A stretch of DNA of 64,000 bases from Pseudonocardiales bacterium (GTDB lineage Bacteria > Actinomycetota > Actinomycetes > Mycobacteriales > Pseudonocardiaceae), in contig JAHEXI010000009.1 of assembly GCA_023252195.1 (NCBI GenBank), positions 1 through 64,000 on the forward strand. The letters are read 5' to 3'. A program made the position numbers and the translations under genes. The notes below the pieces were generated by a model. That model saw only the letters and a list, made by a program, of their open reading frames with translations, was not told the origin of the DNA and made no database searches. Shown here piece by piece: positions 1 to 64,000 of this stretch. Every line of letters starts with the position of its first letter. The first letter of the stretch is position 1.

Positions 1-454
1 GAAAGCGTCATCATCGCGCACAACCTCATACTAGCCTTCGATGTAATTCGACCAGGGCGACACTCCACATCCAGCAAATCATTCACCCGAACGAATTAGT
101 TATTAACTTACAGTTACTTAATGCCCAGAGCGGATGTCCCAAGAGACGTCAAACCAGGGTGCTGCCTCTGGTGGCATCAGGAAAGCTTGATTGCCGAAAG
201 TGAGCTCTAGCAGTGCAAATCTGCGCGGCCGCAACTCAGTCTCGGTGATCTTCGCCTTCAGGCGGTGCCGCGAAGAATCAGCCGGAGGGTGGCCTCCGGG
301 GCGTCCCAGTGTGGGAAGTGGCAACAGAGGTCGAACCAGTGCAGCTGCGCATCGACTTTCACTGGTTTCGACCGTAGTGGTAACCGTCGCACGGCAATGT
401 CATGTCACTGTCAGTGACCTTTGCGGAAGCAGCGTCGCAGCGCAGAACCGGCGG
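1..454. other. No gene recognised at left edge
   Basis: I see no convincing coding region. Short open frames here lack a ribosome binding site and recognisable sequence. The segment lies downstream of the leftward APC permease gene and starts at the window edge. Confidence 0.5.
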
Positions 455-2425
455 TCAGCCGCCGACGTGGATGCCGGGACGGCAGGCCGGGTTCTTCTCG
501 ACCTCGCGCAGGATCTCCCGCACGACTGGCGCGGTGTCGCCTCGGCCGAGGATCAGATAACGCAGAAGGTGCCCGATGGGGTTGCCCTCGGCCCATTCGA
601 AGTGGCAGTGCGGACGGACGCCAGTGACGTCTCGCAGCGCGAGCAGGATCGCGGCGATCGCGTTCGGGATGGCGGGGCTCTGGGCGCGTAGCACGCGGTG
701 CCCGTCGACTTCGACGCCGTGGACGGTCAGCACGTCGCTGAAGCTGGAGGGGTCGATGACGTCGATCTCCAGAAACAGCACGTCGGCGGCACCGGGTACT
801 GGGTTCATGGCCCGCTGTGTCGCCTCCTTATCGGCGTACTCGGCGCGGTCACCGGCTTGGCGCTGGTTGGCGACCAGGTGCAATCTGCCGTCGAAGGCCA
901 GCGAGTCGGTGATGAACCTGCGGGCGGCCTCGTCGAACTCGATCCGGTCGGCGCGCAGTTCGGTGCTGCGCGACACCCGGGAGACCAGGGAGATCGCGAT
1001 GATCCCGGCGATGAACACCGCGGAGATCGCGATGCCGTCGGGCTTCTCGATCACGTTGGCGCCCAGCGCGTAGAGCAGCACGATCGTCAGGACTGTGAAT
1101 GCTGCCGCGGCCCAACGTCGTCGGCGCCGCGCCGCGGAGATCGTCACGGCGATCGCACCGGAGACCATCATCGCCAGGATGCCGGTGGCATACGCGCCGG
1201 CTTGGGCGTCGACGTTGGCGCCGAAGACGATGGTGATGGCGATGCTCACGGCGGTGTAGACCAGCACGACCGGGCGCACGGCCCGGCCCCACTCCGGTGC
1301 CATGCCGTAGCCGGGCAGGTAGCGCGGCACGATGTTGATCAGCCCGGCCATCGCGGACGCTCCGGCGAACCACAGGATCAGGATGGTGCTGACGTCATAG
1401 AGGGTCCCGAAGCCGTTGCCGAGCAGATCGTGCGCCAGATAAGCCAGCGCCCGGCCGTTCGCCTGGCCGCCGACCTTGAACTTCTCCGCGGGAATCAGCA
1501 GCGTCGTGACGAAGCTGGTGGCGACCAGGTACCCGCTCATGATCAGCGCGGCGGCCATCAGGAGTTTGCGGGTGTTGCGGATCCGCGACGCCAAGCGTTG
1601 CTCAGCGGTCGCCCCGTCCGCGGCTACCAGTGGCATCATGCTGACGCCCGTCTCGAAACCCGACAATCCCAGCACCAGTAGGGGGAACGCGAGCACAGCC
1701 GGTCCCAGGATGCTGCCCCTTGAAGTGAGTGCGTCGGTCCAGCCGGTCAGCGCGCCCGCCACGGTGAACACGTGGACCAGACCTACGGCCGCCACGATCG
1801 CGTTGAGCAGCAGGAACACCGCGACCAGCGGGATCGCCACGACGACCGCCTCGCGGAACCCGAGCAGGAACACCCCACCCAGGATCAGCAGCAGCACCAC
1901 GGTGATCGCGACGGCGTGGCCCGCCAGGAAGCTCGGCCGGTACGGGTTCTCCAGCAGGTGCACCGTGGCATCCGCCGATGACAGGGTGATCGTGATGATC
2001 CACGATGTGGCGACGAACCCCAGCAGGACCAGCACGAACACTTTGCCCTTCCAGAAGGGCAGCAGGTTCTCCAGCATCGCGATCGAGCCTTGGCCGTGCG
2101 GGCTCTCCCGGGCGACCCGCCGGTACATCGGCAGCATCCCGAACAGCGTCAGCGCCACGATCAGCAGCGTTGCCAGCGGTGAAATCGCGCCCGCGGCCAG
2201 GGCCGCGATCCCGGGCAGGTAGGACAGCGTGGAGAAGTAGTCCACCCCGGTCAGGCACATCACCTTCCACCACGCCTGCGGCGGGGCGTGTCCCTCCACG
2301 GCCTCCCGCCCGACCGGCTGCACCTGGTCGTGCAACAGCCACCGGGCCAGCCCGCGCGACGGAACTCTCGGCCGCACCGGGCTGTCGACACTCGCGGGTA
2401 TCACGAGCTCAGACGCAGAACTCAT
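455..2425 (-). CDS. APC-family amino acid permease
   Basis: This is a polytopic inner-membrane transporter of about 656 residues. It has roughly twelve hydrophobic helices between residues 55 and 490, beginning with a [15 protein letters not shown] segment typical of the amino acid-polyamine-organocation superfamily. A hydrophilic C-terminal domain of about 150 residues follows and is probably cytoplasmic. I chose the internal ATG (protein begins [10 protein letters not shown]) because the longer frame adds a basic, low-hydrophobicity stretch unlike a transporter N-terminus. The substrate cannot be read from sequence; an amino acid is the family expectation. It is divergent from soxR, with a large dyad between the two genes. 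Confidence 0.85.
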
Positions 2426-2599
2426 CTGCCTAGAATGCCCGCCCGCATCCCCGCGCACGCCACGCGATCCGCGTTCCGGCTCGACCCTGATCGACTGAGC
2501 CACAGATCTCTCCCCGGATGGCTTCCGTCTGAGGTCTTGGTGCAGTACCGACCTGACCTAGGCCAAGTGCCGTAGGTTCGGCGCACTCGCCAAGTGTCA

Positions 2600-2662
2600 T
2601 GATCGCGGTTTGGGAAGAATGACCCGCGGTGACCGCGGTTAATCCTTCCCAAACCGCGATCA
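2600..2662. repeat. Perfect 18-bp inverted repeat with nested dyad
   Basis: TGATCGCGGTTTGGGAAG at 2600-2617 is exactly mirrored at 2645-2662. The loop contains a second dyad, CCGCGGTgACCGCGG. It sits between two divergent gene starts, so a terminator role is unlikely. A dispersed palindromic repeat or a regulatory structure fits better. Confidence 0.8.
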
Positions 2663-2697
2663 CTGGGGCGTAGCCGCCGAGCCCAGGAACGCTCTGA

Positions 2698-2715
2698 CCT
2701 CAACTATCGTTAAGG
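2698..2715. promoter_or_regulatory. SoxR box
   Basis: CCTCAACTATCGTTAAGG is an 18-bp dyad, with six of seven arm positions symmetric. It closely matches the CCTCAAG-N4-CTTGAGG type operators of actinobacterial SoxR. It lies 17 bp upstream of the soxR start codon, which suggests autoregulation. Confidence 0.75.
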
Positions 2716-2732
2716 CCAGCGGAGGAGCAGCC

Positions 2733-3188
2733 ATGGAGGAGCTCACAGTCGGGCAACTCGCCGCGCGCAGCGGTGTGGCGGTCTCGGCGCTGCACTTCTA
2801 TGAGCGCCAAGGCCTGATCAGCAGCCGGCGCACCTCGGGTAACCAGCGCCGCTACAAGCGAGACGTGCTGAGGCGGGTGGCGTTGATTCGCATTGCCCAG
2901 CGAGTCGGGATTCCGTTGGCCGACGTGGCTGCCGTGCTCGTGCTGCTGCCGGATCGCCGCACCCCCACCCGGCAGGACTGGCAACGGATATCCCAACGCT
3001 GGAAGGCTGAGCTTGACCAGCGGATACGGCATCTCCAGCGGCTGCGCGACGACTTCACCGATTGCGTGGGATGTGGCTGCCTGTCCATCGATCGCTGCCG
3101 GTTGGCCAACCCCACTGACCAGCTCGGCGAGCACGGTCCTGGCCCCCGGCGGCTACTCGAGACGGCTCCTCGGCCAGGCCAGCGGTAG
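2733..3188 (+). CDS. soxR: Redox-sensitive MerR-family activator SoxR
   Basis: This 151-residue regulator has an N-terminal MerR winged helix ([20 protein letters not shown]...RTSGNQRRY, residues 5-40), a dimerisation helix, and the cysteine cluster [12 protein letters not shown] near residues 111-122. In SoxR that cluster binds a [2Fe-2S] centre that senses redox-cycling compounds and superoxide. In actinobacteria it usually controls a few export and redox genes. The ATG is preceded by GGAGGAG, and a SoxR box overlaps the promoter. The C-terminal tail overlaps the 3' end of the convergent membrane-protein gene by 36 bp. Family assignment is secure; the regulon here is unknown. Confidence 0.95.
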
Positions 3189-4148
3189 CGCAGCGGACTT
3201 CAGCACAGCTGTCCCCACGATGACGTAGGTGGCGAGCAGCGCAATGGCGCAGAGGCCGAGGGCTGTCAGCGTCAGTGGGTTGAGCGCCTTGAGCGGCAGC
3301 TGCCGCAACGCCTGGACCAGCAGCAGGGCCATCCCGGCTGCCACGCTGGTCACAGCCAGCGCGATCACCTTCAGCTGGCGGGCACGGGTCATCGCGGTGC
3401 GGGCTAGGAGCACGGCCGGAACGGCGAGCAAGAGCAGTCCGTGAATTGCGATGATGTGCGGCGCAACGAGGTCGCCGCCCTGGGTAGCAGGTCGCAGCAG
3501 ACCGTACTGCGGGCCCACCGTCGCGGCGTCCGGTCCCAGGTAACCGGCTGTTTGCCGGGCGAAACCAGCGCCTACGCCGCCCTGGTACACCCCGCTGTTG
3601 TTGGAGATCATCACGAACCCGATCGCGCACCCCAGCAGGAAGGTGATGACGCCGGCGCAGACTCCGAGCCGGAGGCTGGTGCTGGTGCGGCTGGATCGAA
3701 AGGCCGCGACGAGCAGCACGATGACGCCGATGAGAAAGATCCCGGCGGTGCCCCCGGCGCCGCCGCGCATCAATGCCGCGTCCAGGGCAGTGGTGAAGTT
3801 GTAGTGGCTGGGTACCCCGCGCCAGGCCTGGAATCCGATGATCGCGGTCTCACCGACGCTGAACAGGATCACGGTCGTTCCGATGACGTGCCGCTGCCAC
3901 GCCCGGGTGCGAAGTGCGGGCAGGATGAGGGCGACCGACCACGCTGTCAGCCAACCCGTCTCGGCGAACGTCGCTGGTTTGCGTAGCGACACCGGCCCCG
4001 AGACGGGACCACCGGTGATCACCAGAGCTGCAATGTGCACCACCATGGTGACGAGCAGGACGGTGCCGATCACCCACAAGACCCTTGGCCATCCGGTCGG
4101 CACGCCCACGGTGGTGGCTGACCGGATCTTCCCTGCGGCTACTGCCAT
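3153..4148 (-). CDS. Polytopic membrane protein of unknown function
   Basis: This 331-residue integral membrane protein has about eight hydrophobic helices, with short charged loops and a GVPSHYN motif in the middle. I do not recognise a catalytic motif; it resembles uncharacterised actinobacterial membrane proteins found beside MarR regulators. The chosen ATG has AAGGAGG six bases upstream, which a longer frame would place inside the coding sequence. It is divergent from the MarR gene across a 110-bp region with palindromes, so repression by that MarR is likely. A transport or efflux role is only a guess. Confidence 0.75.
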
Positions 4149-4201
4149 CACCGGCCTCCTTCCCGCCAGAGCACTGTGCTGGCGCATCTAGTAAACCTAG
4201 C

Positions 4202-4237
4202 AATCGAACGATTAGAAATCAATGGATTAGATATCTA
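4202..4237. promoter_or_regulatory. Putative MarR operators in divergent promoter region
   Basis: Two short palindromes, AATCGAACGATT (4202-4213) and TAGATATCTA (4228-4237), lie in an AT-rich stretch between the membrane protein and the MarR gene. The position and symmetry fit autoregulatory MarR binding sites. No experimental motif is known to me for this protein. Confidence 0.5.
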
Positions 4238-4259
4238 TCGGTTGTGCTATTGTTGATCT

Positions 4260-4700
4260 ATGCCGCCGCCCGTCCGCCCGCCGATCGGTTTGAAGCTCGC
4301 GCGTACCGCGAAGGCCGTCAGCGCAGCTTTCGACGACGCGCTGACCGCGGCCGGCGGATCACTGCCCATCTGGCTGATCCTCATCTCGCTGAAGACCCAG
4401 CGGCTGGGCAACCAGCGCGAACTGGCCGAAGCGGTGGGGATCCAGGGCGCGACGTTGACCCACCACCTCAACGCCATGGAGTCGGCCGGGCTGCTCACTC
4501 GCCGACGCCATCCGGATAACCGTCGCATCCACATCGTGGAACCCTCCGAGGCGGGGGATGCGATGTTCCATCGCCTGCGTACCGCCGCCGTCGCCTTCGA
4601 CCAGGGGCTGCGGGCCGGCGTCACCGCCGACGAGATAGCCGTCCTAGAGCAACTCCTCGACCGCGTGCACCACAATGTCACTGCCGCACCGTCGGGCTAG
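4260..4700 (+). CDS. MarR-family transcriptional regulator
   Basis: This 146-residue protein has a central winged helix-turn-helix (NQRELAEAVGIQGATLTHHLNAMESAGLLTRRRHPDNRRIHIVEPSEAG, residues 45-95) flanked by helices that form the MarR dimer interface. The wing motif RRRHPDNRR is characteristic. Such proteins are ligand-released repressors of adjacent efflux or enzyme genes. The divergent membrane-protein gene is the obvious target. No cysteine that would suggest an oxidation switch stands out. Confidence 0.9.
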   Translation: MPPPVRPPIGLKLARTAKAVSAAFDDALTAAGGSLPIWLILISLKTQRLGNQRELAEAVGIQGATLTHHLNAMESAGLLTRRRHPDNRRIHIVEPSEAGDAMFHRLRTAAVAFDQGLRAGVTADEIAVLEQLLDRVHHNVTAAPSG

Positions 4701-4773
4701 CCCGACGACCCTGACGTGAGCGTTGTTTGGGTACAGCGACAGCGCTTTGACTTCGCAGGGGTGGTGCCGGGTG

Positions 4774-4787
4774 AGCGCGTGCGCGCT
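4774..4787. promoter_or_regulatory. Putative LacI-type operator
   Basis: AGCGCGTGCGCGCT is a perfect 14-bp palindrome with a CG-rich centre, as is common for LacI-family operators. It lies 12 bp before the ATG of the LacI-like gene. Autorepression is inferred. Confidence 0.5.
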
Positions 4788-4798
4788 ACCGTCGGTTC

Positions 4799-5881
4799 AT
4801 GGCGCGATCTGTGCGGAGCCGCCGGACCGCGACCATGGCTGCACTGGCGGCGGAGCTCGGAGTGTCCCGCACCACAGTGTCCAACGCCTACAACCGGCCC
4901 GATCAGCTATCCCCCGAGCTGCGCGAACGGGTTCTGGACGCGGCCCGGCGGTTGGGCTACCCGGGCCCGGATCCGGTGGCCCGGTCGCTGCGCACCCGCC
5001 AGGCCGGGGCGGTGGGCCTGCTGCTCACCGAGGCGTTGTCCTACGCCTTTCAGGATCCCGCTGCGATCAGGTTCCTCGAGGGACTGGCGATCGCCTGCGG
5101 GGATGCCGGCCGGGGATTGCTGCTGGTTCCGGCGAGCCCGGACGCTGACGACGGGAAGCCGGCTGCCACCGTGCACCGGGCTGCGGTGGACGGCTTCGTC
5201 GTGTACTCAGTACCTGATGATGACCCCAGCCTGGCCGCGGTGCTGCAGCGGCCGCTGCCCATCGTGGTGTGCGACCAGCCCCACATCGAGGGCGTCGATC
5301 ACGTCGGGATCGACGATCGGGCGGCGATGCGCAGCCTCGGTGCCTACCTGATCGGGCTGGGCCACCGCCGGATCGGCGTGGTGTGCATGCGCCTGGGGAG
5401 CGACCGCCTTCATGGGTTCGCCGACGTTCAGCGGCAGCAAAGCGCGCGCTTCCACGTGCAGCGGGAGCGTCTGGCCGGGCTATCCGACGCATTTGGGGCG
5501 GCGCTGCTGGACTGGAATGTCGTCCCCGTAGCGGAGCGGTTGGACCACACCATCCGCTCGGGTGCCTCGGCGACCAGCGAGCTGTTGGACAGCGACTCGA
5601 CGTTGACCGCGATCGTATGCACCTCCGACATTCTCGCGCTCGGGGCGTTGCGCGAGATCCGCCGGCGGGGACGACGGGTCCCGGAGGATCTCACCGTCAC
5701 TGGCTTCGACGGGGTGCTCGAGGCTGAGCGGGCCGGGTTGACCACGGTGGCGCAGCCGGTGCTGGAGAAGGGCCGGGCGGCTGGGCAGCTACTGCTGGAC
5801 CGCTCCCAGCCCACCAGCCGCACCATCATGCTTCCCACCGAGTTGCTGGTGCGCACAACCAGCGGGCCTGCGACCTCGTGA
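4799..5881 (+). CDS. LacI-family transcriptional regulator
   Basis: The protein has 360 residues. The N-terminal DNA-binding domain ([43 protein letters not shown], residues 12-55) contains the helix-turn-helix and hinge. A periplasmic-binding-protein-like effector domain follows, ending with the typical [22 protein letters not shown] segment. Effector domains of this type bind sugars or nucleosides, but the ligand is not evident. Its 3' end overlaps the convergent otsA frame by about 93 bp. A local link to trehalose synthesis is conceivable but not shown. Confidence 0.9.
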
Positions 5882-7321
5882 GGTTTCCTGGCCGCCCAAG
5901 GCGGCCAGGAAACCCCCAGCCCAGCGCTGCACATCGTGGGTCATCACCTGCCGATGCAGTGCCCGCATCCGCCTGCGTTCCTCGTCGGGCTCGACGGTGA
6001 TGGCCGCATCGATGGCGTTCTTGATGCCGTCGAGGTCATGCGGGTTGACCAGGAACGCGCTGGTCAGCTCAGCCGCCGCGCCGGTGAACTCGGACAGCAC
6101 CAGGGCTCCGGTGAGGTCGTGGCGGCAAGCCACGTACTCCTTAGCCACCAGGTTCATCCCGTCGCGCACTGGGGTGACGAGCATGACGTCTGCCGCCACG
6201 AAGATCGCGGTCAGCTCGTCACGCGGGATCGATTGGTGCAGGTAGTGCACCGCAGGGTGACCGATCCGGCCGAATTCGCCGTTGATCCAGCTGACGGCTT
6301 GTTCGATGTTGTGGCGCATGCGCTGGTAGTGCTCCACCCGTTCGCGTGACGGGGTGGCCAGCTGCACCATGACGACGTCGTCGACCGAGATTCGACCTTC
6401 GGCATACAGCTCTCCGACGGCGCGAAGTCGCACGTCGATGCCCTTGGTGTAGTCCAGCCGGTCAACTCCGAGCAAGATCGTTACCGGGTTGCCCAGCTCG
6501 GCGCGGATCTCCGCGGCGCGTTGCTGGATCGGCCGGCTGCGGGCCTGCCTGTCCAGCGCGGTGGAGTCGATGGAGATCGGAAAGGCGCCGACCCGGACGG
6601 TCCGATCCCCGAGGTGGACCTGGCCGGGCCTGGTGCCCATCCCGACCGCGCTTTTGGTCGCCGACACCCCGGCCAGCCGGCGCGCCAGAAACAGGAAGTT
6701 CTCCGCGCCACCGGGCAGCTGGAAACCGACCAGATCAGCGCCGAGCAGGCCCCGGATCAGCTCGGTGCGCCAAGGCAGCTGCATGAACAGCTCCACCGGC
6801 GGGAACGGAATGTGCAGGAAGAACCCGATCCGCAGGTCCGGCCGCATCTCTCGGAGCAGCCGAGGCACCAGCTGCAGCTGGTAGTCCTGCACCCATACCG
6901 TCGCCCCGTCGCCCGCGATCTTGGCGGTGGCGGCGGCGAATCGCTCGTTGACCTCCTGGTAGGTGTTCCACCAGCGCCGGTGGAACACCGGGGGAGCTAC
7001 CACGTCGTGGTAAAGCGGCCACAGCGTCGCGTTGGAGAAGCCCTCGTAGTAATCGGTAATCTCCGCTTGGGACAGCGTCACCGGATGCAGGGTGAGGTCC
7101 TCGTCGACGATCGGCTCCACGTCGACATCGGGCACGCCGGGCCAACCGACCCACGCGGCGCGGCGCGAGCGCAGCAGCGGATCCAGCGCGGTGACCAGTC
7201 CGCCGGGGCTTGACTTCCACCGCTGCGTGCCGTCGGGCAGCCGTTCCAGGTCCACCGGCAGCCTGTTGGCGACCACCACGAAGTCCGCCGCGGTGGTCGC
7301 GGTGCTCGTGGTGTCGGTCAC
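5789..7321 (-). CDS. otsA: Trehalose-6-phosphate synthase (GT20)
   Basis: This 510-residue cytoplasmic glycosyltransferase joins UDP-glucose and glucose-6-phosphate to make trehalose-6-phosphate, an osmoprotectant and precursor in actinobacteria. Visible signatures are VVANRLPVD near residue 16, [21 protein letters not shown], the [13 protein letters not shown] segment, [12 protein letters not shown], and ...[12 protein letters not shown] near the C-terminus. The last 35 or so residues (after FLAALGG) are low-complexity and read through a terminator hairpin and the antisense end of the LacI gene. This suggests that an ancestral stop codon was lost. Core domains appear complete, so activity is expected. 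Confidence 0.95.
5882..5914. terminator. Hairpin terminator after the LacI-like gene
   Basis: This is a perfect 15-bp stem (GGTTTCCTGGCCGCC, loop CAA, reverse complement). It starts one base after the LacI stop codon and lacks a U-tract, as is common in actinobacteria. It lies within the 3' coding part of the opposite-strand otsA gene and could act on both transcripts. Confidence 0.75.
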
Positions 7322-7373
7322 CGGTTAGCCTCCTTGTCGCACACCGGGTGCGCTTACCATCATCTTCGCACCC

Positions 7374-7449
7374 GCCGGCGTAGCTCAACTGGCAGAGCAA
7401 CCGCCTTGTAAGCGGTAGGTTCGGGGTTCGAGTCCCCGCGTCGGCTCCA
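7374..7449 (+). tRNA. tRNA-Thr(TGT)
   Basis: This is a full cloverleaf. The acceptor arm GCCGGCG pairs with CGTCGGC, the D-arm is TAGCTCAACTGGCAGAGCA, the anticodon stem-loop CCGCCTTGTAAGCGG has anticodon TGT, the T-arm is GGGGTTCGAGTCCCC, and CCA is encoded. Its 3' part is the integration site of the downstream element, which preserves a functional gene at the left end. Confidence 0.95.
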
Positions 7450-7451
7450 CT
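7397..7451 (+). repeat. attL: 55-bp att core within tRNA-Thr
   Basis: These 55 bp are identical to 44629-44683, covering the anticodon arm to two bases past CCA. The integrase gene begins 80 bp downstream. This is the left junction of the integrated element. Confidence 0.93.
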
Positions 7452-7530
7452 TTGACCTGCTATTACTGTGTATCCTAGCGATCAATAGTGGATCACTGCC
7501 AATCAAACTGACGGCGAGTACGCTGCTGTA

Positions 7531-8862
7531 GTGAAAAAAGACACCGGTAACCGGCGCGAGAGTGGATCAATCCGTCGGCGTGGCAACTCGCTCCAGGTGC
7601 TCGTCTACGCCGGCCTCGATCCGCTCACCGGCAAGCGGCTCTACCTGTCCGAATCGACGACCGACGAGGCCGAGGCAACGCGGATCCTGAACCGCTTTCG
7701 GGCTGAGGTCGACGCACAGCGGAACGCCCGGACCAAGGCGACGCTGGGTGCGGCAATCGACGCGTGGCTCCGGATCCATGAGGTCGAGGAAAACACCCGG
7801 CAGGGCTATGAGGCCTATGCGCGGAACCACGTCAAGCCTGCGCTCGGCGATGTGCCCGTCGGCAAAGTCACTGCGAGGGTTCTTGAGGAGTTCTACGCTG
7901 AGTTGCGCCGGTGCAGTATGAGGTGCGACGGTCGACCAGCTGTCGACCACCGGACTGACAGGCCGCACGAGTGCCGCGTCGTCCGGCACCGTTGGCCACC
8001 CGGGCGCCGGCCCGCCGGTGGGCATCCCCCACACGACTGCTCCGTGGTCGGTTGCCCGGTCATCGAGTGTCCGCCGCACCGGTGTAAGCCACTGTCCGCG
8101 ACAACGATCAGACATATCCACTTCGAGATAAGTGCCGCACTGTCGGCGGCGGTCCGTTGGGATTGGATCAAAACCAACCCTGCTGAGGTCGCGAAGAAAC
8201 CGCGACAGCCGATCCCACAACCGAATCCGCCGACGGTCGAGCAGGCCGGCCGGATCGCCGCCGCCGCATGGGAACAAGACGAGAGCTGGGGCACCTTCGT
8301 CTGGTTGGTGATGGTCACTGGCATGCGGCGCGCTGAAGTGCTCGCACTCCGGTGGCCCGATGTCGATCTCAAGACCGGCAAGCTGACCGTCCGGCGCAAC
8401 TATGTGCGTCTCAAGGGCAGAGGTATCGAGAAGGACACCAAGACACATCAGATGCGCCGGATCTCCCTCGACCCGGCAACCATCGAGGTGCTGACCGAAC
8501 ATCGCGCCCGGTATGAATCAATTGTACGTACACTCGGTCAGGAACCGACCAGCCAAGCGTTCCTATTCTCCCACGAGCCAACCCACGCCCGGCCCTACGA
8601 CCCGGACGCCGTTTCCCATCGCTACATCAACATGTGCGCCAAGATCGGTATCGACAGCCATCTGCACGCCCTCCGGCACTACTCAGCGACCGAGTTGCTT
8701 ACTGCCGGTGTCGATCTTCGCACCGTAGCCGGCCGGCTCGGCCATGGCGGCGGCGGCGCCACCACATTGAGGGTCTATGCAGCTTGGGTCGGCGAATCCG
8801 ACCGGCGAGCAGCCGAGATCCTCGGCAGTCGTCTCCAGCGGCCCCATCCTCCTTCTCCATAA
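7531..8862 (+). CDS. int: Tyrosine-type site-specific integrase
   Basis: The protein has 443 residues and starts with GTG. An N-terminal arm-type region (SIRRRGNSLQVLVYAG) is followed by a SAM-like core-binding domain and the catalytic domain with TGMRRAEVLALRW (catalytic Arg), HALRHYSA (HxxR), LGHGG and the nucleophile in RVYAAW. Between the core-binding and catalytic domains is an unusual insertion of about 60 residues rich in Cys and His (MRCDG...PHECRVV...HDCSVVGCPVIECPPHRCKPLS, roughly residues 130-190). It could bind zinc. Similar insertions occur in actinomycete element integrases. The gene lies directly downstream of attL and very likely recombines the tRNA-Thr sites. Confidence 0.95.
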   Translation: MKKDTGNRRESGSIRRRGNSLQVLVYAGLDPLTGKRLYLSESTTDEAEATRILNRFRAEVDAQRNARTKATLGAAIDAWLRIHEVEENTRQGYEAYARNHVKPALGDVPVGKVTARVLEEFYAELRRCSMRCDGRPAVDHRTDRPHECRVVRHRWPPGRRPAGGHPPHDCSVVGCPVIECPPHRCKPLSATTIRHIHFEISAALSAAVRWDWIKTNPAEVAKKPRQPIPQPNPPTVEQAGRIAAAAWEQDESWGTFVWLVMVTGMRRAEVLALRWPDVDLKTGKLTVRRNYVRLKGRGIEKDTKTHQMRRISLDPATIEVLTEHRARYESIVRTLGQEPTSQAFLFSHEPTHARPYDPDAVSHRYINMCAKIGIDSHLHALRHYSATELLTAGVDLRTVAGRLGHGGGGATTLRVYAAWVGESDRRAAEILGSRLQRPHPPSP

Positions 8863-9374
8863 GACACCGGCACATTGTCATACAGCGGAGTCACAAGCCA
8901 ATGTGCCTCTCGTTCCGGAGGGCCGCACGGATCGGGAGTAAACGGCTGGACGGGTCAGGGAGCGCGCCGAGTTGTGGACCATCTGTGGACATCGTGCGAT
9001 GCCAGAGCAGCGCGGCCGAGTTAGACGCAAGCCCAGATCGGGTGTCTGATCCGGTGTCGGTTGGTGAGGACTTTCCATTACGTCTTTCAAGCCGGGCCGA
9101 CAAGGCAAAGTCGATCACACGGTCACTGACGGAACATGGAGGGAACATGCTCTCCAACAACCACCAACATCAGGACGCCCTACCTAGCATAGATCCCCAG
9201 CTACCGACGCATAGGCTTCGTCTATCCGATACTGAGCAGTGGCTGGGAGCCGCCTTCACACCGAGGGGATCGGTCGGGGGGCCGCTGCCCAGCGTCAGTC
9301 AGCAAAAAGTCATCGAATTCGGTATACTGGCCTGCGGTCGCGGATCGAGCAGCGAATCCATTGCCGCGCGGCCA
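8863..9374. other. Non-coding gap after integrase
   Basis: No convincing gene. The 3' part (about 9100-9150, including CATGGAGGGAACA) resembles 11680-11722 in front of the restriction-modification gene. This hints at a short duplicated leader-like segment. Confidence 0.35.
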
Positions 9375-11225
9375 TCATGTCGCCTTACGAATGAGGCCAA
9401 CGTAGCCGGCGACAAATAGAGTGGCTAGCGCCCACACGAGAAATTGAAGCACCCAGCTGGAGCCTGTAACTACTTGACCCCAGCGAGTGGTCGTGTCAAA
9501 GTCGCAGCGGCTGCGAATACCGGTGCTGCCCAGTGGTAAGCCACGGTCGATACCGATGCCGATCTGTTCGGTCAACGAACAAGAACCATCCGGGTGGCTA
9601 GCTTGTGCGGTATGCATGGCGACGTAGCGTCCTGGCGCAATGAGTATGTGCCCAGCAACGATACCCAATCCTGCGGCTGCAAATAGCACGACTAGCAGCG
9701 CAAGAGCGATTCGACTAATGAGGTACCCGTAGCCACCAAGTGCTCCCCACGTGCGGTGCACCGTCTTCGTCAGCCATCCACCGAGGTCACCGCGCTCGTA
9801 AAGATCCTGTTGTTGGGCGATCAGTATCTTGCGAGCATCGGCATCATGACCAGCAGCCCTTCTTACAGAAGCGAGCTGCTGATAAGGCTGAGGCCGGTAC
9901 CCAGAGGTGTGGCGGGCAATCAAGTGCAACCACTCACTCCAACGAGAGTCCTCAAGAGACGTATAGACAAGGCCGGACAGTCCGATGCGGTTCCGGGCTG
10001 CTTCGCAAGGGGACCTACCCCTTAGCGCCTGGGGGCACACGAGTGCCGGAGGTACGATAAGCCGTTTCACTTCCATATCTCCCAGGTCCACCACGAAACC
10101 GTCCTCATTACTAATCAGTCGCGCATCCCGCAGAGTCAACAGACCACCGATACGAGCTCCCGACAGGCGCACATACCCGGTAGCTCGAAAGCCATCATCA
10201 AGGAACAGGTCGCTATCGACCTGAAGTCTGTCCCCGTGCAGAGCGGGGCCAACTTTGTTGGTCAATTCCGCACCCGACAGGGTCAACGGCCCGGTGATGC
10301 GAGCTCTCCAGAGTTGCACCGCACCACACTCGCCGTGTCCGAGCGCTCGAAACCCCTTGCTGAGGAACAGACCGCCGTTGACCTGAAGCCGGACGCCCGC
10401 CAAGGCAGGGCCAGTCTTGTTGGTGAGCTTGGCACCCGACAAGGACAACGAGCCGGTCATGTGAGCCTCCAACAGATCGACCGCGCCTTTTTCGTCGCAC
10501 CCAGTCGCCCGAAGCCCCATACCAAGAAGGTCACCGTCGACCTGAAGCCGGTTGGCCACCAGGGCGGGACCAGTCTCATTAGTCAGCTCAGCATCCTCCA
10601 AAGACAACAGGCCGGTGATGTGAGCCCTCGACAGCCGTACAGCACCGAGCTCGCCGTGCCCGGTCGCTCGAAGCCTGTCGAGAAACAGACCGCTGCCCAC
10701 CTGAAGTCGCACCCCGTGTAGGGCAGGACCAACCTCATTGGCCAGCTCCGCACCAGTGAGGGACAACGAACCGGTGATGTGAGCTCCTCCCAGGCGTACC
10801 GGCCCAGTCACCCGAAACCCCTCATCAAGCAACAGGCTGCCGTCGATACGTAGCCCATCGCTGTTCAGTGCCGGAACGCTGGAACCGGTCAAGGTCAACC
10901 AAGGCAGGTGAGATTCCTCCAACAGCACCGGGTTCTCAAAGCTGCAGTCCCGCAGCTCCAGCCCGACCGCGGCCTCGACATGGTTGAGGTCCAGAGTGCC
11001 GGTGATGCGTGCGCTTCGGACCCGAAGGCCCCGTGGATCCTGTGGCGTGTCGCAACGCTTGAGTAGGAGCTCTCGCAGCAGCTCAGCGCGGACGATGTGC
11101 TCGGGATCGTCGCTTGCCGACAGCCGCTCGATGGACAGCTGGCTGCACTCCAACACATCTCCTAAGGCCACTGCATCAACAAGCTCGCGTTCCCGAGAGG
11201 TCAGGTCGCCCAAGCGTTCGCTCAT
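9375..11225 (-). CDS. Membrane-anchored beta-solenoid repeat protein
   Basis: The protein has 616 residues. After an alpha-helical N-terminus (MSERLGDLTSRERELVDAVALGD) come at least four repeats of about 50 residues with the pattern A-x-I-T-G-x-L-x-L-x-x-A-x-L-x-N. Each continues with a G-P-A-L-x-x-x-R-L-Q-V segment (roughly residues 85-380). The pattern is like a pentapeptide-type right-handed solenoid. A helical region and two transmembrane segments (LISRIALALLVVLFAAAGLGIVAG and a C-terminal WVLQFLVWALATLFVAGYVGL) follow. I chose the internal ATG because the upstream extension lies in a repeat shared with 21.6 kb. The biochemical function is unknown. The family is common on actinomycete accessory DNA. 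Confidence 0.75.
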   Translation of the reverse strand: MSERLGDLTSRERELVDAVALGDVLECSQLSIERLSASDDPEHIVRAELLRELLLKRCDTPQDPRGLRVRSARITGTLDLNHVEAAVGLELRDCSFENPVLLEESHLPWLTLTGSSVPALNSDGLRIDGSLLLDEGFRVTGPVRLGGAHITGSLSLTGAELANEVGPALHGVRLQVGSGLFLDRLRATGHGELGAVRLSRAHITGLLSLEDAELTNETGPALVANRLQVDGDLLGMGLRATGCDEKGAVDLLEAHMTGSLSLSGAKLTNKTGPALAGVRLQVNGGLFLSKGFRALGHGECGAVQLWRARITGPLTLSGAELTNKVGPALHGDRLQVDSDLFLDDGFRATGYVRLSGARIGGLLTLRDARLISNEDGFVVDLGDMEVKRLIVPPALVCPQALRGRSPCEAARNRIGLSGLVYTSLEDSRWSEWLHLIARHTSGYRPQPYQQLASVRRAAGHDADARKILIAQQQDLYERGDLGGWLTKTVHRTWGALGGYGYLISRIALALLVVLFAAAGLGIVAGHILIAPGRYVAMHTAQASHPDGSCSLTEQIGIGIDRGLPLGSTGIRSRCDFDTTTRWGQVVTGSSWVLQFLVWALATLFVAGYVGLIRKAT

Positions 11226-11373
11226 ATATGAAGGATCGAGTACGAGCGGCCGGAAGTCACACCTAGGCTTCGCGAAACCGGTGGCCCCCGATGACGCCCC
11301 GAGCGTGCCGTTCAGAGCGCCAAATTTTGCACACCCCTCCCAGCCCCGCCGCGACACAGCGGGTACAGGAGCG

Positions 11374-11534
11374 TGTAGCAGCCGTGTAGCAACGACACCG
11401 GCAAGACGGCAGACAACCCCACACGAGGTCCGAAGATCCTTCGAGGTAGGGACACCATGTGTACATTGCGGCACACGGTCCGCCCAGGCCTTACAAGCGA
11501 GGGCTCGCCAATGACAGCGCAACCTGACAGCAAC
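11374..11534 (+). repeat. 160-bp dispersed direct repeat, copy A
   Basis: Copy A aligns with 21572-21731 in the same orientation. Conserved blocks are TGTAGCAGCCGTGTAGCAAC, GAAGATCCTTCGAGGT, GCGGCACACGG, CCTTACAAGC and GACAGCGCAACC. Each copy lies upstream of a leftward gene (solenoid protein here, DUF3883 gene at the other), so a shared promoter or operator is possible. Confidence 0.75.
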
Positions 11535-11738
11535 ACCAACGGATCCAGGCATCCGCAACGACATGGGTCCGAACGCCGCGCGGGTACGTCACGGTCGGTG
11601 TCGGATCAAGGGACGGACTGGGGGTCAAGGGATCTTCGGCCACTACCTTGGCGGCAAATGGATCCTCAGCGACCGGCCGAGTTGATCATAAGGTCGCGGG
11701 GGGACATGGAGGGAACAGCGGGGAGCTACTGAGGGAGC

Positions 11739-14700
11739 ATGCTCTGTAGCGGAAGCGGCTCCTACGGCGCAGAGGAGGCTCCACCTCACATACCCACGCT
11801 TGCCCTATGCTTCGGAGCGGCCAGTTGGATCGAGGCTTTCGAGGGTGGACTGTTGACACATACGATCGACCTAAAGCATTTGCTCAGGCGCCTAGCTGGA
11901 CGGGGGCAAGTTCGGACCGAGGCCGATGTCCAGTCCGACATTAAGTTACTATTGGTGACCGCAAATCTCAATCTTGCCGAAGATGATATTGTGAGTCTTG
12001 AGGTGCCGCTTCGAGACGGTACCAGACGTCGGATCGATATCGAAGTTGGCAACCTAGTGATCGAAGTAAAGCGAGATTTAAGGAAGCCTGGAGTACTTGA
12101 CGACGCGATCCCACAGCTTGCCGCTTATGTTCAGGCGAGAGCCAAGCTGGTGTCCTCCCGCTACGTTGGGCTAGTGACTGACGGAGCAGACTGGCATGTA
12201 TACCATCTGGCTAATGGCTCACTTAAGCCTGTCACTAAGTTTTCGATAGATGCGAAAGACCCGGATGTCGATAGACTCACAGTTTGGTTAGAAGCCATAC
12301 TGGAAACCCAACAAGATCTTCTTCCCTCCCCCTTAGAGATAGAGCGTCGACTCGGCTCGACGTCGCCATCCTATGAGCTCGATCATGTTTCGCTCATCGA
12401 TCTATACCGGTGCTCCGAGGGCAACCGAGAAGTTGAACTTAAACGCGAGTTGTGGGCTAAGCTATTACGAACGGCGCTTGGCTCCGCTTTCGAGGACAAC
12501 GAGTCCTTGTTCGTCGACCATACACTGCTGGTGTTATCCGCTGAACTCGTAGCCCATGCAGTTGTTGGTTACAACATCACAGATCCGGCTTTGTCAGCGG
12601 CAACTCTCGTGCGCGGTGAAGCATTTTCGGCTGCTCAAATATATGGAGTTGTGGAGGCTGACTTTTTCGATTGGGTTCTTGACGTTGAGGGTGGGAAGGA
12701 GTTCGTCAGCTCGCTGGCTCGTGGACTCGCGCGGTTCCGATGGAAAGATGTTGAGCATGATGTGTTAAAGACCCTGTATCAGTCTGTCATTGACCCGAAG
12801 ACGCGGCACGACCTGGGAGAGTACTTCACGCCGGACTGGCTTGCCGAAAAAATGATTGACGATACAGTGACCAGCCCGTTAGAAGAGCGAGTTCTAGATC
12901 CGGCATGCGGTTCGGGGACCTTTCTTTTCCACGCCATCCGAAGGTATCTTGAATGTGCCGATTCGGCTAAATTGAGTAATGGTGAGGCGTTACAAGACCT
13001 AACGCGTCATGTTATAGGTGTGGATGTTCACCCGGTTTCTGTCACTCTAGCGCGAGTAACGTATCTTCTCGCAATTGGAACCGACCGCCTAACGGCTCCA
13101 GACCGAGGACCGCTTCCAGTACCGGTCTATCTTGGTGATTCGGTTCAGTGGGACCAGCATCCGGAGTATCTATCCCAAGGTGAGGTACGCATTCCGACAT
13201 CGGGTACAGATTTGGCGGAGGGACGGGAGTCAACGCTATTTGGTGATGATCTGACATTTCCTTCGAGTGTATTGAAAGACGCTGGAGACTTCGACAGGCT
13301 TGTTTCCGTGCTGGCCGATAAGGCGATCACACATCGCCCTAACCAGCACTATCCGAGCATTAGGTCCATCCTTAACAGATTTGCGATATCGGAAAATGAT
13401 CGCCCGACACTTGAAGAGACGTTCCGAACAATGTGCCGGTTACACGCAGATGGTCGGAACCACATTTGGAGCTATTACGTCCGAAATCTAATTCGACCCC
13501 TCTGGCTCGCGCAACAAGACCACGCCGTAGACGTCTTAGTTGGTAACCCGCCATGGCTGGCGTATAACTATATGACTCCAGCCATGCAGCGACGCTTTAC
13601 TCAGTTGGCAAAGGACAGAGGGTTGATCCGGGGAGGGTTGGCTGCGGCAACTCGTGAATTGGCTGCCCTGTTTGTGTGTCGCTCGGTCGAGCTTTATTTG
13701 AAGGTTGACGGACGATTCGCGTTCGTCATGCCTCGTGCTACGCTTTCTCGAAGGCAATACCAGGGATTCAGAACAGGACGATGGTCTTCTTCGGGGATTG
13801 CTCACCTAAATGTCTCTTTTGTGGAGGCCTGGGATTTAGACGGCGTGCGTCCTCATCTTTTCCCAGTGCCTGCGTCTGTGGTTATGGGCAAGCTCTCACC
13901 CAGGAAGCCTACGGCACTAGGCGAGCACGTGAAGGTCGTGCAGGGAAGACTACCCAAGGCTACTGTTAGTTTTGCGGTTGCGGCACCAATGCTGTCCTGG
14001 AGAGAGGGTGTCGTCCGACAGATTTCGTCTGACGTGAGCATTAAGACATCCCCATACAAGTCTCGCTTCCGTCAAGGGGCAGTTTTAGCTCCGCAATTTT
14101 TGGTGTTGGCCATTGCAGGGCCTGCGAGTCCACTAGGAGTCGGCGCCGGTCGTATTTCGTTGAAGTCGCGCCGGTCGGTGTTTGAGGGGAAGCGGTGGCG
14201 TAGCCTACCCGGACTATCAAACAATATTGAGTCACAGTTTTCACGCCCAACCTACTTGGGTCAGTCGATATTGCCATATTTCGCTGGAACTCCCGTGCGT
14301 GCGGTGTTGCCGATCTCAGGGTCAAAATTGATGTCCCCTGCGGAGATTGAGGAATACGATGGGCTCAGCGACTGGTGGGACAATGCAGAACGCATTTGGG
14401 GCGAAAATAAGGTAAGGAGCGACAAGTCTACGTTGTTGGAAAGAATAAATTTTCACCAGCAGCTTGCCAGTCAGCTTGAAGCGAGCAGTCACCGCGTTGT
14501 ATACACGAAGGCTGGCAACCGGTTAGCGGCTGCTCGAATCTCCGATTCGACAGCGATTATAGAGTTTTCACTGTACTGGGGAGCTGCGGTTAGTTCTGAT
14601 GAAGCGCTATATCTGACAGCGCTATTGAATTCTGAGGCAGTCCTCAGGGTTGTGGCTGAGTACCAAGCGCGAGGCTTGTTTGGTGCAAGGCATTTCGATA

Positions 14701-14930
14701 AGTACGTGTGGAATCTGCCAATCCCAGAGTTCGATAGAAGCGATAGGGTGCATATCGCAATATCACAGTTATCGCTGCAAGCTGAACAGGCGGCGGCAGC
14801 GCTAGTAGTCCCCCCAGAAGTAGGTTTCCAACGTGCCCGGAAGCTGGTCAGGGAGGAACTCCAGCGATTGGGAATCGCGGCGGAGATTGAAACGCGATGT
14901 GAGCGACTATTGACTCGGGACGGATTATAA
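11739..14930 (+). CDS. Type IIG-like restriction-modification fusion protein
   Basis: This single polypeptide of up to 1063 residues combines an N-terminal PD-(D/E)XK nuclease with an N6-adenine methyltransferase. The nuclease core is visible as RRIDIEVG...VIEVK near residues 96-112. Methylase motif I LDPACGSGTFLF is near residue 385 and motif IV NPPWLAYN near 601. The C-terminal 400 residues are the expected target-recognition region. Such enzymes methylate host sites and cut unmodified DNA, so this would protect the element or its host. The true start may be a TTG or GTG near residue 38 (before THTIDLKHLLRRLAG), because the first residues look non-conserved. The gene is markedly AT-richer than its flanks, consistent with transfer. 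Confidence 0.85.
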   Translation: MLCSGSGSYGAEEAPPHIPTLALCFGAASWIEAFEGGLLTHTIDLKHLLRRLAGRGQVRTEADVQSDIKLLLVTANLNLAEDDIVSLEVPLRDGTRRRIDIEVGNLVIEVKRDLRKPGVLDDAIPQLAAYVQARAKLVSSRYVGLVTDGADWHVYHLANGSLKPVTKFSIDAKDPDVDRLTVWLEAILETQQDLLPSPLEIERRLGSTSPSYELDHVSLIDLYRCSEGNREVELKRELWAKLLRTALGSAFEDNESLFVDHTLLVLSAELVAHAVVGYNITDPALSAATLVRGEAFSAAQIYGVVEADFFDWVLDVEGGKEFVSSLARGLARFRWKDVEHDVLKTLYQSVIDPKTRHDLGEYFTPDWLAEKMIDDTVTSPLEERVLDPACGSGTFLFHAIRRYLECADSAKLSNGEALQDLTRHVIGVDVHPVSVTLARVTYLLAIGTDRLTAPDRGPLPVPVYLGDSVQWDQHPEYLSQGEVRIPTSGTDLAEGRESTLFGDDLTFPSSVLKDAGDFDRLVSVLADKAITHRPNQHYPSIRSILNRFAISENDRPTLEETFRTMCRLHADGRNHIWSYYVRNLIRPLWLAQQDHAVDVLVGNPPWLAYNYMTPAMQRRFTQLAKDRGLIRGGLAAATRELAALFVCRSVELYLKVDGRFAFVMPRATLSRRQYQGFRTGRWSSSGIAHLNVSFVEAWDLDGVRPHLFPVPASVVMGKLSPRKPTALGEHVKVVQGRLPKATVSFAVAAPMLSWREGVVRQISSDVSIKTSPYKSRFRQGAVLAPQFLVLAIAGPASPLGVGAGRISLKSRRSVFEGKRWRSLPGLSNNIESQFSRPTYLGQSILPYFAGTPVRAVLPISGSKLMSPAEIEEYDGLSDWWDNAERIWGENKVRSDKSTLLERINFHQQLASQLEASSHRVVYTKAGNRLAAARISDSTAIIEFSLYWGAAVSSDEALYLTALLNSEAVLRVVAEYQARGLFGARHFDKYVWNLPIPEFDRSDRVHIAISQLSLQAEQAAAALVVPPEVGFQRARKLVREELQRLGIAAEIETRCERLLTRDGL

Positions 14931-14954
14931 GCGGTCGTATTCGGGATGGGAAAG

Positions 14955-15076
14955 TGTCGCCGTGTTGACGGAGGACCAGGTGATTGATGTTGGTTCGTGA
15001 TTATCTAATTGAACGGGTGATGGAAGGTGCTGCCCGGGGCAACCGCGGCGCATGGTACGGCAGAGAGACGTCCTAG
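14955..15076 (+). pseudogene. Frameshifted small gene remnant
   Basis: Two adjacent frames, MLTEDQVIDV and VRDYLIERVMEGAARGNRG, join into one sensible peptide ending in AWYGRETS if a single base is removed near 14992. It begins 25 bp after the restriction-modification gene and looks like the truncated start of a co-transcribed partner. I do not recognise the family. Confidence 0.4.
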
Positions 15077-15122
15077 ATTCGACCGGGCGTGACCTCACGC
15101 CGGGCTAAGTTGATCTAGGGGA

Positions 15123-15287
15123 CGGTAGCGAAACGGAAGCGCAAACCGCACCACAGGTCCACGCTCAACCGTGTAAAGCCACACCACCCTGTCTCTTGGC
15201 TACCAACGACAACCGCGTTCGACACGGTGAACCGCCAAACCCAGTCCAGGTTCGGGACAAAGGTTTCGGACAACGGACACCCATCAC
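15123..15287 (-). repeat. 165-bp dispersed repeat, copy 1
   Basis: Read on the minus strand this aligns along its whole length with 40644-40807 on the plus strand. Shared blocks include GTGATGG, GTCCGA, GTCCCGAA, TACACGGTTGA and GCGCTTCCGTTTCGCTACCG. No intact gene spans both copies. Confidence 0.7.
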
Positions 15288-15299
15288 TTACCATCACGC

Positions 15300-15609
15300 G
15301 ACTGTTACGTAACGTTGTTACCGAATTTGGCTCTATGGGATCTGTGAGTGTCGTTGCGGTGCTCCTGGGTGGGAGTGCTCCAGGCTTTGTGCCGGCAGCT
15401 CGGTGTGACCCGTATTGGGATCTGGCCGCTTTGGCGTGTCTTGGTCTTGACTTGTCCGCCGTGGTTGCCGGCACTGGCCTGGCCCACCAGTTGGCCTGAT
15501 CAGAAGCCTGTTGTCCGCCGATGGCGTGACCCGTCACAGATGTGCCGCTCGGTGACTCCATCCAGGCCGGTGCCGACGTTGACCCGCGCCCAGGAAAGGG
15601 GACAGGCCG
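15300..15609 (+). ncRNA. Candidate bridge-RNA region of the IS110 element
   Basis: IS110-group elements encode a structured bridge RNA in the non-coding end before the transposase, and its loops pair with target and donor DNA. This 310-bp stretch has no gene, contains several GC-rich dyads, and sits in the right place. No loop assignment is attempted. Confidence 0.4.
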
Positions 15610-16686
15610 TTGCCCATGTTGGCAGAAGTCGTCGATGCCGTCATCGGTGTGGACACCCATCGCGACACTCATCAGGTGGAGATCGCTCTCCCGACCGGGA
15701 CACCGATCGCGACGGTCACGATCAGCAACGACAGCGCCGGTTTCGCCGCGCTGCTCGGGTGGATCTTCGATCATGCCCCGGGTCCGCGGTTGGTGGTGTC
15801 GATCGAGGGGACCCGCAGCTACGGTGTCGGCCTGGCCCGCGCGGTCGCCGCCGCCGGGTTGATGGTCATCGAGTGCGAGCAGCCCCACCGCAAGACCCGC
15901 CGCGGCAAGGGCAAGTCCGACCCGATCGACGCGCACCTGGCCGTGCTCGCGGCGCTGCGCTGCGACGTCGAGCGGTTACCGACCCCGCGGGCTGACGGTG
16001 ACCGGGAAGCGCTGCGGATCCTGCTCGGCGCCCGCCACGACCTGAGTACCGCGCACACCGCACAGACCAACCGGCTGCGGGCGCTGTTGCTGGGCGGGGA
16101 GGACACCGACCGCCAACTCGCCCGTGGGGCGCTGTCCGAGACCGTCCTGGCCGCCCTGGCCAGGCGCCGCAGCCCCCGCGACGCCGACCGCGCCCAGGCG
16201 GTGCGCCACGGCGAGCTGCGCCGCCTCGCCGTCGCCCTGCGCGAGGGCAGCCGCGCGCTGCAGGCCAACCGCACCCAGCTGGCCGCCATCGTCGCCGACC
16301 TCGCCCCCGGGCTGACCGACCGCCGCGGCATCGGACCGGTCAGCGCCGCCCAGGTGATCATCAGCTTCTCCCACCCCGGACGGTGTCGCAGTGACGCGGC
16401 GTTCGCCGCGCTAGCCGGCACCAGCCCACTTGCGGCCAGCAGCGGGCGCACCACCCGCCACCGACTCAACCGCGGCGGCGACCGGGCGCTCAACCGCGCC
16501 GTGCACACCATCGCCCTCACGAGGATGCGCTGCTGCGAACGGACCCGCGCCTACGTCACCCGACGCACCGCCGAGGGCAAGACCCACCGCGAGATCCGAC
16601 GCTGCCTCAAGCACTACATCACCCGCGAGCTCTACCGCGCCCTGACCACCACCATGACCCCCGCGAACAGCCCCACCGATGTCTGA
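15610..16686 (+). CDS. IS110-family DEDD transposase
   Basis: The protein has 358 residues. The N-terminal RuvC-like DEDD domain starts with VIGVDTHRDTHQVEIALP (first Asp) and continues with VVSIEGTRSYGVGLARAV (Glu) and GKSDPIDAHLAVLAALR (Asp pair). The C-terminal Tnp_IS110 domain has LTDRRGIGPVSAAQVIISFSHPGRCRSDAAFAALAGTSPLAASSG, containing the conserved serine region used in catalysis. Length and motifs look intact, so the enzyme could be active. The stop codon overlaps the start of the zinc-ribbon gene, indicating translational coupling. Confidence 0.93.
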   Translation: MPMLAEVVDAVIGVDTHRDTHQVEIALPTGTPIATVTISNDSAGFAALLGWIFDHAPGPRLVVSIEGTRSYGVGLARAVAAAGLMVIECEQPHRKTRRGKGKSDPIDAHLAVLAALRCDVERLPTPRADGDREALRILLGARHDLSTAHTAQTNRLRALLLGGEDTDRQLARGALSETVLAALARRRSPRDADRAQAVRHGELRRLAVALREGSRALQANRTQLAAIVADLAPGLTDRRGIGPVSAAQVIISFSHPGRCRSDAAFAALAGTSPLAASSGRTTRHRLNRGGDRALNRAVHTIALTRMRCCERTRAYVTRRTAEGKTHREIRRCLKHYITRELYRALTTTMTPANSPTDV

Positions 16687-17044
16687 CACCCCATCCCCGA
16701 CCCCGTCGCGTGACGCACCCGTGACGCCACCCAGCTACCTGAACTGCCAACACCCGATCCCGGCCGGCCACGGACGGCGCTACTGCAGTCCCCGCTGCCG
16801 CCAAGCCGGCTACCGCCGACGCCACACCACCACCCCCCAACCACCACCACTGCCCCCGACCCGCCCCCGCCGCGACACCACCATCTACGCCTGCCCCGAC
16901 TGCGACACCCGCACCCTCGGCCAACAACGCTGCCCCGACTGCAACACCTTCACCCGCCGCCTCGGCCCCTGCGGCCACTGCCCGCACTGCGACGAACCCG
17001 TCACGGTCAACGAACTACTCCAAATACCCCTTGACAACACATAG
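16679..17044 (+). CDS. Zinc-ribbon protein coupled to IS110 transposase
   Basis: This 121-residue protein has three zinc-binding segments: C-x-H-x(n)-YCSPRCRQAGYRRRH near residues 23-50, YACPDCDTRTLGQQRCPDCNTF near 70-95, and CGHCPHCDEPV near 102-112. The first part resembles a small helix-turn-helix DNA-binding cysteine knuckle. It starts inside the last codons of the transposase gene (8-bp overlap). Its role is not established. A nucleic-acid-binding accessory to transposition or to bridge-RNA handling is an inference. Confidence 0.7.
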   Translation: MSDTPSPTPSRDAPVTPPSYLNCQHPIPAGHGRRYCSPRCRQAGYRRRHTTTPQPPPLPPTRPRRDTTIYACPDCDTRTLGQQRCPDCNTFTRRLGPCGHCPHCDEPVTVNELLQIPLDNT

Positions 17045-17105
17045 AAGCGTCAAGAGCACCGCCTCCGGCGGCGCGACGAGGCTGAGTTGATCGCCCTACG
17101 CGGCT

Positions 17106-17174
17106 GCCCACCGAGCACGGCCCGCTCGCTGCGCGCGGCCTACCGGCCGTGCTCGCGCGGGCCGCCCGGTGGGC
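17106..17174. repeat. Imperfect inverted repeat at right end of IS110
   Basis: GCCCACCG (17106-17113) pairs with CGGTGGGC (17167-17174), and the adjoining AGCACGGCC (17114-17122) pairs with GGCCGTGCT (17145-17153). The asymmetric internal loops give a compact GC-rich fold that could be a terminator or an IS end structure. Confidence 0.65.
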
Positions 17175-17284
17175 ACGATAACCTGCCGCCTACGTAAGTA
17201 TGCTACAAGCCGTCATCGGACTCTTCTTCACTGCTTATGAATAAACTTCCAAAACCCAAATGTCGCAATGAAGACGGCTCCCAG

Positions 17285-17590
17285 CTAGGTAGCCTTGCCT
17301 CCAATCAGGCCGAGGATTGCGCCAAAGCCAGAGCCTGCGAATAGTTTGCAGCCGCCGGCTGCGTCGGCGATCTCTGGTGTTTGGACAGGGAATATTACCA
17401 TCGATAGCCATGCCGCAATGAATATGGCAGTAAAAACGCAAGTTGCGAGGAGTACGAGCTTGAAATGCCCGGTGTATTCTTTTGTTGAGATAACTGAAAC
17501 GTGGGCTCTAAGCTCATCTGCCTGAACCGTTGCGGGTGGCGAGGTTATATATCCACTACCCTTGGACACGGCCGAATTAGGGTCGGTCAT
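17285..17590 (-). CDS. Small membrane protein of two-gene operon
   Basis: This 101-residue protein begins MTDPNSAVSKGSGY. It has a hydrophilic N-terminus, one clear transmembrane helix (LVLLATCVFTAIFIAAWLSMVIF) and a second hydrophobic C-terminal stretch (GSGFGAILGLIGG). Its start overlaps the end of the upstream gene, so the two are coupled. The function is unknown. Pairs of a membrane protein and a small partner are frequent next to defence or conflict genes. Confidence 0.55.
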   Translation of the reverse strand: MTDPNSAVSKGSGYITSPPATVQADELRAHVSVISTKEYTGHFKLVLLATCVFTAIFIAAWLSMVIFPVQTPEIADAAGGCKLFAGSGFGAILGLIGGKAT

Positions 17591-17864
17591 CGGTCTGTCG
17601 CCTCCCCTCGCCGCGACTTGTCGCTCTGGCACTATTTGCATCCGCCTCTACCTTGGCGACCAACGCGGCGAGTTGCTCGGGTGACAGGTCCCCTCGCTGC
17701 TTATCCATTTCAACGGCAACGTTGGTTCCATCCGACTTCGTGAGAACGACAGTTGTCCTGGTCGGCCTTCGGAAAGTGGCGATCAGTAGGTCTCGGGCAG
17801 CTTTAGAAAACGCGGCGACGCCGATTGTGGCTACCAGGGGAATCAAATCAAACAACGTCAGCAT
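17577..17864 (-). CDS. Small EACC1-like membrane-associated protein
   Basis: This 95-residue protein has an N-terminal hydrophobic helix (FDLIPLVATIGVAAFSKAARDLLIATF), then a strand-rich TTVVLTKSDGTNVAVEMDKQ and an acidic helix. The layout resembles the C-terminal half of effector-associated constant components of actinobacterial conflict systems, but the match is by eye only. It is the first gene of a coupled pair, ending inside the start of the following membrane-protein gene. Confidence 0.45.
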   Translation of the reverse strand: MLTLFDLIPLVATIGVAAFSKAARDLLIATFRRPTRTTVVLTKSDGTNVAVEMDKQRGDLSPEQLAALVAKVEADANSARATSRGEGRRQTDDRP

Positions 17865-18201
17865 CGGGCCTCCTGCGCCTCTGGGTAGTACGTGGTCACC
17901 AGCACGTCACCAACCAGCCTGGGCCGGAAGAGTCAAGTGGTCTGCCGATCACCTGGTCATCGCAAGGTCCACGACCTATGTTACTTCCAGTTTTCTTCGC
18001 GCACAGCCGGTAACATTCGAGCGGATCATCGTACCTGCTAGCGGCTGGTGTCCGCTACATTTCGTTCACACAGTGACAACACTGTAACCGTTCGTAGCGA
18101 TCACTCCACTCTGACGTGCTGTCGGGTAGCAGGCCTCGGCAAAGTCGTTTCTTAGCTGGCCAGTTATAGTGCGACGGGTCTGAGTGGGTCCCCTGCGTGG
18201 T
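17865..18201. other. Intergenic region, no gene seen
   Basis: This is upstream DNA of the leftward two-gene operon and presumably holds its promoter. I recognise no gene or clear repeat. Confidence 0.4.
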
Positions 18202-18920
18202 GTCAGAGGTCCTTGGCGATGTTGCTGGCGCCGGAAAGCCGCAGGAGGCTGATGGTGAGGTTACGCAGGGAGGCCATGGCGCGAGGTCCGTGTCCAGTGC
18301 GCACCTGGGAGTGGTCCTCGGCGGAGGTCACGTCACGGACCCAGCGGAGGCGAGTTCTCCACGTACCAGTGGCCGCGAATCCAGGTGGCCAACTGGTTGG
18401 GTTGGGCTTGACGTGTGGTCAGCGAGGTGACGGCGTAGACAGTCTCGGTCCGCCATGTGCGGCTGCTTAATTTGCGGCTCTCCCGGGTGATCTGGATGGC
18501 TTGGACTGCGTGCGGGAAAAGAATTCCGGCGGAGATGCTCACAGCCTTGAGGACGCCCTTTTCGCCTCTGCCGTGACCGCGCGGCGTGGACTCGTTGGGT
18601 GGGCCACCATCGATTCCCAGCGCGGGAAGCACCTGTGGTGCGGTGTCGGATATCCATTCGGTGATCGCGGTGAATGACCGGGCACCGGCCAGAACCCCGC
18701 AGACCGCCAAGACCAGGATCGTCGTCACTGGCGCCGCACACCGCAGCGGCGCCATGACACGCAGCATCCCAGCAACCACCGGCTTGACTGACCACCACTC
18801 CCGAGGAGAGAAGTGTCCACGTCGTGGTAACGGCGCCCGTAACCGCTGCATTGCAGAAGTCACCTCAGATACGAGCTGTGCTCCGATCGGGTACAAACTG
18901 CATCGCCCAATACTACCCAA
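18202..18920 (-). pseudogene. Internally deleted ISAs1-family transposase
   Basis: The N-terminal part is recognisable (ILVLAVCGVLAGARSFTAITEWI) but jumps directly to the C-terminal part (AISAGILFPH-like, AIQITRESRKL...WRTETVYAVTSL...HWYVEN), so the catalytic centre is missing. After HWYVEN a one-base frameshift separates RWVRDVTSAEDHSQVRTGHGPRAM and the SGASNIAKDL end. It cannot encode a functional transposase. Confidence 0.8.
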
Positions 18921-19229
18921 GGGTCAACCAACATCAACCGATGTCTTCGCAGGTGAACACAGGCTCCGATCAATAAAGCCCTGGCCTGCGTTGTCTCGTG
19001 CCCTGCACGAGGGGTATCTATGGTCTCTCACGGTCAGTCACGGCTAACCGAAACCGCTGCTCAAGAGCTCTGTCCTGCGCATGTCATGTGGTTCCCAAGC
19101 TCTAGACCAATGCACACGTGCCTCCAGCGGGTCTCCGCTCCGGGGTGCCCAGGAACGGACGCGAAGGTAGTGAGTGGGTCACCAGTTCGCGGGTATCCCG
19201 TCCTGCGGTAAGCCAACACCCCGCGTGAG

Positions 19230-19450
19230 CGCTCCAAGCTCGGTGGATGTCCGCCGGCCCGCGCAGGCGTAGGCGGCGATGCGCGGCGCTGCGGGCCGGG
19301 GATGAGGTGACTCGATCCCCCACCTCTCGTGATAATGCCGGGGCAGGGCAGCGGCGGGGAAGCAGTGGTGAGCCAGCAGCGTGTTGATCAGCCGGTAACG
19401 GTCTGGAACACGGCTGCCGTCGGAGCCGCTCATCGTCAGGTCATACCCTG
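19230..19450 (-). pseudogene. IS4-type transposase fragment
   Basis: A minus-strand stretch reads RYRLINTLLAHHCFPAAALPRHYHERWGIES, the hallmark segment containing the conserved YHERW(E/G)IE of IS4-family DDE transposases. Only about 60 residues remain. The fragment abuts and slightly overlaps the start region of the following plus-strand gene. Confidence 0.65.
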
Positions 19451-19455
19451 GACCG

Positions 19456-19959
19456 ATGCCCCACCTCCAACAGACTGTCATGACGCAGGCGCTGTTTTGG
19501 CTACTCGCTGCCATTGCTGGCGCAGTCCTACAACACGTCTTCACCACGCTGTTCGGTGAGCGAATTGATCAATTCCTCGTTTCGATACTAACCGGCCGAC
19601 ACAGGGGGGCGCGGCCGCTCCAAGGGACTTGGCGCAGCGAGTATCAGTACCGCTCGGACGATGAACCAGTCGTACGGACAGACTTGCACACCGTGCGGAT
19701 CAAAAGGTTAGGCCAGCGCGTGATCATCAAGAGTCTTGAGGAGACTGACAGCTCGCGCATACGAATTGAGTGCACATTCAGCGAGCACGGCGTGCTTACG
19801 GGTACATGGCACGAAGATACTCCCAGTGGCAGAGCATACTTCGGTGCTGTCCAGTTGCTTCTTGTTCGTACCGGTGACGAACTTGTGGGCAAGTATGTCG
19901 GGTTCAGCCGCCGAGACCGGGTACTAGCGGGTGACTGGACAATCCGGCGTATCACGTAA
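19456..19959 (+). CDS. Membrane-anchored beta-barrel-like protein
   Basis: The protein has up to 167 residues; an internal Met (MTQALFWLL) may be the real start. One N-terminal transmembrane helix (ALFWLLAAIAGAVLQHVFTTLF) precedes a strand-rich domain beginning LQGTWRSEYQY. Repeated G-x-W motifs follow (GTWR, GTWH, GDWT), the kind of pattern found in small lipocalin-like barrels. The architecture, a helix anchor plus small barrel, recalls membrane effectors such as Cap15 of CBASS. No cyclase gene is adjacent, so this is only structural resemblance. It lies among decayed transposons. Confidence 0.55.
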   Translation: MPHLQQTVMTQALFWLLAAIAGAVLQHVFTTLFGERIDQFLVSILTGRHRGARPLQGTWRSEYQYRSDDEPVVRTDLHTVRIKRLGQRVIIKSLEETDSSRIRIECTFSEHGVLTGTWHEDTPSGRAYFGAVQLLLVRTGDELVGKYVGFSRRDRVLAGDWTIRRIT

Positions 19960-20201
19960 AATCATTACCGCCCATCTCGGTCGTAATTGCGTAGGTCACG
20001 CGTGGGTCCCAGCGACCCTCGTTCCGATATGGCTCCTTTGATTGCCAGCAGCACGTTCTCTTGCGCCGGCCCAAACCACGGCACCGCCCGCCAGCTGACG
20101 ACAGCAGTGACGACAACGTCGACGACAACCCGCCACCAGCAGCACCGTCCGGGACCGGGTCGCGTCGCAGATCGACGGGACGAGAGAAGGCTTGCGTGTT
20201 C

Positions 20202-20252
20202 CTGAGTCAAGGGGTCGTCAAGGGGTCGCAGGTTCAAATCCTGTGACTCAGC
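20202..20252 (+). repeat. tRNA 3'-end remnant (att-like)
   Basis: The stretch contains a T-arm-like GCAGGTTCAAATCCTGT and acceptor-like 3' strand, and is bounded by CTGAGTCA and its inverse TGACTCAG. It shares GTCAAGGGGTCGCAGGTTC with 24318-24336. Such fragments are left by site-specific integration into tRNA genes. No D-arm or anticodon arm is present. Confidence 0.6.
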
Positions 20253-20267
20253 TACGGGCAAAGGGTC

Positions 20268-21155
20268 TCAATCCGACTCGTCAGGTGCTGGAAGTGGATA
20301 CCGGTAAGCAGTTGGGATGAGCACTGATCTGGCGGGCACCCAGCCGCTCCATCTTCTTACTCTGCCTCCGCTACATCTGATGCCGTCCGCCGTCCGGATC
20401 CAGTCGATACAATCGACAACTACAAGATGGGTCGGTTGGTGGTCCTCAGCGTGGCGGACCTCTCCGTCGGTGAGGTCTACCCCGGCACGCGGACTGGCAC
20501 TGCCCTTGACCTCGATATGGATCTCTTCAGCTTCCCGGCAAGCTGTGATGTCCCAGGATTCATGATCGCCTACGTCCTCAACCTGGTAATCATTATTGCG
20601 ATAGAGCGCTGAAACTGTTTCGACTGCGTGATCTTCGATAGCGTGGCGCAACTCAGCGTCCGACTGACGGCCACCGCGCAATGTCCGGCTCTCACTCTCT
20701 GACTGTTGTAATCGTGGTGGCTCAACCGGCTCCGCGCGAGCAAGATCCCGCACCTCGGAGATCTCGGGGATTATAGAGACTAGATCGTATGGAAACTTAG
20801 TGAGGTATCCTTGAGCTGCGCGCAGCCGTCTGCGGTCCGACAACGCATACGGGAAGTACAGAGGTCCGTTTATAGACTTCGCCAGATCATCACGTACCTC
20901 CCGGACTTGCTCTTCAAGTTCCCGGAGTCGTTGCTGCGTAACCGGGGTGCGGAGCATCTGGGTGCCTGACAACGGCACAAGCCATCCTGGCTCCTCGCCT
21001 GACTGCGGATGCTGTCTACCGTAAGATCCACGGCTTTGCCGGGTAATCCGCGAAATTTCTAAGGGACCAGTCACGTGCGAATAGGCGACAATGGCCGGCT
21101 CCGCTTGCTTGCTCCAGTGCAGAACAAGATCTCCGGGCCGCACATGCTTCGCCAA
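20268..21155 (-). CDS. DUF3883 nuclease-like protein with reader-type N-domain
   Basis: The annotated part has 295 residues. The C-terminal half (AELRHAIEDHAVETVSALY...WDITACREAEEIHIEVKGS, near residues 165-225) is a DUF3883 domain with an E-x-K motif typical of PD-(D/E)XK-like folds. The N-terminal HVRPGDLVLHWSKQ...PAIVAYSHV resembles PUA/EVE-like modules that recognise modified bases. Coding similarity continues upstream of the first Met: ANLWAPQVGESGGEHRSYSLAKHV reads in frame to about 21210. A further piece, KYEQESSGE, lies in another frame, so the gene may start with a non-ATG codon or carry a frameshift. Restriction of modified DNA is inferred. Confidence 0.65.
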   Translation of the reverse strand: MAKHVRPGDLVLHWSKQAEPAIVAYSHVTGPLEISRITRQSRGSYGRQHPQSGEEPGWLVPLSGTQMLRTPVTQQRLRELEEQVREVRDDLAKSINGPLYFPYALSDRRRLRAAQGYLTKFPYDLVSIIPEISEVRDLARAEPVEPPRLQQSESESRTLRGGRQSDAELRHAIEDHAVETVSALYRNNDYQVEDVGDHESWDITACREAEEIHIEVKGSASPRAGVDLTDGEVRHAEDHQPTHLVVVDCIDWIRTADGIRCSGGRVRRWSGWVPARSVLIPTAYRYPLPAPDESD

Positions 21156-21571
21156 GGAGTAGGATCGATGTTCCCCACCGCTTTCCCCAACCTGGGGAGC
21201 CCAGAGGTTCGCCGCTGGACTCCTGCTCGTACTTGCTGGTGAACGAGGGTGAGCAGCCCCTGGGCGTGCTCAAGGCGCGCTGCGGGCATCTGCTGCTCAC
21301 CGGTGGTCAACCACAGCACGGCCAGCCACCACCACAGCACGACCAGCCACCACCGGGGCCGCGGTGCCAGCGCTGCCGTCGAATCTTCTTGAATGTGTAG
21401 AACAACTTTGATCGCGACCGATCGAAACAATTGATCTTCGGGCAACCCAGTACAGCAACCGTGGCGACGGCAGCCCACCATGACGAGCGCCAGCAAGCCG
21501 ACTGAACGTGCATCTACCGGACTTCGATCGCGCGCAGTTCACACCGACGTGGTGAGCAGAAGCCGCCGCCA

Positions 21572-21731
21572 TGTAGCAGCCGTGTAGCAACAACTCCGAA
21601 CGACGGCAGACCGTTCCAGACCACCTCCGAAGATCCTTCGAGGTCGGACAACCTGCGCACACTGCGGCACACGGGGCGCCCGGGCCTTACAAGCAAGGGG
21701 TCGACGGTGACAGCGCAACCCTGACAGCAAC
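21572..21731 (+). repeat. 160-bp dispersed direct repeat, copy B
   Basis: Partner of 11374-11534 in the same orientation, with roughly three quarters of positions shared by eye. It holds the tandem TGTAGCA half-sites (21572-21578 and 21583-21589). It lies about 400 bp upstream of the leftward DUF3883 gene. Confidence 0.75.
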
Positions 21732-21753
21732 GGAGCCGTAAGTGACGCTTCCT

Positions 21754-22769
21754 CTCCCTATGGTGTCGCCTCACGGCCGTTCCAAGATCGTTGATCATGG
21801 TGTGAGCTGCAGGATCTTGAAGGGTCGGTCCATGACGCGGGTTGCCCAGCGGGTCGTTTCGGTGATGTCGCGTCGTCCGAGCAGGTGGATCGCGCCGATC
21901 GCAAGATTCTCAGGGCGGCCATGACTCGAAGGGACAGGTCGACCCCAGCGGCCGCGAGCCCGCTGAGCAGCGGGGCGAACTGGGGGATCTCGTTGCTCTT
22001 CACCCCGACCTCGACCTGGCCCAGCACCAGCTGTTCACCGTGGGTGGCCGCGGCCAGCAGGTGCACCTGGGCACCGTCAGCGTCGATCGCGCCGCGCACG
22101 GTCTTGCCGTCCACCGCGATCGCCACCAGCGTCGTCTCGTCGGCTTCCTGACCGGCGGCGTTACCGGGATCTGCACGATCCCGGGCGGCCGCTTGCGCGT
22201 GCAGCCAGGCGCCGATCGCGGCGTCTACCGCGGCCGCATCAGCCCCGGTGAGCACCCGCCACAGGGTGGACTTCGACGGGAACAAGCTCCGCGAGCCCCG
22301 CTCGGCGGGCCGGCCGTGGAGCGCGACCAGCAACTCGGCGGGCACGTCAGCAACTCATCCGGCGATCGCGGTGAACGATCTCATCCCGGCCAGGACCGCC
22401 GCCGCGCACAACGTCAACACGACCGCGACCGGGTGATCTCGGCCCTGCCCACCGCGCCCGTCGGACACCGCGGAGAAGCGTCGTAGCAGGTCAGGGTCAT
22501 ACAGCGCGGCCGAGGGCAAATCGGTGTCGGGCGACTCGCCCGCCACCGCGCCGTCGAGTGCTGTCGCGTAGGCGTCACCGATGACGGGATGAACCAGCAA
22601 CGAAGCTCCGGTGGCAACGAGAAGTCTGTGAAGGGACCGCTCGTCTTACCGGAGCTTCGTTCGCCTACCAGCGCGACACGCCGAAGATCGTCATCTCGGT
22701 CACCAGACCGCCTCATCACCCCAAGTGATCTTGGAACGGGCGTGGGTGTCGCCTCCCTATGGTGTCGCC
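21754..22769 (-). mobile_element. Decayed ISAs1-type element between 17-bp direct repeats
   Basis: CTCCCTATGGTGTCGCC occurs at 21754-21770 and again at 22753-22769, bracketing the dead transposase gene. The repeat is longer than a usual target duplication, so it may be part of the element ends or a recombination scar. Confidence 0.6.
21796..22600 (-). pseudogene. ISAs1-family transposase, nonsense mutation and internal deletion
   Basis: The N-terminus is typical (YDPDLLRRFSAVSDGRGGQGRDHP...AGMRSFTAIAG), then a TGA replaces the expected Trp before VADVPAELLVALHGR. The frame continues through LVAIAVDGKTVRGA and EIPQFAPLL. It then jumps from GVDLS to the C-terminal RVMAALRIL, deleting the catalytic middle, and is frameshifted before IHLLGRRDITETTRW. 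It is inactive. Confidence 0.85.
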
Positions 22770-23214
22770 GACACTCAATTCCTCAGTGCCGTACACACAT
22801 AGTACGCAAGTTAGCACAAGTAGTTATGGAGCCGCCCCGCATGAGCGGTTCGTGCCTCCGCTTGGGTGAATAAACTTCACGTGAAGCTACTCAAGGTTAA
22901 GATTAGTACACGGTCGGGGAGTCAGGAGTAACGATGTCTCGATTGTGACGAGCGTGCATGCTCATCTTCTTCCTCCTCGCGATGCCCGCGCTCCTTCGAC
23001 CTGGTCGAGGCCCCTAAGTGATTTAATATCTGGCAAAGCGACAGACATCACTCGCACTCCATGCCTTACGAGGCCGAAAAAATCGCAACTCTTCTTTACC
23101 GATGTAGACCATTCGGAAGAAAGGCGGCGCTACTGACATTTCCGTGGGTGGATTCCATGGTCACGATGGGGTTCACTCTAGGTCCGTTGGCCTGCGGATA
23201 CGACTGGGATTTGG

Positions 23215-23430
23215 TCATCTGTTGGGGTCAGCGGGGGTCTTCGGGGGTGCCGCGCGTTGTGGAGGGCAGGCCCCTGGCCTGCCCGCAAAGCTGCCCGAAG
23301 GGGTCGTGGAGGCTCGCAGGTCCAGGGTGGCGCCTGCGCCATCGCGCAGCGACGCCGAAGGCGCCCTTGACCTGGGAGGGACGGCCCCGCAGGCTGCGCG
23401 GCGCCGCCGGAGGCGCCCACAGAAACGACA
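23215..23430 (-). repeat. Structured GC-rich dispersed repeat
   Basis: The region contains stacked hairpins, for example GGGCAGGCCCCTGGCCTGCCC, and a long arm from CAGGTCCAGGGTGGCGCC to GGCGCCCTTGACCTGG. Similar blocks (CAGGTCAAGGGCG...) occur at 37714-37796. It lies directly upstream of a secreted-protein gene. I recall comparable blocks in other actinomycete genomes, but cannot verify that here. Confidence 0.55.
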
Positions 23431-23456
23431 CAAGAGCCAGAAAGGCTGCCTTAGAC

Positions 23457-23879
23457 ATGGGAATTCTGTATAGAGCCATAATTTCCGCAGTGGGATCAGT
23501 GCTGTTACTATGCAGCTCGGGCACCAGCGAGTCCCTTCCGACGAACTACTCAGCTGCGCTTCCTGCAACGTATCAAGTTGATCTGGCGTGGCGGCCATCT
23601 TCCAATCTAGGTGCGTGCCCTATATCCGGACTTCAGTGTTTGGGTGGCATCGATGTCGGTCTTTACTGCATCCAGCACGGTTACGACAGGTCCGAGTTGC
23701 GGAACCCGTATGGCATCAATGACTGGTATTGTGTCCACGACAATGGCCAGGGTGTCGCTCGTCTCGACAATGGAAATCTTTCAGAAGCCTGCCGACAGCA
23801 GTACCACGACGAGCGGGCACAAGCTCTTACTAATGATCCAAGCAGTGGAACATCGCCGAAGTGCTACGTAGTAACCTAG
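23457..23879 (+). CDS. Small secreted protein, unknown function
   Basis: This 140-residue protein starts at ATG 23457, not at the longer upstream frame that runs through a structured repeat. The N-terminus MGILYRAIISAVGSVLLLCSS is a signal peptide. A lipoprotein is possible because a Cys follows VLLL, but the lipobox is poor. The mature part has six further Cys residues (CPISGLQCLGG, LYCIQHGY, WYCVHDN, EACRQQ, KCYVVT), suggesting disulphides. The family is unrecognised. Confidence 0.55.
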   Translation: MGILYRAIISAVGSVLLLCSSGTSESLPTNYSAALPATYQVDLAWRPSSNLGACPISGLQCLGGIDVGLYCIQHGYDRSELRNPYGINDWYCVHDNGQGVARLDNGNLSEACRQQYHDERAQALTNDPSSGTSPKCYVVT

Positions 23880-24319
23880 GCGATGAAACCTAGCCGCCAA
23901 CTCGGATCGGCAACCAGCGCTTCTCGTCGTCGCTGGACCGAGTTGCAGGCCTCCAGCGCGCGACGCGCCGACACCACGCACAGGGGTATTCGAGGGTGGC
24001 GCCCAGGCTGACGGCAGCGCGTCAATCAAATTCTCCTGCACGCAATCCGCCGGTGTCGGCAAGGCGCCCGCTGTAGTGCCCAGCTAGGGATCATCCCCTT
24101 TACCGCGACGTGGCTACTGCCGCCGGCCACGAGATGAATCTTGGCTGTCAGGTCTCTCCACGGTGCGCTGATCAATCCTGACCTCAACGATCATCTTTAC
24201 GTGTACAGCTGAGAAGTACAGCAGCCGTGCCCCACGAGCCAGAAGACGCCGGACCCTGAGACCATCCTTGACATGCGCAGAGGAAGATCACGCGGCTGCA
24301 CTGCCGATCTCTGGGGGTC

Positions 24320-24354
24320 AAGGGGTCGCAGGTTCGGGTCCTGTAGTCCCGACC
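24320..24354 (+). repeat. tRNA 3'-end remnant with encoded CCA
   Basis: The sequence ends ...CAGGTTCGGGTCCTGTAGTCCCGACCA, a T-arm, acceptor strand and CCA without the 5' two thirds of a tRNA. It shares its first 19 bp with the remnant at 20220-20238 and is followed by a terminator, as a real tRNA 3' end would be. Confidence 0.65.
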
Positions 24355-24362
24355 AACAACGA

Positions 24363-24405
24363 GGCCCGCTGACGCTGGACAAAGTACCACGTCAGCGGGC
24401 CTTTT
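24363..24405 (+). terminator. Rho-independent-like terminator
   Basis: GGCCCGCTGACG (24363-24374) pairs perfectly with CGTCAGCGGGCC (24390-24401), followed by TTTT. It probably came with the tRNA 3' end just upstream. Confidence 0.85.
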
Positions 24406-24622
24406 CACGTTCGAGTCGATCTTTACGGGTCAGGGACCACGGAGCCGCCCCCTAGCGTCCAGCCCGCTACCGCGTCCCGCTCCATGCGGCCCCTCCGCGC
24501 AGCAATCGTTGGCTGGCGATCATCAAACTGGCAAGTGGGTCACTTCGTCAGGATCTGCCGAGACAGCTTCGTGTCAGCGGTTCACCGCTGCACGCTGAGC
24601 GCAGATGTCGGAGGAGCGGTTG

Positions 24623-25141
24623 TTACTCTCGCGCATGCTCCGTGGCATACAGTCCCGCGAGGGTGGGCTCAAGCATCGTAAGGTGCGCCAACAGTGCCGG
24701 GGGCATAGCAGCACGAGCAGTCGCGTCGTAGTCCGCCAGGAAGCGCAAGTGCCGAATGCCGTGCACTAACACATCGACGTAGCGAGGCATGGGCGCGTCA
24801 ACGGCTGCGTTGGTTGGGGGACGCCCGACCGTCTCAAGCAGCTCGACGCTCACTGGGCGCGCCTCCGGCCAGACGCCCGGCACTGACTCGTTCCGATCAA
24901 CCACGACAATATAGGTAAGGATGATATGAGGCCCATCGGCGCGCCATGAAGTCGAGTGCACCAACCGAGCATCATCGATGAGACCATGCTCCGCTAGAAT
25001 AAATTCGACCTCATAATGCGTGTCGCTGTCCTGGGGGATCGGCGGAGATCTCCACGCATCCCCGTCATTGACGAGCCAAATGCCTTGCTCGTCAGCGGCC
25101 ACAGACCAGACTTCCACCAACACATTCATCGTGCCGCACAT
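24623..25141 (-). CDS. Conserved hypothetical protein of integrative elements
   Basis: This 172-residue soluble protein has a strand-rich N-terminal half (VLVEVWSVAADEQGIWLVNDGDAW) and a helical C-terminus (HGIRHLRFLADYDATARAAMPPALLAHLTML). No catalytic motif is evident. The ATG overlaps the stop of the upstream HTH gene (TGATG), so the two form an operon transcribed away from the excisionase gene. Function unknown. Confidence 0.65.
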   Translation of the reverse strand: MCGTMNVLVEVWSVAADEQGIWLVNDGDAWRSPPIPQDSDTHYEVEFILAEHGLIDDARLVHSTSWRADGPHIILTYIVVVDRNESVPGVWPEARPVSVELLETVGRPPTNAAVDAPMPRYVDVLVHGIRHLRFLADYDATARAAMPPALLAHLTMLEPTLAGLYATEHARE

Positions 25142-25473
25142 CAGCGCTCCTCTCGGCTGTTCGGCTCCTTGCGGCTAGCCCGAGCCGCCTGCATTAGTTG
25201 ACCCGCCCGGGCTTTTGATACCCCAATCTTGTCAGCGAGCCCCGCCAATGATGTTGCCTCACTTTCCCAAATTCGAGCGACCGTGCTGGCCCGCAGCTCC
25301 GCCCCCTGCTCCGCGAGTGAGCGGAGCGCGTCAGCGAAGGTAGTAGCGACCTGAAACGCTACGCGCGGGTCAGACTCCTGCTCTAACGCCTCTTGCGCCA
25401 GGGAATAAGCCCGGTGGATCTCCGCCAAGGACGCTGCGACTCGCGCAGGTGCGTCGTTCCCGGGCTGGTTCAC
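25141..25473 (-). CDS. Small helix-turn-helix regulator
   Basis: This 110-residue helical protein has a C-terminal helix-turn-helix motif (ATSLAGLADKIGVSKARAGQLMQAAR, residues 73-98). Similar small proteins are common in actinobacterial accessory DNA. It is divergent from the excisionase-like gene across a region with CTAG-centred repeats, and is a good candidate to bind there. Repression of excision and transfer genes is inferred from position. Confidence 0.65.
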   Translation of the reverse strand: MNQPGNDAPARVAASLAEIHRAYSLAQEALEQESDPRVAFQVATTFADALRSLAEQGAELRASTVARIWESEATSLAGLADKIGVSKARAGQLMQAARASRKEPNSREER

Positions 25474-25490
25474 GTGACAAGACTACCTGA

Positions 25491-25562
25491 GCCGTCTAGG
25501 CCCTCCTTGACGAACGTCTAGGCCCCCCTGTACGGTCTGTCTGTCAAGTCCCCCCTAGACGG
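25491..25562. promoter_or_regulatory. Operator-like repeats between divergent regulators
   Basis: CCGTCTAGGCCC, CGTCTAGGCCC and the inverted CCCCCTAGACGG occur within 72 bp between the leftward HTH gene and the rightward excisionase-like gene. Three CTAG-centred sites in both orientations suggest binding by one of the flanking regulators. Confidence 0.6.
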
Positions 25563-25606
25563 AACTGAACCCGTCGAGTAACCGATCGAGGCAGGAGCAG
25601 TCCCAG

Positions 25607-25981
25607 ATGCACGATCAGATTATGGAAGAACCTGAGCCGCCGGCCGAGGCAGAGGGCCGGAACCCGGCTAGCTGGCGAGGTTTCCTCCGGGATCAGGCCT
25701 TGCGCAACGCCCTACAGAAGCGAGCGACGGGGGTGCCGACGTACTCAGTGCCCGAGGCCGCGGCTCTGCTCAGCATCTCCCAGGAGTACCTATACCGGCT
25801 GATCCAGACCGGCGGTTTTCCAGCCGTGCGGATGCGGCTCCGCAGTAGCCAGGGGCGGTATGTCGTGCCGGCCAAGGCGGTGGAAAGCCTGCTTGGTGAC
25901 GCGTTCTCCGCGGGGAGCTGCCTGGAGCTCGACGAGTGGACGAAGCGGTGGCAGGCGAACATCGCAGGCGGTGCGGCGTGA
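25607..25981 (+). CDS. Excisionase-like winged-helix DNA-binding protein
   Basis: This 124-residue protein has a central MerR/Xis-type motif (YSVPEAAALLSISQEYLYRLIQTGGFPAVRMR...GRYVVPAKAVESLL, residues 44-92). Proteins of this kind direct excision of actinomycete integrative elements and may also regulate transcription. The integrase gene lies 17 kb away at attL rather than adjacent, which is unusual for the smaller elements of this type. An in vivo Xis role is inferred. Confidence 0.7.
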   Translation: MHDQIMEEPEPPAEAEGRNPASWRGFLRDQALRNALQKRATGVPTYSVPEAAALLSISQEYLYRLIQTGGFPAVRMRLRSSQGRYVVPAKAVESLLGDAFSAGSCLELDEWTKRWQANIAGGAA

Positions 25982-26071
25982 CCAGCGGGCGCGATCGTCA
26001 AGCGACAGGCACCAGCTGTCCCATCTACGACCCCGACCTGCTCAATCTTGACACCGACCGCACCGATACAC

Positions 26072-26118
26072 CCCGGCCCGGCGGGCCAAAAGCCTGGACA
26101 GCTCCCCGCCGGGCCGGG
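26072..26118 (+). promoter_or_regulatory. Leader hairpin of first transfer operon
   Basis: CCCGGCCCGGCGGG (26072-26085) pairs perfectly with 26105-26118 and is followed by TTCCCCAACCA and a strong GAGGAG ribosome binding site before ATG 26155. The leader at 28026-28080 shares the CCCGGCGG and CCGGGTTCCCC...ACCA blocks. It could be an attenuator. Confidence 0.65.
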
Positions 26119-26154
26119 TTCCCCAACCACTGGTAAGCAATCGAGGAGATCGAA

Positions 26155-26466
26155 ATGTTACAGGTTGATACCTGGACCTTATGTCCACTATGGACGTTGG
26201 CCCGCCGATCCGCCGGTACCCCAGGGGACGGTCGAGGCGTAGGTGTGTTGGTCGCGACGATCTATCGGGCGATTGAGTCCGGGCATCTGGACGTGTTGAA
26301 GCTGGGCGCCGGTCGGGGCATGTTGCGGGTGACCGGGGCCGCGGTCGTCTCCTGCGAACAGTCGTGCATGCAAGCGGCGTACCGGTCATGGTTCCCCGGT
26401 GGCACTGCTAGCGATGTGGAGCAGTCCTCCCGGGGGGAAGTGGCGGCAGAGGGTGGCGCGGCATGA
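26155..26466 (+). CDS. HTH DNA-binding protein, excisionase-like
   Basis: This 103-residue protein has the recognisable segment VATIYRAIESGHLDVLKLGAGRGMLRVTGAAV (residues 32-64), the second helix and wing of an Xis/MerR-type domain. The expected first helix is replaced by a non-conserved, proline-rich N-terminus, and a GTC-CA palindrome lies under codons 10-14. Either the domain is degenerate or the functional start is a GTG near 26246. The ATG has a good GAGGAG. Its end overlaps the next gene by ATGA. Confidence 0.55.
   Translation: MLQVDTWTLCPLWTLARRSAGTPGDGRGVGVLVATIYRAIESGHLDVLKLGAGRGMLRVTGAAVVSCEQSCMQAAYRSWFPGGTASDVEQSSRGEVAAEGGAA
26183..26195. promoter_or_regulatory. 13-bp palindrome GTCCACTATGGAC
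   Basis: GTCCA-CTA-TGGAC starts 28 bp after the first base of the gene. Its exact reverse complement lies 27 bp after the start of the gene at 28107. A third variant is near attR at 44505. It is a candidate operator for both operons. Confidence 0.6.
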
Positions 26467-26675
26467 CCGGCCACCGCACTCCCGCGCACCTGCGGCCCGC
26501 GCCCGATCCTTCCCCGGTGGTGAAGCTGGCGTGCACCGCCTGTCAGTACGTCTACGAGCCGGATCTGGCTGATTTCGGCAGCGGGAACACTGGCTGCCCG
26601 CGGTGTGGTGGGTGGACCTGGATCGCGCAGCTGGACACCACCAACACCAGTGACGGGGGCGGTGGTCTCGCGTGA
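26463..26675 (+). CDS. Small zinc-ribbon protein
   Basis: This 70-residue protein has two CxxC knuckles (CTACQYVYEPDLADFGSGNTGCPRCGGW) like rubredoxin-type zinc ribbons. ATGA and GTGA overlaps couple it to the HTH gene before and the sigma-factor gene after. It is probably a nucleic-acid- or protein-binding accessory of the regulatory operon. Confidence 0.65.
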   Translation: MTGHRTPAHLRPAPDPSPVVKLACTACQYVYEPDLADFGSGNTGCPRCGGWTWIAQLDTTNTSDGGGGLA

Positions 26676-27445
26676 GCGCCGCCCGTACCCCGGAGTGGGC
26701 TCTGGTCGAGGCCGCGCAGGCCGGGGACCGGGAGGCCTTCGGTGCACTTTATGGCCGGTATGTCAGCGGGGTGTCGCATTTCCTGGGCAACCGGGTACGC
26801 GACCGGGGCCTGGTCGAGGACCTGACCAGCGAGACGTTCACCCGCGCGCTGCGGCGGATCGACTCGGTGGTCGATCAAGGCCGTGATCCGGGGGCGTGGT
26901 TGACCACGATCGCCCGCAACCTGGTCTTCGACCACACCAAGTCCAGCCGCTACAAGCTCGACACCCCCACCGCGCACATCACCGACCGCGACTGCCACGA
27001 CCGCGGCCCCGAGCAGACGGTGATCGACCGCGACACCGCCACGCAACTACGCCGCCACATTGAGGCGCTCAGCACCGATCAGCGGCAATCTATCCGGCAC
27101 CGCTTCTTCGACGATCTCTCGGTGGCCGAAACCGCGGCCGCGATGGACCGATCCGAAGGCGCGGTCAAGGCGCTCCAACACCGCGCGATCAGCCAACTAC
27201 GCGAGTCCTTGACTCGGGACGCCGGTCCGCCCGCTACCTCACCACACCGCCCGGCCGATCCACTGGACCGCGCGCGCCACGCCGTAGCCGAGGCCCAGCA
27301 GCGTCGGGCGGTGCAGGACCGCAACGCGGTCGCGCCAGGTCGGGCGCAGCGGCTGGGCCGGTGGCACAGCGACGACCAGGCCGCCGAGCTCGCCGAGCAA
27401 CGCGGCCACGACCCCGACGCACTGACCGCGGGGGATGCGGCATGA
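26672..27445 (+). CDS. ECF-like sigma factor with relaxase-type C-terminal tail
   Basis: The protein has 257 residues and starts with GTG. Sigma region 2 is at residues 10-80 (AQAGDREAFGALYGRYVSGVSHFLGNRV...LTSETFTRALRRID and WLTTIARNLVFDHTKS). Region 4 is at residues 130-180 (LSTDQRQSIRHRFFDDLSVAETAAAMDRSEGAVKALQHRAISQLRESL). Both look complete, so it should direct RNA polymerase to element promoters. A 60-residue extension follows (ARHAVAEAQQRRA...RAQRLGRWHSDDQAAEL) and closely resembles the extreme C-terminus of the relaxase encoded 9 kb downstream. No anti-sigma gene is adjacent. Confidence 0.85.
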   Translation: MSAARTPEWALVEAAQAGDREAFGALYGRYVSGVSHFLGNRVRDRGLVEDLTSETFTRALRRIDSVVDQGRDPGAWLTTIARNLVFDHTKSSRYKLDTPTAHITDRDCHDRGPEQTVIDRDTATQLRRHIEALSTDQRQSIRHRFFDDLSVAETAAAMDRSEGAVKALQHRAISQLRESLTRDAGPPATSPHRPADPLDRARHAVAEAQQRRAVQDRNAVAPGRAQRLGRWHSDDQAAELAEQRGHDPDALTAGDAA

Positions 27446-27507
27446 CCGGCCGCTGGCCGACCGGGACCCCGATCGCGCAGCTCGGCACCGCGGAGGGTGA
27501 TCGGTGA
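27442..27507 (+). CDS. 21-residue micro-ORF in operon
   Basis: The frame encodes MTGRWPTGTPIAQLGTAEGDR. Its ATG overlaps the sigma stop (ATGA) and its TGA overlaps the next GTG start, so it preserves translational coupling. It may be a real peptide or only a coupling device. No family is recognised. Confidence 0.3.
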   Translation: MTGRWPTGTPIAQLGTAEGDR

Positions 27508-27974
27508 TGACCAGGAGAGATCGGGAGCGTGCCGCCTGGTCGCTGCGCGCCGTGATCCGGGTCGTGGCCCGGGAGGTGTTCGGGGCGCCGATGGTGACCC
27601 GCCACGTTCCCGGGTTGTCGACCCCGCTGCAGGATGTGGAGCCGATCGCCGGAGTGCGGGCGGCTGTGTTCGCCCGAGACGTGGCCACCGGTCAGGTGCG
27701 GGAGTACGCCAAGCAGGCCCGCGGCGCGGGTCATAGCTGGGATGACATCGCTCAGGGCCTAGGCCTTGACCGGGTCGACGGCCCGCAAACCCGGGCGCAG
27801 CGGGCTTATCTGCACCTGGCGGCGGCGCACTGGCGGTGCACCTCGTGCGGTGCCCTGGTCACCGACCGAGGCCCATTTAAGACCGCACCGGAAGCCAACG
27901 AAAACGGTCACGCCACCGGGTGCGCCCGGTATGCAGCGGAGATCACCGCCTACCGGCAGGGCAACGACCAATGA
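27504..27974 (+). CDS. Conserved HTH and zinc-knuckle protein
   Basis: The protein has 156 residues and starts at GTG 27504 or ATG 27507. The middle (VREYAKQARGAGHSWDDIAQGLGL) resembles a helix-turn-helix. The C-terminus has CTSCGALVTDRGP...NGHATGCARYAAE, a CxxC...H...C zinc site. It sits between the sigma factor and a second transcription unit. A regulatory role in element maintenance is likely but unproven. Confidence 0.6.
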   Translation: MMTRRDRERAAWSLRAVIRVVAREVFGAPMVTRHVPGLSTPLQDVEPIAGVRAAVFARDVATGQVREYAKQARGAGHSWDDIAQGLGLDRVDGPQTRAQRAYLHLAAAHWRCTSCGALVTDRGPFKTAPEANENGHATGCARYAAEITAYRQGNDQ

Positions 27975-28024
27975 CCGGCGGTAATCGACTCACCGGCGGG
28001 GTGCCGGTGATGGCGCGCAACTAG
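27971..28024 (+). CDS. 17-residue micro-ORF ending first operon
   Basis: ATG 27971 overlaps the previous stop codon, and the frame MTGGNRLTGGVPVMARN closes at TAG 28022. It starts with MTG like the micro-ORF at 27442. It could be a leader for the structured region that follows. Confidence 0.25.
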   Translation: MTGGNRLTGGVPVMARN

Positions 28025-28025
28025 T

Positions 28026-28080
28026 CCGGGCCCGGCGGTCACTGCGCCAAGACCACCCGGCGGTCCGGGTTCCCCCACCA
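28026..28080 (+). promoter_or_regulatory. Leader region of second transfer operon
   Basis: CCCGGCGGTC is directly repeated (28031-28040 and 28056-28065), and CCGGGTTCCCCCACCA follows, matching the leader before 26155. AAGGAG precedes ATG 28107. The repeats allow alternative pairings, as in an attenuator, but pairing is less perfect than in the first leader. Confidence 0.5.
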
Positions 28081-28106
28081 GTTCCACCTAATCAAGGAGA
28101 ACACCC

Positions 28107-28418
28107 ATGGCAGCGACCACTCATATCCCGACTGTCCATAGTGGACGGTCACAGGCAACATCCCAACCGGCCACGGCGGTGGGGGCGGTGTGGACCGGGT
28201 TGGGCACCGCTCAGGCCAAGGGCCGGGCGTGCGTGATCTGCACCGACAACCTCCCGACCGATCGACAGGGCCGGCGGGCGTCGGCGGCGGTGATGGTGGG
28301 CCGCGGCCCGGGCGGGACACCGGTGTTCGCCTGCCCCGGCGTCTGCGCCACCCGCGCCGCCTCCCTTGCCACGGTTCACGCCAGCACCCGCCTGGCTACC
28401 GGCGGTGAGCTGCGGTGA
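28107..28418 (+). CDS. Small Cys-rich protein of transfer operon
   Basis: This 103-residue protein has CVICTDNLP and CPGVCATRAA pairs (near residues 42-50 and 75-84) that could bind one zinc ion. The ATG has AAGGAG upstream and carries the second GTCCA-N3-TGGAC palindrome under codons 10-14. It overlaps the next gene by ATGA. Function unknown. Confidence 0.6.
   Translation: MAATTHIPTVHSGRSQATSQPATAVGAVWTGLGTAQAKGRACVICTDNLPTDRQGRRASAAVMVGRGPGGTPVFACPGVCATRAASLATVHASTRLATGGELR
28134..28146. promoter_or_regulatory. 13-bp palindrome GTCCATAGTGGAC
   Basis: It is the exact reverse complement of the site at 26183-26195, at almost the same distance from a start codon. The shared placement suggests that one regulator controls both transcription units from inside the 5' coding region. 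Confidence 0.6.
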
Positions 28419-28786
28419 CCGATCACCCGATGTTGGCCGTGATGGTGCTGGTCTGGCTGGTCGGCTTCGTGCCGGGCTGGTGCGCGGGCTGGACCGCCCG
28501 AGCCAGGGACTCCCGAGCCTGGCACCGCGGCCTGATGCGCCAACTCACCCAGACCCGCGCGCAGCTCACCGACGCCCTCAACCAACTCGACCAGGCACTC
28601 GACGAGCTCGACACCACCCGGACCTGGGCTGAGCGGATACCCCCGCCGCCGCTGGTCCCGGCGGTCCATGTCCACGTCGATGCGGCGCTGCCCTCCTGGC
28701 TCGCACCGCACCCGGCACTGCTGAACAACACCCCCCGAATCTCGAACGCGATGCCGGTGCTGCCGGCGGAAGAGGTGCCGTCATGA
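28415..28786 (+). CDS. Small membrane protein with coiled coil
   Basis: The protein has 123 residues: an N-terminal transmembrane helix (MLAVMVLVWLVGFVPGWCAGW), then a heptad-rich stretch (LMRQLTQTRAQLTDALNQLDQALDELDTT, residues 37-68) and a proline-rich tail. It is encoded immediately before the coupling protein with ATGA overlap. A membrane partner of the coupling protein is plausible. Confidence 0.6.
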   Translation: MTDHPMLAVMVLVWLVGFVPGWCAGWTARARDSRAWHRGLMRQLTQTRAQLTDALNQLDQALDELDTTRTWAERIPPPPLVPAVHVHVDAALPSWLAPHPALLNNTPRISNAMPVLPAEEVPS

Positions 28787-30606
28787 ACACCACGTTTCAC
28801 TCCACGGCCCGGCGGATCCGCCGGCCGATGCTACCGAAGGTCGCCCTGACCAGCCTGAGCCTGATCGGGCTGGGCTGGGTGATGCACACGATGCCCGACG
28901 CGACGCCGGGTCGGGTGTACTGGCCGTGGCTGATGATCACCGGTCTGCTGGTGTTGGCCGGGGTGGTTGGGGTGTGGCGCCACCGCCGGGGCGGCTCAGC
29001 CGGGTTGGTCACTCGCTGGGCGCGGCGCGGGCGCCGCAACCACGGCCTGGCCAGTCCGTGGGCGATCCTGCGGGTGTCCTCCGGGTGGGCGATGCGCCGC
29101 CGCGCCAGCGTGTTGCGCCCGAGCCTGCGTCAGTTGGGTTGGCACCGGCGACTGTTCGTCCCGGCACGCCACGTCGCGACACCACTGGCCCGGGTGGGTT
29201 GGCTGCGGGTGTGGTCCCCGGTCGAAGACGTCACCCTGCGCATCGGCGGCCCCCGCACCGGCAAAACCGGGGAACTGTGCGGCCGGATCCTCGACGCGCC
29301 GGGTGCGGTGATCGCCACATCCACCCGCACCGACCTGATCGAACTCACCGCACCCTGTCGCTCCCGACTCGGTCCGGTGCATGTGTTCAACCCCTCCGGG
29401 ATCGCAGGGATGGCGTCGACGATCACCTTCGACCCACTGTCCGGCTGCGAGAACCCAGCCATGGCGACGTCTCGGGCGGCGGATCTGCTGGCCGCGACCT
29501 CCGCACCCGGTAGTGGTGGGGATCGGGAGTTCTGGGCTTCTCAGGCCCGGCGGGTGTTGGCGGCGTTGATGCACGCCGCCGCCCTGGGTGGGGCGTCGAT
29601 GCGCGACGTGCTCGCCTGGGTCGCCGACCCCGACCAGGCGGCCGGGCAGGTCCAGCAGTTCCTCCGCCGCTCCCCGCAACCAGCCTACGAATCCGACGCG
29701 ACACAGTTTCTGGACACCAACGACCGCACCCGCTCGTCGATCTGTTCGACGATCATGCCCGCGCTGGGGTGGCTGACCGACGCCACCGCCGCAGCCGCCG
29801 CCACCGGCGGCGGGTTCGACGTCGAGGCGCTCCTGGACTCCCGGGGCACGGTGTACATGCTCGGCGCTGAGGACGCCCACACCGCGCCGCTGGTCACCGC
29901 CCTGACCGGACACATCGCCCGGGAAGCCCGCCGCCTCGCCGCCACCCAACCCGGCGGCCGACTCGACCCACCGCTGACGTTGGCGCTGGATGAGGCCGCG
30001 CTGATCTGCCCCATCCCCCTAGATAACTGGACCGCGGACATGGGCGGCCGGGGTGTCCCGATCCACATCGGCGCCCAATCCCGCGCGCAACTACGGCAAC
30101 GCTGGGGCGACACCGGCGCCGCCGCGATCCTCAACAACGCCGCCACCCTGCTGATCTTCGGTGGCGCCCGCGACCCCGACGACCTCGCCGCCTACTCCAC
30201 CCTCACCGGCGAACGCTACGAGCAAACCCCCACCTGGGACCAAGAGGGCGCGCTGACCTCGATGAGCCAACACCGGGTCCCGGTGCTGTCCCCAGCGCAG
30301 ATCGCCCAGCTCCCCGCCCGCCACGTGGTCATCATCCGCCGAGGCATGGCCCCAGCAGTCGGCAAAGTCCAAATGGCCTGGAAACGCCGTGACGTCCGCG
30401 CCGCCCAACGGGCCAGCGCCTGGGCCGACGGCACGCTGCGCTGGGCCACGGAATGGGAACGACTCCACGACCGACTCGGTGAGTGGATCGAGGCCACCGA
30501 GCTTCGCGGTGTCCCACTGGCCCAGCGACTCCGGATCACCATCCCATCCCGCCCGCTGCCGCCCGAGGCTACCGACCCTGCCGAGTTCGAGGGGAGTGAC
30601 GCGTGA
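28783..30606 (+). CDS. Type IV coupling protein (VirD4/TraG-like ATPase)
   Basis: The protein has 607 residues. Two N-terminal transmembrane helices (residues 20-65) anchor a cytosolic P-loop ATPase with Walker A GGPRTGKT near residue 155, a LALDEAALICP Walker B near 399, and the C-terminal TraM-recognition-type region (GAQSRAQLRQRWG...ILNNAATLLIFGGARD). Such hexameric motors bring the relaxase-DNA complex to the membrane and pump DNA into the recipient. It sits two genes upstream of the DUF2637 and relaxase genes in one overlapping operon. No VirB4 homologue is seen nearby. Confidence 0.88.
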   Translation: MNTTFHSTARRIRRPMLPKVALTSLSLIGLGWVMHTMPDATPGRVYWPWLMITGLLVLAGVVGVWRHRRGGSAGLVTRWARRGRRNHGLASPWAILRVSSGWAMRRRASVLRPSLRQLGWHRRLFVPARHVATPLARVGWLRVWSPVEDVTLRIGGPRTGKTGELCGRILDAPGAVIATSTRTDLIELTAPCRSRLGPVHVFNPSGIAGMASTITFDPLSGCENPAMATSRAADLLAATSAPGSGGDREFWASQARRVLAALMHAAALGGASMRDVLAWVADPDQAAGQVQQFLRRSPQPAYESDATQFLDTNDRTRSSICSTIMPALGWLTDATAAAAATGGGFDVEALLDSRGTVYMLGAEDAHTAPLVTALTGHIAREARRLAATQPGGRLDPPLTLALDEAALICPIPLDNWTADMGGRGVPIHIGAQSRAQLRQRWGDTGAAAILNNAATLLIFGGARDPDDLAAYSTLTGERYEQTPTWDQEGALTSMSQHRVPVLSPAQIAQLPARHVVIIRRGMAPAVGKVQMAWKRRDVRAAQRASAWADGTLRWATEWERLHDRLGEWIEATELRGVPLAQRLRITIPSRPLPPEATDPAEFEGSDA

Positions 30607-31307
30607 CCAGCACCGACAACACCAACCACACCGCCGGTGATGGTGGGAGCTCTAACGGGACCGCCTATGCCACCACCAGCTCGGTCACCGGCTTGGCCCG
30701 GGAGATCGACGGACTCCGCCGCGACCTGACCGAGATCCTCCCGCTGAAGGCTCGGCTTGATGAGCTGGCCGACTTGGTGACCAAGCTCGCCGACGCCACC
30801 GCCGTCCCGGCCGGGGTCGGGATCGTGTCCTGGCTGGACCTACCCACCGACCCTCCCGACACCGCCCTAGCGGTGCTCACCGAGCTGATCCGGTGGATGG
30901 AGGTGGTGTATCTGCGCTACTCGGATGCGGCGCGGACGCTGCCGGAGTGCTGGTTGTGGCACCCCGATCTGGTCGAGGAACTGCTGTGGCTGATGGACGC
31001 CTGGTGCGCCGCCTACCACGACAACACAGCCCCAGTGTCGCTGGCGGCGGACTGGCACGACCGCTACCGACCCGGCGTCATCAAGCGGATCAACACCACC
31101 GCCGGGCGCTGCTCGCTGGAAGCCCACCAACCCCGCGACACCGACACCGAGCCCGATGACAGCGGGGCGCCGGTGGTGCCGCTGGCCGAGGCAGTGGCAC
31201 CGATCGCCGGGTGGTGGGCCACCCACCGCCGCGATCCCGCACCGCACCCCGACCCGGCGCACCTCGCGACCGCAGCAGCCCGGCGTCGCCCGGGGACCCG
31301 ACGATGA
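30603..31307 (+). CDS. DUF4913-like conjugation-associated protein
   Basis: This 234-residue soluble protein has a helical N-terminus (LAREIDGLRRDLTEILPLKARLDELADLVTKL) and a Trp-rich middle (WMEVVYLRYSDAARTLPECWLWHPDLVEELLWLMDAW) that matches the DUF4913 pattern seen beside actinobacterial relaxases. The exact role is unknown. It overlaps the coupling-protein gene by ATGA. Confidence 0.65.
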   Translation: MTSTDNTNHTAGDGGSSNGTAYATTSSVTGLAREIDGLRRDLTEILPLKARLDELADLVTKLADATAVPAGVGIVSWLDLPTDPPDTALAVLTELIRWMEVVYLRYSDAARTLPECWLWHPDLVEELLWLMDAWCAAYHDNTAPVSLAADWHDRYRPGVIKRINTTAGRCSLEAHQPRDTDTEPDDSGAPVVPLAEAVAPIAGWWATHRRDPAPHPDPAHLATAAARRRPGTRR

Positions 31308-32203
31308 CGACACCCGTGCGCACCCCTCGCGAACTGGCTGAGCCCAGCGGGTGGGCGCGGTGGACCGTCTGGCTGGCCGGGCTGGCCGTCGCCCTGGGTG
31401 CCGGAGTGGCCACCGCGCACGGCCTCTATGAGGTCGCGCTCGCCGCCGGCACCCCGAAGGGCTTGGCGTGGCTGTATCCGTTGATCACTGACGGGTTGGC
31501 GTTGGTTGCCTACGCCACCACCGCGCGGCTGGCCGACCACGGCCGCCGCTACGCCTGGACCGTCGTCGTAGCCGCCGCCGGACTGTCCGGGCTGACCCAA
31601 GCCAGCTACCTCGCCGGGGGAGTCGCGGCGGCACCACCCGCACTGCGCTTCGCCATCGGCGCCTGGCCCGCGATCGCCGCCGCCATCGTCGCGCACCTGC
31701 TGTTCCTGCTGGGTACCCACAACCAGCCACCCAGCAAGCCCGGCGGGTCGGCCGGTGGGCCGCTCCCGGGCGCCGCCACACTGGCCGACCCTGTGTCCCC
31801 GGCGCGGCCCCCGCTGCCTCAGGCGGTCACTTCTTCTTCTACCGCTCTCCCACAACCCACCCGACGCGCGGCACCAGCCGCTGTTCAACCCGATCTTTCT
31901 GGGCTGTACAACGCGCGGCCGGTTGAACAGCAAGTTGAACACCCGACGATCACCGCGAGCCACCCGGCTGTACAGGCCAGCGCCGCCCGCGACGCCGCAC
32001 CCGCCCGGGTCCGCGCACACACCGCCGCGACCGGCCACGCCACCACCCACGGCCAGCTGCCCACCGTCTCGGAACTCATGGCCCTGGCCCAAGTCGCCCG
32101 AGGCACCGCAGCCGCAGCGCTGAAAGACCTCCGACAGCACCCGACCCAGCCCGAGCAGCACCAAATCATAACTGCCAGCAGCGAGCAGAAGGCGAGCCAA
32201 TGA
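31304..32203 (+). CDS. DUF2637 membrane protein with C-terminal HTH
   Basis: The protein has 299 residues. Four hydrophobic helices (residues 15-135, including AVALGAGVATAHGLYEVALAAGTPKGLAWLYPLITDGLALVAYATTARL) define a DUF2637 domain, common on actinomycete plasmids and integrative elements. A proline-rich linker leads to a C-terminal HTH-like segment (TVSELMALAQVARGTAAAALKDLR). Spreading or DNA-membrane tethering is a reasonable guess. I chose ATG 31304 for its ATGA overlap with the preceding stop. Confidence 0.75.
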   Translation: MTTPVRTPRELAEPSGWARWTVWLAGLAVALGAGVATAHGLYEVALAAGTPKGLAWLYPLITDGLALVAYATTARLADHGRRYAWTVVVAAAGLSGLTQASYLAGGVAAAPPALRFAIGAWPAIAAAIVAHLLFLLGTHNQPPSKPGGSAGGPLPGAATLADPVSPARPPLPQAVTSSSTALPQPTRRAAPAAVQPDLSGLYNARPVEQQVEHPTITASHPAVQASAARDAAPARVRAHTAATGHATTHGQLPTVSELMALAQVARGTAAAALKDLRQHPTQPEQHQIITASSEQKASQ

Positions 32204-32496
32204 GCAGGAACACCGATTTACCCCAGCGACGCACGACCAACAGCAACAACCACAAGATCCAACCAAAGACAGAACCCGCAACGCAGCACAACGAGATAGA
32301 GAGCACCAACGAGATGATGAAGTGTCAACCAGACAGTCAAAAGCCAACAACAAAATCAAAGGATCACGAGGGAGCGGACCCTTGCATCACGATCCGATGG
32401 GGCGGGCGGGCTGTCGCCCTCCGCCAAACCCACCTCCCGCGTGTGGATCTTGACATGTCGCGTGTTGATCTTGCGGGGGGTGGGGTGCCGTGCTAA
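32200..32496 (+). CDS. Possible 98-residue ORF over candidate oriT region
   Basis: The ATG overlaps the DUF2637 stop and the frame ends inside the relaxase start, so coupling is preserved. Composition is unlike its neighbours: the first 60 codons are AT-rich and encode mostly Asn, Lys, Thr and Gln. Near the end CGTGTKGATCTTG occurs twice (about 32439 and 32460). Position just before a MobF relaxase gene makes this a candidate transfer origin. Protein-coding status is doubtful. Confidence 0.35.
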   Translation: MSRNTDLPQRRTTNSNNHKIQPKTEPATQHNEIESTNEMMKCQPDSQKPTTKSKDHEGADPCITIRWGGRAVALRQTHLPRVDLDMSRVDLAGGGVPC

Positions 32497-35400
32497 GGAT
32501 CGCTTCCGGGCACTCGGTGGACTACTACCTCAACGCGGTGGCCACCGGCCGCGAAGGCTACTACACCGGGGCCGTAGCAGAGGGGGAGCCGCCCGGGCGC
32601 TGGTACGGCCGTGGCGCCGCGCAATTGGGCCTGTCGGGGTTGGTCGACGCCCAAGACATGACCGCCCTCTACAAGCACTTCATCGACCCACGGGATGCCG
32701 AGCGCTTCAAAGACCCGGAGCAGTGGGCCGAGGCCGACACCCTGGGCCACACCGGGCGGCGCTACCTCACCGCTGAACAGTTGTACGCGGCAGCGGTGAA
32801 CGCTGAACCCACTGCGGACGCTGAACGCCGCGATGAACTCCGGCTGGCCGCAGCGAAGGCTGAACAGCACAATGTCGCGTTTCTCGACGCCACGTTCAGC
32901 GTGCCGAAGTCGTGGTCGGTTTTACATACCGCGTTCGAGTTCGAGGAGGCCAACGCCCGGCGGGTCGGGGACCTGGAGGCGGCCGAGGCATGGGGTGCAC
33001 ACCGAGCGGCGGTGGAGGACGCGGTGTGGGCAGGTAACAACGCGATGTTGGACTACATGTCGGACAAGGCCGGCTACTCCCGGGTCGGGCACCACGGGGG
33101 CGGGGAGGGGCGGTTCATCGACGCCCACGACTGGACCATCGCGAGCTTTTTTCAGCACGACTCCCGGGAGCACGACCCACACCTGCACATCCACAACACC
33201 GTGCTCAATCGCGTGCAGGGCGCTGATGGGGTGTGGCGCACCTTGGACTCGCTGAGCCTCAAGACGTGGCGGCCGGCCGGGGCGGCGGTCGGTGAGCGGA
33301 CCGCCAGCGAGCACCTGATCCGCTCGATGTCGGCGCGGGTGGCGATGCGCCCGGACGGCAAAGCCCGCGAAATCCTGGGCATCGCCACCGAGCTGCTCGA
33401 GTTGTCCAGTTCCCGATCCCGGGCGATCGCCCCGAAGGTCGCGGAGTTGGCCGCAGCCTACGAAGCGGTCAACGGCCGAGCGCCCAAGGGAATGGCGTTG
33501 GCCCGGTTGACCCGGGAAGCCTCGGAGAAGACCCGCCCGGGCAAAACCTCAACCGGCCAAACCCGCGAACAGTTCGTACGCGGGGTAGACCGGGACTTTT
33601 CCACCAAAACCGGGGCCGGGCTCGCGCAGGTCGCCGCCGACGTCGTGGCCCGCGCCGGGGAACCCGTCGAGGCACCGCCGTGGTCGGAAACCGCGGTGAT
33701 CCAGACCGCGATCGACGCGGCGCAGGACAAGAAATCCGGGTGGACCGAGCCCTACCTGATTCCCGAGTTGGACAACGCCCTGCCCGATTACCCGGGGGGC
33801 TTGGACGGAGCACAGATCGCGGCCCTGTTCGACGGGACCGCCGCCAAGGCGCTGCCCCAAGTGCACTCGTTGAAGGCACCAACGCCGGGGCACGACGAAA
33901 CCCCGTCTGAGTACCGGTTGGCGAACGGGAAACCCGCCGACGAGCGACCCGGCACCGAGCTCTACGCCACCCGGGAACACATCCACACCGAACGGCTCCT
34001 GCAAGACGCCACCGCCCGCAAAGGCGCCCCCACTCTCGACACAGCTGCGGCGCAGGGGTTCCTCACCAGCTTGGCCGAGTCCGGGATCAAACTGGGAAAG
34101 GACCAGGCCGCCGCGGTACTCGGGGTGCTGACCTCTGGGAATGCGGTGGAATCCCTCGTCGGGCCGGCCGGTACCGGTAAATCGTTCGTCACCGGGGTGA
34201 TCGCCCAAGCCTGGACCGACCCCACCCTCTGGGACGGGCGCCAGCAGCGAGCGATCGGGTTGGCGACCACCGAGGTCGCCACCCAAGTGCTGCAAGGCGA
34301 GGGCCTCGACGCCCGCAACATCGCCCAATGGCTGGCCATCCAAGACCGCCTGGCCGCTGGCCGGCCCCATGACGGTGACGAGGCGTGGCGGTTGTCCGAC
34401 CGGGACCTGGTGATGATCGACGAGTCCTCCATGGTGAACACCCCCGCGCTGGCGGCGGTGTATGAGTACGTCGCCGCGGCCGGGGCGAAAACCATGCCGA
34501 CCGGCGACCACCGCCAACTCACCGCGATCGGCGCCGCCGGCGGCATGGAGCTGATCGTCGACGCCGGCGCATCCTATGAACTCACCGAGGCCCGCCGATT
34601 CACCGAAGAATGGGAACGAGCCGCGTCACTGCGGCTTCGCGCCGGGGACGAAACCGTGCTGAAGGAGTACCACAAACACGGGCGGCTGATCGACTGCGGA
34701 ACCATCGAGGAGGCGGAAAACTCCACCGCCACCGCCTGGCTGGCCGACACCCTGTCCGGCAAGCATTCCCTACTCACGGTTAACTCCAACGACCAGGCCG
34801 CCCGAGTGTCGGCGAAGCTACGGGCGGAGTTCATCAAACTCGGCGCAGTGGACGAGGCCGGTGGGGTACCGGTCGGGGTGCAGGGCAACTACGCCAGCGC
34901 CCACGACCTGGTTCAAGCCCGCCGCATCGCCCGCGACCTGGCCGGCTATGAGGGCAACGCCAGCGGCCCGATCAACCGGCAGCAATACCGCGTCCTTCGA
35001 ACACGCGACGACGGGGGCCTGGTCGTCGTCCCCGTGCTGGGCCGCGACCCCGACGGCAACGAGGAACACGGGGCGAAGCTCACCCTGCCCGGGACCTACG
35101 TCCGCCACCACATCGAACTCGGCTACGCCGCCACCGAGTACTCCATCCAAGGCGTCACCGTGGGCACCGACCACAGCCTCACCACCCCGCAAACCAGCCG
35201 CGCCTCGTTCTACATGAGCATGACCCGCGGCGCGGACAGCAACACCGCGCACATGGCCACCCGAACTGTCACCGACGCCGACGCCCCCACCGGCGCGGTA
35301 CACGACGCCATCCACCGCACCCCCGCAGCGATGCTCGCACTGTCCTTCGACCGCGACGACCCTGAGCGCAGTGCCCTGACGATCATGGCGGCGTCAGCGG

Positions 35401-36890
35401 CCGAAGCCCACTCGGTGCAAACCACGGTGAAGAAAATGGCCGACTTCGCCGATCACGCCGCCGTCGGGCGCACAGCCGGCTGGCTCGACCACCTCGTCGA
35501 CCAGGGCCACCTCACCCCCGGACAACGCCAGAGGATGGCCGCCGAGGACGGCGCCGCCACCCTGTCCCGGGTCCTGCGCCGCGCCGAAGTCGCCGGCCAC
35601 GACCCCTACCAGGTCCTGTCCAACGCGGTCACCAAACGCTCCCTCGGTGACGCGCGGCAGCTCACCAACGTCATCCACGACCGCATCACCAACAACCGCG
35701 CCCTGTCCTTGGACCCGGTCGGGGACTCCGCCACCCAATGGATCCCAACCCTGGCCAACCCGGAACACCAGCGCTTCCTCGACGTCCTGAGCCAGGCCAC
35801 CGACGCCCGCCGCGTCGAGCTGGGCGACCAAGCCGCCGAGGCGCAACCGGCCTGGGCCATCACAGCGTTCGGGCCGCTGCCCAGCGACCCGCAGGAACGC
35901 CAAGCGTGGACGACCAAAGCGGGGATCGTCGCTGCGCACCGCGAACTATCCGGGCACGACGACCCCACCAGCCCGCTCGGGCCGCCACCCAAACCCGGGC
36001 AGGTGGAGCACTACGCCTCCTGGTTCGCCGCCTCCCGCGCACTCGGTCACTCAGCCGAGGACACCGAGGAGATGCGGATGAGCGACGGGCAGCTCCGGAT
36101 GCGGATCCGCGCCTATCAACGCGAACAACTCTGGGCGCCGCACCGGGTGGTCAACGAACTCGCCGGCACCCGACAAGCCGCCACCACCCACCGCAACCAC
36201 GCCACCCTCTGGACCGCCCAAGCCAACGCCACCACCGACCCCGACACCCGCGAACGGCTCCACCAGGAAGCCGCCGACGCCGCCGCCCTCGCCGATCTAC
36301 TCGACACCCGAATCGGTGAGCTCGCCGAAATCGACGAAATCTACGCAACCTGGCGCGTGGACACCGCGCCCACCCGCGCCAACCACGACCGCGCCCGCAC
36401 CGAACTCGCCAACCGCCACACCACCAACCCACCCCCCGACGACACCACCAGCACCATCGACTGGCTCGCCCACCAAACGGCCTGCCAACAAACCGAAGAC
36501 CCCCACCGCGACATCCACGACGACCACGAACTCACCCACACCGCTGAATCCGTCGACCAGCTGGCCGCCCTCGACCCCACTCCCGACACCAGCGCGCAGC
36601 CCTACCTCGAGGCAGCGCCACCCGACATCCGCGACATCGCCGCCACCGAACCCACCCGTGGCACCGACGACACGGTGCGAGTGCCCACCGCGCCAGAAAG
36701 CGCCGACAACCTCGCCCACGCCCGCCGCGCACTGGCCGAAGTCCACCAGCGACGAGCCGACGAACAACGCTATGCCGCCGACGCCGCCCGCGCCCAACAA
36801 ATAGCCCGCTGGCACCAAGACGACCTCGTCGCCCACCAGCACACCACCGCCCATGCCGTACCCGAGCTGGCTATGGACGGCACCCCATGA
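32490..36890 (+). CDS. MobF-family relaxase-helicase (TrwC/TraA-like)
   Basis: The protein has 1466 residues and starts with GTG. The N-terminal TrwC relaxase domain contains candidate nucleophile tyrosines (SVDYYLNAVATGREGYYTG, residues 9-27) and the three-histidine metal motif HDPHLHIHNTVLNR near residue 225. An SF1 helicase domain follows, with Walker A GPAGTGKSF near 557, LVMIDESS near 640 and C-terminal motifs (YSIQGVT near 890). Such proteins nick oriT, stay attached to the transferred strand and unwind it. The last 60 residues (ARRALAEVHQRRA...RAQQIARWHQDDL) match the sigma-factor tail. All domains look intact. Confidence 0.95.
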   Translation: MLRIASGHSVDYYLNAVATGREGYYTGAVAEGEPPGRWYGRGAAQLGLSGLVDAQDMTALYKHFIDPRDAERFKDPEQWAEADTLGHTGRRYLTAEQLYAAAVNAEPTADAERRDELRLAAAKAEQHNVAFLDATFSVPKSWSVLHTAFEFEEANARRVGDLEAAEAWGAHRAAVEDAVWAGNNAMLDYMSDKAGYSRVGHHGGGEGRFIDAHDWTIASFFQHDSREHDPHLHIHNTVLNRVQGADGVWRTLDSLSLKTWRPAGAAVGERTASEHLIRSMSARVAMRPDGKAREILGIATELLELSSSRSRAIAPKVAELAAAYEAVNGRAPKGMALARLTREASEKTRPGKTSTGQTREQFVRGVDRDFSTKTGAGLAQVAADVVARAGEPVEAPPWSETAVIQTAIDAAQDKKSGWTEPYLIPELDNALPDYPGGLDGAQIAALFDGTAAKALPQVHSLKAPTPGHDETPSEYRLANGKPADERPGTELYATREHIHTERLLQDATARKGAPTLDTAAAQGFLTSLAESGIKLGKDQAAAVLGVLTSGNAVESLVGPAGTGKSFVTGVIAQAWTDPTLWDGRQQRAIGLATTEVATQVLQGEGLDARNIAQWLAIQDRLAAGRPHDGDEAWRLSDRDLVMIDESSMVNTPALAAVYEYVAAAGAKTMPTGDHRQLTAIGAAGGMELIVDAGASYELTEARRFTEEWERAASLRLRAGDETVLKEYHKHGRLIDCGTIEEAENSTATAWLADTLSGKHSLLTVNSNDQAARVSAKLRAEFIKLGAVDEAGGVPVGVQGNYASAHDLVQARRIARDLAGYEGNASGPINRQQYRVLRTRDDGGLVVVPVLGRDPDGNEEHGAKLTLPGTYVRHHIELGYAATEYSIQGVTVGTDHSLTTPQTSRASFYMSMTRGADSNTAHMATRTVTDADAPTGAVHDAIHRTPAAMLALSFDRDDPERSALTIMAASAAEAHSVQTTVKKMADFADHAAVGRTAGWLDHLVDQGHLTPGQRQRMAAEDGAATLSRVLRRAEVAGHDPYQVLSNAVTKRSLGDARQLTNVIHDRITNNRALSLDPVGDSATQWIPTLANPEHQRFLDVLSQATDARRVELGDQAAEAQPAWAITAFGPLPSDPQERQAWTTKAGIVAAHRELSGHDDPTSPLGPPPKPGQVEHYASWFAASRALGHSAEDTEEMRMSDGQLRMRIRAYQREQLWAPHRVVNELAGTRQAATTHRNHATLWTAQANATTDPDTRERLHQEAADAAALADLLDTRIGELAEIDEIYATWRVDTAPTRANHDRARTELANRHTTNPPPDDTTSTIDWLAHQTACQQTEDPHRDIHDDHELTHTAESVDQLAALDPTPDTSAQPYLEAAPPDIRDIAATEPTRGTDDTVRVPTAPESADNLAHARRALAEVHQRRADEQRYAADAARAQQIARWHQDDLVAHQHTTAHAVPELAMDGTP

Positions 36891-36949
36891 CCGACCCGAC
36901 GAGCAGCTACCCGCAGCCGCCCAACAACGCTGCCGCGATTGCCCACCGC

Positions 36950-37528
36950 TCAACGCTCGGTGTCGACGGTCCCCGCACTGACCTTGCGCCACCACGAGAC
37001 GGCCTCCGCCAGCTCGCGGCGCTGCCGGCCCTCCTCCGCCGCGCGCCACAACGGGGACTCCGGGTTACGGGTCACCGCATAGACCTCAGTCCCCGGCATG
37101 ATCGAGCCATCCGCCATCCGAAGCGGCAGTTGAAGCGGCGGATCAGGACGCTCACCCAGCACCCAACTCAATGTGCGCCAGACCCCATGCGCCCACCACC
37201 CATCCCTCACCGCGACAGCCCGCAACGGCACAACGCCCAGCCGCTTCAACTCCTGATCCACCGCGCGTGGATCAACAGCAGCCACCGCCGTGCACAACGC
37301 CAGCCGCGACTCGACCCGCGCCGCGAACCGTGTCGCCGGCACCTCGCAATGGGTGATCGGCGCCGGTTCGTTACGAATCAGCCAACACAGCGCATCGCAC
37401 TGACCACGGGCCTGCACACAACCGGTGATCTCCAACAACTGAAACGCCATGCCCCCGTACGCCGCAACCTCATCCTCCGGCGGCATCACCCACTCCGGAA
37501 TAACCTCACGCCAGGTCGTCCCCGTCAT
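36950..37528 (-). CDS. Conserved hypothetical protein opposite transfer operon
   Basis: The protein has 192 residues, from ATG 37528 (MTGTTWREVIPEWVMPPED). The sequence is Trp-rich and mixed alpha/beta with conserved-looking QCDALCWLIRNEPAPITHCEVPATRFAARVESRLALCTAVAAVDP. I recognise no fold. It converges on the relaxase gene and is transcribed from the structured 37.5-38.1 kb region. It is probably an element-specific accessory protein. Confidence 0.65.
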   Translation of the reverse strand: MTGTTWREVIPEWVMPPEDEVAAYGGMAFQLLEITGCVQARGQCDALCWLIRNEPAPITHCEVPATRFAARVESRLALCTAVAAVDPRAVDQELKRLGVVPLRAVAVRDGWWAHGVWRTLSWVLGERPDPPLQLPLRMADGSIMPGTEVYAVTRNPESPLWRAAEEGRQRRELAEAVSWWRKVSAGTVDTER

Positions 37529-37713
37529 ACCAGCGAGTATGACCACCCGCACCGACAAACCCAGCGAGTCCACCACCCACCACGTCGACCCCAGCTCGGG
37601 AGCAACCCCACGTTCGCGCTCAAGGCCGCGCAGGCCAAGCGACTCAGCGGAACGCCTGCGGCGTCCTGCCCCCACTGCCCCCTCACCCTGACGGGGATCG
37701 TTTCACGTCGTCG

Positions 37714-37797
37714 TCGCAGGTCAAGGGCGAACCCGCCCGGGACCCTGCACCCGGACGGAACCGTCCTTCGGACCGCTGCGCGGCCCCTGACCTGCTC
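37714..37797. repeat. Long hairpin in GC-rich non-coding region
   Basis: GCAGGTCAAGGG pairs with CCCCTGACCTGC about 80 nt away. The whole stretch to 38150 is non-coding with further hairpins. The same CAGGTCAAGGGCG signature appears in the structured repeat at 23215-23430. Origin, transfer or ncRNA functions are open. Confidence 0.5.
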
Positions 37798-38196
37798 CGA
37801 ACGCCGCAAAGTGCCGCCTAGATCGGGTGAAGGGGAGAACCGGCAAGACCTCCACCCACCGGCCCAAGGGGCCGGAGCCTCCGGCGGCCGGAGCTCCGCC
37901 CCGAACCCCGGCACCACTTCGGAAAGCTGGGGAAGGTCACCAGGCTGGTTGTCTCCTCACGGCGCGGACAAGCCCTGCCAGACAGCGGGCCACTCCGCGC
38001 AAGGGAAACCCGCCCTTGCACTCCGGACCCACCGCCCGGCAGCCCCCAAGGGGCGCCGCGAGGAAACAACCACCCACACCACCCGCGTACAAGGCAAACC
38101 CTCACCCGCCCGCCTCGCATCGGGCGCCCGGTGACGATCCTTCCGCCGGGAACCGGTCCCAGCGGAAGAAGCAGGAGATCAATCTACGATCACGAA

Positions 38197-38392
38197 TGGA
38201 GGGAGAGGGAGGCGCGTGTCACCTGCGGCAGGCCTGGCCTGCCGGCGATAGTCGGCCGAGGAGTCGTAGGGGCCCCGGGGTCAAGCCGTTACTCCCGATC
38301 CGCCCGGCCCCTCCGGACGTGACCTGCTTCCCACGGCGACGATCACTACCCAACGGTCATTCCGCCGGAGGGGCCGGGTGGATCGGGACGCG
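38197..38392 (+). repeat. 196-bp conserved repeat, copy 1 (left of cargo)
   Basis: It is nearly identical to 43823-44019. It includes a GGCAGGC/GCCTGCC mini-hairpin and a 23-bp stem (38294-38316 with 38365-38387) whose 48-nt loop differs almost completely from the other copy after ACSTGACC. No ORF is conserved between copies. Confidence 0.85.
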
Positions 38393-38467
38393 CCGCTGAT
38401 CTAGAGATTCGCTCTGAGTCTGGCGATGATCCGGCAAATCATAGATCAAATCGGGTGTCATACTGAT

Positions 38468-39052
38468 ATGGTGACTCCGACCCAACAATTTATTATTCAA
38501 TTAACAGCGCTGGGGATCGCCGCACTGGCGGTACTGGCCACTTTGACGACTGTATATGTTAATGACAGAAGAGTCAGATTGGCCTCACGGCTTGTGTGTT
38601 TGGATGACTATTTACGAGAACAGCGAAGAGCAACATCCGATTTGCTTGCACTCGGCGCTCGCATCATGTCAAATGTGGGCACGTTTTGGAACGAACCGAG
38701 TCTTGACCCGGCACAAGTTCAACACTGTTCTCAAGATGTTAACACGCTTAATCACCTCAGCCTTGAGCTCGCGTTCCTTAGCGGTGGCAATATTCTTGCT
38801 GATGCGGCTGAGCGACACATGGTAGAGGTGACCAGGCTTGTAGGCATGGCGTTGAATGTTGAGGATAAGAGTAAGTCGCAACAACATTTTGACGAATGTA
38901 TGTCAGAGTGTCTAAGAAGCGGAAGGCGGGTGTATCATATTGCATCGGTCGTCCTAACACCCACGATTGCGCGGGAAAAACCGCGACTGGAATGGCCAGA
39001 CACGGCAAGTGTTGAAGCAGAGGTAGGTAAGCTGGAGAGGCGGTATCCGTGA
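38468..39052 (+). CDS. Single-pass membrane protein, unknown
   Basis: The protein has 194 residues. One N-terminal transmembrane helix (FIIQLTALGIAALAVLATLTTVYV) is followed by a soluble helical domain with LREQRRATSDLLALGARI. The gene is AT-richer than the element core. ATG 38468 follows a weak leader about 75 bp after the 196-bp repeat. It is the first gene in the repeat-bracketed cargo. No known family is recognised. Confidence 0.6.
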   Translation: MVTPTQQFIIQLTALGIAALAVLATLTTVYVNDRRVRLASRLVCLDDYLREQRRATSDLLALGARIMSNVGTFWNEPSLDPAQVQHCSQDVNTLNHLSLELAFLSGGNILADAAERHMVEVTRLVGMALNVEDKSKSQQHFDECMSECLRSGRRVYHIASVVLTPTIAREKPRLEWPDTASVEAEVGKLERRYP

Positions 39053-39151
39053 TGACCATCTAGACCATGACTGGGGGTAGCGCGGTGTGATGGAGATGCA
39101 CGCGCTGGTCAAGAAGTCTGGTGGGGTCGCATCGGTTGCGATATGGGTTGC

Positions 39152-39178
39152 ACGGTTGCGGTACTTCGCTGCTGTACC
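39152..39178 (+). repeat. 27-bp exact repeat, copy 1
   Basis: The 27 bases are identical to 41060-41086 in the same orientation. They contain the spaced half-sites seen (inverted) in 11374 and 21572 and again near 24203-24222. The surrounding 450 bp (39053-39505) have no gene. Confidence 0.7.
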
Positions 39179-39505
39179 GGCTTCCTTGCTCGAAGCTTCG
39201 GCAGGTCGTCCCACTAGCGGGCTGCCACGGACTGGATCCTTGAATGCTGCTGATGGCTCGCGAAACGTCCGGTTACCTGGAACTACTACGAACGGTGACT
39301 TACGCGCGAATGATCCCGCCACGGGCTACAACACATGGCCGAAGTCGCCGAAGGAGCCTCCGTGAGTTCGTCTGCGTACGCGCGTGGTCCAGCTCTAGCC
39401 TGTCAACCTTGCGCGGAGACGCTGCGCGTACCACACTGACGTGCCCTAACACGGTGGAATTGCGACACAGATGATCGTGAGGACAGCTGCCGAAGGGGAC
39501 CTCAG

Positions 39506-40546
39506 GTGACGCAGGTCGTCATTCAGCCTTCGTACGGCAGCACCGCAGCTCGACGGCGGTGGGGTAACACCCTCGACAACCTAGTGCGGTTCGTCGAGTC
39601 TCCATACGCAGGCGCGCTTGGCACTGGTCAGCTGGCGGAGCTGCGTACTTGCCATCCGTCCGGTGAGGCGCGCTTTTGGGGAGCTACGGAGAAGCACGAC
39701 AAGAATATGAGCACCCTCACCACAGGTGACGTCGTGCTCTTTACAGGGCAGAAGCACGTTCGAGCGGTCGGCGAGCTCGGCAGCAGTTTTCGTCAACCAG
39801 CATTTGCGGACTTGCTGTGGCCGCCAGACCCTGAGTCTGGTAGTTGGAGCAACGTATACAGCCTGCTGAGTTTCCAGCCGGTGATGATCCAGTACGAGGA
39901 AATCTGGGATCTGCCTGGTTTTAACCAGGGCGACAACTTTCAGGGGCTGCGGTTCTTGGACGCGCAGAAGGGGCAGGACATCCTCGCAGGGCTGAGTATC
40001 GAGACTGTTGCAGCTGCACATCTGGCCGCCCAACAGGAACGGTTGGTCGAGAAGGCGCTGTTAGGCGCAGAAGTGATCCCACCTGAGGCCATCAATACCT
40101 CCGTCACGAGTTACTTTCAGTCGGGTGGAACTGTGCTCGTTCGTCGTGCGGAGGCATTGCTCGTCCAGGAGTATCGAGGCACGCTCGACGGGCAACCCGT
40201 CGCTAGGTTCCGGACGCCTGAGGGTGGATTGACCGACCTCTACGTTCAAGGGACAGACGGCGCCGAGATCATCGAGGCCAAGGGATGCGCCGATCGAACC
40301 TTTGTACGCCAGGCGCTGAGCCAGCTTCTTGACTACGCACCCCATAGCCCGGAGCCGGCGGTCCGGCTGGGTGCCCTCTTCCCGATGCGCCCCACCGACC
40401 CGTGTATCGAACTTCTGCATAGATATGGCGTCGACTGCATCTATCGAACCGCCCCGGGGTCTTTCGTCCGCCTCGCAGCGCCGGACGACGTGCGGAAGTA
40501 CGTGCGGAAGAGATGGATCTCGAAGCCCGACGCCGTAGTCGGGTAG
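39506..40546 (+). CDS. Reader-domain plus PD-(D/E)XK nuclease-like protein
   Basis: The protein has 346 residues. The N-terminal half includes FWGATEKHDKNMSTLTTGDVVLFTGQKHVRAVGELGSSF, resembling EVE/PUA-like base-reading modules. The C-terminal half has GLTDLYVQGTDGAEIIEAKGCADRTFVRQALSQLLDYA (residues 240-275), a D...ExK nuclease core with the conserved QxxQLxxY-like helix. This suggests a modification-dependent restriction enzyme, though a DNA-repair nuclease is possible. It is in the cargo segment. Confidence 0.7.
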   Translation: MTQVVIQPSYGSTAARRRWGNTLDNLVRFVESPYAGALGTGQLAELRTCHPSGEARFWGATEKHDKNMSTLTTGDVVLFTGQKHVRAVGELGSSFRQPAFADLLWPPDPESGSWSNVYSLLSFQPVMIQYEEIWDLPGFNQGDNFQGLRFLDAQKGQDILAGLSIETVAAAHLAAQQERLVEKALLGAEVIPPEAINTSVTSYFQSGGTVLVRRAEALLVQEYRGTLDGQPVARFRTPEGGLTDLYVQGTDGAEIIEAKGCADRTFVRQALSQLLDYAPHSPEPAVRLGALFPMRPTDPCIELLHRYGVDCIYRTAPGSFVRLAAPDDVRKYVRKRWISKPDAVVG

Positions 40547-40643
40547 CCCTGAGCCATTGGTGGCGAACCGGTGCCGCAATCCGGCTTGATCGCATAAGAA
40601 CCAAATCGGCGGACAGGGGTAGGTGACAGGCGTGTGACCTGGC

Positions 40644-40807
40644 GTGATGGTGTCTGTCGTCCGAGACCTCTTCGTCCCGAATCCGGATCAGTTCTGCTGG
40701 CTAATACGGTTGAATGCTGTTGTTGCTGGTCGGGATGAGGCGTGATGATGGTTGTACACGGTTGAAAGCGGATGAGTGGTGTTGCTTGCGCTTCCGTTTC
40801 GCTACCG
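40644..40807 (+). repeat. 165-bp dispersed repeat, copy 2
   Basis: Partner of 15123-15287 in inverted orientation. It lies between the nuclease-like gene and the IS66 insertion. Reading frames are broken, so conservation may reflect a structured or protein-binding element. Confidence 0.7.
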
Positions 40808-41059
40808 ATACGAGATCAACATCGCTCGCGAGGCCACGCCCGGCCGGAGTCGGGACGACCTATATCGCTGCTCATTACGAGTTCGTCGATTCGTGGTCTT
40901 ATCACGTCGACAACCGTCCCGATCAGGACCTGATGCTTGTGGACGGACCAGGCTGGACAGGCTTGAACCGCATGCAACTGCAACCTTGTATGCAACCGGA
41001 TGGAGTCCTATGGGCTGGTCAGGCAGTTGGTGGTGTTATCCTGTCCTGGCTTGGGCTCT

Positions 41060-41086
41060 ACGGTTGCGGTACTTCGCTGCTGTACC
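41060..41086 (+). repeat. 27-bp exact repeat, copy 2
   Basis: Identical to 39152-39178. It ends one base before the target-site duplication of the IS66 element. Confidence 0.7.
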
Positions 41087-41094
41087 AGGTCCCT

Positions 41095-42743
41095 GTGTCC
41101 ATTCACGGGTTGAGCTGTGATGTCATGCCGTTGAGATTGTGGGCAGCCAGGGGTTGCCGGTGAGGGCGGTGAGGGCGGTGTGGATGGCGTCGATGGCCTG
41201 AACGCCGTGACCGCGGGTGCTGACCAGGTAGGAGCGGACGCGACAGTATCCGGCGAGGGTGGTCAGCGTGTGCCAGTAGCCGGAGACGGCTTGGTGTCGT
41301 TTGGGGCCTTTGAGAGCCTGCTCTGAGGCGTTGTTTGTCCAGGGCACCGCGAGGTTTCGGGTGAAGGTCCAGACCTGGTCGGCCTTGTTGTGGAGGCGGG
41401 TGGCGAGGTTGTATCCGGGGTGGTGGCCTTTGGCCCAGTCGCGGTGTCGGTTGGTGGTGATTCCCCACCCGACTGCGTGGTCGTAGCGTTTCCGCAGGTC
41501 GGCGAGTAGCTGGGGGTCGAGGTGGTCGCGCCCGTCGGTGGTGGCCTCGGTGACCGCGGCGGCGGCCTCGCGGAGCGGGGTGATGACGTCTGCGGCCCAG
41601 TGCTGCTGAGTGGGGTGCAGCTCCAAAACACCTTTGCAGTGGCGAATCAGGTGGGCTGCGCATTGCCCGACCCCGGCGAGTTGGGCGTCGAACTGGTACC
41701 AGCCGGCGTAGTCGTCGCGAACCAGATAGCCAGCGTAACCGTCTAGAACACCCAGTCCCGCGAGGGCGGTTTTGGATCGGGAGCCGATCGGGGCGTAGTA
41801 GACCAGCCGCGCATCGGGGGTGCGCACGGTGACCGCGTGCGGGGACCCGGGCACCGGTTGACCGTGGGCGTCGGTGTCCTTGCCGATCACGTTGGTCGGG
41901 GTTTCGTCGGCGCAGAGGACCTCCTCGGCCCGCAGCGCGGTTTTCATTGCCTCCTCGAATCCGGCCGCGGCCAGCCGCTGAGCGAAGCGCTCCAGGGCCC
42001 GAGCGACGAACCCGGTCGACACCGGCGCCCCCAGCAACGCCGCCATCAGGTGCGCGGTCCGTTCGAGGGGCACATTGCCCTCGCTGGCCAGCAGGATCGC
42101 CGCAGCGTTGATGTTCGGCCCGTAGGTCACGTTGCCGGCCGCCCCCCACGGTGGCACCGCGGTGGTGATCTTCCCGCAGCAGCCGCACCGCCGCCGCGGA
42201 AGCAGGTAGTGCACCTTTTCCATCACGAGCGGTGGCAGGTCCCACACCTGCGCCCCGCTCATCCCCGCATCTGCGCCGTCGGCCAGATCCGCGCCGCACC
42301 CCGAACAATCACCCGGCGCGGGCAGTGCCTCGGTCCGATCCGGCGTCACCGTCGGCGCCAGCCCCGAACCCTTGCGGCCCGGCTGCCCACCGGGCTTGCG
42401 ATCGGCTGACCGTTCCCGAGACGAGCGATCCGCTCGCCGCTTGGCCTTGGCTGTGATCGAATCCGCCGACGGCGGGATCGAGGAATTGGTCGAATCCCGT
42501 CCCAGTCGGGCCTCCAGCTCAGCGATCCGGGCGTGGGCCCGCTCCAGCTCCGAGGCCAAGCCCACCACCAACCCCGCCAGCTCCTCATAAGAGGGCGACG
42601 GCGGCTCGGGCGGTGACACAACCCAGATGATCGACGATCAAGCACCCACGATCGAGCCTGACACACCGACACGATCACCAACAGTCCACCCAACATCAAC
42701 TCATCTGCGACAGCCCAGCTCAACTGGACCCGTGAATGGACAC
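41095..42743 (-). mobile_element. Intact IS66-family insertion sequence
   Basis: The 1649-bp element has terminal repeats beginning GTGTCCATTCACGGGT at both ends. It is flanked by an exact 8-bp target duplication AGGTCCCT (41087-41094 and 42744-42751). Both features match IS66 behaviour and indicate a recent insertion. Only the large transposase is present; TnpA and TnpB accessory genes are absent. Confidence 0.92.
41123..42619 (-). CDS. IS66-family transposase TnpC
   Basis: The protein has 498 residues. It has an N-terminal leucine-rich coiled coil (ELERAHARIAELEARLGRDSTNSSIPPS), a basic RKPGGQPGRKG segment, zinc-finger CSGCGADL...RRRCGCCGK, and the DDE core with VLCADETPTNVIG and YLVRDDYAGWYQF, followed by the C-terminal NNASEQALKGPKRHQAVSGYWHTL. 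All parts are present, so the protein is probably functional. Confidence 0.95.
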   Translation of the reverse strand: MSPPEPPSPSYEELAGLVVGLASELERAHARIAELEARLGRDSTNSSIPPSADSITAKAKRRADRSSRERSADRKPGGQPGRKGSGLAPTVTPDRTEALPAPGDCSGCGADLADGADAGMSGAQVWDLPPLVMEKVHYLLPRRRCGCCGKITTAVPPWGAAGNVTYGPNINAAAILLASEGNVPLERTAHLMAALLGAPVSTGFVARALERFAQRLAAAGFEEAMKTALRAEEVLCADETPTNVIGKDTDAHGQPVPGSPHAVTVRTPDARLVYYAPIGSRSKTALAGLGVLDGYAGYLVRDDYAGWYQFDAQLAGVGQCAAHLIRHCKGVLELHPTQQHWAADVITPLREAAAAVTEATTDGRDHLDPQLLADLRKRYDHAVGWGITTNRHRDWAKGHHPGYNLATRLHNKADQVWTFTRNLAVPWTNNASEQALKGPKRHQAVSGYWHTLTTLAGYCRVRSYLVSTRGHGVQAIDAIHTALTALTGNPWLPTISTA

Positions 42744-43001
42744 AGGTCCCTCGCTCACAAAGCGGTGCCTTGAAGTCCGTTAGCGTCGGCGGCCAGAGTT
42801 GCCGACACTTGTGGGCGCTCGCAGTCGTATTCCAAGCTGCCTTGGCCTGATATGCTGCACGAAGATCGAATAAGCGCCTGAACTCTTGTGCGCAGGCGGG
42901 GCAGCAGAAGCAGCGCGGTGAGGTAGGCTAAGTCACGGGGAGCCGTAGTGGACTGCTAGGCGACCGTATGAGGCAAGCGATCGCAGAACGGAAGTCGCCT
43001 G

Positions 43002-43733
43002 ATGGAAACCGCGTCACCACAGCCTGCAGAGGAAACAAGCGCTCGGTCACGTAAGGCGCCTCGGCGGCAGTTCCGGCGAATTGAGATTTTAACGACCATA
43101 CTAACGGCCGTAACAGCCGTTGTTGCGCTTATCTTGTCAGTGATTACTACGGTGCAGCTAAACCGTAGGGCCGACATATTCCTGACCATGCCTAAGATAA
43201 TTCGGATCTCGCAGGGAATTCCTGCTCTGGGAGTTACTGCGGGTACTTCCCAGCTATCTATATGGATCCAGCCAACTCTCATGGTATATCAGAAGACGGA
43301 CGTGGCCAGCGTAGTTACCTCGGCGCGTCTTAACGTGACTCCTTCGCCGGTAACAAAATCAGCACTATCATCGTCAGTATTACCATACCTCTATTGGCTC
43401 GAAGTGGACAAGTTCGTCTATAATCAGAACACAGGCCTAGCAGATCCTGTCTATGATTCTGATCCCAGCCCAATTGTGGTGGCGCAAGACAAACCCCAAG
43501 CGATGCACTTGCGGTTCTTCGCGGCGCAACCATTTTTGACTCCGGGTAGGTGGCAAGCGGTTCTGACTGTGGAGCGACAAGGACAATCTACTCTCATGAG
43601 GAACTTCTGTATTGACATTTCGGAGAACAATATATCTCGATTTTCCACATCTGCTTACATCACTTACCGAAACGATCAAGCAAAACAGCAGCAGACCTCG
43701 TCGTCAACAACTGGCTGTTATCACTCGCCGTAG
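43002..43733 (+). CDS. Membrane-anchored protein of cargo segment
   Basis: The protein has 243 residues. A basic cytosolic N-terminus (RSRKAPRRQFRR) precedes one transmembrane helix (EILTTILTAVTAVVALILSVITTVQL) and an extracytoplasmic beta-rich domain ending in a Ser/Thr/Gln tail. It is AT-rich like the 38468 gene, which has the same anchor-plus-domain layout. Function unknown. It is the last cargo gene before the second 197-bp repeat. Confidence 0.6.
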   Translation: METASPQPAEETSARSRKAPRRQFRRIEILTTILTAVTAVVALILSVITTVQLNRRADIFLTMPKIIRISQGIPALGVTAGTSQLSIWIQPTLMVYQKTDVASVVTSARLNVTPSPVTKSALSSSVLPYLYWLEVDKFVYNQNTGLADPVYDSDPSPIVVAQDKPQAMHLRFFAAQPFLTPGRWQAVLTVERQGQSTLMRNFCIDISENNISRFSTSAYITYRNDQAKQQQTSSSTTGCYHSP

Positions 43734-43822
43734 ATAAGAGTCTCTAACCTTATTGCCTAACCTTATTGTCAATTTTGCCCAATTAGGCTAGTTGCTACTA
43801 TCAACGCCGTATACATCGCACC

Positions 43823-44019
43823 TGGAGGGAGAGGGAGGCGCGTGTCACCTGCGGCAGGCCCTGGCCTGCCGGCGATAGCCGGCCGAGGAGTCGTAGGGGC
43901 CCCGGGGTCAAGCCGTTTACTCCCGATCCGCCCGGTCCCTCCGGACCTGACCCACGGGTTACCGTGACAAACCGTGCCTAACCGGTGGTGCGCGGAGGGG
44001 CCGGGCGGATCGGGACGCG
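43823..44019 (+). repeat. 197-bp conserved repeat, copy 2 (right of cargo)
   Basis: The stem arms are 43922-43944 and 43992-44014. One arm change (T in CGGTCCC against G opposite) still allows a G-U pair in RNA. The 47-nt loop differs from copy 1 after ACCTGACC. The regions before and after the copies are unrelated. Confidence 0.85.
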
Positions 44020-44628
44020 TAGCGGGCTTGACGCTGGGGGGGCGGCTCCGCACAATGCGCGCCTCCCTCTCCCGGACGCAACCACTGTTGGTTCACGTTG
44101 GGTTTACCGTGTCGCGCGCGAGCCGCCCGGCGCGCTCGCGGAGCGGAGCGGGAGCGAGCGCATAGCCGGATGTAGCGGCGGCGCGTCCGGGCCGTGTCGG
44201 CCCGGCTTGAAACCGTACAGAATGTTTTCACCGGTTACGGAAGGTCAACGCTGCGCGGTGCCGACTGATGCTTGGCAGTGAGGATGGGCGTTGGCGCGCA
44301 TCGGGTGGGTCTGAGTCTCAAGCGGTGCCTCGCCCTGCCAGAGTCATTTCCCGTCTTAGTTGATCGCTTGCACGTGTCGCTGGTCGATCACGTCGCAGTC
44401 GCCTCCAGACGCGATCGGCGCGCTCGGCATATCGACCAACCGCATCCACCGACAACGTCGCGCGGCATAGCCTGCCGCGCGTTAGACACGGCCGTGGCTG
44501 CCACTGTCCACCGTGGACAGATTGTCAATCACGATGACTGCGAAAGTCCGCCGTCACTGTGCAGAGAAGCCAGCACAGACAGCCACGTGGTCAGCGTGAC
44601 CAGCTGGTGACGACCAGCGGGGGATCAC
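44020..44628. other. Non-coding right end of element
   Basis: This stretch has GC-rich hairpins (for example CCGGGCC-GTGT-CGGCCCGG near 44187) and the third GTCCA-N3-TGGAC site. I see no gene. It probably contains integrase arm-binding sites next to attR. Confidence 0.4.
44505..44519. promoter_or_regulatory. 15-bp palindrome TGTCCACCGTGGACA
   Basis: Same GTCCA-N3-TGGAC pattern as at 26183 and 28134, here 110 bp inside attR. It may link transfer regulation with recombination. Confidence 0.5.
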
Positions 44629-44683
44629 GCAACCGCCTTGTAAGCGGTAGGTTCGGGGTTCGAGTCCCCGCGTCGGCTCCACT
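44629..44683 (+). repeat. attR: 55-bp duplicate of tRNA-Thr 3' part
   Basis: Exact copy of 7397-7451, comprising the anticodon arm, variable loop, T-arm, acceptor strand and CCA plus two bases. The 5' part of the tRNA is absent, so this is the non-functional right junction. Confidence 0.93.
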
Positions 44684-45083
44684 CCGAACAGGACGAATGC
44701 CCCACATCCCCGGTTTCGTCGTTCCACGTGACACCATTCGTGACGCGGATGAGTCGAACCCGGCCTGTGATCCGTCACCCGCGCCCCGTGTCCAGCTAGG
44801 TCAGGGACGATGACGACCACGCACGACCTCATTACAAGGCATCTGTACCGTCCTAAAACACCGACGACTCGCGCTACCGGTCGCTGAAGACAGAAATGAT
44901 CATCGTCCGCTGCCTCATCAACGGTGCCTCAGCGCGTGCTGCGGTGCGGCCGTCCGCTCATGCCGATGCGAGGACTTTGCGTCGGCATCCCGGTCGATGA
45001 AGGCTTCGGGAGGAAGCGCAAGCGCTACGGCTCGGGCTTCCCGTTGCAGTGGCGGGCCGCCTTCCGGAAGGAGCGACAGCGGA
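44684..45083. other. Region beyond attR, no gene seen
   Basis: I see no convincing coding region. It is presumably former downstream flank of the tRNA gene or eroded older element DNA. Confidence 0.35.
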
Positions 45084-45672
45084 ATGTCATCGACGCCGGA
45101 GGAGAGCGGCCCAGACTGATCAGCGACGAGGAACTCCAGACACTCTCGATCGGTGAGCTGAAACCGCACAACGCCCCGATCACCCTCGTCGGGTACGACC
45201 CGAATTGGCCACGGCTGTTCGCTCGCGAGGCCGACCGGATCCGCGTCGTGCTGGGTGACATGGCCCTGCGTATCGAGCACGTCGGCTCGACCTCGGTACC
45301 AGGACTGGCGGCCAAGCCCATCATCGACATCCTGCTGATCGTGGCAAATTCCGCCGATGAGCCGTCGTACCTACCAAATCTGGAAGCGACCGGGTAGGTG
45401 TTGCGCATCCGGGAGCCCGATTGGTTCGAACACCCCTCTTCAAGGGCCCGGACACCAACATCAACCTGCATGTGCTCAGCGCTGGTGCATCCGAGATCGA
45501 TCGAATGCTGCGCTTCCGCGACTGGCTGCGGGCCACCGACGCCGATCGGGACTATTATGCGCGTGTCAAGCGTGATCTAGCTCAGCCTACGTGGCGGCAC
45601 GTGCAGCACTACGCTGACGCCAAGACCGCAGTGATCCAGGAAATCACGGAGGGGGCGGACGCAATCGATTAG
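45084..45672 (+). pseudogene. GrpB/UPF0157-family gene, multiply disrupted
   Basis: ATG 45084 has GGAAGGAG upstream and begins MSSTPEESGP. One frameshift leads to LISDEELQTLSIGELKPHNAPITLVGYDPNWPRLF and IEHVGSTSVPGLAAKPIIDILL, the GrpB nucleotidyltransferase-like core. A TAG then replaces the expected Tyr codon after LEATG, and a further frameshift precedes LFKGPDTNINLHVLSAGASEIDRM. At least three lesions make it non-functional. Confidence 0.88.
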
Positions 45673-45798
45673 TGCACTGGCCAAACTGATCAGTTGTCGT
45701 ACGGGATGTGGCAAGCGGTCAATGATTCTCCGGGTGTAGTCACGGACTTATCGAACAGTCAGAAGCCGACGAGCTGACGTCACGAGGCGGCGGCCGCG

Positions 45799-46057
45799 TT
45801 GAGGCGCTGTTCCCTCGACGAAGGATTCGGCTCATTGGACACCAACGCCCTTGGCGAGGCACTCGAAGCGCTTACCCAGCAAGCAACCGCCGGACGACTC
45901 GTCGCGGTGATCAGCCACATGCAGGACGTCGCCGAGTACTTCGACGACGTCCCGCTGGTGAGCAAAGACGTCGGCAGCAGCGAAGCGCGGTGGGCAACCC
46001 CCGCGGAACGGCGACCACCTCCTGACCGACGAACTCGGTGAAGGGCTGGTCGAATGA
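45799..46057 (+). pseudogene. C-terminal fragment of SbcC/Rad50-like ATPase
   Basis: SLDEGFGSLDTNALGEALEALTQQATAGRLVAVISHMQDVAEYFDDVPLVSK is the signature/Walker B and switch region of an SMC-like exonuclease ATPase. Only the last 80 or so residues remain, with a frame change near 46005. Confidence 0.75.
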
Positions 46058-46266
46058 CCTCTACGAGGAACATTCTAGTCGCGGCCGCGCCGGACACGGG
46101 CCGGTGCCCAGTTCAGGCATCTACCAGGCGCTGGAGCGACGCGGTCTGGCCGCCGGCATCACAGGGCTACGGCCTCGAAGGCCCCTTTGGTCATGACGAC
46201 GAGATCACGCACCTGGCCCGATGGCGGTCAATTCCGGTGCTGTCTGTCCGGGCGGTTATCGTGTGC

Positions 46267-46605
46267 GGTGTGACCGCCGCAGCAACTCCCGGACCACGGC
46301 ACGGCTACACCGGATCGTCGTTCTCCGACGCCACTCCGGCCGAGGTCCGTGCCGTGCTGATCCCGGAGGAAGCCGCCGAGTTCGATCAGCAGTGGCGCGA
46401 GGTCATGGCTAGGGCCACCGAGACGCTAGACCTGTCCGAGGTGCTGGCGACACTGGAGTCTTGGCGACGGGTGGCTCGGCTGACCGCGGTGGCCGGGCCC
46501 GAGGCGCACCGGGTCATGTACCGCCGGGCGGCCGCCCGGCTGGCCGGGGAGGACATCCCGGTTGACGAGCCGCTCACGCGCACTAAGGCCCGGCTGGGAC
46601 TGTAG
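46267..46605 (+). CDS. DUF6247-family putative antitoxin
   Basis: The protein has about 112 residues, from GTG 46267. It contains the DUF6247-like core SFSDATPAEVRAVLIPEEAAEFDQQWREVMARATETLDLSEVLATLESWRRVARLT and a charged C-terminus. It ends six bases before a small RelE-like gene, so the two form a likely toxin-antitoxin pair. A second, truncated copy is at 52508. Confidence 0.7.
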   Translation, partial: GVTAAATPGPRHGYTGSSFSDATPAEVRAVLIPEEAAEFDQQWREVMARATETLDLSEVLATLESWRRVARLTAVAGPEAHRVMYRRAAARLAGEDIPVDEPLTRTKARLGL

Positions 46606-46611
46606 CCGCCG

Positions 46612-46866
46612 TTGTACACGGTCACCACCGACGAACAGTCACAGCAGCAGGTCGAGGCGCTTCCGGCCAAGGCGCTAGCCCCGTTCGCCGAGGCCCGCGC
46701 GACGCTGGAGGTCGCGCCCTGGAATGGCGCGCCGTACCACAAGCACCGGCCGGGCAGTCCCATGCGAGCCCTGACATTCGGCCCGGCCGGACAGGGCGAC
46801 ATCGTGTACCTGATCCTGGACGATCGCCGACGGGTCGACATCCTGGTAGTTGTCTGGCTGGACTGA
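46612..46866 (+). CDS. RelE/ParE-like putative toxin
   Basis: The protein has 84 residues and a TTG start. The pattern (VEALPAKALAPFAEARATLEVAPWNGAPY, MRALTFGPAGQGDIVYLILDDRRRVDILVVVWLD) matches small RelE-fold proteins, with the closing DDRRRVDILVVVWLD strand pair. These act as ribosome-dependent mRNA interferases or related toxins. Pairing with the DUF6247 gene upstream supports this. Confidence 0.7.
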   Translation: MYTVTTDEQSQQQVEALPAKALAPFAEARATLEVAPWNGAPYHKHRPGSPMRALTFGPAGQGDIVYLILDDRRRVDILVVVWLD

Positions 46867-46979
46867 CCGGTCAGGCAGCGGCATACACCGACAACGGGAT
46901 CTGGGCCAGATACGTCGTCGGATGCACCGCTACCATCGGTCAGGGCGCCCGGCCTGCACGGCACCGATCAGGCCGTGGA

Positions 46980-48451
46980 TCAGCACATCCCCACCATCCC
47001 CCCGATGCCACCCACCAGGAAGAGCACGCCGAGGAAGGCGACCAAAGACCCCGCGCCCCGAAGCCCGAAGGCAGACGACAGCCACGAGGCGGCGATCATG
47101 ACCCCGGCCGCGCCCGCCAGTTGCAGTGTCGAATAGAGTATGTCGACCACGAATCGGCGGACGCCGCGAGCATCGTGGGCGAAGCGCACCATCTCGACCA
47201 CGAACAAGATCACGAACAGGGCGAGAAGGAAGAACGTCGGGCTCTCCCACACGGCGTGAAGAAGGTCACCGGGGCCGAGTGCGACGTGACGGTTTCCGAG
47301 ATGCAGTCCCAGCATCGACGCCAACAACACTTCAACGGCGCCGAACACCCCGGAAAGGTGAAGGTTGTACGGTGCGAGCAGCCAGATCCGCTTCCGCAAC
47401 CGTTTCGACACCTCCGGTGACGGATAGGTGCTGGCCTTGCGATAAGTGACGGGACCTTCCGCGCCCGGAAAGTCCATGCGCTCGGGAAGGTTGTGGTGGG
47501 GTGCAAAAAGGCGCCGCCGCCGCCGGAGGCGATGTGCTGACGCACACCATCCTCATGTTCGTAGCGGGCGTAGTAGTGCTTTCCACTCTTCAGGGACAGC
47601 ACCAGCTGGGCGCCACACGGCTGGATGATCTCCCGTTCAAGGAACTCCACATCCCGGTCAGAATGGACCTCGGTGCCCTTCCTGCCGCTCTCGACCTCCT
47701 TGGCCATACACAGGATGATCCGGTCCCCGGGCTGCACCTGGTCCAGGGCGACCCCAGCGAAGTACCGCAGTTGGGCTTCGTCGATATAGGACCCGAACTG
47801 GATGTCGATGCCCCACAGCCACCAGCGGTGCGGGACCCTGATCGCGAAGTAGCTGCGACGTTGCAGTGTTTTCCACCCGCCGATCCAGCGCTTGCGGCAA
47901 AAGATGCTGGTGAAGTTGACCAGCCCGTCATACCAGTCGTGGCTTCCCGGAATGGCGAAAAGCTCCGGAGCTTCTCCCGCGGCGCACGGCAGCGCCGCCC
48001 GGTACGGCCCGAGCATGCGGTTCTCATACTCCCCGGCCTTGGGCACCGGGTACACCTGATCACCCCCCATGACCAGGATCCGCCCCCGCTCGGTGGCGTA
48101 AGTCTCGCCGTCCCAGTCGAGCTTGAGCTCCTCGGTGGCCAGCAGCCTGGCCACGGTGTACGTCGAGTTCCATCCGTCACCGAGGTCGGCGACGTGGTCC
48201 AGCCACAAATCAGCTTGCCCGGAGCGATCCGCGACCTCCGCCGGCTCCAGCGCCTGTAACTCCCGATTGTCGGCGTAGGAGCTAAAGACACCGGAGACCA
48301 GAACCCGGACCGCGGTGTCGACGAGCTGGTGGGGATCAAGCCAGCGCACCATGGGCCTACGCACGAACCCAAGCTCAGACCGATCGCAGGACGACGGGCG
48401 AGCAAGGCACGGCGCTGGCATGTCGACGGAACCCTCAGGTATCTCAACCAT
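46980..48451 (-). pseudogene. Metallophosphoesterase with membrane domain, frameshifted
   Basis: The N-terminal calcineurin-like part is clear (RILVMGGDQVYPVPKAGEYENRM, IPGSHDWYDGLVNFTSIF, SGKHYYARYEHEDG). In a CCC/ACC run near 47490 one base is missing, so the C-terminal part (LPERMDFPGAEGPVTYRKASTYPSPEVSKRLRKR and several transmembrane helices) lies in another frame. The frame then stops at 46980, earlier than expected for a membrane domain. Sequencing error is possible for the first lesion, but the eroded surroundings favour a real pseudogene. Confidence 0.75.
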
Positions 48452-48477
48452 GCTCAACATTCTCCCAGCGGGACGGG

Positions 48478-49557
48478 CTAGACGCGCACCAGCAGGGCAC
48501 CCGGGTCCACCCGCATCTGCAACCCCCGTACTTCACCCACGGGATCGCCGTCGAGTTGGGCCAGCTGTGGAGACTCCGCGCTGATGATGACGGTGCGGCC
48601 CTGCCAGTGCTGCACGATCCGGTGGCCACGGCAACGGCGGGTCAGCACCCGCGCGGTCACCGCCAACCATCCGAAGATGTCCCTCGGTCCGATGGACACC
48701 ACATCCAGCAGCCCATCGTCCACCCCGGCCGCGGGCATCAACACCAACCCGGCGAGAAGCCTGCCGCAGTTGCCGACCACCACCGTGCGGACGTGATGGG
48801 GCGGCGCGATTCGGCCATCCACGGCCAGAGTGATCGGGAATCGGGGGCCCTTCAGCGCGATTGCTCCGGAGACGAAATACGCCAGCGGGCCCAACCGAGC
48901 CTTCCAGTCATGCGGCGCGCCGGCCATGATTGCCGCGTCGAAGCCCACTCCGGCCATCACCAGAAACACCTGTTCCTGCGTGCCGTCGATGATCACCCGG
49001 CCGACGTCGATCGCGCGGTTGTTCCCGGACAAGGCAATCCGAGTGGCTTGGGCCGGGTCATCCAGCACAATGGCGAGGTTACGAGCCAGCACATTGGAGG
49101 TACCCGTGGGCACCAGGCCCATCGCGGTGCCCGATCCGGCGAGGACCTGCGCTACATGACGGACCGTGCCATCCCCACCGCAGGCAAGCACCACATCGGC
49201 GCCAGCGGCCAGCGCGATTCTGGCCTGACCGCCACCCGGGTCCTCCACGGTGGTCTGAAGCCACAGCGGTGGAGCCCACCCCAACTCCGCGCACACCCCC
49301 GTGATCTGAACATGCAACTTCGCCCAGTCCTCGACGGTGTTCGGATTGACCACCACTGCCGGCAGCGGGCAGTCCGGCAGCGAGTGCGGGGCCGTGCCTG
49401 TCTTGGTGGTATCGCTGGGAGCTTTCGTGCGGGTGTGCCCAATGCCCCCACGGGCGCGCACGTCAGATGGTCCACTGGGTACTCGCCGAGCTCCGACTAC
49501 GTCACGTATGCGCATCAACGGGGTCGTGCCGGGGTTGGTGGTGCGCACCGACGTCAT
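48478..49557 (-). CDS. Diacylglycerol/sphingosine kinase-family protein
   Basis: The protein has about 359 residues. The catalytic domain carries ADVVLACGGDGTVRHVAQVLAGSGTAMGLVPTGTSNVLARNLAI, the nucleotide-binding GGDGT motif of the DAGK_cat family, followed by the beta-sandwich C-terminal domain (AGLVLMPAAGVDDGLLDVVSIGP). It likely phosphorylates a lipid such as diacylglycerol. The first 60 residues are not conserved-looking, so the start is uncertain. It lies just upstream of the phosphoesterase pseudogene in the same direction. Confidence 0.85.
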   Translation of the reverse strand: MTSVRTTNPGTTPLMRIRDVVGARRVPSGPSDVRARGGIGHTRTKAPSDTTKTGTAPHSLPDCPLPAVVVNPNTVEDWAKLHVQITGVCAELGWAPPLWLQTTVEDPGGGQARIALAAGADVVLACGGDGTVRHVAQVLAGSGTAMGLVPTGTSNVLARNLAIVLDDPAQATRIALSGNNRAIDVGRVIIDGTQEQVFLVMAGVGFDAAIMAGAPHDWKARLGPLAYFVSGAIALKGPRFPITLAVDGRIAPPHHVRTVVVGNCGRLLAGLVLMPAAGVDDGLLDVVSIGPRDIFGWLAVTARVLTRRCRGHRIVQHWQGRTVIISAESPQLAQLDGDPVGEVRGLQMRVDPGALLVRV

Positions 49558-49925
49558 GTCGGTGTTCCGTCCCGGCATACACGACAGCGGGTGTCATGAT
49601 GCGGCCGAGAACGACGCGGAGCGAGGATGTCGGGCGTGCGGAGAGTAATCGGTCAAGGCAAAAATATTACCCTCAATTGGTTCACTACGCCAGCGGTGTG
49701 AGTCGCCTGTTCACCCCAAACCCGCGCGGTACGCAGCTCGACAGCAAGCATTCCCTTTTTTCATTCAAGCCCGTTTCCAGCCGATCGGGACTGCCTGAGC
49801 TGAGATGATTGGGGCACGGAATCAGCTCCAGCTGACAGCGGCCAGTCCCTGAGATGTCCTCGATGAGATCAAGAGCGCACCTGCGGCTGCGCGGGTGGTG
49901 GATGGCCCGGTGGCGTTATGATCCG

Positions 49926-50564
49926 TCATCGGTGCAGGCTTGCTGATAAGGCATGCCGAGCCCGCCTGATGTATTGCCCGCTCGCCGGGAGTCCGTAGCC
50001 GACGCCGATGACGGTTGCTCCGTGCCCGACCCAGAGCAGCGCGTGGCGCGTGCGGCGTGAGGACCCCGCGAATAACCCGCTCACGGCGTAGGCAGCCATC
50101 GCGGCATTCTGAGCCGCCATCGCGCGCTTTCCCTCGGCTGCGGGCAGCAGCCCAGGGCCGCGATCGTAAACACCGGTAATCACCGTGCTCACCAGGTTGA
50201 CGGCATTCTGGCCGGCGATCGCCAGCAGCGCCGGCCGAGACGGAGCGCACCTCCGCCAGAGCTGCATGCCCACCGCCGTCACGCCGGCCTTATCGAACAT
50301 GGCGTCGAGTCCGGCGCCGAACTGGCTGCTCTGATCGAGCGCACGAGCAAGATATCCGTCGACAAGATCGAGCAAGCGGCCCACAGCCACCTCGGCGATT
50401 CCGGCCGGCGTGTGTAGCCGGCGCGCGCCGTGGACGGTCAAGAGCAGGCCGGCCACGCTGACCAGGTTGGGCACGGTGACGATCTCCTGCCCGCGCAACC
50501 TCGTCACCTGGACATTCTGAACTAGGCAAGGTGGTCTTGCACCCCCGGTACGGTACACGGACAA
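49926..50564 (-). CDS. CDP-alcohol phosphatidyltransferase
   Basis: This 212-residue membrane enzyme has the signature LLDLVDGYLARALDQSSQFGAGLDAMFDKAG (D-x2-D-G-x2-A-R-x8-G-x3-D-x3-D) near residues 65-95, with flanking transmembrane helices. It transfers a phosphatidyl group from CDP-diacylglycerol to an alcohol acceptor. The acceptor cannot be inferred. The start may be an internal GTG or Met further in, as the first 25 residues look unconserved. Confidence 0.85.
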   Translation of the reverse strand: MSVYRTGGARPPCLVQNVQVTRLRGQEIVTVPNLVSVAGLLLTVHGARRLHTPAGIAEVAVGRLLDLVDGYLARALDQSSQFGAGLDAMFDKAGVTAVGMQLWRRCAPSRPALLAIAGQNAVNLVSTVITGVYDRGPGLLPAAEGKRAMAAQNAAMAAYAVSGLFAGSSRRTRHALLWVGHGATVIGVGYGLPASGQYIRRARHALSASLHR

Positions 50565-51374
50565 CGGGGTAGCGTGGAGCAGATGGCCCGGGCACCCAGG
50601 AACCCGAGATCAGCCCCGCGGCCCCTGCACCACCGAACCTTGCACCAGCGGCTCCTGGATAAGCTCACCCGGTATCGCGGCCCCAGCATTGTCGACGGCA
50701 CGCGTGGTCCGGTCGACCTCGCGCGAGAAAAAGCAGTGGAACGTCCGCTCATGCCGTGTAGCGGTGCTGAACAGGGACGTTCGGATGTCGGTGGACCGGT
50801 CGAAGCGATCATTTGTGGCAGAAACTACATTTATTTTGGTTTCCGCACAAAGATGAGCATTTGCGCGTGTAGATGAGCGCACCGAAAGGTAGGCGACCTA
50901 CCGAAGCCTGCGCAGAACCCGGCCGCCGCTGGTCACTGTGCGGCCTGCCATGCTGGCCCATCCGCCGCACAGTGTTAGGGAAGTAGGGACCGGGTGGCTC
51001 CGGCGCTGTGATCGTCGTAGCTGTCGCTGCCAGGTGGGATAGCGAGCCTGCGACGCGCAGAGAGGGTAGTGCCGTGGCGGTGGCCGGATCCCAAAACCCG
51101 CCCCGCTCCATCCTCACCGGCGGAGGCCAGCCAGGACACATCCCGTGCGACCACCAACGCGCCGGCCCGTGGGTGTGGCCAGTGAGGATATACGGCTGGC
51201 GGTGGTGACTGGATTGGTTCAGTGATCGTCAGCCTTGTTGACCATCCCTAGCTGCCGGCGTTGTGCCCCCCAGACGATCGCGATGCTCATAGCGCATCTG
51301 AGTGAGCAGCAACGAGCATGCACCGACAAGCAGCACGTCGATCTTCATCTACACGACTCAACCAGGGCGTAAAA
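50565..51374. other. 800-bp stretch without recognisable gene
   Basis: Short open frames on both strands lack ribosome binding sites and family resemblance. I see nothing I can name. The composition is host-like. Confidence 0.4.
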
Positions 51375-51635
51375 TCAGAGGTCTAGATCTCGCCGGGACT
51401 CCCCCGGAACGTCACCGGGCACGTCGTCTCGGATGCGCTGGTGTCTGCGCTCCTCGTGCTCGAAGAGCTCAGCCTCTAGCTCGTGCTTCTCGGCGATCAC
51501 GCGTGCCTCGTCCGCTTGCGCCTGGTGATGCCCCTTGTGCCACTGCGCCTTACCCTCTCTGCGGAGGTCATCGCTGCCGGTGACGCTTCCGACCGCCTCT
51601 TTCAACTTGCCCTTGGCCTTATCAGCGATACTCAT
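51375..51635 (-). CDS. CsbD-family stress protein
   Basis: This 86-residue hydrophilic protein begins MSIADKAKGKLKEAVGSVTGSDDLRREGKAQ, the CsbD signature of small general-stress proteins. The remainder is a charged helix (KHELEAELFEHEERRHQRIRDD). Start is 51635 or 51641. Biochemical role unknown. Confidence 0.9.
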   Translation of the reverse strand: MSIADKAKGKLKEAVGSVTGSDDLRREGKAQWHKGHHQAQADEARVIAEKHELEAELFEHEERRHQRIRDDVPGDVPGESRRDLDL

Positions 51636-51641
51636 GTCCAT

Positions 51642-52507
51642 CCAGCCTCTCTACTTCTTCCTCACTTCCTCGACTCGCAGGGACCGAGTACCCGCGTGGC
51701 GAGCATTCCAATCAGTCCGCGCTGCCAGTGCAGCGCGAGAGCCAGCTGTGCCAGAACCCGAACCTTGACGTCAGTGCTGGCACTCGTGACCGAGGGTAGT
51801 CGTCAGCAACCATCCGCCGCTCGCCCCCCACTCCAGGCGACCAGGACTACTGGAGCGGGCACATGACTAGCTGCCCGGCCGGACGTTTCTGCTCGCCGGT
51901 GGGTTTCAACCCCAACTCGCTGATTGGCTGGCCGTGGTGAACACCCGAGCCTGGCGGGCGTTGAGATGCGCGCCGGTCGACCGGATCGCCGCTGATAAGG
52001 CCGCGATGCTCATCCTGCCGCCGGTCGCTGCGCGGATCGCGCCCCTGCACCGGGAGGCCGTCTGCGTTGTTGAGCAGGTGGCGTATCGGTCTGCCGGGGA
52101 GCGGACCGGCCAGGTGCAACTTCCCCGGAATGACCGGGTGGTGTCAGCCGACTAGGCATGCCCGCGTGGTTCAAACGATGGCACAGAGAGTTGCGGCAGG
52201 TGCTCGCGGGGGTTGCCGGTCACGGTCGGTAACAAAACTGCTGGGGAGGCGATGAGATCAGATGGGAGTAATGTCGCGATCACGCCACTGGGGGCGAATG
52301 TGGGCACCTGGGAGAACGTCACCAACGCGGTGAAGGGTGCCGCCACCGCAGCGCTGGACCGCCGCACTCGTGATTGCTGGCGGTGCGGGGAGGCCGAAGC
52401 GGCATCGGCAACGACCACGAAACCACCGTCCGCACCACGGCCAGCGTCCGCCCCACCAGGGCCTCAGGTAGTGTCTGCCACGCCGTGCGGGGTCCGCGCC
52501 AAAGCAT
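51642..52507. other. Eroded region before second att remnant
   Basis: No gene is assigned. A 73-codon frame at 51934-52155 has plausible composition but no family match or ribosome binding site. Confidence 0.35.
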
Positions 52508-52766
52508 GTGTGCGGTGTGACCACCGCAGCAGCTCCTGGACCATGGCATGGCCGTAGCGGACCGTCGTTCTCCGACGTCACTCCAGCCGGGGTCCGCGCC
52601 GCGCTGATCCCGGAGGAAGCGGCCGAGTTCGACCAGCAGTGGCGCGACGTCATGGCTAGTGCCACCGAGACGCTGGACTTGTCAGAGGTGCTGGCGACGC
52701 TGGACTCTTGGCGGCGGGTCGCGCGGCTGACCACGGTGACCGGACCCCAAGCGCACCGGGCCGTGT
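52508..52766 (+). pseudogene. DUF6247 gene truncated at tRNA fragment
   Basis: It encodes FSDVTPAGVRAALIPEEAAEFDQQWRDVMASATETLDLSEVLATLDSWRRVARLTTVTGPQAHR, closely matching the complete copy at 46267. The match stops abruptly at the joint with the tRNA-Thr 3' fragment, losing the last 25 or so residues and any toxin partner. Confidence 0.8.
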
Positions 52767-52799
52767 AGGTTCGGGGTGCGAGTCCTCGCGTCGGCTCCG
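52767..52799 (+). repeat. Degenerate tRNA-Thr 3' fragment (old att site)
   Basis: TAGGTTCGGGGTGCGAGTCC and the following bases match the tRNA-Thr 3' end (7416-7448) with two mismatches over 33 bp. One mismatch is in the T-loop and one in the T-stem. This is probably the right end of an older integration at the same tRNA. Confidence 0.8.
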
Positions 52800-53019
52800 G
52801 TTTGAACAGACACTATCTTAAACGCGATCATCAGCGCCTCCCGCGAGCGTTCGGGCGGCATCGATGAGCTGCCGAGCGGGGCGCTGCGGGCCGCGTCAGT
52901 GCCGCAGTGGATCCGGTGATCGCTCACTCAACCGAACTAGCGCGCGTCGGGACTGGTACGAGCGCATGCGATCGTGTCAACGTTCCGTTGGTGAACCAAT
53001 CACTGAACGGAGATCGGCG

Positions 53020-53739
53020 ATGAAGCGTGGCTTGTCTGGTGTGATGGTCCTTGCCCTCGGCGCGGTCGTGCTGGCTGGCTGCTCCGGAGGCAGTGAACCG
53101 GCCGCGGCAACGTCGACCAGCGCTGGATTGACTCCCGGCATCACCACCCGTGGCCTAGGAACGGCCACCACGACCCCGGACACCGTGACCATCGTCATCG
53201 GAGTCCAGACCCGGGCGCAGAGCGCGAAGGCCGCCCTTGACGCCAACACCGACAAGGCAACCGCGCTGATCAACGTGCTGAAGAGCAAGGGAGTCGCCCC
53301 AGCGGACCTGCAGACCAGCCAGCTGTCGGTCAACCCGACGTCCGACTCGGCGACTGGGCGGATTACTGGCTACGAGGTGACGAACCAGGTCACGGCCAAG
53401 CTGCACGACATCGGGGCCGCGGGCGGGCTCATCGACACCGCCGGTGACGTAGCAGGTGACGCGGTGCGGCTACAGCAACTCAGCTTCTCGATCGCGGACG
53501 ACAGCGCGGCACGGGCACAGGCTCGCGCCAACGCGGTGCGGCAGGCCCAGGCACACGCCAAGCAAATGGCCGACGGGGCTGGAGTGAGGCTGGGTCAGAT
53601 CCGCTCGATCACCGAGGTACCGGCCAGCCCACCGGGCCCCTTGGGCCGGGATGCCGCGGCCGCTGCACCCGTCCCCATCGAGCCCGGTACCCAGGACCTC
53701 ACCGTCATGGTCGAGATCGTCTACGCCATCGACCAGTAG
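53020..53739 (+). CDS. SIMPL-domain lipoprotein (DUF541)
   Basis: The protein has 239 residues. Signal peptide MKRGLSGVMVLALGAVVLAGC ends in a clear LAGC lipobox. A SIMPL domain follows (VTIVIGVQTRAQSAKAALDANTDKATALINVLKSKGVAPADLQTSQLSVNPTSD...ITGYEVTNQVTAKLHD). The protein is exported and lipid-anchored; the family's function is unclear (stress or envelope integrity). I chose ATG 53020 because the signal peptide begins there. Confidence 0.92.
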   Translation: MKRGLSGVMVLALGAVVLAGCSGGSEPAAATSTSAGLTPGITTRGLGTATTTPDTVTIVIGVQTRAQSAKAALDANTDKATALINVLKSKGVAPADLQTSQLSVNPTSDSATGRITGYEVTNQVTAKLHDIGAAGGLIDTAGDVAGDAVRLQQLSFSIADDSAARAQARANAVRQAQAHAKQMADGAGVRLGQIRSITEVPASPPGPLGRDAAAAAPVPIEPGTQDLTVMVEIVYAIDQ

Positions 53740-53799
53740 TTCTCACGGCACTGTTGCGTTAATGGAAAGTGGGCAGGGCTGAGCGCCGTGGCGCTCGAT

Positions 53800-54020
53800 C
53801 AGATGGCGTGGAGGAGTTTCGAACCGGACTGGCCGTCGAGGATGTCGACCTGGACAACCGTGAAGCGGCGGCGCTGCAGCCAGCGGGCTATCAAGTGTTC
53901 CCGATCAACCCGCTGGCCGTGTCCCGGCATCGCGATCGCTACGTAGTCAGTCGACACCTCGGCGTGTCGTTGGTGGGCACGGCGGCCGGAATACGACCAC
54001 TCTGGGTGATCCCTAGCTAG
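53800..54020 (+). pseudogene. IS110-type transposase fragment
   Basis: DLDNREAAALQPAGYQVFPINPLAVSRHRDRYVVSR matches the RuvC-domain segment before the conserved AKSD of IS110 transposases. Sequence on both sides is unrelated, so only about 50 residues survive. Confidence 0.65.
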
Positions 54021-54484
54021 CGGTAGGTAGCCGGGATCGCCTCGAACTACGTGGTCACGCCCTGGGAATCTCCGTGGCGACCCCTGGATTCTCCTCGAAC
54101 CGCGCTTGTGCCGCTCCGGTGCTGGCTGCGATTGGGTCGGCCCACATCCGGTGGTCGGCTGCGTCGCGGGCAGTGTCCCCCCGCACCTGAGCGGATCGTC
54201 AGATGGGTCTCCTCCCAGCAGCAAGGTGGCTCGCGTGCATCTCAGACGATCCTCGCTGAAACGTTCGACCTAAGTACTCGACTTCTGGAATCTTCGTATC
54301 TTTCGATCCTGACTAAGTAGTAGAAAATCGGCTCCCACAGCTAGGTGGTGGCGTGCAAAGTTCTAGGGAACGAACGCATGTTGTCATGCGACCTTTTTCT
54401 GGCATGGTGGGATACGCCGAGTCGACAATGTGTCGATGTGGTGTTCTGTTCCAGGACCTGGTGCCACTTACGAGGAGGATCTGA

Positions 54485-54706
54485 ATGCCTGATGCATTGA
54501 GCCTTGCCGAGCTTGACGAGCAGCACGTGGAGCTGGTGCCTGCTCGTACCGTCCTGTCGCTGTTCGTGAGCGACGGCAGCCCGGGCGACGGATCCGACGG
54601 CCGCGGCGCCGGAAGCACCATCACCAACGACGGCATTGGATTCACCCAGTACGCCACCCACGGTATCGGTACCGGTGGTGCGGGCGGCGCCGATAGTGAC
54701 GGCTAA
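54485..54706 (+). CDS. Small leader-type peptide, possible RiPP precursor
   Basis: The peptide has 73 residues, with GAGGAGG upstream of the ATG. The N-terminal half (LSLAELDEQHVELVPARTVLSLF) looks like an acidic helical leader. The C-terminal half is a Gly/Ser/Asp/Thr-rich stretch (SDGSPGDGSDGRGAGSTITNDGIG). No modification enzyme is visible nearby; the next gene is a disrupted TetR. It might be an orphan precursor or a small secreted or regulatory peptide. Confidence 0.6.
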   Translation: MPDALSLAELDEQHVELVPARTVLSLFVSDGSPGDGSDGRGAGSTITNDGIGFTQYATHGIGTGGAGGADSDG

Positions 54707-54792
54707 TTTCCCCTTCAAGTCAAGTTGGTGTGGGGGAGGCGATTCACGTCATCGCGCAGTGAGGGAACCCGTCGAACCGACGCAACGGTGAA

Positions 54793-55457
54793 TCAGTTAC
54801 TCGGCCCCTCAGGACTGCGGCGACTCGCCGCGTCAGCCAGCGTCACTCGGATGCATTCTCGAAGCTGCGATTCCAGCCGCTGTATCGGAAGCCCTTGGGG
54901 ATCGAAGATCGTCTGTACTGTTAGTCCGTCCACGTGGGACACGAGCACTCGAGCGATACGCCGCGCCTCGGTCTTGACCCACCGTCGGTCCGGGTACACC
55001 GCCTGGACCGCCTGCTCGATGACGTCCAACCACAGTCCGTAGCGGACTTGGGCTTCGACGCGCAGGGCGGGCTGGCCAGCGGCCAAGCCGAGGAAGGTGA
55101 ACCACACGATGGCTTCGGTGTGTTGGCGGGTGTTGACGGGGACGGCCTGCAGTAGCGCGCTCGTCAGGGCCTGCGTCGGATCGAGTTGGGCAGCCAGGGT
55201 GTCCTGCATCCGCTCCATGGCCTCGTCGAAGACCAGGCGGAACGCGGCTAGCAAGAGTTCCTCGCGGTTATCGAAGTAATGAGCGAGCACGCCAGCGGAC
55301 CAGCCGGCTTCGCGGGCGACCGCTCGTGTCGTGAGGCCATCCATGCCGTCTCGCCCGACGACCCGCCATGCGGCGCGGACGAGCTCTCGGCGACGGGCGT
55401 CGTGGTCGACGATGCCCTGTCCCGGTTCATTGGACGGGAAGTCACTCTCGCCTCCAT
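54793..55457 (-). pseudogene. TetR-family regulator, frameshifted N-terminus
   Basis: The HTH region RRRELVRAAWRVVGRDGMDGLTTRAVAREAGWSAGVLAHYFDNREELLLAAFRL and C-terminal ligand domain are intact. But the frame through RRRELVRAAW has no start codon. A start with AGGGGAGT ribosome site (ATG 55457, MEARVTSRPMNRDR) lies in another frame, implying a one-base lesion near 55420. The internal ATG 55344 would omit helix 1. It was probably inactivated together with insertion of the adjacent IS1380. Confidence 0.65.
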
Positions 55458-55464
55458 ACTCCCC

Positions 55465-56290
55465 TCAAATGCCAAAACTCGAGGAGTGGTGGCCCGACAT
55501 CGAGGGACTGGCTCCGACCGAACACATCCAGGCGGGGCGCATCGATACCGGAGATGACCGCGACGTCGTCACCCAGGAGGACCTCGGGCTGGTGTCACCC
55601 CCGCGCGCTTTGGCGTGAAACAGGCCGGCCAGGGCGCCGGCGGCGCGGGTGAGGTTGTAGGCGATGGCTGCCAGCGTGAGCCAGGCCGCGTTCGCGGCGA
55701 ATGATGCCGAGGGCATATGGGCCATTGCTGAGTCTTTGAGGTCTGCGTTGACCTGTTCGATGATCGCGTGTTGGCGGTGTTGTGTCTCGGCGGCCACGAG
55801 TTGCAGGGTCGAGTCGGTGATGAACGCGTGGTAACGCCAGGCGGTGAACAACTCGCCCTGGCCGGGGGCGACGTTTTTGTCTTTCACCCGCCGGACGATC
55901 AACCGGACCGTGAGCTGCTCGGATTTCCGCCGCGACCGATATGCGGTGTAGGTGGTTTCGGCGATTTCCGCGTCGGAGATCCACTGCCCGCTGACCTCGT
56001 CGTAGATCGCCTGCGGGTAGGCGATCGGAACCCAGGAGTGCGCCTCGATGGCCTCGATCGCGGCCCGGACCGGGCGGGTCTGTTTCGTGGTAATCGAAAA
56101 ACGCACGCCAGCCCGGACACAGGCGCTGACCACGGCGTGGCTGTCGAACGCCGAGTCCATCCGGGCCAGCAGCACGCCGGTGGCCCCAGCCTGACGCGCG
56201 GTGGTGATCGCCTCGGCGACGAAGCTGGCCGCGCCCTTGGCCGAGCCCGCCGAGCCCCGACTCAGCCGGGTACCGACAATCACCGGAGCC
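55465..56290 (-). pseudogene. IS1380-family transposase, truncated
   Basis: The remaining part covers GVLLARMDSAFDSHAVVSACVRAGVRFSITTKQ, WRYHAFITDS and EQVNADLKDSAMAHMPSASFAANAAWLTLAAIAYNLTRAAG, typical IS1380 DDE core and C-terminus. The first 170 or so residues are missing and a remnant of the 5' part is out of frame at 56290-56400. Confidence 0.85.
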
Positions 56291-56534
56291 GCGATCGGCG
56301 TTCACCTCGTAGATGCCCTTCGCACTTGGCCTGATGGACCCTAGACAAGTCCCATCTTCCCAGCTCGGAGGGCATCTACCCCTATCCGACACCCCTCACA
56401 CCGCACTTTCACCGGTGGATCCAGGCTGAGAAGTGGCAGATCGAAGCGGCTAGAGCGTTTCAGTTTGCCGAAAGCGAAACGCGGTTCGCCAGCCAAGGAC
56501 CATGCAGAGCAGGTCGGGGAGGGAGAGTAGCGCG

Positions 56535-56987
56535 GTGACGACGGAGGTAGCGGTGGCGGCGATGCTGACGGTGGCGCTGGAGGAGGCGCGGCAGGGCCTG
56601 GCCGAGGGCGGTATCCCGATCGGGGCGGCGCTCTTCGGCCCGGACGGTGAGCTGCTGGGGCGCGGCCACAACCGTCGGATACAGGACGGCGACCCGTCGA
56701 TGCACGCGGAGACGGCGGCCTTCCGCGCGGCCGGTCGGCTGCGCGACTACAGCCGTATGATCATGGTCACCACACTGTCTCCGTGCTGGTACTGCTCGGG
56801 GCTGGTACGGCAGTTCGGCATCGGCCAAGTGGTGATCGGCGAGTCGGTGACCTTCCACGGCGGTCATGACTGGCTGGCCGAGCACGGAGTGAAGGTGACT
56901 GTGCTGGAGGACGCCGCCTGTATCGCGCTGATGCGGGACTTCATCGCTTGCCGCCCCGAGCTGTGGCACGAGGACATCGGCGAGTAA
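56535..56987 (+). CDS. Nucleoside/cytosine deaminase
   Basis: The protein has 150 residues, from GTG 56535 (GGGAGGGAGAG upstream; ATG 56502 is an alternative). Zinc-binding motifs HAETAAF near residue 57 and SPCWYCSGLV near 79 identify the CDA fold with catalytic Glu. Overall it resembles yeast-type cytosine deaminases, with a C-terminal FIACRPELWHEDIGE. It deaminates a free base or nucleoside for pyrimidine salvage. It looks intact. Confidence 0.85.
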   Translation: MTTEVAVAAMLTVALEEARQGLAEGGIPIGAALFGPDGELLGRGHNRRIQDGDPSMHAETAAFRAAGRLRDYSRMIMVTTLSPCWYCSGLVRQFGIGQVVIGESVTFHGGHDWLAEHGVKVTVLEDAACIALMRDFIACRPELWHEDIGE

Positions 56988-57038
56988 AGAGCAGGATCAA
57001 GATCTCACCGCGCAACAATTACCGCCGGCTCGACGCTG

Positions 57039-58119
57039 TTAAGCCGGTTTGGCGACTTCCCATGATGGTTGAGTGTTGAGCGCCTCGGCCTCGAACCCGG
57101 CAGTCTTTCGGTACTGCATTGCGATCGAGTCGAGCTCGTCGTTGGTCATCACGTCTTCGATTCTGGTGAAGCCGTTCGGTGCGCGTTGCTCGACCAGCTG
57201 CAGCACCTGCTCGGGCCCACCTTGTCGGTTAGACAGCACCAGTGCGTTCATTCGCTCCCGGCAGGCGCCCTCATAGGCGGCGAGCCCGGCCACCGGATCG
57301 TCGGCGCGGGCCAGCTCCCAGGCCAGCATCCGACCGTCGATGATCGCCTGGGTGCCTCCGTTGGAGCCGAACGGGTACATCGGATGCGCGGCATCGCCCA
57401 GCAGGTTGACCCGACCCGTTCCCCAGTTCGGCAAAGGGATCCCGGTCCACCATCGGGTACTCCCAGATCCGCGGCGCGGCGCGCACCAGCGCTGGCACAT
57501 CGAGCCAGTCGAAGCTTCGGTCCGCCACGTGCGGCAGCACATCGTCTAACCCGCCCAGATGGTGCCAGTCCCCGAGCGGGGCGTGGGTGGGTTGGCCTAG
57601 CCGTACCCCGACCCCCCAATTCACCAGCGACCGGCCCCGCTGCTCGGCGCCCCTGGAGACCGGGTAGACGACCACAACCGGGTTAGCCGGATGCCGTTCC
57701 AGATCGGCGGACCCTCCTCGGGGTGCAGTTTCGCGCGCACCGCGGAGTTGATGCCATCGCCACCGACCAGCACGTCGGCCGACTCGATCACCAGACGACC
57801 GGACTGCCGGTCGCGCAGCTCGACCGACACCCGCGCATCGCGGTCCTCGAAGCGCTCAACAGCCAGCCACGCAGATCCGGCTACCGAAGCGGTCGTGAGA
57901 GATCAGCTCCATGGTAGGGATGCCGGTGGCCGCCAGTTCGTCGGCCAACCCCAGCTCGACCAGTTCGCGGGTGGCGTGCGGGAGGACGTTGATGCCGACA
58001 CCGAGTGCCCACAGCTCGCGAGCGGCCTCAACGACTCGCACCTCGATACCCGCCGCGTGCAGGCTCAACTGCGCTCGCCAGGGTGAGGCTGTGATGGCCG
58101 CTGCGTGGGATGTACCCAT
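57039..58119 (-). pseudogene. FAD-dependent monooxygenase, multiply frameshifted
   Basis: Pieces in different frames are recognisable: LSLHAAGIEVRVVEAARELWALGVGINVLPHATRELVELGLADELAATGIPTMELISHD, then DVLVGGDGINSAVRAKLHPEEG, then RVNLLGDAAHPMYPFGSNGGTQAIIDG. These are the substrate-side, DG and GD motifs of class A flavin monooxygenases (PhzS-like). The N-terminal FAD GxGxxG is damaged. At least three lesions make it inactive. Confidence 0.85.
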
Positions 58120-58217
58120 GTGGTCGATTGGACCAGCTCGATCGTGAGCAGACGATACGTTAGGCGACGTTGGGATGTCTGTTCGCGAGCGAGCCGACGT
58201 GCGGAGGAGACCTGTCC

Positions 58218-59852
58218 ATGGCGCACACGTCCTCGCAGCAGGCGGCGGTTGACAACCCGCCGAGCTTCCGGCGCGATGTCGGTTTCATGGCTCTGATGTT
58301 TGTTTCGCTGGGCTCGATCATCGGTTCGGGCTGGCTGTTGGGGGCGTTGACGGCGGCCACGTCGGCTGGTGGGGCGTCGATCGTGTCCTGGCTGTTAGCT
58401 GGAGTGATCATCGTGTTGCTGGCGTTGGTGCACTCGGAACTCGGTGCGGCCTACCCTCTCGCGGGGGGCACGGGGCGATGGCCGCGGTTGGCGTTCGGTT
58501 CGCTGGGTGGGTTCACAGCCGGCTGGGTGGCCTGGCTTCAGGCTGTGACGATCGCTCCGATCGAAGTGGAGGCGGCGCTTAGCTACCTGGACCACAAGTG
58601 GCACGGACTGATCAACGATGTGGGTGCACTCACACCAAAGGGCTTGGGTACGGCCACCGCGCTGATGTTGCTCTTCACCGTCATCAACATCCTCGGAGTG
58701 CGGTGGCTGGCGGAGAGCAACAGGATCGCGGTGCTCTGGAAGTTCGCGGTACCGGTACTGACGGTCGTCGTGTTGATCGTGGTGTCGTTTCAGGTTTCGA
58801 ACTTCACCGCCGGCGGCGGTTTTGCGCCCTACGGTGCCCACGGGGTGCTTGCGGCCCTACCGCTGGGTGTCGTGTTCGCGTTGCAGGGTTTTGAGCAAGC
58901 GGCGCAGATGGCCGGTGAGGCACGTGACCCACAACGTAACGTCCCTCGTGCTGTGATCGGTGCGGTGATCGTGGGCACCGTGCTGTATCTGGCACTGGAG
59001 GTCGCCTTCATCGGCGCGCTGAATCCCCACAATCTCGCGCAGGGCTGGGCGAACCCGGTGGGTAAGGGTGACTTCGGTCCGTATGCGACGCTGGCCACCG
59101 GTCTCGGATTGGGTTGGCTGGCGGTCATCTTGTACATAGATGCGTTCATCTCACCGGCGGGCACTGGCCTGATTTATGTGGGAACCTCCGCGCGGTTGTC
59201 CTACGCGTTGGGCCACGCCGGCTACGTTCCGAAGGGTGTTAGCCAGATCAGTAGTCGCGGTGTTCCGTACACCTCGATCATTCTGGCCTTCGTTGTGGGC
59301 CTGATCTGTTTTTTGCCTTTCCCGAGCTGGCATAGCCTGGTCTCGCTGGTGACCTCGGCGACAGTGATCATGTATGCGTTCGCACCGATCACGTTGCTGG
59401 CTCTGCGTAAGACTGATGCCGATCGCGTCCGCCCGTATCGGGTGCCGGTCGCCCCGGTCGTGGCGCCGCTGGCGTTCATCGCCGCGAATGAGATCATCTA
59501 CTGGACGTCGTGGTCCACGGTGGAAAAGCTGATGCTGGCCATCGCCGGCGGCTACGTGATATTCGGGATCTCCTACGCGTTGGGTCGCCCGTTCGAGCGA
59601 CCGCCCCTGGACCCGCGATCATTGGTGTGGATTCTTCCGTGGTTCGCCGGCCTGACCGTGATCTCCTATTTCGGGCAATACGGCGGAACGAAGCTCATTC
59701 CTGAATGGGTCGACCTCGGCGTGGTGGCCGCGTTCAGTCTGGTGATCTGCTATGTGGCGGTCCGGCTCAGCCTGCCCAGCCACCGAGTCGCCGCCGCCGT
59801 GGCGGCCGACGAGCACGAAGTAGCGCTCCAACCCGAGCTTAAGACCGCGTGA
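58218..59852 (+). CDS. APC-family amino acid permease
   Basis: This 544-residue inner-membrane transporter has about twelve helices. The first carries FRRDVGFMALMFVSLGSIIGSGWLLGAL, with the GSIIGSGW substrate-binding break of APC carriers, and FAPYGAHGVLAALPLGVVFALQGFEQAAQMAGEARDPQRNVPRA is also typical. It starts at ATG 58218 with GGAGGAGA upstream. Substrate unknown; an amino acid is likely. It is divergent from the dead monooxygenase. Confidence 0.93.
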   Translation: MAHTSSQQAAVDNPPSFRRDVGFMALMFVSLGSIIGSGWLLGALTAATSAGGASIVSWLLAGVIIVLLALVHSELGAAYPLAGGTGRWPRLAFGSLGGFTAGWVAWLQAVTIAPIEVEAALSYLDHKWHGLINDVGALTPKGLGTATALMLLFTVINILGVRWLAESNRIAVLWKFAVPVLTVVVLIVVSFQVSNFTAGGGFAPYGAHGVLAALPLGVVFALQGFEQAAQMAGEARDPQRNVPRAVIGAVIVGTVLYLALEVAFIGALNPHNLAQGWANPVGKGDFGPYATLATGLGLGWLAVILYIDAFISPAGTGLIYVGTSARLSYALGHAGYVPKGVSQISSRGVPYTSIILAFVVGLICFLPFPSWHSLVSLVTSATVIMYAFAPITLLALRKTDADRVRPYRVPVAPVVAPLAFIAANEIIYWTSWSTVEKLMLAIAGGYVIFGISYALGRPFERPPLDPRSLVWILPWFAGLTVISYFGQYGGTKLIPEWVDLGVVAAFSLVICYVAVRLSLPSHRVAAAVAADEHEVALQPELKTA

Positions 59853-59996
59853 CACGCCTGGCCCGTCCTCAGCGAGGACCACCCGCAACCCGGTTATAGC
59901 CGAGACATCACCGTCACGACCGCACGCTCGGCCCCGACCCTCCCGCCGCGCAGCAGCGCGTTTGGCCACGCCCACTGAAGCGATGGTCGATCGAGG

Positions 59997-60047
59997 TGCA
60001 ACTCTCGGGTTGCGTCTGGAGCGGCGATGTGCAACCCTGGAGTTGCA
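59997..60047. promoter_or_regulatory. Twin operators for ArsR-type regulator
   Basis: TGCAACTCTCGGGTTGCG (59997-60014) and TGCAACCCTGGAGTTGCA (60030-60047) share the TGCAAC-N6-GTTGCR pattern and are 33 bp apart, about three helical turns. The second ends 5 bp before the SRPBCC start codon. Confidence 0.75.
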
Positions 60048-60051
60048 TAAA

Positions 60052-60303
60052 ATGGCGGCGGTGAAGGAGTCCCCTCATGAGTCAGACCGGATCGAACGCG
60101 AAACCCTGATCGCGGCACCCCTGGAGCGGGTCTGGTCGCTGGTGGCCGAACCCGGATTCTGGGTGGCCGACAAGGCGAGCCTGTCTGGCACCGTGGCCAA
60201 AGAAGGCGAGTCGATGGTGGCGAAAAACGCCGAGTACGGCGACTTCCCGGTGCGCGTGGAGAAGGTTGAGCCGCCGACGTACCTGGCGTACCGCTGGGCG
60301 TGA
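60052..60303 (+). pseudogene. SRPBCC/AHSA1-type gene, 3' half deleted
   Basis: The N-terminus is typical of AHSA1-like lipid-binding proteins (RIERETLIAAPLERVWSLVAEPGFWVADKASLSGTV...VRVEKVEPPTYLAYRWA) but stops after 83 residues, where the family has about 150. The missing C-terminal helix would close the hydrophobic pocket. The stop overlaps the ArsR start by GTGA, so a deletion fused the remnant neatly onto the regulator. Confidence 0.7.
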
Positions 60304-60653
60304 CGGACGAACGTCGCGGCGCCGTCGAGGCGGTCGGCAGCGTCCTCGTCGCGCTGGCCGACCCGATGCGACGTCAGCTGCTTGATCTGCTCGCCGCACA
60401 GGGCGAGGCCACCGCCACGACGCTCGCCGAACGACTTCCCGTCTCGCGGCAGGCGGTAGTCAAACACCTCGCCGTCTTGGACGCCGCCGGGCTGGTTTCC
60501 GGCAGCCGGGTCGGACGCGAGGTGCGGTACGCGGTGCGGCCCGCGGCGCTGGACGCGACGGCGCGGTGGATGGCCACGCTCGCGGCCGACTGGGATCGGC
60601 GGTTGGCGAACATCAAGCGCGTCGCTGAGGCAGCGGAGCCGGATTCGCGCTAG
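60300..60653 (+). CDS. ArsR-family transcriptional repressor
   Basis: The protein has 117 residues and starts with GTG. The winged helix LADPMRRQLLDLLAAQGEATATTLAERLPVSRQAVVKHLAVLDAAGLVSGSRVGREVRYAVRP covers residues 18-80. It lacks the metal-binding Cys box of ArsR/SmtB, fitting the subgroup paired with SRPBCC proteins. It probably binds the twin TGCAAC sites upstream. Confidence 0.9.
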   Translation: MTDERRGAVEAVGSVLVALADPMRRQLLDLLAAQGEATATTLAERLPVSRQAVVKHLAVLDAAGLVSGSRVGREVRYAVRPAALDATARWMATLAADWDRRLANIKRVAEAAEPDSR

Positions 60654-60763
60654 TGAGAAGCAGCGTTCGTCAAGTAACCAGCAAAGGGAGGAACACGGTG
60701 CAACTTCGGCACGGCCAGAAACTCATGAGCTTGGACCTGAACCGGAAGGTGGACATCTCGCAA

Positions 60764-60900
60764 TGAAGACAGCCCCGATCGTATTGCCGCAGGAGTAGGA
60801 GGCAGCGCGTCAGCAGCTGCTTGTGAAGGAAAAGGAGGTGACCCGTGCCCGTGACGCGTTGGCCGCCGAGCGTCGGCGGATGCCGTGGCTGGCCGTCCAT
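60764..60900 (+). pseudogene. DUF899 thioredoxin-like gene fragment
   Basis: It begins MKTAPIVLPQE, then TAG replaces the usual Trp codon, followed by EAARQQLLVKEKEVTRARDALAAERRRMPWLAV. This is the N-terminal signature of DUF899 proteins. The rest of the gene is lost, and the sequence to 61094 has no gene. Confidence 0.7.
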
Positions 60901-61094
60901 CGCCGCGTTGAGCACGGTCGCCGGAGCCTCCTGCTGCCCGTCCTCCCAGCCAGCTTCGAGCCGCGGGCGCTGAGCGTCGTCCCGGGCAGCACGTCTCGCG
61001 CGTGCTCCGCCGAACCCTGGCATTGCTCCGCAACCGCATCAGCAGCCCAGAATGATCACATCTCAAGCTGGTGATGGCAGCTGCTGGCGGTTTG

Positions 61095-62333
61095 CTAGGA
61101 CTCGACTTGCTCCATCGCGCGGCGCGCGAAGGCCGGGGCGTGCTCGGGTCGGAAGCCGAGGCCCAGCAGTCGGGCTGGGATGTATGACAGCTGGGGGAAC
61201 CGCGCGAACAGCTTGATCATCGGCGGGGGCGGCCCGTTGCGCTTGCCTGCCATCACCGGGCGCATCACGGTCTGGTGCAGGATCCGCTGCAGCCCCTGCA
61301 CCAGCATCGTGGGCAGCAGGCGGCGCGACCGGACCTTCGCCAGGTCGGCGGGGGTCGGCCGGCCACGGCGAAGCGGCTCCGCCAGCAGCGTTGCAGCGGC
61401 GACGGCGTCCTGCACGGCCAGGTTGATGCCCACCCCGCCGACCGGCGACATGGCGTGCGCCGCGTCGCCGATGCAGAGCAGGCCGTCGATGTGCCACTCG
61501 CTTAGCAGGTTCAGTCGCACGTCGAGGAACTTGACGTCGTCCATCGTCGCCAGCTCGTGCACCCGATCGGCGAACTCGGGACAGACTTCGGTCACGTTGG
61601 CTCGGAACGCCTCGATGCCTTCCTTGCGGAGGTCGGCGCCCTTGGGCGCAAGGTAGGCGATCTGGAAGTAGCCGGTGCGCGGCAGGGGCACGGCGAACCG
61701 GCGATTGCGCAGCCGCGGGGTGAGCATGTCTTGGCCTTCGTCGTCGTGGCGGGAAAGGCGGAACCACCAGACGTCGAACGGGCAGTCGTACTCCTTGGGC
61801 TCCAGGCCCGCGTCGCGCCGGGCCAGCGACCAACGGCCGTCGGCGGCGATGACCAGGTCCGCGCGGAGCTCACCCTTGGTGCCCTCGGCTGTCTTGTAGC
61901 AGATCCCAGCGACCCGGCCGCCTTCGCGGATCAGGCCGGTCACCTCGGTCTCCATCCGGAGCGTGAACGTCTTTTCGTTGGCGGCGCTGTCGGCGAGCAG
62001 GTTGAGGAAGTCCCACTGCGGCACCATTGCGATGTACGGGTGCGGCACCTTCAGCCGGGTCATGTCGGCCAGCTTCATCATGCCGCCGTCGTCGGTGGGG
62101 AACCCGGCTGAGGTGAGCTCGCTGTGCGGCACGGCGTCGAACTTCTCGCCCAGCCCCAGCTCGTCGAGCAGGGTCAGCGTTGACGGGTGCACCGTGTCGC
62201 CGCGGAAGTCTCGCAGGAAATCGGGGTGCTTTTCCAGCACCGTCACCTCGACCCCGGCCCTGGCCAGTAGCAGCCCTGCCACCATGCCGGCCGGGCCGCC
62301 ACCTACCACCACGCAGCCCGTGCGCTCGGTCAT
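61095..62333 (-). CDS. Class A FAD-dependent monooxygenase
   Basis: The protein has 412 residues, starting at ATG 62333. The FAD-binding CVVVGGGPAGMVAGLLLARAGVEVTVLEKH (residues 6-35), the DG motif LVIAADGRWSLAR near 165 and the GD motif LLCIGDAAHAMSPVGGVGINLAVQDA near 290 are intact. It probably hydroxylates an aromatic or polyketide-like substrate using NAD(P)H and O2. The substrate is unknown. The gene is complete, unlike the related gene at 57 kb. Confidence 0.92.
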   Translation of the reverse strand: MTERTGCVVVGGGPAGMVAGLLLARAGVEVTVLEKHPDFLRDFRGDTVHPSTLTLLDELGLGEKFDAVPHSELTSAGFPTDDGGMMKLADMTRLKVPHPYIAMVPQWDFLNLLADSAANEKTFTLRMETEVTGLIREGGRVAGICYKTAEGTKGELRADLVIAADGRWSLARRDAGLEPKEYDCPFDVWWFRLSRHDDEGQDMLTPRLRNRRFAVPLPRTGYFQIAYLAPKGADLRKEGIEAFRANVTEVCPEFADRVHELATMDDVKFLDVRLNLLSEWHIDGLLCIGDAAHAMSPVGGVGINLAVQDAVAAATLLAEPLRRGRPTPADLAKVRSRRLLPTMLVQGLQRILHQTVMRPVMAGKRNGPPPPMIKLFARFPQLSYIPARLLGLGFRPEHAPAFARRAMEQVES

Positions 62334-62396
62334 CCCGATCACCCTGTTTTCATCATCCGTTGAATATCTTGAGGATGCCCCTGGACCGGCTGTGCG

Positions 62397-62582
62397 TCAA
62401 GCACTGTGACGACGGATACGCTGATCAGGCGACGAGCGAGACATCTGCGGCTCCCGCACTTTGTGATCTTCAGGAGCGTGTCCTTCAGGTCCTGGCTGGG
62501 CCGGAGCCAGGACCTGGTAGCGGGCTAGCATGCCAGCAATGATGTGGTCGCTGACGTGGCAGTGGAACTGCCAGATCCCAGG
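62397..62582 (-). pseudogene. C-terminal fragment of multicopper oxidase
   Basis: GIWQFHCHVSDHIIAGMLARYQVL contains the HCHxxxH...M type 1/type 3 copper ligands at the end of multicopper oxidases. Upstream sequence does not continue the protein, so only this end survives. Confidence 0.75.
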
Positions 62583-63446
62583 TCACGAACCACCGGGACG
62601 CGCCGCATCGATCACTGGCGGAGGCAACCGCTGCGCCCACCGCTGGACGCTCCGCCGGTAGTAGAGGCCCCATCAGCACCGATCACTCCATAAAGATCTA
62701 GTCAGCAAGAAGGGCGAAGCTGCAGGTCCGATCTCGTCGTTTTCTTTCGAAGCCAGCGGAGCCCCGAGCACGTCGACGGTAATGCCAGGGTCTGCAGTCG
62801 CGACGCTGATCACCAATTGGTGACGGTATGACACAACTCATGTCCACATCGTAATAATTGCGTGCTCCGCAATCTGAAGTTAAGTCAACCGACATGTCGA
62901 CGTAACTTTGACGTAACGTTGCCAGTATCTAGAGCGACTTCTCCAGTAGTGCTGCTGGGACGGATGACCGTCGGAGACGAGGCAAGACGTTGGGTTACCC
63001 ACCCTTCATGGGTGGGTGAATGTGAGCGGTAAGTTATGGGTCCTGGGCTTGGTGACAGGAGGGCGAACGCTCAGTCGCTGCCCTCCGCTCGGGCACGCAC
63101 TCGTCCCGGCCTAGAGCCGCTCGGCCTCCTCCGCGCGGACGGCCGAGAGCTTCTCGGCCTCGGCACACCGGTGCTGCCTCGGCGTCCCTGTACTCGACGT
63201 CACCCAGACCGCTGGCGCTATCTCCGGTCGTCCCTGCGCCCGTGGCCCGTTCACGAGATCGCGGCGGTTCACCTTGTGTTCAGCACCGCTGCCCGTGTGG
63301 CGGGCGCGAGCAGGCACGCCGCCCCGTCACAGAGTCACCGAATGCTTATGTCTTGTCCCCCCGTCGGCTGGGTATCGCCAGGTGAGGGACGTATCCAGGG
63401 TCTTTCTGGGAAGAGAGGTTCCTAGGGAGAGGAAGAAGGTGCGGAT
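62583..63446. other. Long non-coding region before Trp/Gly/His peptide gene
   Basis: I see no convincing gene. It contains an 8-bp stem hairpin at 62997-63017 (ACCCACCC / GGGTGGGT). A 129-codon frame at 63036-63425 has no recognisable features. Confidence 0.4.
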
Positions 63447-63623
63447 ATGAAGATCAGGGCGATCTTCAGGCTTGGCCGCCATAGCCGCGACGATGACGAC
63501 GAGGGTCGTGGTTGGGGCCACTGGGGCCACGGCTGGGGCTGGGGCCACTGGGGCCACGGCTGGGGCTGGGGCGACTGGGGCCGCGGCTGGGGCTGGGGCC
63601 ACTGGGGCCGATGGGGAAGGTGA
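63447..63623 (+). CDS. Trp/Gly/His-repeat peptide, candidate exported precursor
   Basis: This 58-residue peptide has a basic N-terminus (MKIRAIFRLGRHSR), an acidic DDDDE patch and then a core of about 38 residues made only of Gly, Trp, His, Arg and one Asp. The core has ten-residue units of the form GWGHWGHGWG repeated about three and a half times. A GAAGAAGG-like ribosome site lies upstream. It is followed by a perfect 16-bp hairpin and, 96 bp later, an ABC exporter gene in the same direction, as in peptide-export cassettes. A modified peptide, a metal-chelating peptide or a cell-surface peptide are all possible. The antisense Pro/Gln frame is a less likely reading. Confidence 0.6.
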   Translation: MKIRAIFRLGRHSRDDDDEGRGWGHWGHGWGWGHWGHGWGWGDWGRGWGWGHWGRWGR

Positions 63624-63644
63624 GGAGTAACCGTCTGTGAATGG

Positions 63645-63690
63645 TGGGCGGTGGCCTCACTCCGGTTCACCGGGGTGAGGCCACCGCCCA
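63645..63690 (+). terminator. Hairpin between peptide and exporter genes
   Basis: TGGGCGGTGGCCTCAC (63645-63660) pairs perfectly with 63675-63690 across a 14-nt loop that itself holds CCGG repeats. It could act as a partial terminator, giving much more peptide mRNA than exporter mRNA. Confidence 0.8.
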
Positions 63691-63719
63691 CTCCAGACCC
63701 GTCAGAACCGAGGAGTGAA

Positions 63720-64000
63720 GTGCCGGTGTGGGAGGTAATGAGGTCGCTGGTGCGTCCGGGCTCAGGAAGCCTTGGCTCGGGGGATGGCGGCCAGGGTTTG
63801 GTGGAGCTGGCTCCGGCGGCGAGCCTGCAGGAAGTTTTTCGCCGGTTTTGGCCTGATGCCCGACCGTTTTGGCGGTGGTTGTGGCTGTCCCTGGTATTGA
63901 TCATCGTGACGCCGGTGGTGGACGCTGGCGCGATCTTGTTGTTCAAGGTGCTGGTCGATGAAGTGTTGACCCCGCGGGATTTCGGGGCGTTCCCGCCGGT
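63720..64000 (+). CDS. ABC exporter, N-terminal part (cut by window edge)
   Basis: The gene starts with GTG 63720 after GAGGAG. The visible 93 residues have a variable N-terminus (VPVWEVMRSLVRPGSGSLG) and then RFWPDARPFWRWLWLSLVLIIVTPVVDAGAILLFKVLVDEVLTPRDF. That is the first transmembrane helix and extracellular turn of a type 1 ABC exporter. The ATPase domain lies beyond the window. Position directly after the Trp/Gly/His peptide suggests that it exports this peptide. Confidence 0.75.
   Translation, partial: MPVWEVMRSLVRPGSGSLGSGDGGQGLVELAPAASLQEVFRRFWPDARPFWRWLWLSLVLIIVTPVVDAGAILLFKVLVDEVLTPRDFGAFPP

Follow-up and report, generated by a model that had tools for sequence, protein, structure and literature searches.

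What does a 58-codon gene, built around a tryptophan, glycine and histidine repeat, do directly ahead of an ABC exporter? The question arises at the end of a stretch of 64,000 nucleotides from a Pseudonocardiales bacterium, called the window here, which represents contig C34:1-64000 within a 4.74 Mb genome. A preliminary description, made from the letters of the window, read the arrangement as the precursor, attenuator and exporter of a peptide secretion or RiPP-like system, and guessed that the peptide might be oxidised. The features of the window that this question concerns are the following.

63430 to 63439, + strand: probable ribosome-binding site of the peptide gene, AGGAAGAAGG (sequence reading; Shine-Dalgarno statistics in relatives).
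63447 to 63623, + strand: gene of a putative Trp/Gly/His-repeat precursor peptide, 58 aa (reading of open reading frames; leader and core recur in relatives).
63644 to 63691, + strand: hairpin, which probably (partially) terminates the peptide transcript (stem search and shuffles; the same as L004 3645-3692).
63720 to 64000, + strand: 5' part of an ABC exporter gene, which continues past the window and is truncated in the window genome (alignment to a paralogue).

The peptide gene is as it was first described. It starts with an ATG at 63447, its stop codon ends at 63623, and the protein reads MKIRAIFRLGRHSRDDDDEGRGWGHWGHGWGWGHWGHGWGWGDWGRGWGWGHWGRWGR. The composition includes 12 Trp, 18 Gly and 6 His, and all of the Trp residues fall within the last 37 positions (12/37). 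The layout is a leader, MKIRAIFRLG, followed by an acidic patch and the repeat core. The core had been described as a series of decads; its DNA has a period of 27 nt, and the repeat unit is therefore nine residues. As a lone query against 200 related genomes the peptide finds itself as the sole match. It has no match in NCBIfam, and leaders of the window type have none to the lasso RiPP leader model NF033521.

The strength of the hairpin was also confirmed. Its arms of 23 nt are 96% complementary with 2 nt between them, and its score was reached by 0/100 mononucleotide shuffles of the spacer (L017). In relatives, a hairpin was counted when a stem 3' of the peptide stop was reached by at most 1/100 mononucleotide shuffles, and 79/101 picked loci carry one on this definition (28/36, 18/29 and 33/36 across three bands of exporter identity). 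The arms vary in sequence among loci yet remain paired. The hairpin is kept in three loci free of an exporter (L231-L233), and for this reason we take it as more probably a (partial) terminator of the peptide gene than an attenuator of the exporter. Of the layout first proposed, a RiPP-like peptide system beside an exporter thus stands, and the attenuator probably does not.

The exporter has the same orientation as the peptide gene, as was noted from the start. Aligned to its paralogue, it begins at GTG 63720, with GAGGAG at 63710 ahead of the start. What the preliminary description could not see is that the gene is truncated. The match to an intact paralogue in the same genome (contig C5, L005 6138-8006, 622 aa; 84% identity) ends at residue 489/622, beyond which the window exporter shifts frame into a stretch resembling the far C-terminus. 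Its Pfam ABC_tran match ends at model position 94/137, and the rest of the nucleotide-binding domain is absent. The intact C5 paralogue is of the MsbA/Sav1866/ABCB type. Its Pfam matches are to membrane and ATPase-type domains only, with no C39 peptidase domain of the peptidase-containing bacteriocin exporters. It is a speculation that this Tyr-type paralogue could stand in for the truncated exporter; two genomes with no exporter at the Trp locus (G004 and G008) both have a Tyr-type exporter elsewhere.

The window genome holds further systems of this kind. In the C5 system (L005 5840-8006), the intact exporter follows a Tyr/Gly/Asn-rich peptide (MRVSDVFTPG...YYDG...) and a hairpin-like repeat; a MoeA-type gene flanks the system on either side, and a formate-dehydrogenase-like gene is its neighbour. 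A third system on contig C31 (L026 1200-3291, L070) consists of an Arg/His/Ser/Gly-rich peptide, MGDEVVTGYFKSFDRAL..., an exporter and a Ser/Thr protein kinase, in that order. Across four species the DNA of the 12 codons that follow the start of this third peptide is identical, suggesting constraint beyond the protein.

Exporters of the same clade were collected from 10/11 genomes of the genus (E 1e-120), 28/200 of the family (E 1e-170) and 17/394 of the class (E 1e-130). Named genomes were taken from the best 80 of 546 exporter relatives, more distant rows falling outside the clade, and these best 80 include Saccharopolyspora, Pseudonocardia, Streptomyces, Nonomuraea, Kitasatospora and others. 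On plasmids the exporter search gave two records, with no listed gene beneath the match. Directly upstream of clade exporters there is usually a short low-complexity ORF, and homologous short repeat ORFs beside exporters, which the preliminary description had proposed to look for, recur in relatives as separate genes, each with leader and repeat. Among named or MAG actinobacterial loci (L071-L122 and L128), a peptide was picked by eye in 51/53, five of them via the same locus under another id; the peptide of L102 is ambiguous, and L119 shows none. All 101 peptides of the full set were re-found in their own loci (101/101), 99 start with ATG, and a Shine-Dalgarno 4-mer precedes 70/101, where shuffles average 45.4 and reach at most 59. 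The neighbours were mostly read by ORF and BLAST, and contig edges cut several loci short. Because the 101 peptides were picked by eye, it is the tests of Trp and monooxygenase given below that carry the quantitative claims. A low-entropy scan of upstream DNA was rejected as a cargo detector, since control exporters overlap the clade in GC-rich DNA.

The cargo differs in composition by subclade, being Trp/Gly(/His), Tyr/Gly/Asn, Arg/Asp, Arg/His/Ser, Pro/Lys, Arg/Trp/Cys, Gly/Ser or other. Many cargo peptides follow a loose N-terminal pattern, which is MxIxxxF in most of the group of the window. Other N-termini are MAIFSDLFPA, MSFKKLAP and MSISTLFPTG, and L039, L043 and L074 deviate from the pattern. 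The conserved leader MxIxxxF is combined with varied Trp/Gly cores (alignment A3), the relation of leader to variable core that is expected of a RiPP. Leader pattern, ATG start and Shine-Dalgarno sequence recur across species despite different core DNA, and Tyr-core paralogues have the leader in common and the repeat DNA different. In 11/12 groups of related peptides, pN/pS is lowest in the annotated frame when the three same-strand frames are compared on a codon alignment built on the annotated frame, which favours that frame; the Saccharopolyspora Trp group departs from this (0.73 annotated vs 0.69). By this comparison, the window peptide gene is well supported as a real coding gene whose frame is under selection. 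Two arrangements of cargo stand by themselves. A His/Asp/Glu/Arg-rich stretch in G171 (L049, about 1300-1500) is apparently in frame with the exporter N-terminus, possibly as a cargo-exporter fusion. In Streptomyces-type loci (L113, L122, L192), two similar Pro/Lys/Ala-rich peptides (MSFHKVAPV..., MSFHKIAPV...) lie in tandem before the exporter.

Some of this cargo is accompanied by an enzyme. A Ser/Thr protein kinase lies directly downstream in 19/25 picked loci with an exporter identity of 50-58.5% whose downstream sequence extends for at least 1.4 kb, in 4/36 loci with an exporter under 48%, and in 0/33 at 62% or more. Kinase-linked cargo is mostly Arg/His/Ser/Asp-rich, with some Phe/Arg- or Gly/Ser-rich. 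The pairing of exporter and kinase suggests composition-specific tailoring. For the window peptide, reading past position 64000 revealed a candidate of another type.

Contig C34:65299-66531, + strand: VioD-like FAD monooxygenase, 410 aa (read past the window end, 1.3 kb downstream).

The preliminary description had named radical SAM, YcaO, P450 and protease genes as those that might follow. What follows is this flavoprotein gene; radical SAM, YcaO and P450 families do not recur in the neighbour clustering, read by eye. Likewise no protease family recurs there among the ORFs, read by eye, and a distant leader protease is possible. The early guess of oxidation has in this way gained a candidate modifying enzyme, and the modification itself is what we infer.

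By sequence, the best solved relatives of the enzyme are VioD structures, 8gqr (E 1.3e-42) and 3c4a (E 5.6e-40), the latter listed as 'probable tryptophan hydroxylase vioD', and the next match is at 3e-8. The AlphaFold2 model has a mean pLDDT of 88, and with it Foldseek places VioD in the top four positions (E 5e-31 to 8e-28), followed by kynurenine 3-monooxygenase (4e-19). FAD-type motifs are present. The motif WxWxIP of flavin-dependent Trp halogenases is absent, and Pfam Trp_halogenase scores 20.2 bits, under its cut-off of 21. By family the enzyme is an aromatic hydroxylase, as judged from sequence. Its nearest NCBIfam model is salicylyl-CoA 5-hydroxylase (380 bits vs a cut-off of 1078), and it misses the VioD equivalog NF053547 (203.7 bits vs a cut-off of 620). 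Because salicylyl-CoA 5-hydroxylase outscores VioD and both are far under cut-off, homology does not fix the substrate, and the best pointer to it is the Trp-rich neighbour peptide. Other flavoenzyme genes were seen in passing. On contig C31 of the same genome (L236 6754-9183) there are two tandem paralogues of the monooxygenase (55-56%), with no Trp/Gly peptide nearby. The window has another FAD-dependent oxygenase-like gene at 61095-62342 on the - strand, and in G009 (L299 655-2050) a Trp/Gly/His peptide with the leader MRIKELFGLG abuts the end of a homologue of that gene.

How closely the monooxygenase follows the Trp/Gly core was scored by tblastn of the window-genome enzyme against the loci together with a table of core composition, which replaced a neighbour clustering with some mis-assigned strands. 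With exporters of at least 62% identity (n=33), the monooxygenase lies beside 22/22 Trp/Gly-core loci and 0/11 loci with other cores, one of which (L008) has 294 nt of downstream sequence, with more shown by its close relatives. Exporter and monooxygenase are separated by an IS110 transposase gene at one of the 22 Trp/Gly loci (L039/L068), and they are convergent in Saccharopolyspora. Fisher's p for the association is 5e-9, relatedness being ignored. On the exporter tree, where one locus with a peptide cut by the contig end (L015/L055/L206, G006) is unlabelled, core type and monooxygenase change twice each and the changes coincide; a Tyr-core group is nested inside the Trp/Gly group and is without the monooxygenase. 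Two trait changes are too few for a phylogenetic test. Among picked loci with an exporter under 62% the monooxygenase is found in 0/65, a few of which show little downstream sequence. The Trp-rich Arg/Trp/Cys(/Gly) cargo of Nonomuraea, Planotetraspora and Microtetraspora (L100, L103, L104, L108, L112, L114, L117, L121) has neither monooxygenase nor kinase directly downstream within the 3 kb read for each. L194 also has Trp-rich cargo and no such monooxygenase adjoining. Since the Nonomuraea-type loci and L194 are without the enzyme, Trp alone is no predictor of the monooxygenase, and the Trp/Gly-repeat type is.

The same association appears when genomes are searched with a profile of 15 Trp/Gly peptides. 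It matches 13/200 genomes of the family, all among the 24 that have a monooxygenase of at least 58%. When the ten genomes that supplied the profile are left out, 7/7 profile matches fall within 14/190 (p 2.2e-9, relatedness ignored). The profile is insensitive, 11/24 monooxygenase genomes being missed, several of them with a Trp/Gly peptide.

The pairing also persists where the exporter is lost from view. G004 and G008 have peptide, hairpin and monooxygenase in this order, and the 14-15 kb read contain no exporter. In G026, peptide and monooxygenase are divergent and the exporter is absent from the stretch read; elsewhere in this genome (L293) a further Trp/Gly peptide lies ahead of an exporter (57%) that runs off the contig end. 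Contig C60 of G009 (L298) holds a second pair of peptide and monooxygenase without exporter, and ends inside the monooxygenase. Lone Trp/Gly peptides were seen as well. Six have the window-type leader (L290, L291, L292, L294, L295, L300; 6-8 kb read), and two have a lasso-type leader (L296, L297), with no monooxygenase or exporter in the 6-8 kb read. These copies were traced through a search of 12 chosen genomes for the repeat pattern, a noisy one in which controls also matched in most genomes. They imply that Trp/Gly peptides are independent genes, several of which could be served by one monooxygenase.

Another family of the same class (f20, which we take to be probably Frankiaceae) has a Trp/Gly peptide in the approximately 1.5 kb flank of 14/19 monooxygenase loci, and three of the five loci without one show under 300 nt upstream. 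The peptides of this family begin with MKATYEAP or similar, and 4/6 examined reach the cut-off of NF033521, the lasso RiPP leader. In L258/L268, L260 and L261, two different Trp/Gly peptides lie in tandem ahead of the monooxygenase. No lasso B (protease) or C (cyclase) gene was recognised among the ORFs of eight wide f20 loci, read by eye.

For a tree of the enzyme, copies of one locus were merged by sequence, matches of 200 query residues or fewer were skipped, and fragments under 300 aa (L016, L241) were left out. Of 61 monooxygenases, 45 form one clade with a support of 99, which includes all 37 peptide-linked members, 23 with a non-lasso leader and 14 with a lasso-type leader; leader classes follow a simple rule, 'MxIxxxF' in the tree meaning any non-lasso leader, with L068 and L047 set by hand. 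The eight unlinked members of the clade are four at contig ends (L206, L245, L247, L259) and four with flanks seen (L234, L235, L239, L266), L266 having repeat DNA upstream with no ORF that passes as a Trp/Gly peptide. Outside the clade, 0/16 are linked, as far as seen in flanks of which some are short (from 2 nt; most at least 1.1 kb). Comparison across these genomes shows at the sequence level that leaders, exporters and gene orders vary, and that the Trp/Gly core and this monooxygenase clade stay linked.

These observations lead us to the explanation that we hold to be reasonably probable: the peptide would be a RiPP-like precursor, on which the VioD-like monooxygenase oxidises Trp residues before export. 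The window gene would yield a precursor with an N-terminal leader (MxIxxxF) and a Trp/Gly/His repeat core, the leader being recognised by the exporter or the monooxygenase. The monooxygenase would then hydroxylate the indole rings of several core Trp residues, and the modified peptide would leave via the MsbA-type ABC exporter of the locus, or via an intact paralogue in the window genome. Some transcripts may stop at the hairpin, beyond the peptide gene, and the precursor would then be in excess over exporter and monooxygenase. As to the role of the product, we can guess at a redox-active or cross-linking peptide of the envelope or the extracellular space.

A wider reading is offered tentatively, and we think it rather less probable than not. 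In it, Trp/Gly(/His) repeats, multiply Trp-hydroxylated by the VioD-like monooxygenase, would define an undescribed RiPP class. Its product would be an indole polymer, secreted, redox-active and perhaps able to cross-link itself, and would parallel in bacteria the DOPA-rich adhesive proteins. The class would then belong, as a single branch, to a broader secretion system of actinobacteria. A single clade of ABC exporters would carry low-complexity cargo of interchangeable chemistry there (Trp/Gly, Tyr/Gly, Arg/Asp, Arg/Ser/His beside a protein kinase, Pro/Lys, Arg/Trp/Cys), and each kind of cargo would either have a tailoring enzyme of its own or lack one.

Other explanations start from the same observations. 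One is that the peptide is secreted unmodified, for a structural, antimicrobial or metal- or haem-binding role, and that the monooxygenase serves another substrate of the locus. Related exporters do carry other low-complexity cargo without the monooxygenase, as does the Nonomuraea-type Trp-rich cargo, and homology leaves the substrate of the enzyme open. However, the monooxygenase accompanies the peptide even in the absence of the exporter and across changes of leader or family, and a shared other substrate would need to track the Trp/Gly core every time, which makes this explanation unlikely in our judgement. The Trp-rich ORF could instead be a regulatory leader peptide. Classical amino-acid operons are attenuated by ribosome stalling on such leaders, and here stalling at Trp codons would control the hairpin and with it the expression of the exporter and the indole hydroxylase. 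The order of short Trp-rich ORF, hairpin and then exporter or VioD-like enzyme fits this. However, an attenuator should lie upstream of its target on the same strand, and the monooxygenase is on the opposite strand in Saccharopolyspora and divergent in G026. The eight lone peptides with the same leaders, and the hairpin that L231-L233 keep without an exporter, argue against it too. The f20 peptides carry a RiPP-type leader, sometimes as two genes in tandem (L258, L260, L261), and related exporters follow Tyr/Gly, Arg/Asp, Pro/Lys and other cores, so no single amino-acid signal fits. We regard attenuation as quite improbable.

The preliminary description had also allowed that the antisense Pro/Gln frame could be the coding one, to which may be added that the repeat could be non-coding DNA. 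The antisense frame across the peptide gene is indeed open for at least 174 aa, and the repeat opens several frames. However, the pN/pS comparison, scored on same-strand frames, favours the sense frame, the leader with its start signals recurs over different core DNA, and Tyr-core paralogues keep that leader on other repeat DNA. Either form of this idea is hardly credible.

The explanation of an oxidised and exported precursor can be set beside known systems. The best solved relative of the monooxygenase, by both sequence and fold, is VioD of violacein biosynthesis (PDB 8gqr, 8h0m, 3c4a), which differs in that the identity is 27% and the window-genome enzyme is below the equivalog cut-off. VioD is the tryptophan/indole hydroxylase of the violacein pathway, and its substrate is a small bis-indole. 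The VioD passage of PMC13285481 was set aside, since its subject is viomycin.

The nearest chemistry is trihydroxylation by BhaC1/AmmC1 of the ammosamide-type pathway, which two papers describe as an FMN-dependent trihydroxylase of peptide-bound Trp (PMC11117183, PMC12424672). The likeness, in proposed function only, is that of a flavoenzyme oxidising the indole of Trp on a ribosomal peptide. According to these papers, one ligase-appended Trp is modified there, whereas many gene-encoded core Trp residues would be here, and BhaC1/AmmC1 belongs to the tetratricopeptide-repeat proteins and has no canonical flavin site, whereas the window-genome enzyme is VioD-like. ChlH is the peptidic Trp halogenase of chlorolassin (PMC12518702), and is likewise a flavoenzyme acting on an internal Trp of a RiPP precursor. 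Its reaction there is halogenation, whereas the window-genome monooxygenase lacks WxWxIP and stays under the Trp_halogenase cut-off. Lasso precursors share their leader (NF033521) with the f20 Trp/Gly peptides that reach its cut-off, whereas window-type leaders differ. In searches of open-licence full texts, we found no description of the pairing of Trp/Gly peptide and monooxygenase. A study on Streptomyces small ORFs (PMC10654065) could contain some of the Streptomyces cargo peptides.

Taken at the level of genes and genomes, Trp/Gly peptides, monooxygenase and exporter point to a hitherto undescribed family of peptides that are chemically modified and secreted. If true, this would be a new RiPP family, with many oxidised Trp in one peptide as its hallmark, and it would occur in culturable genera, namely Saccharopolyspora, Pseudonocardia and probably Frankia. 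The monooxygenase might then serve to hydroxylate Trp in peptides. The clades of exporter and monooxygenase are also markers for short low-complexity peptides of the kind that ordinary homology search misses, as the window peptide, which alone finds only itself in 200 genomes, illustrates.
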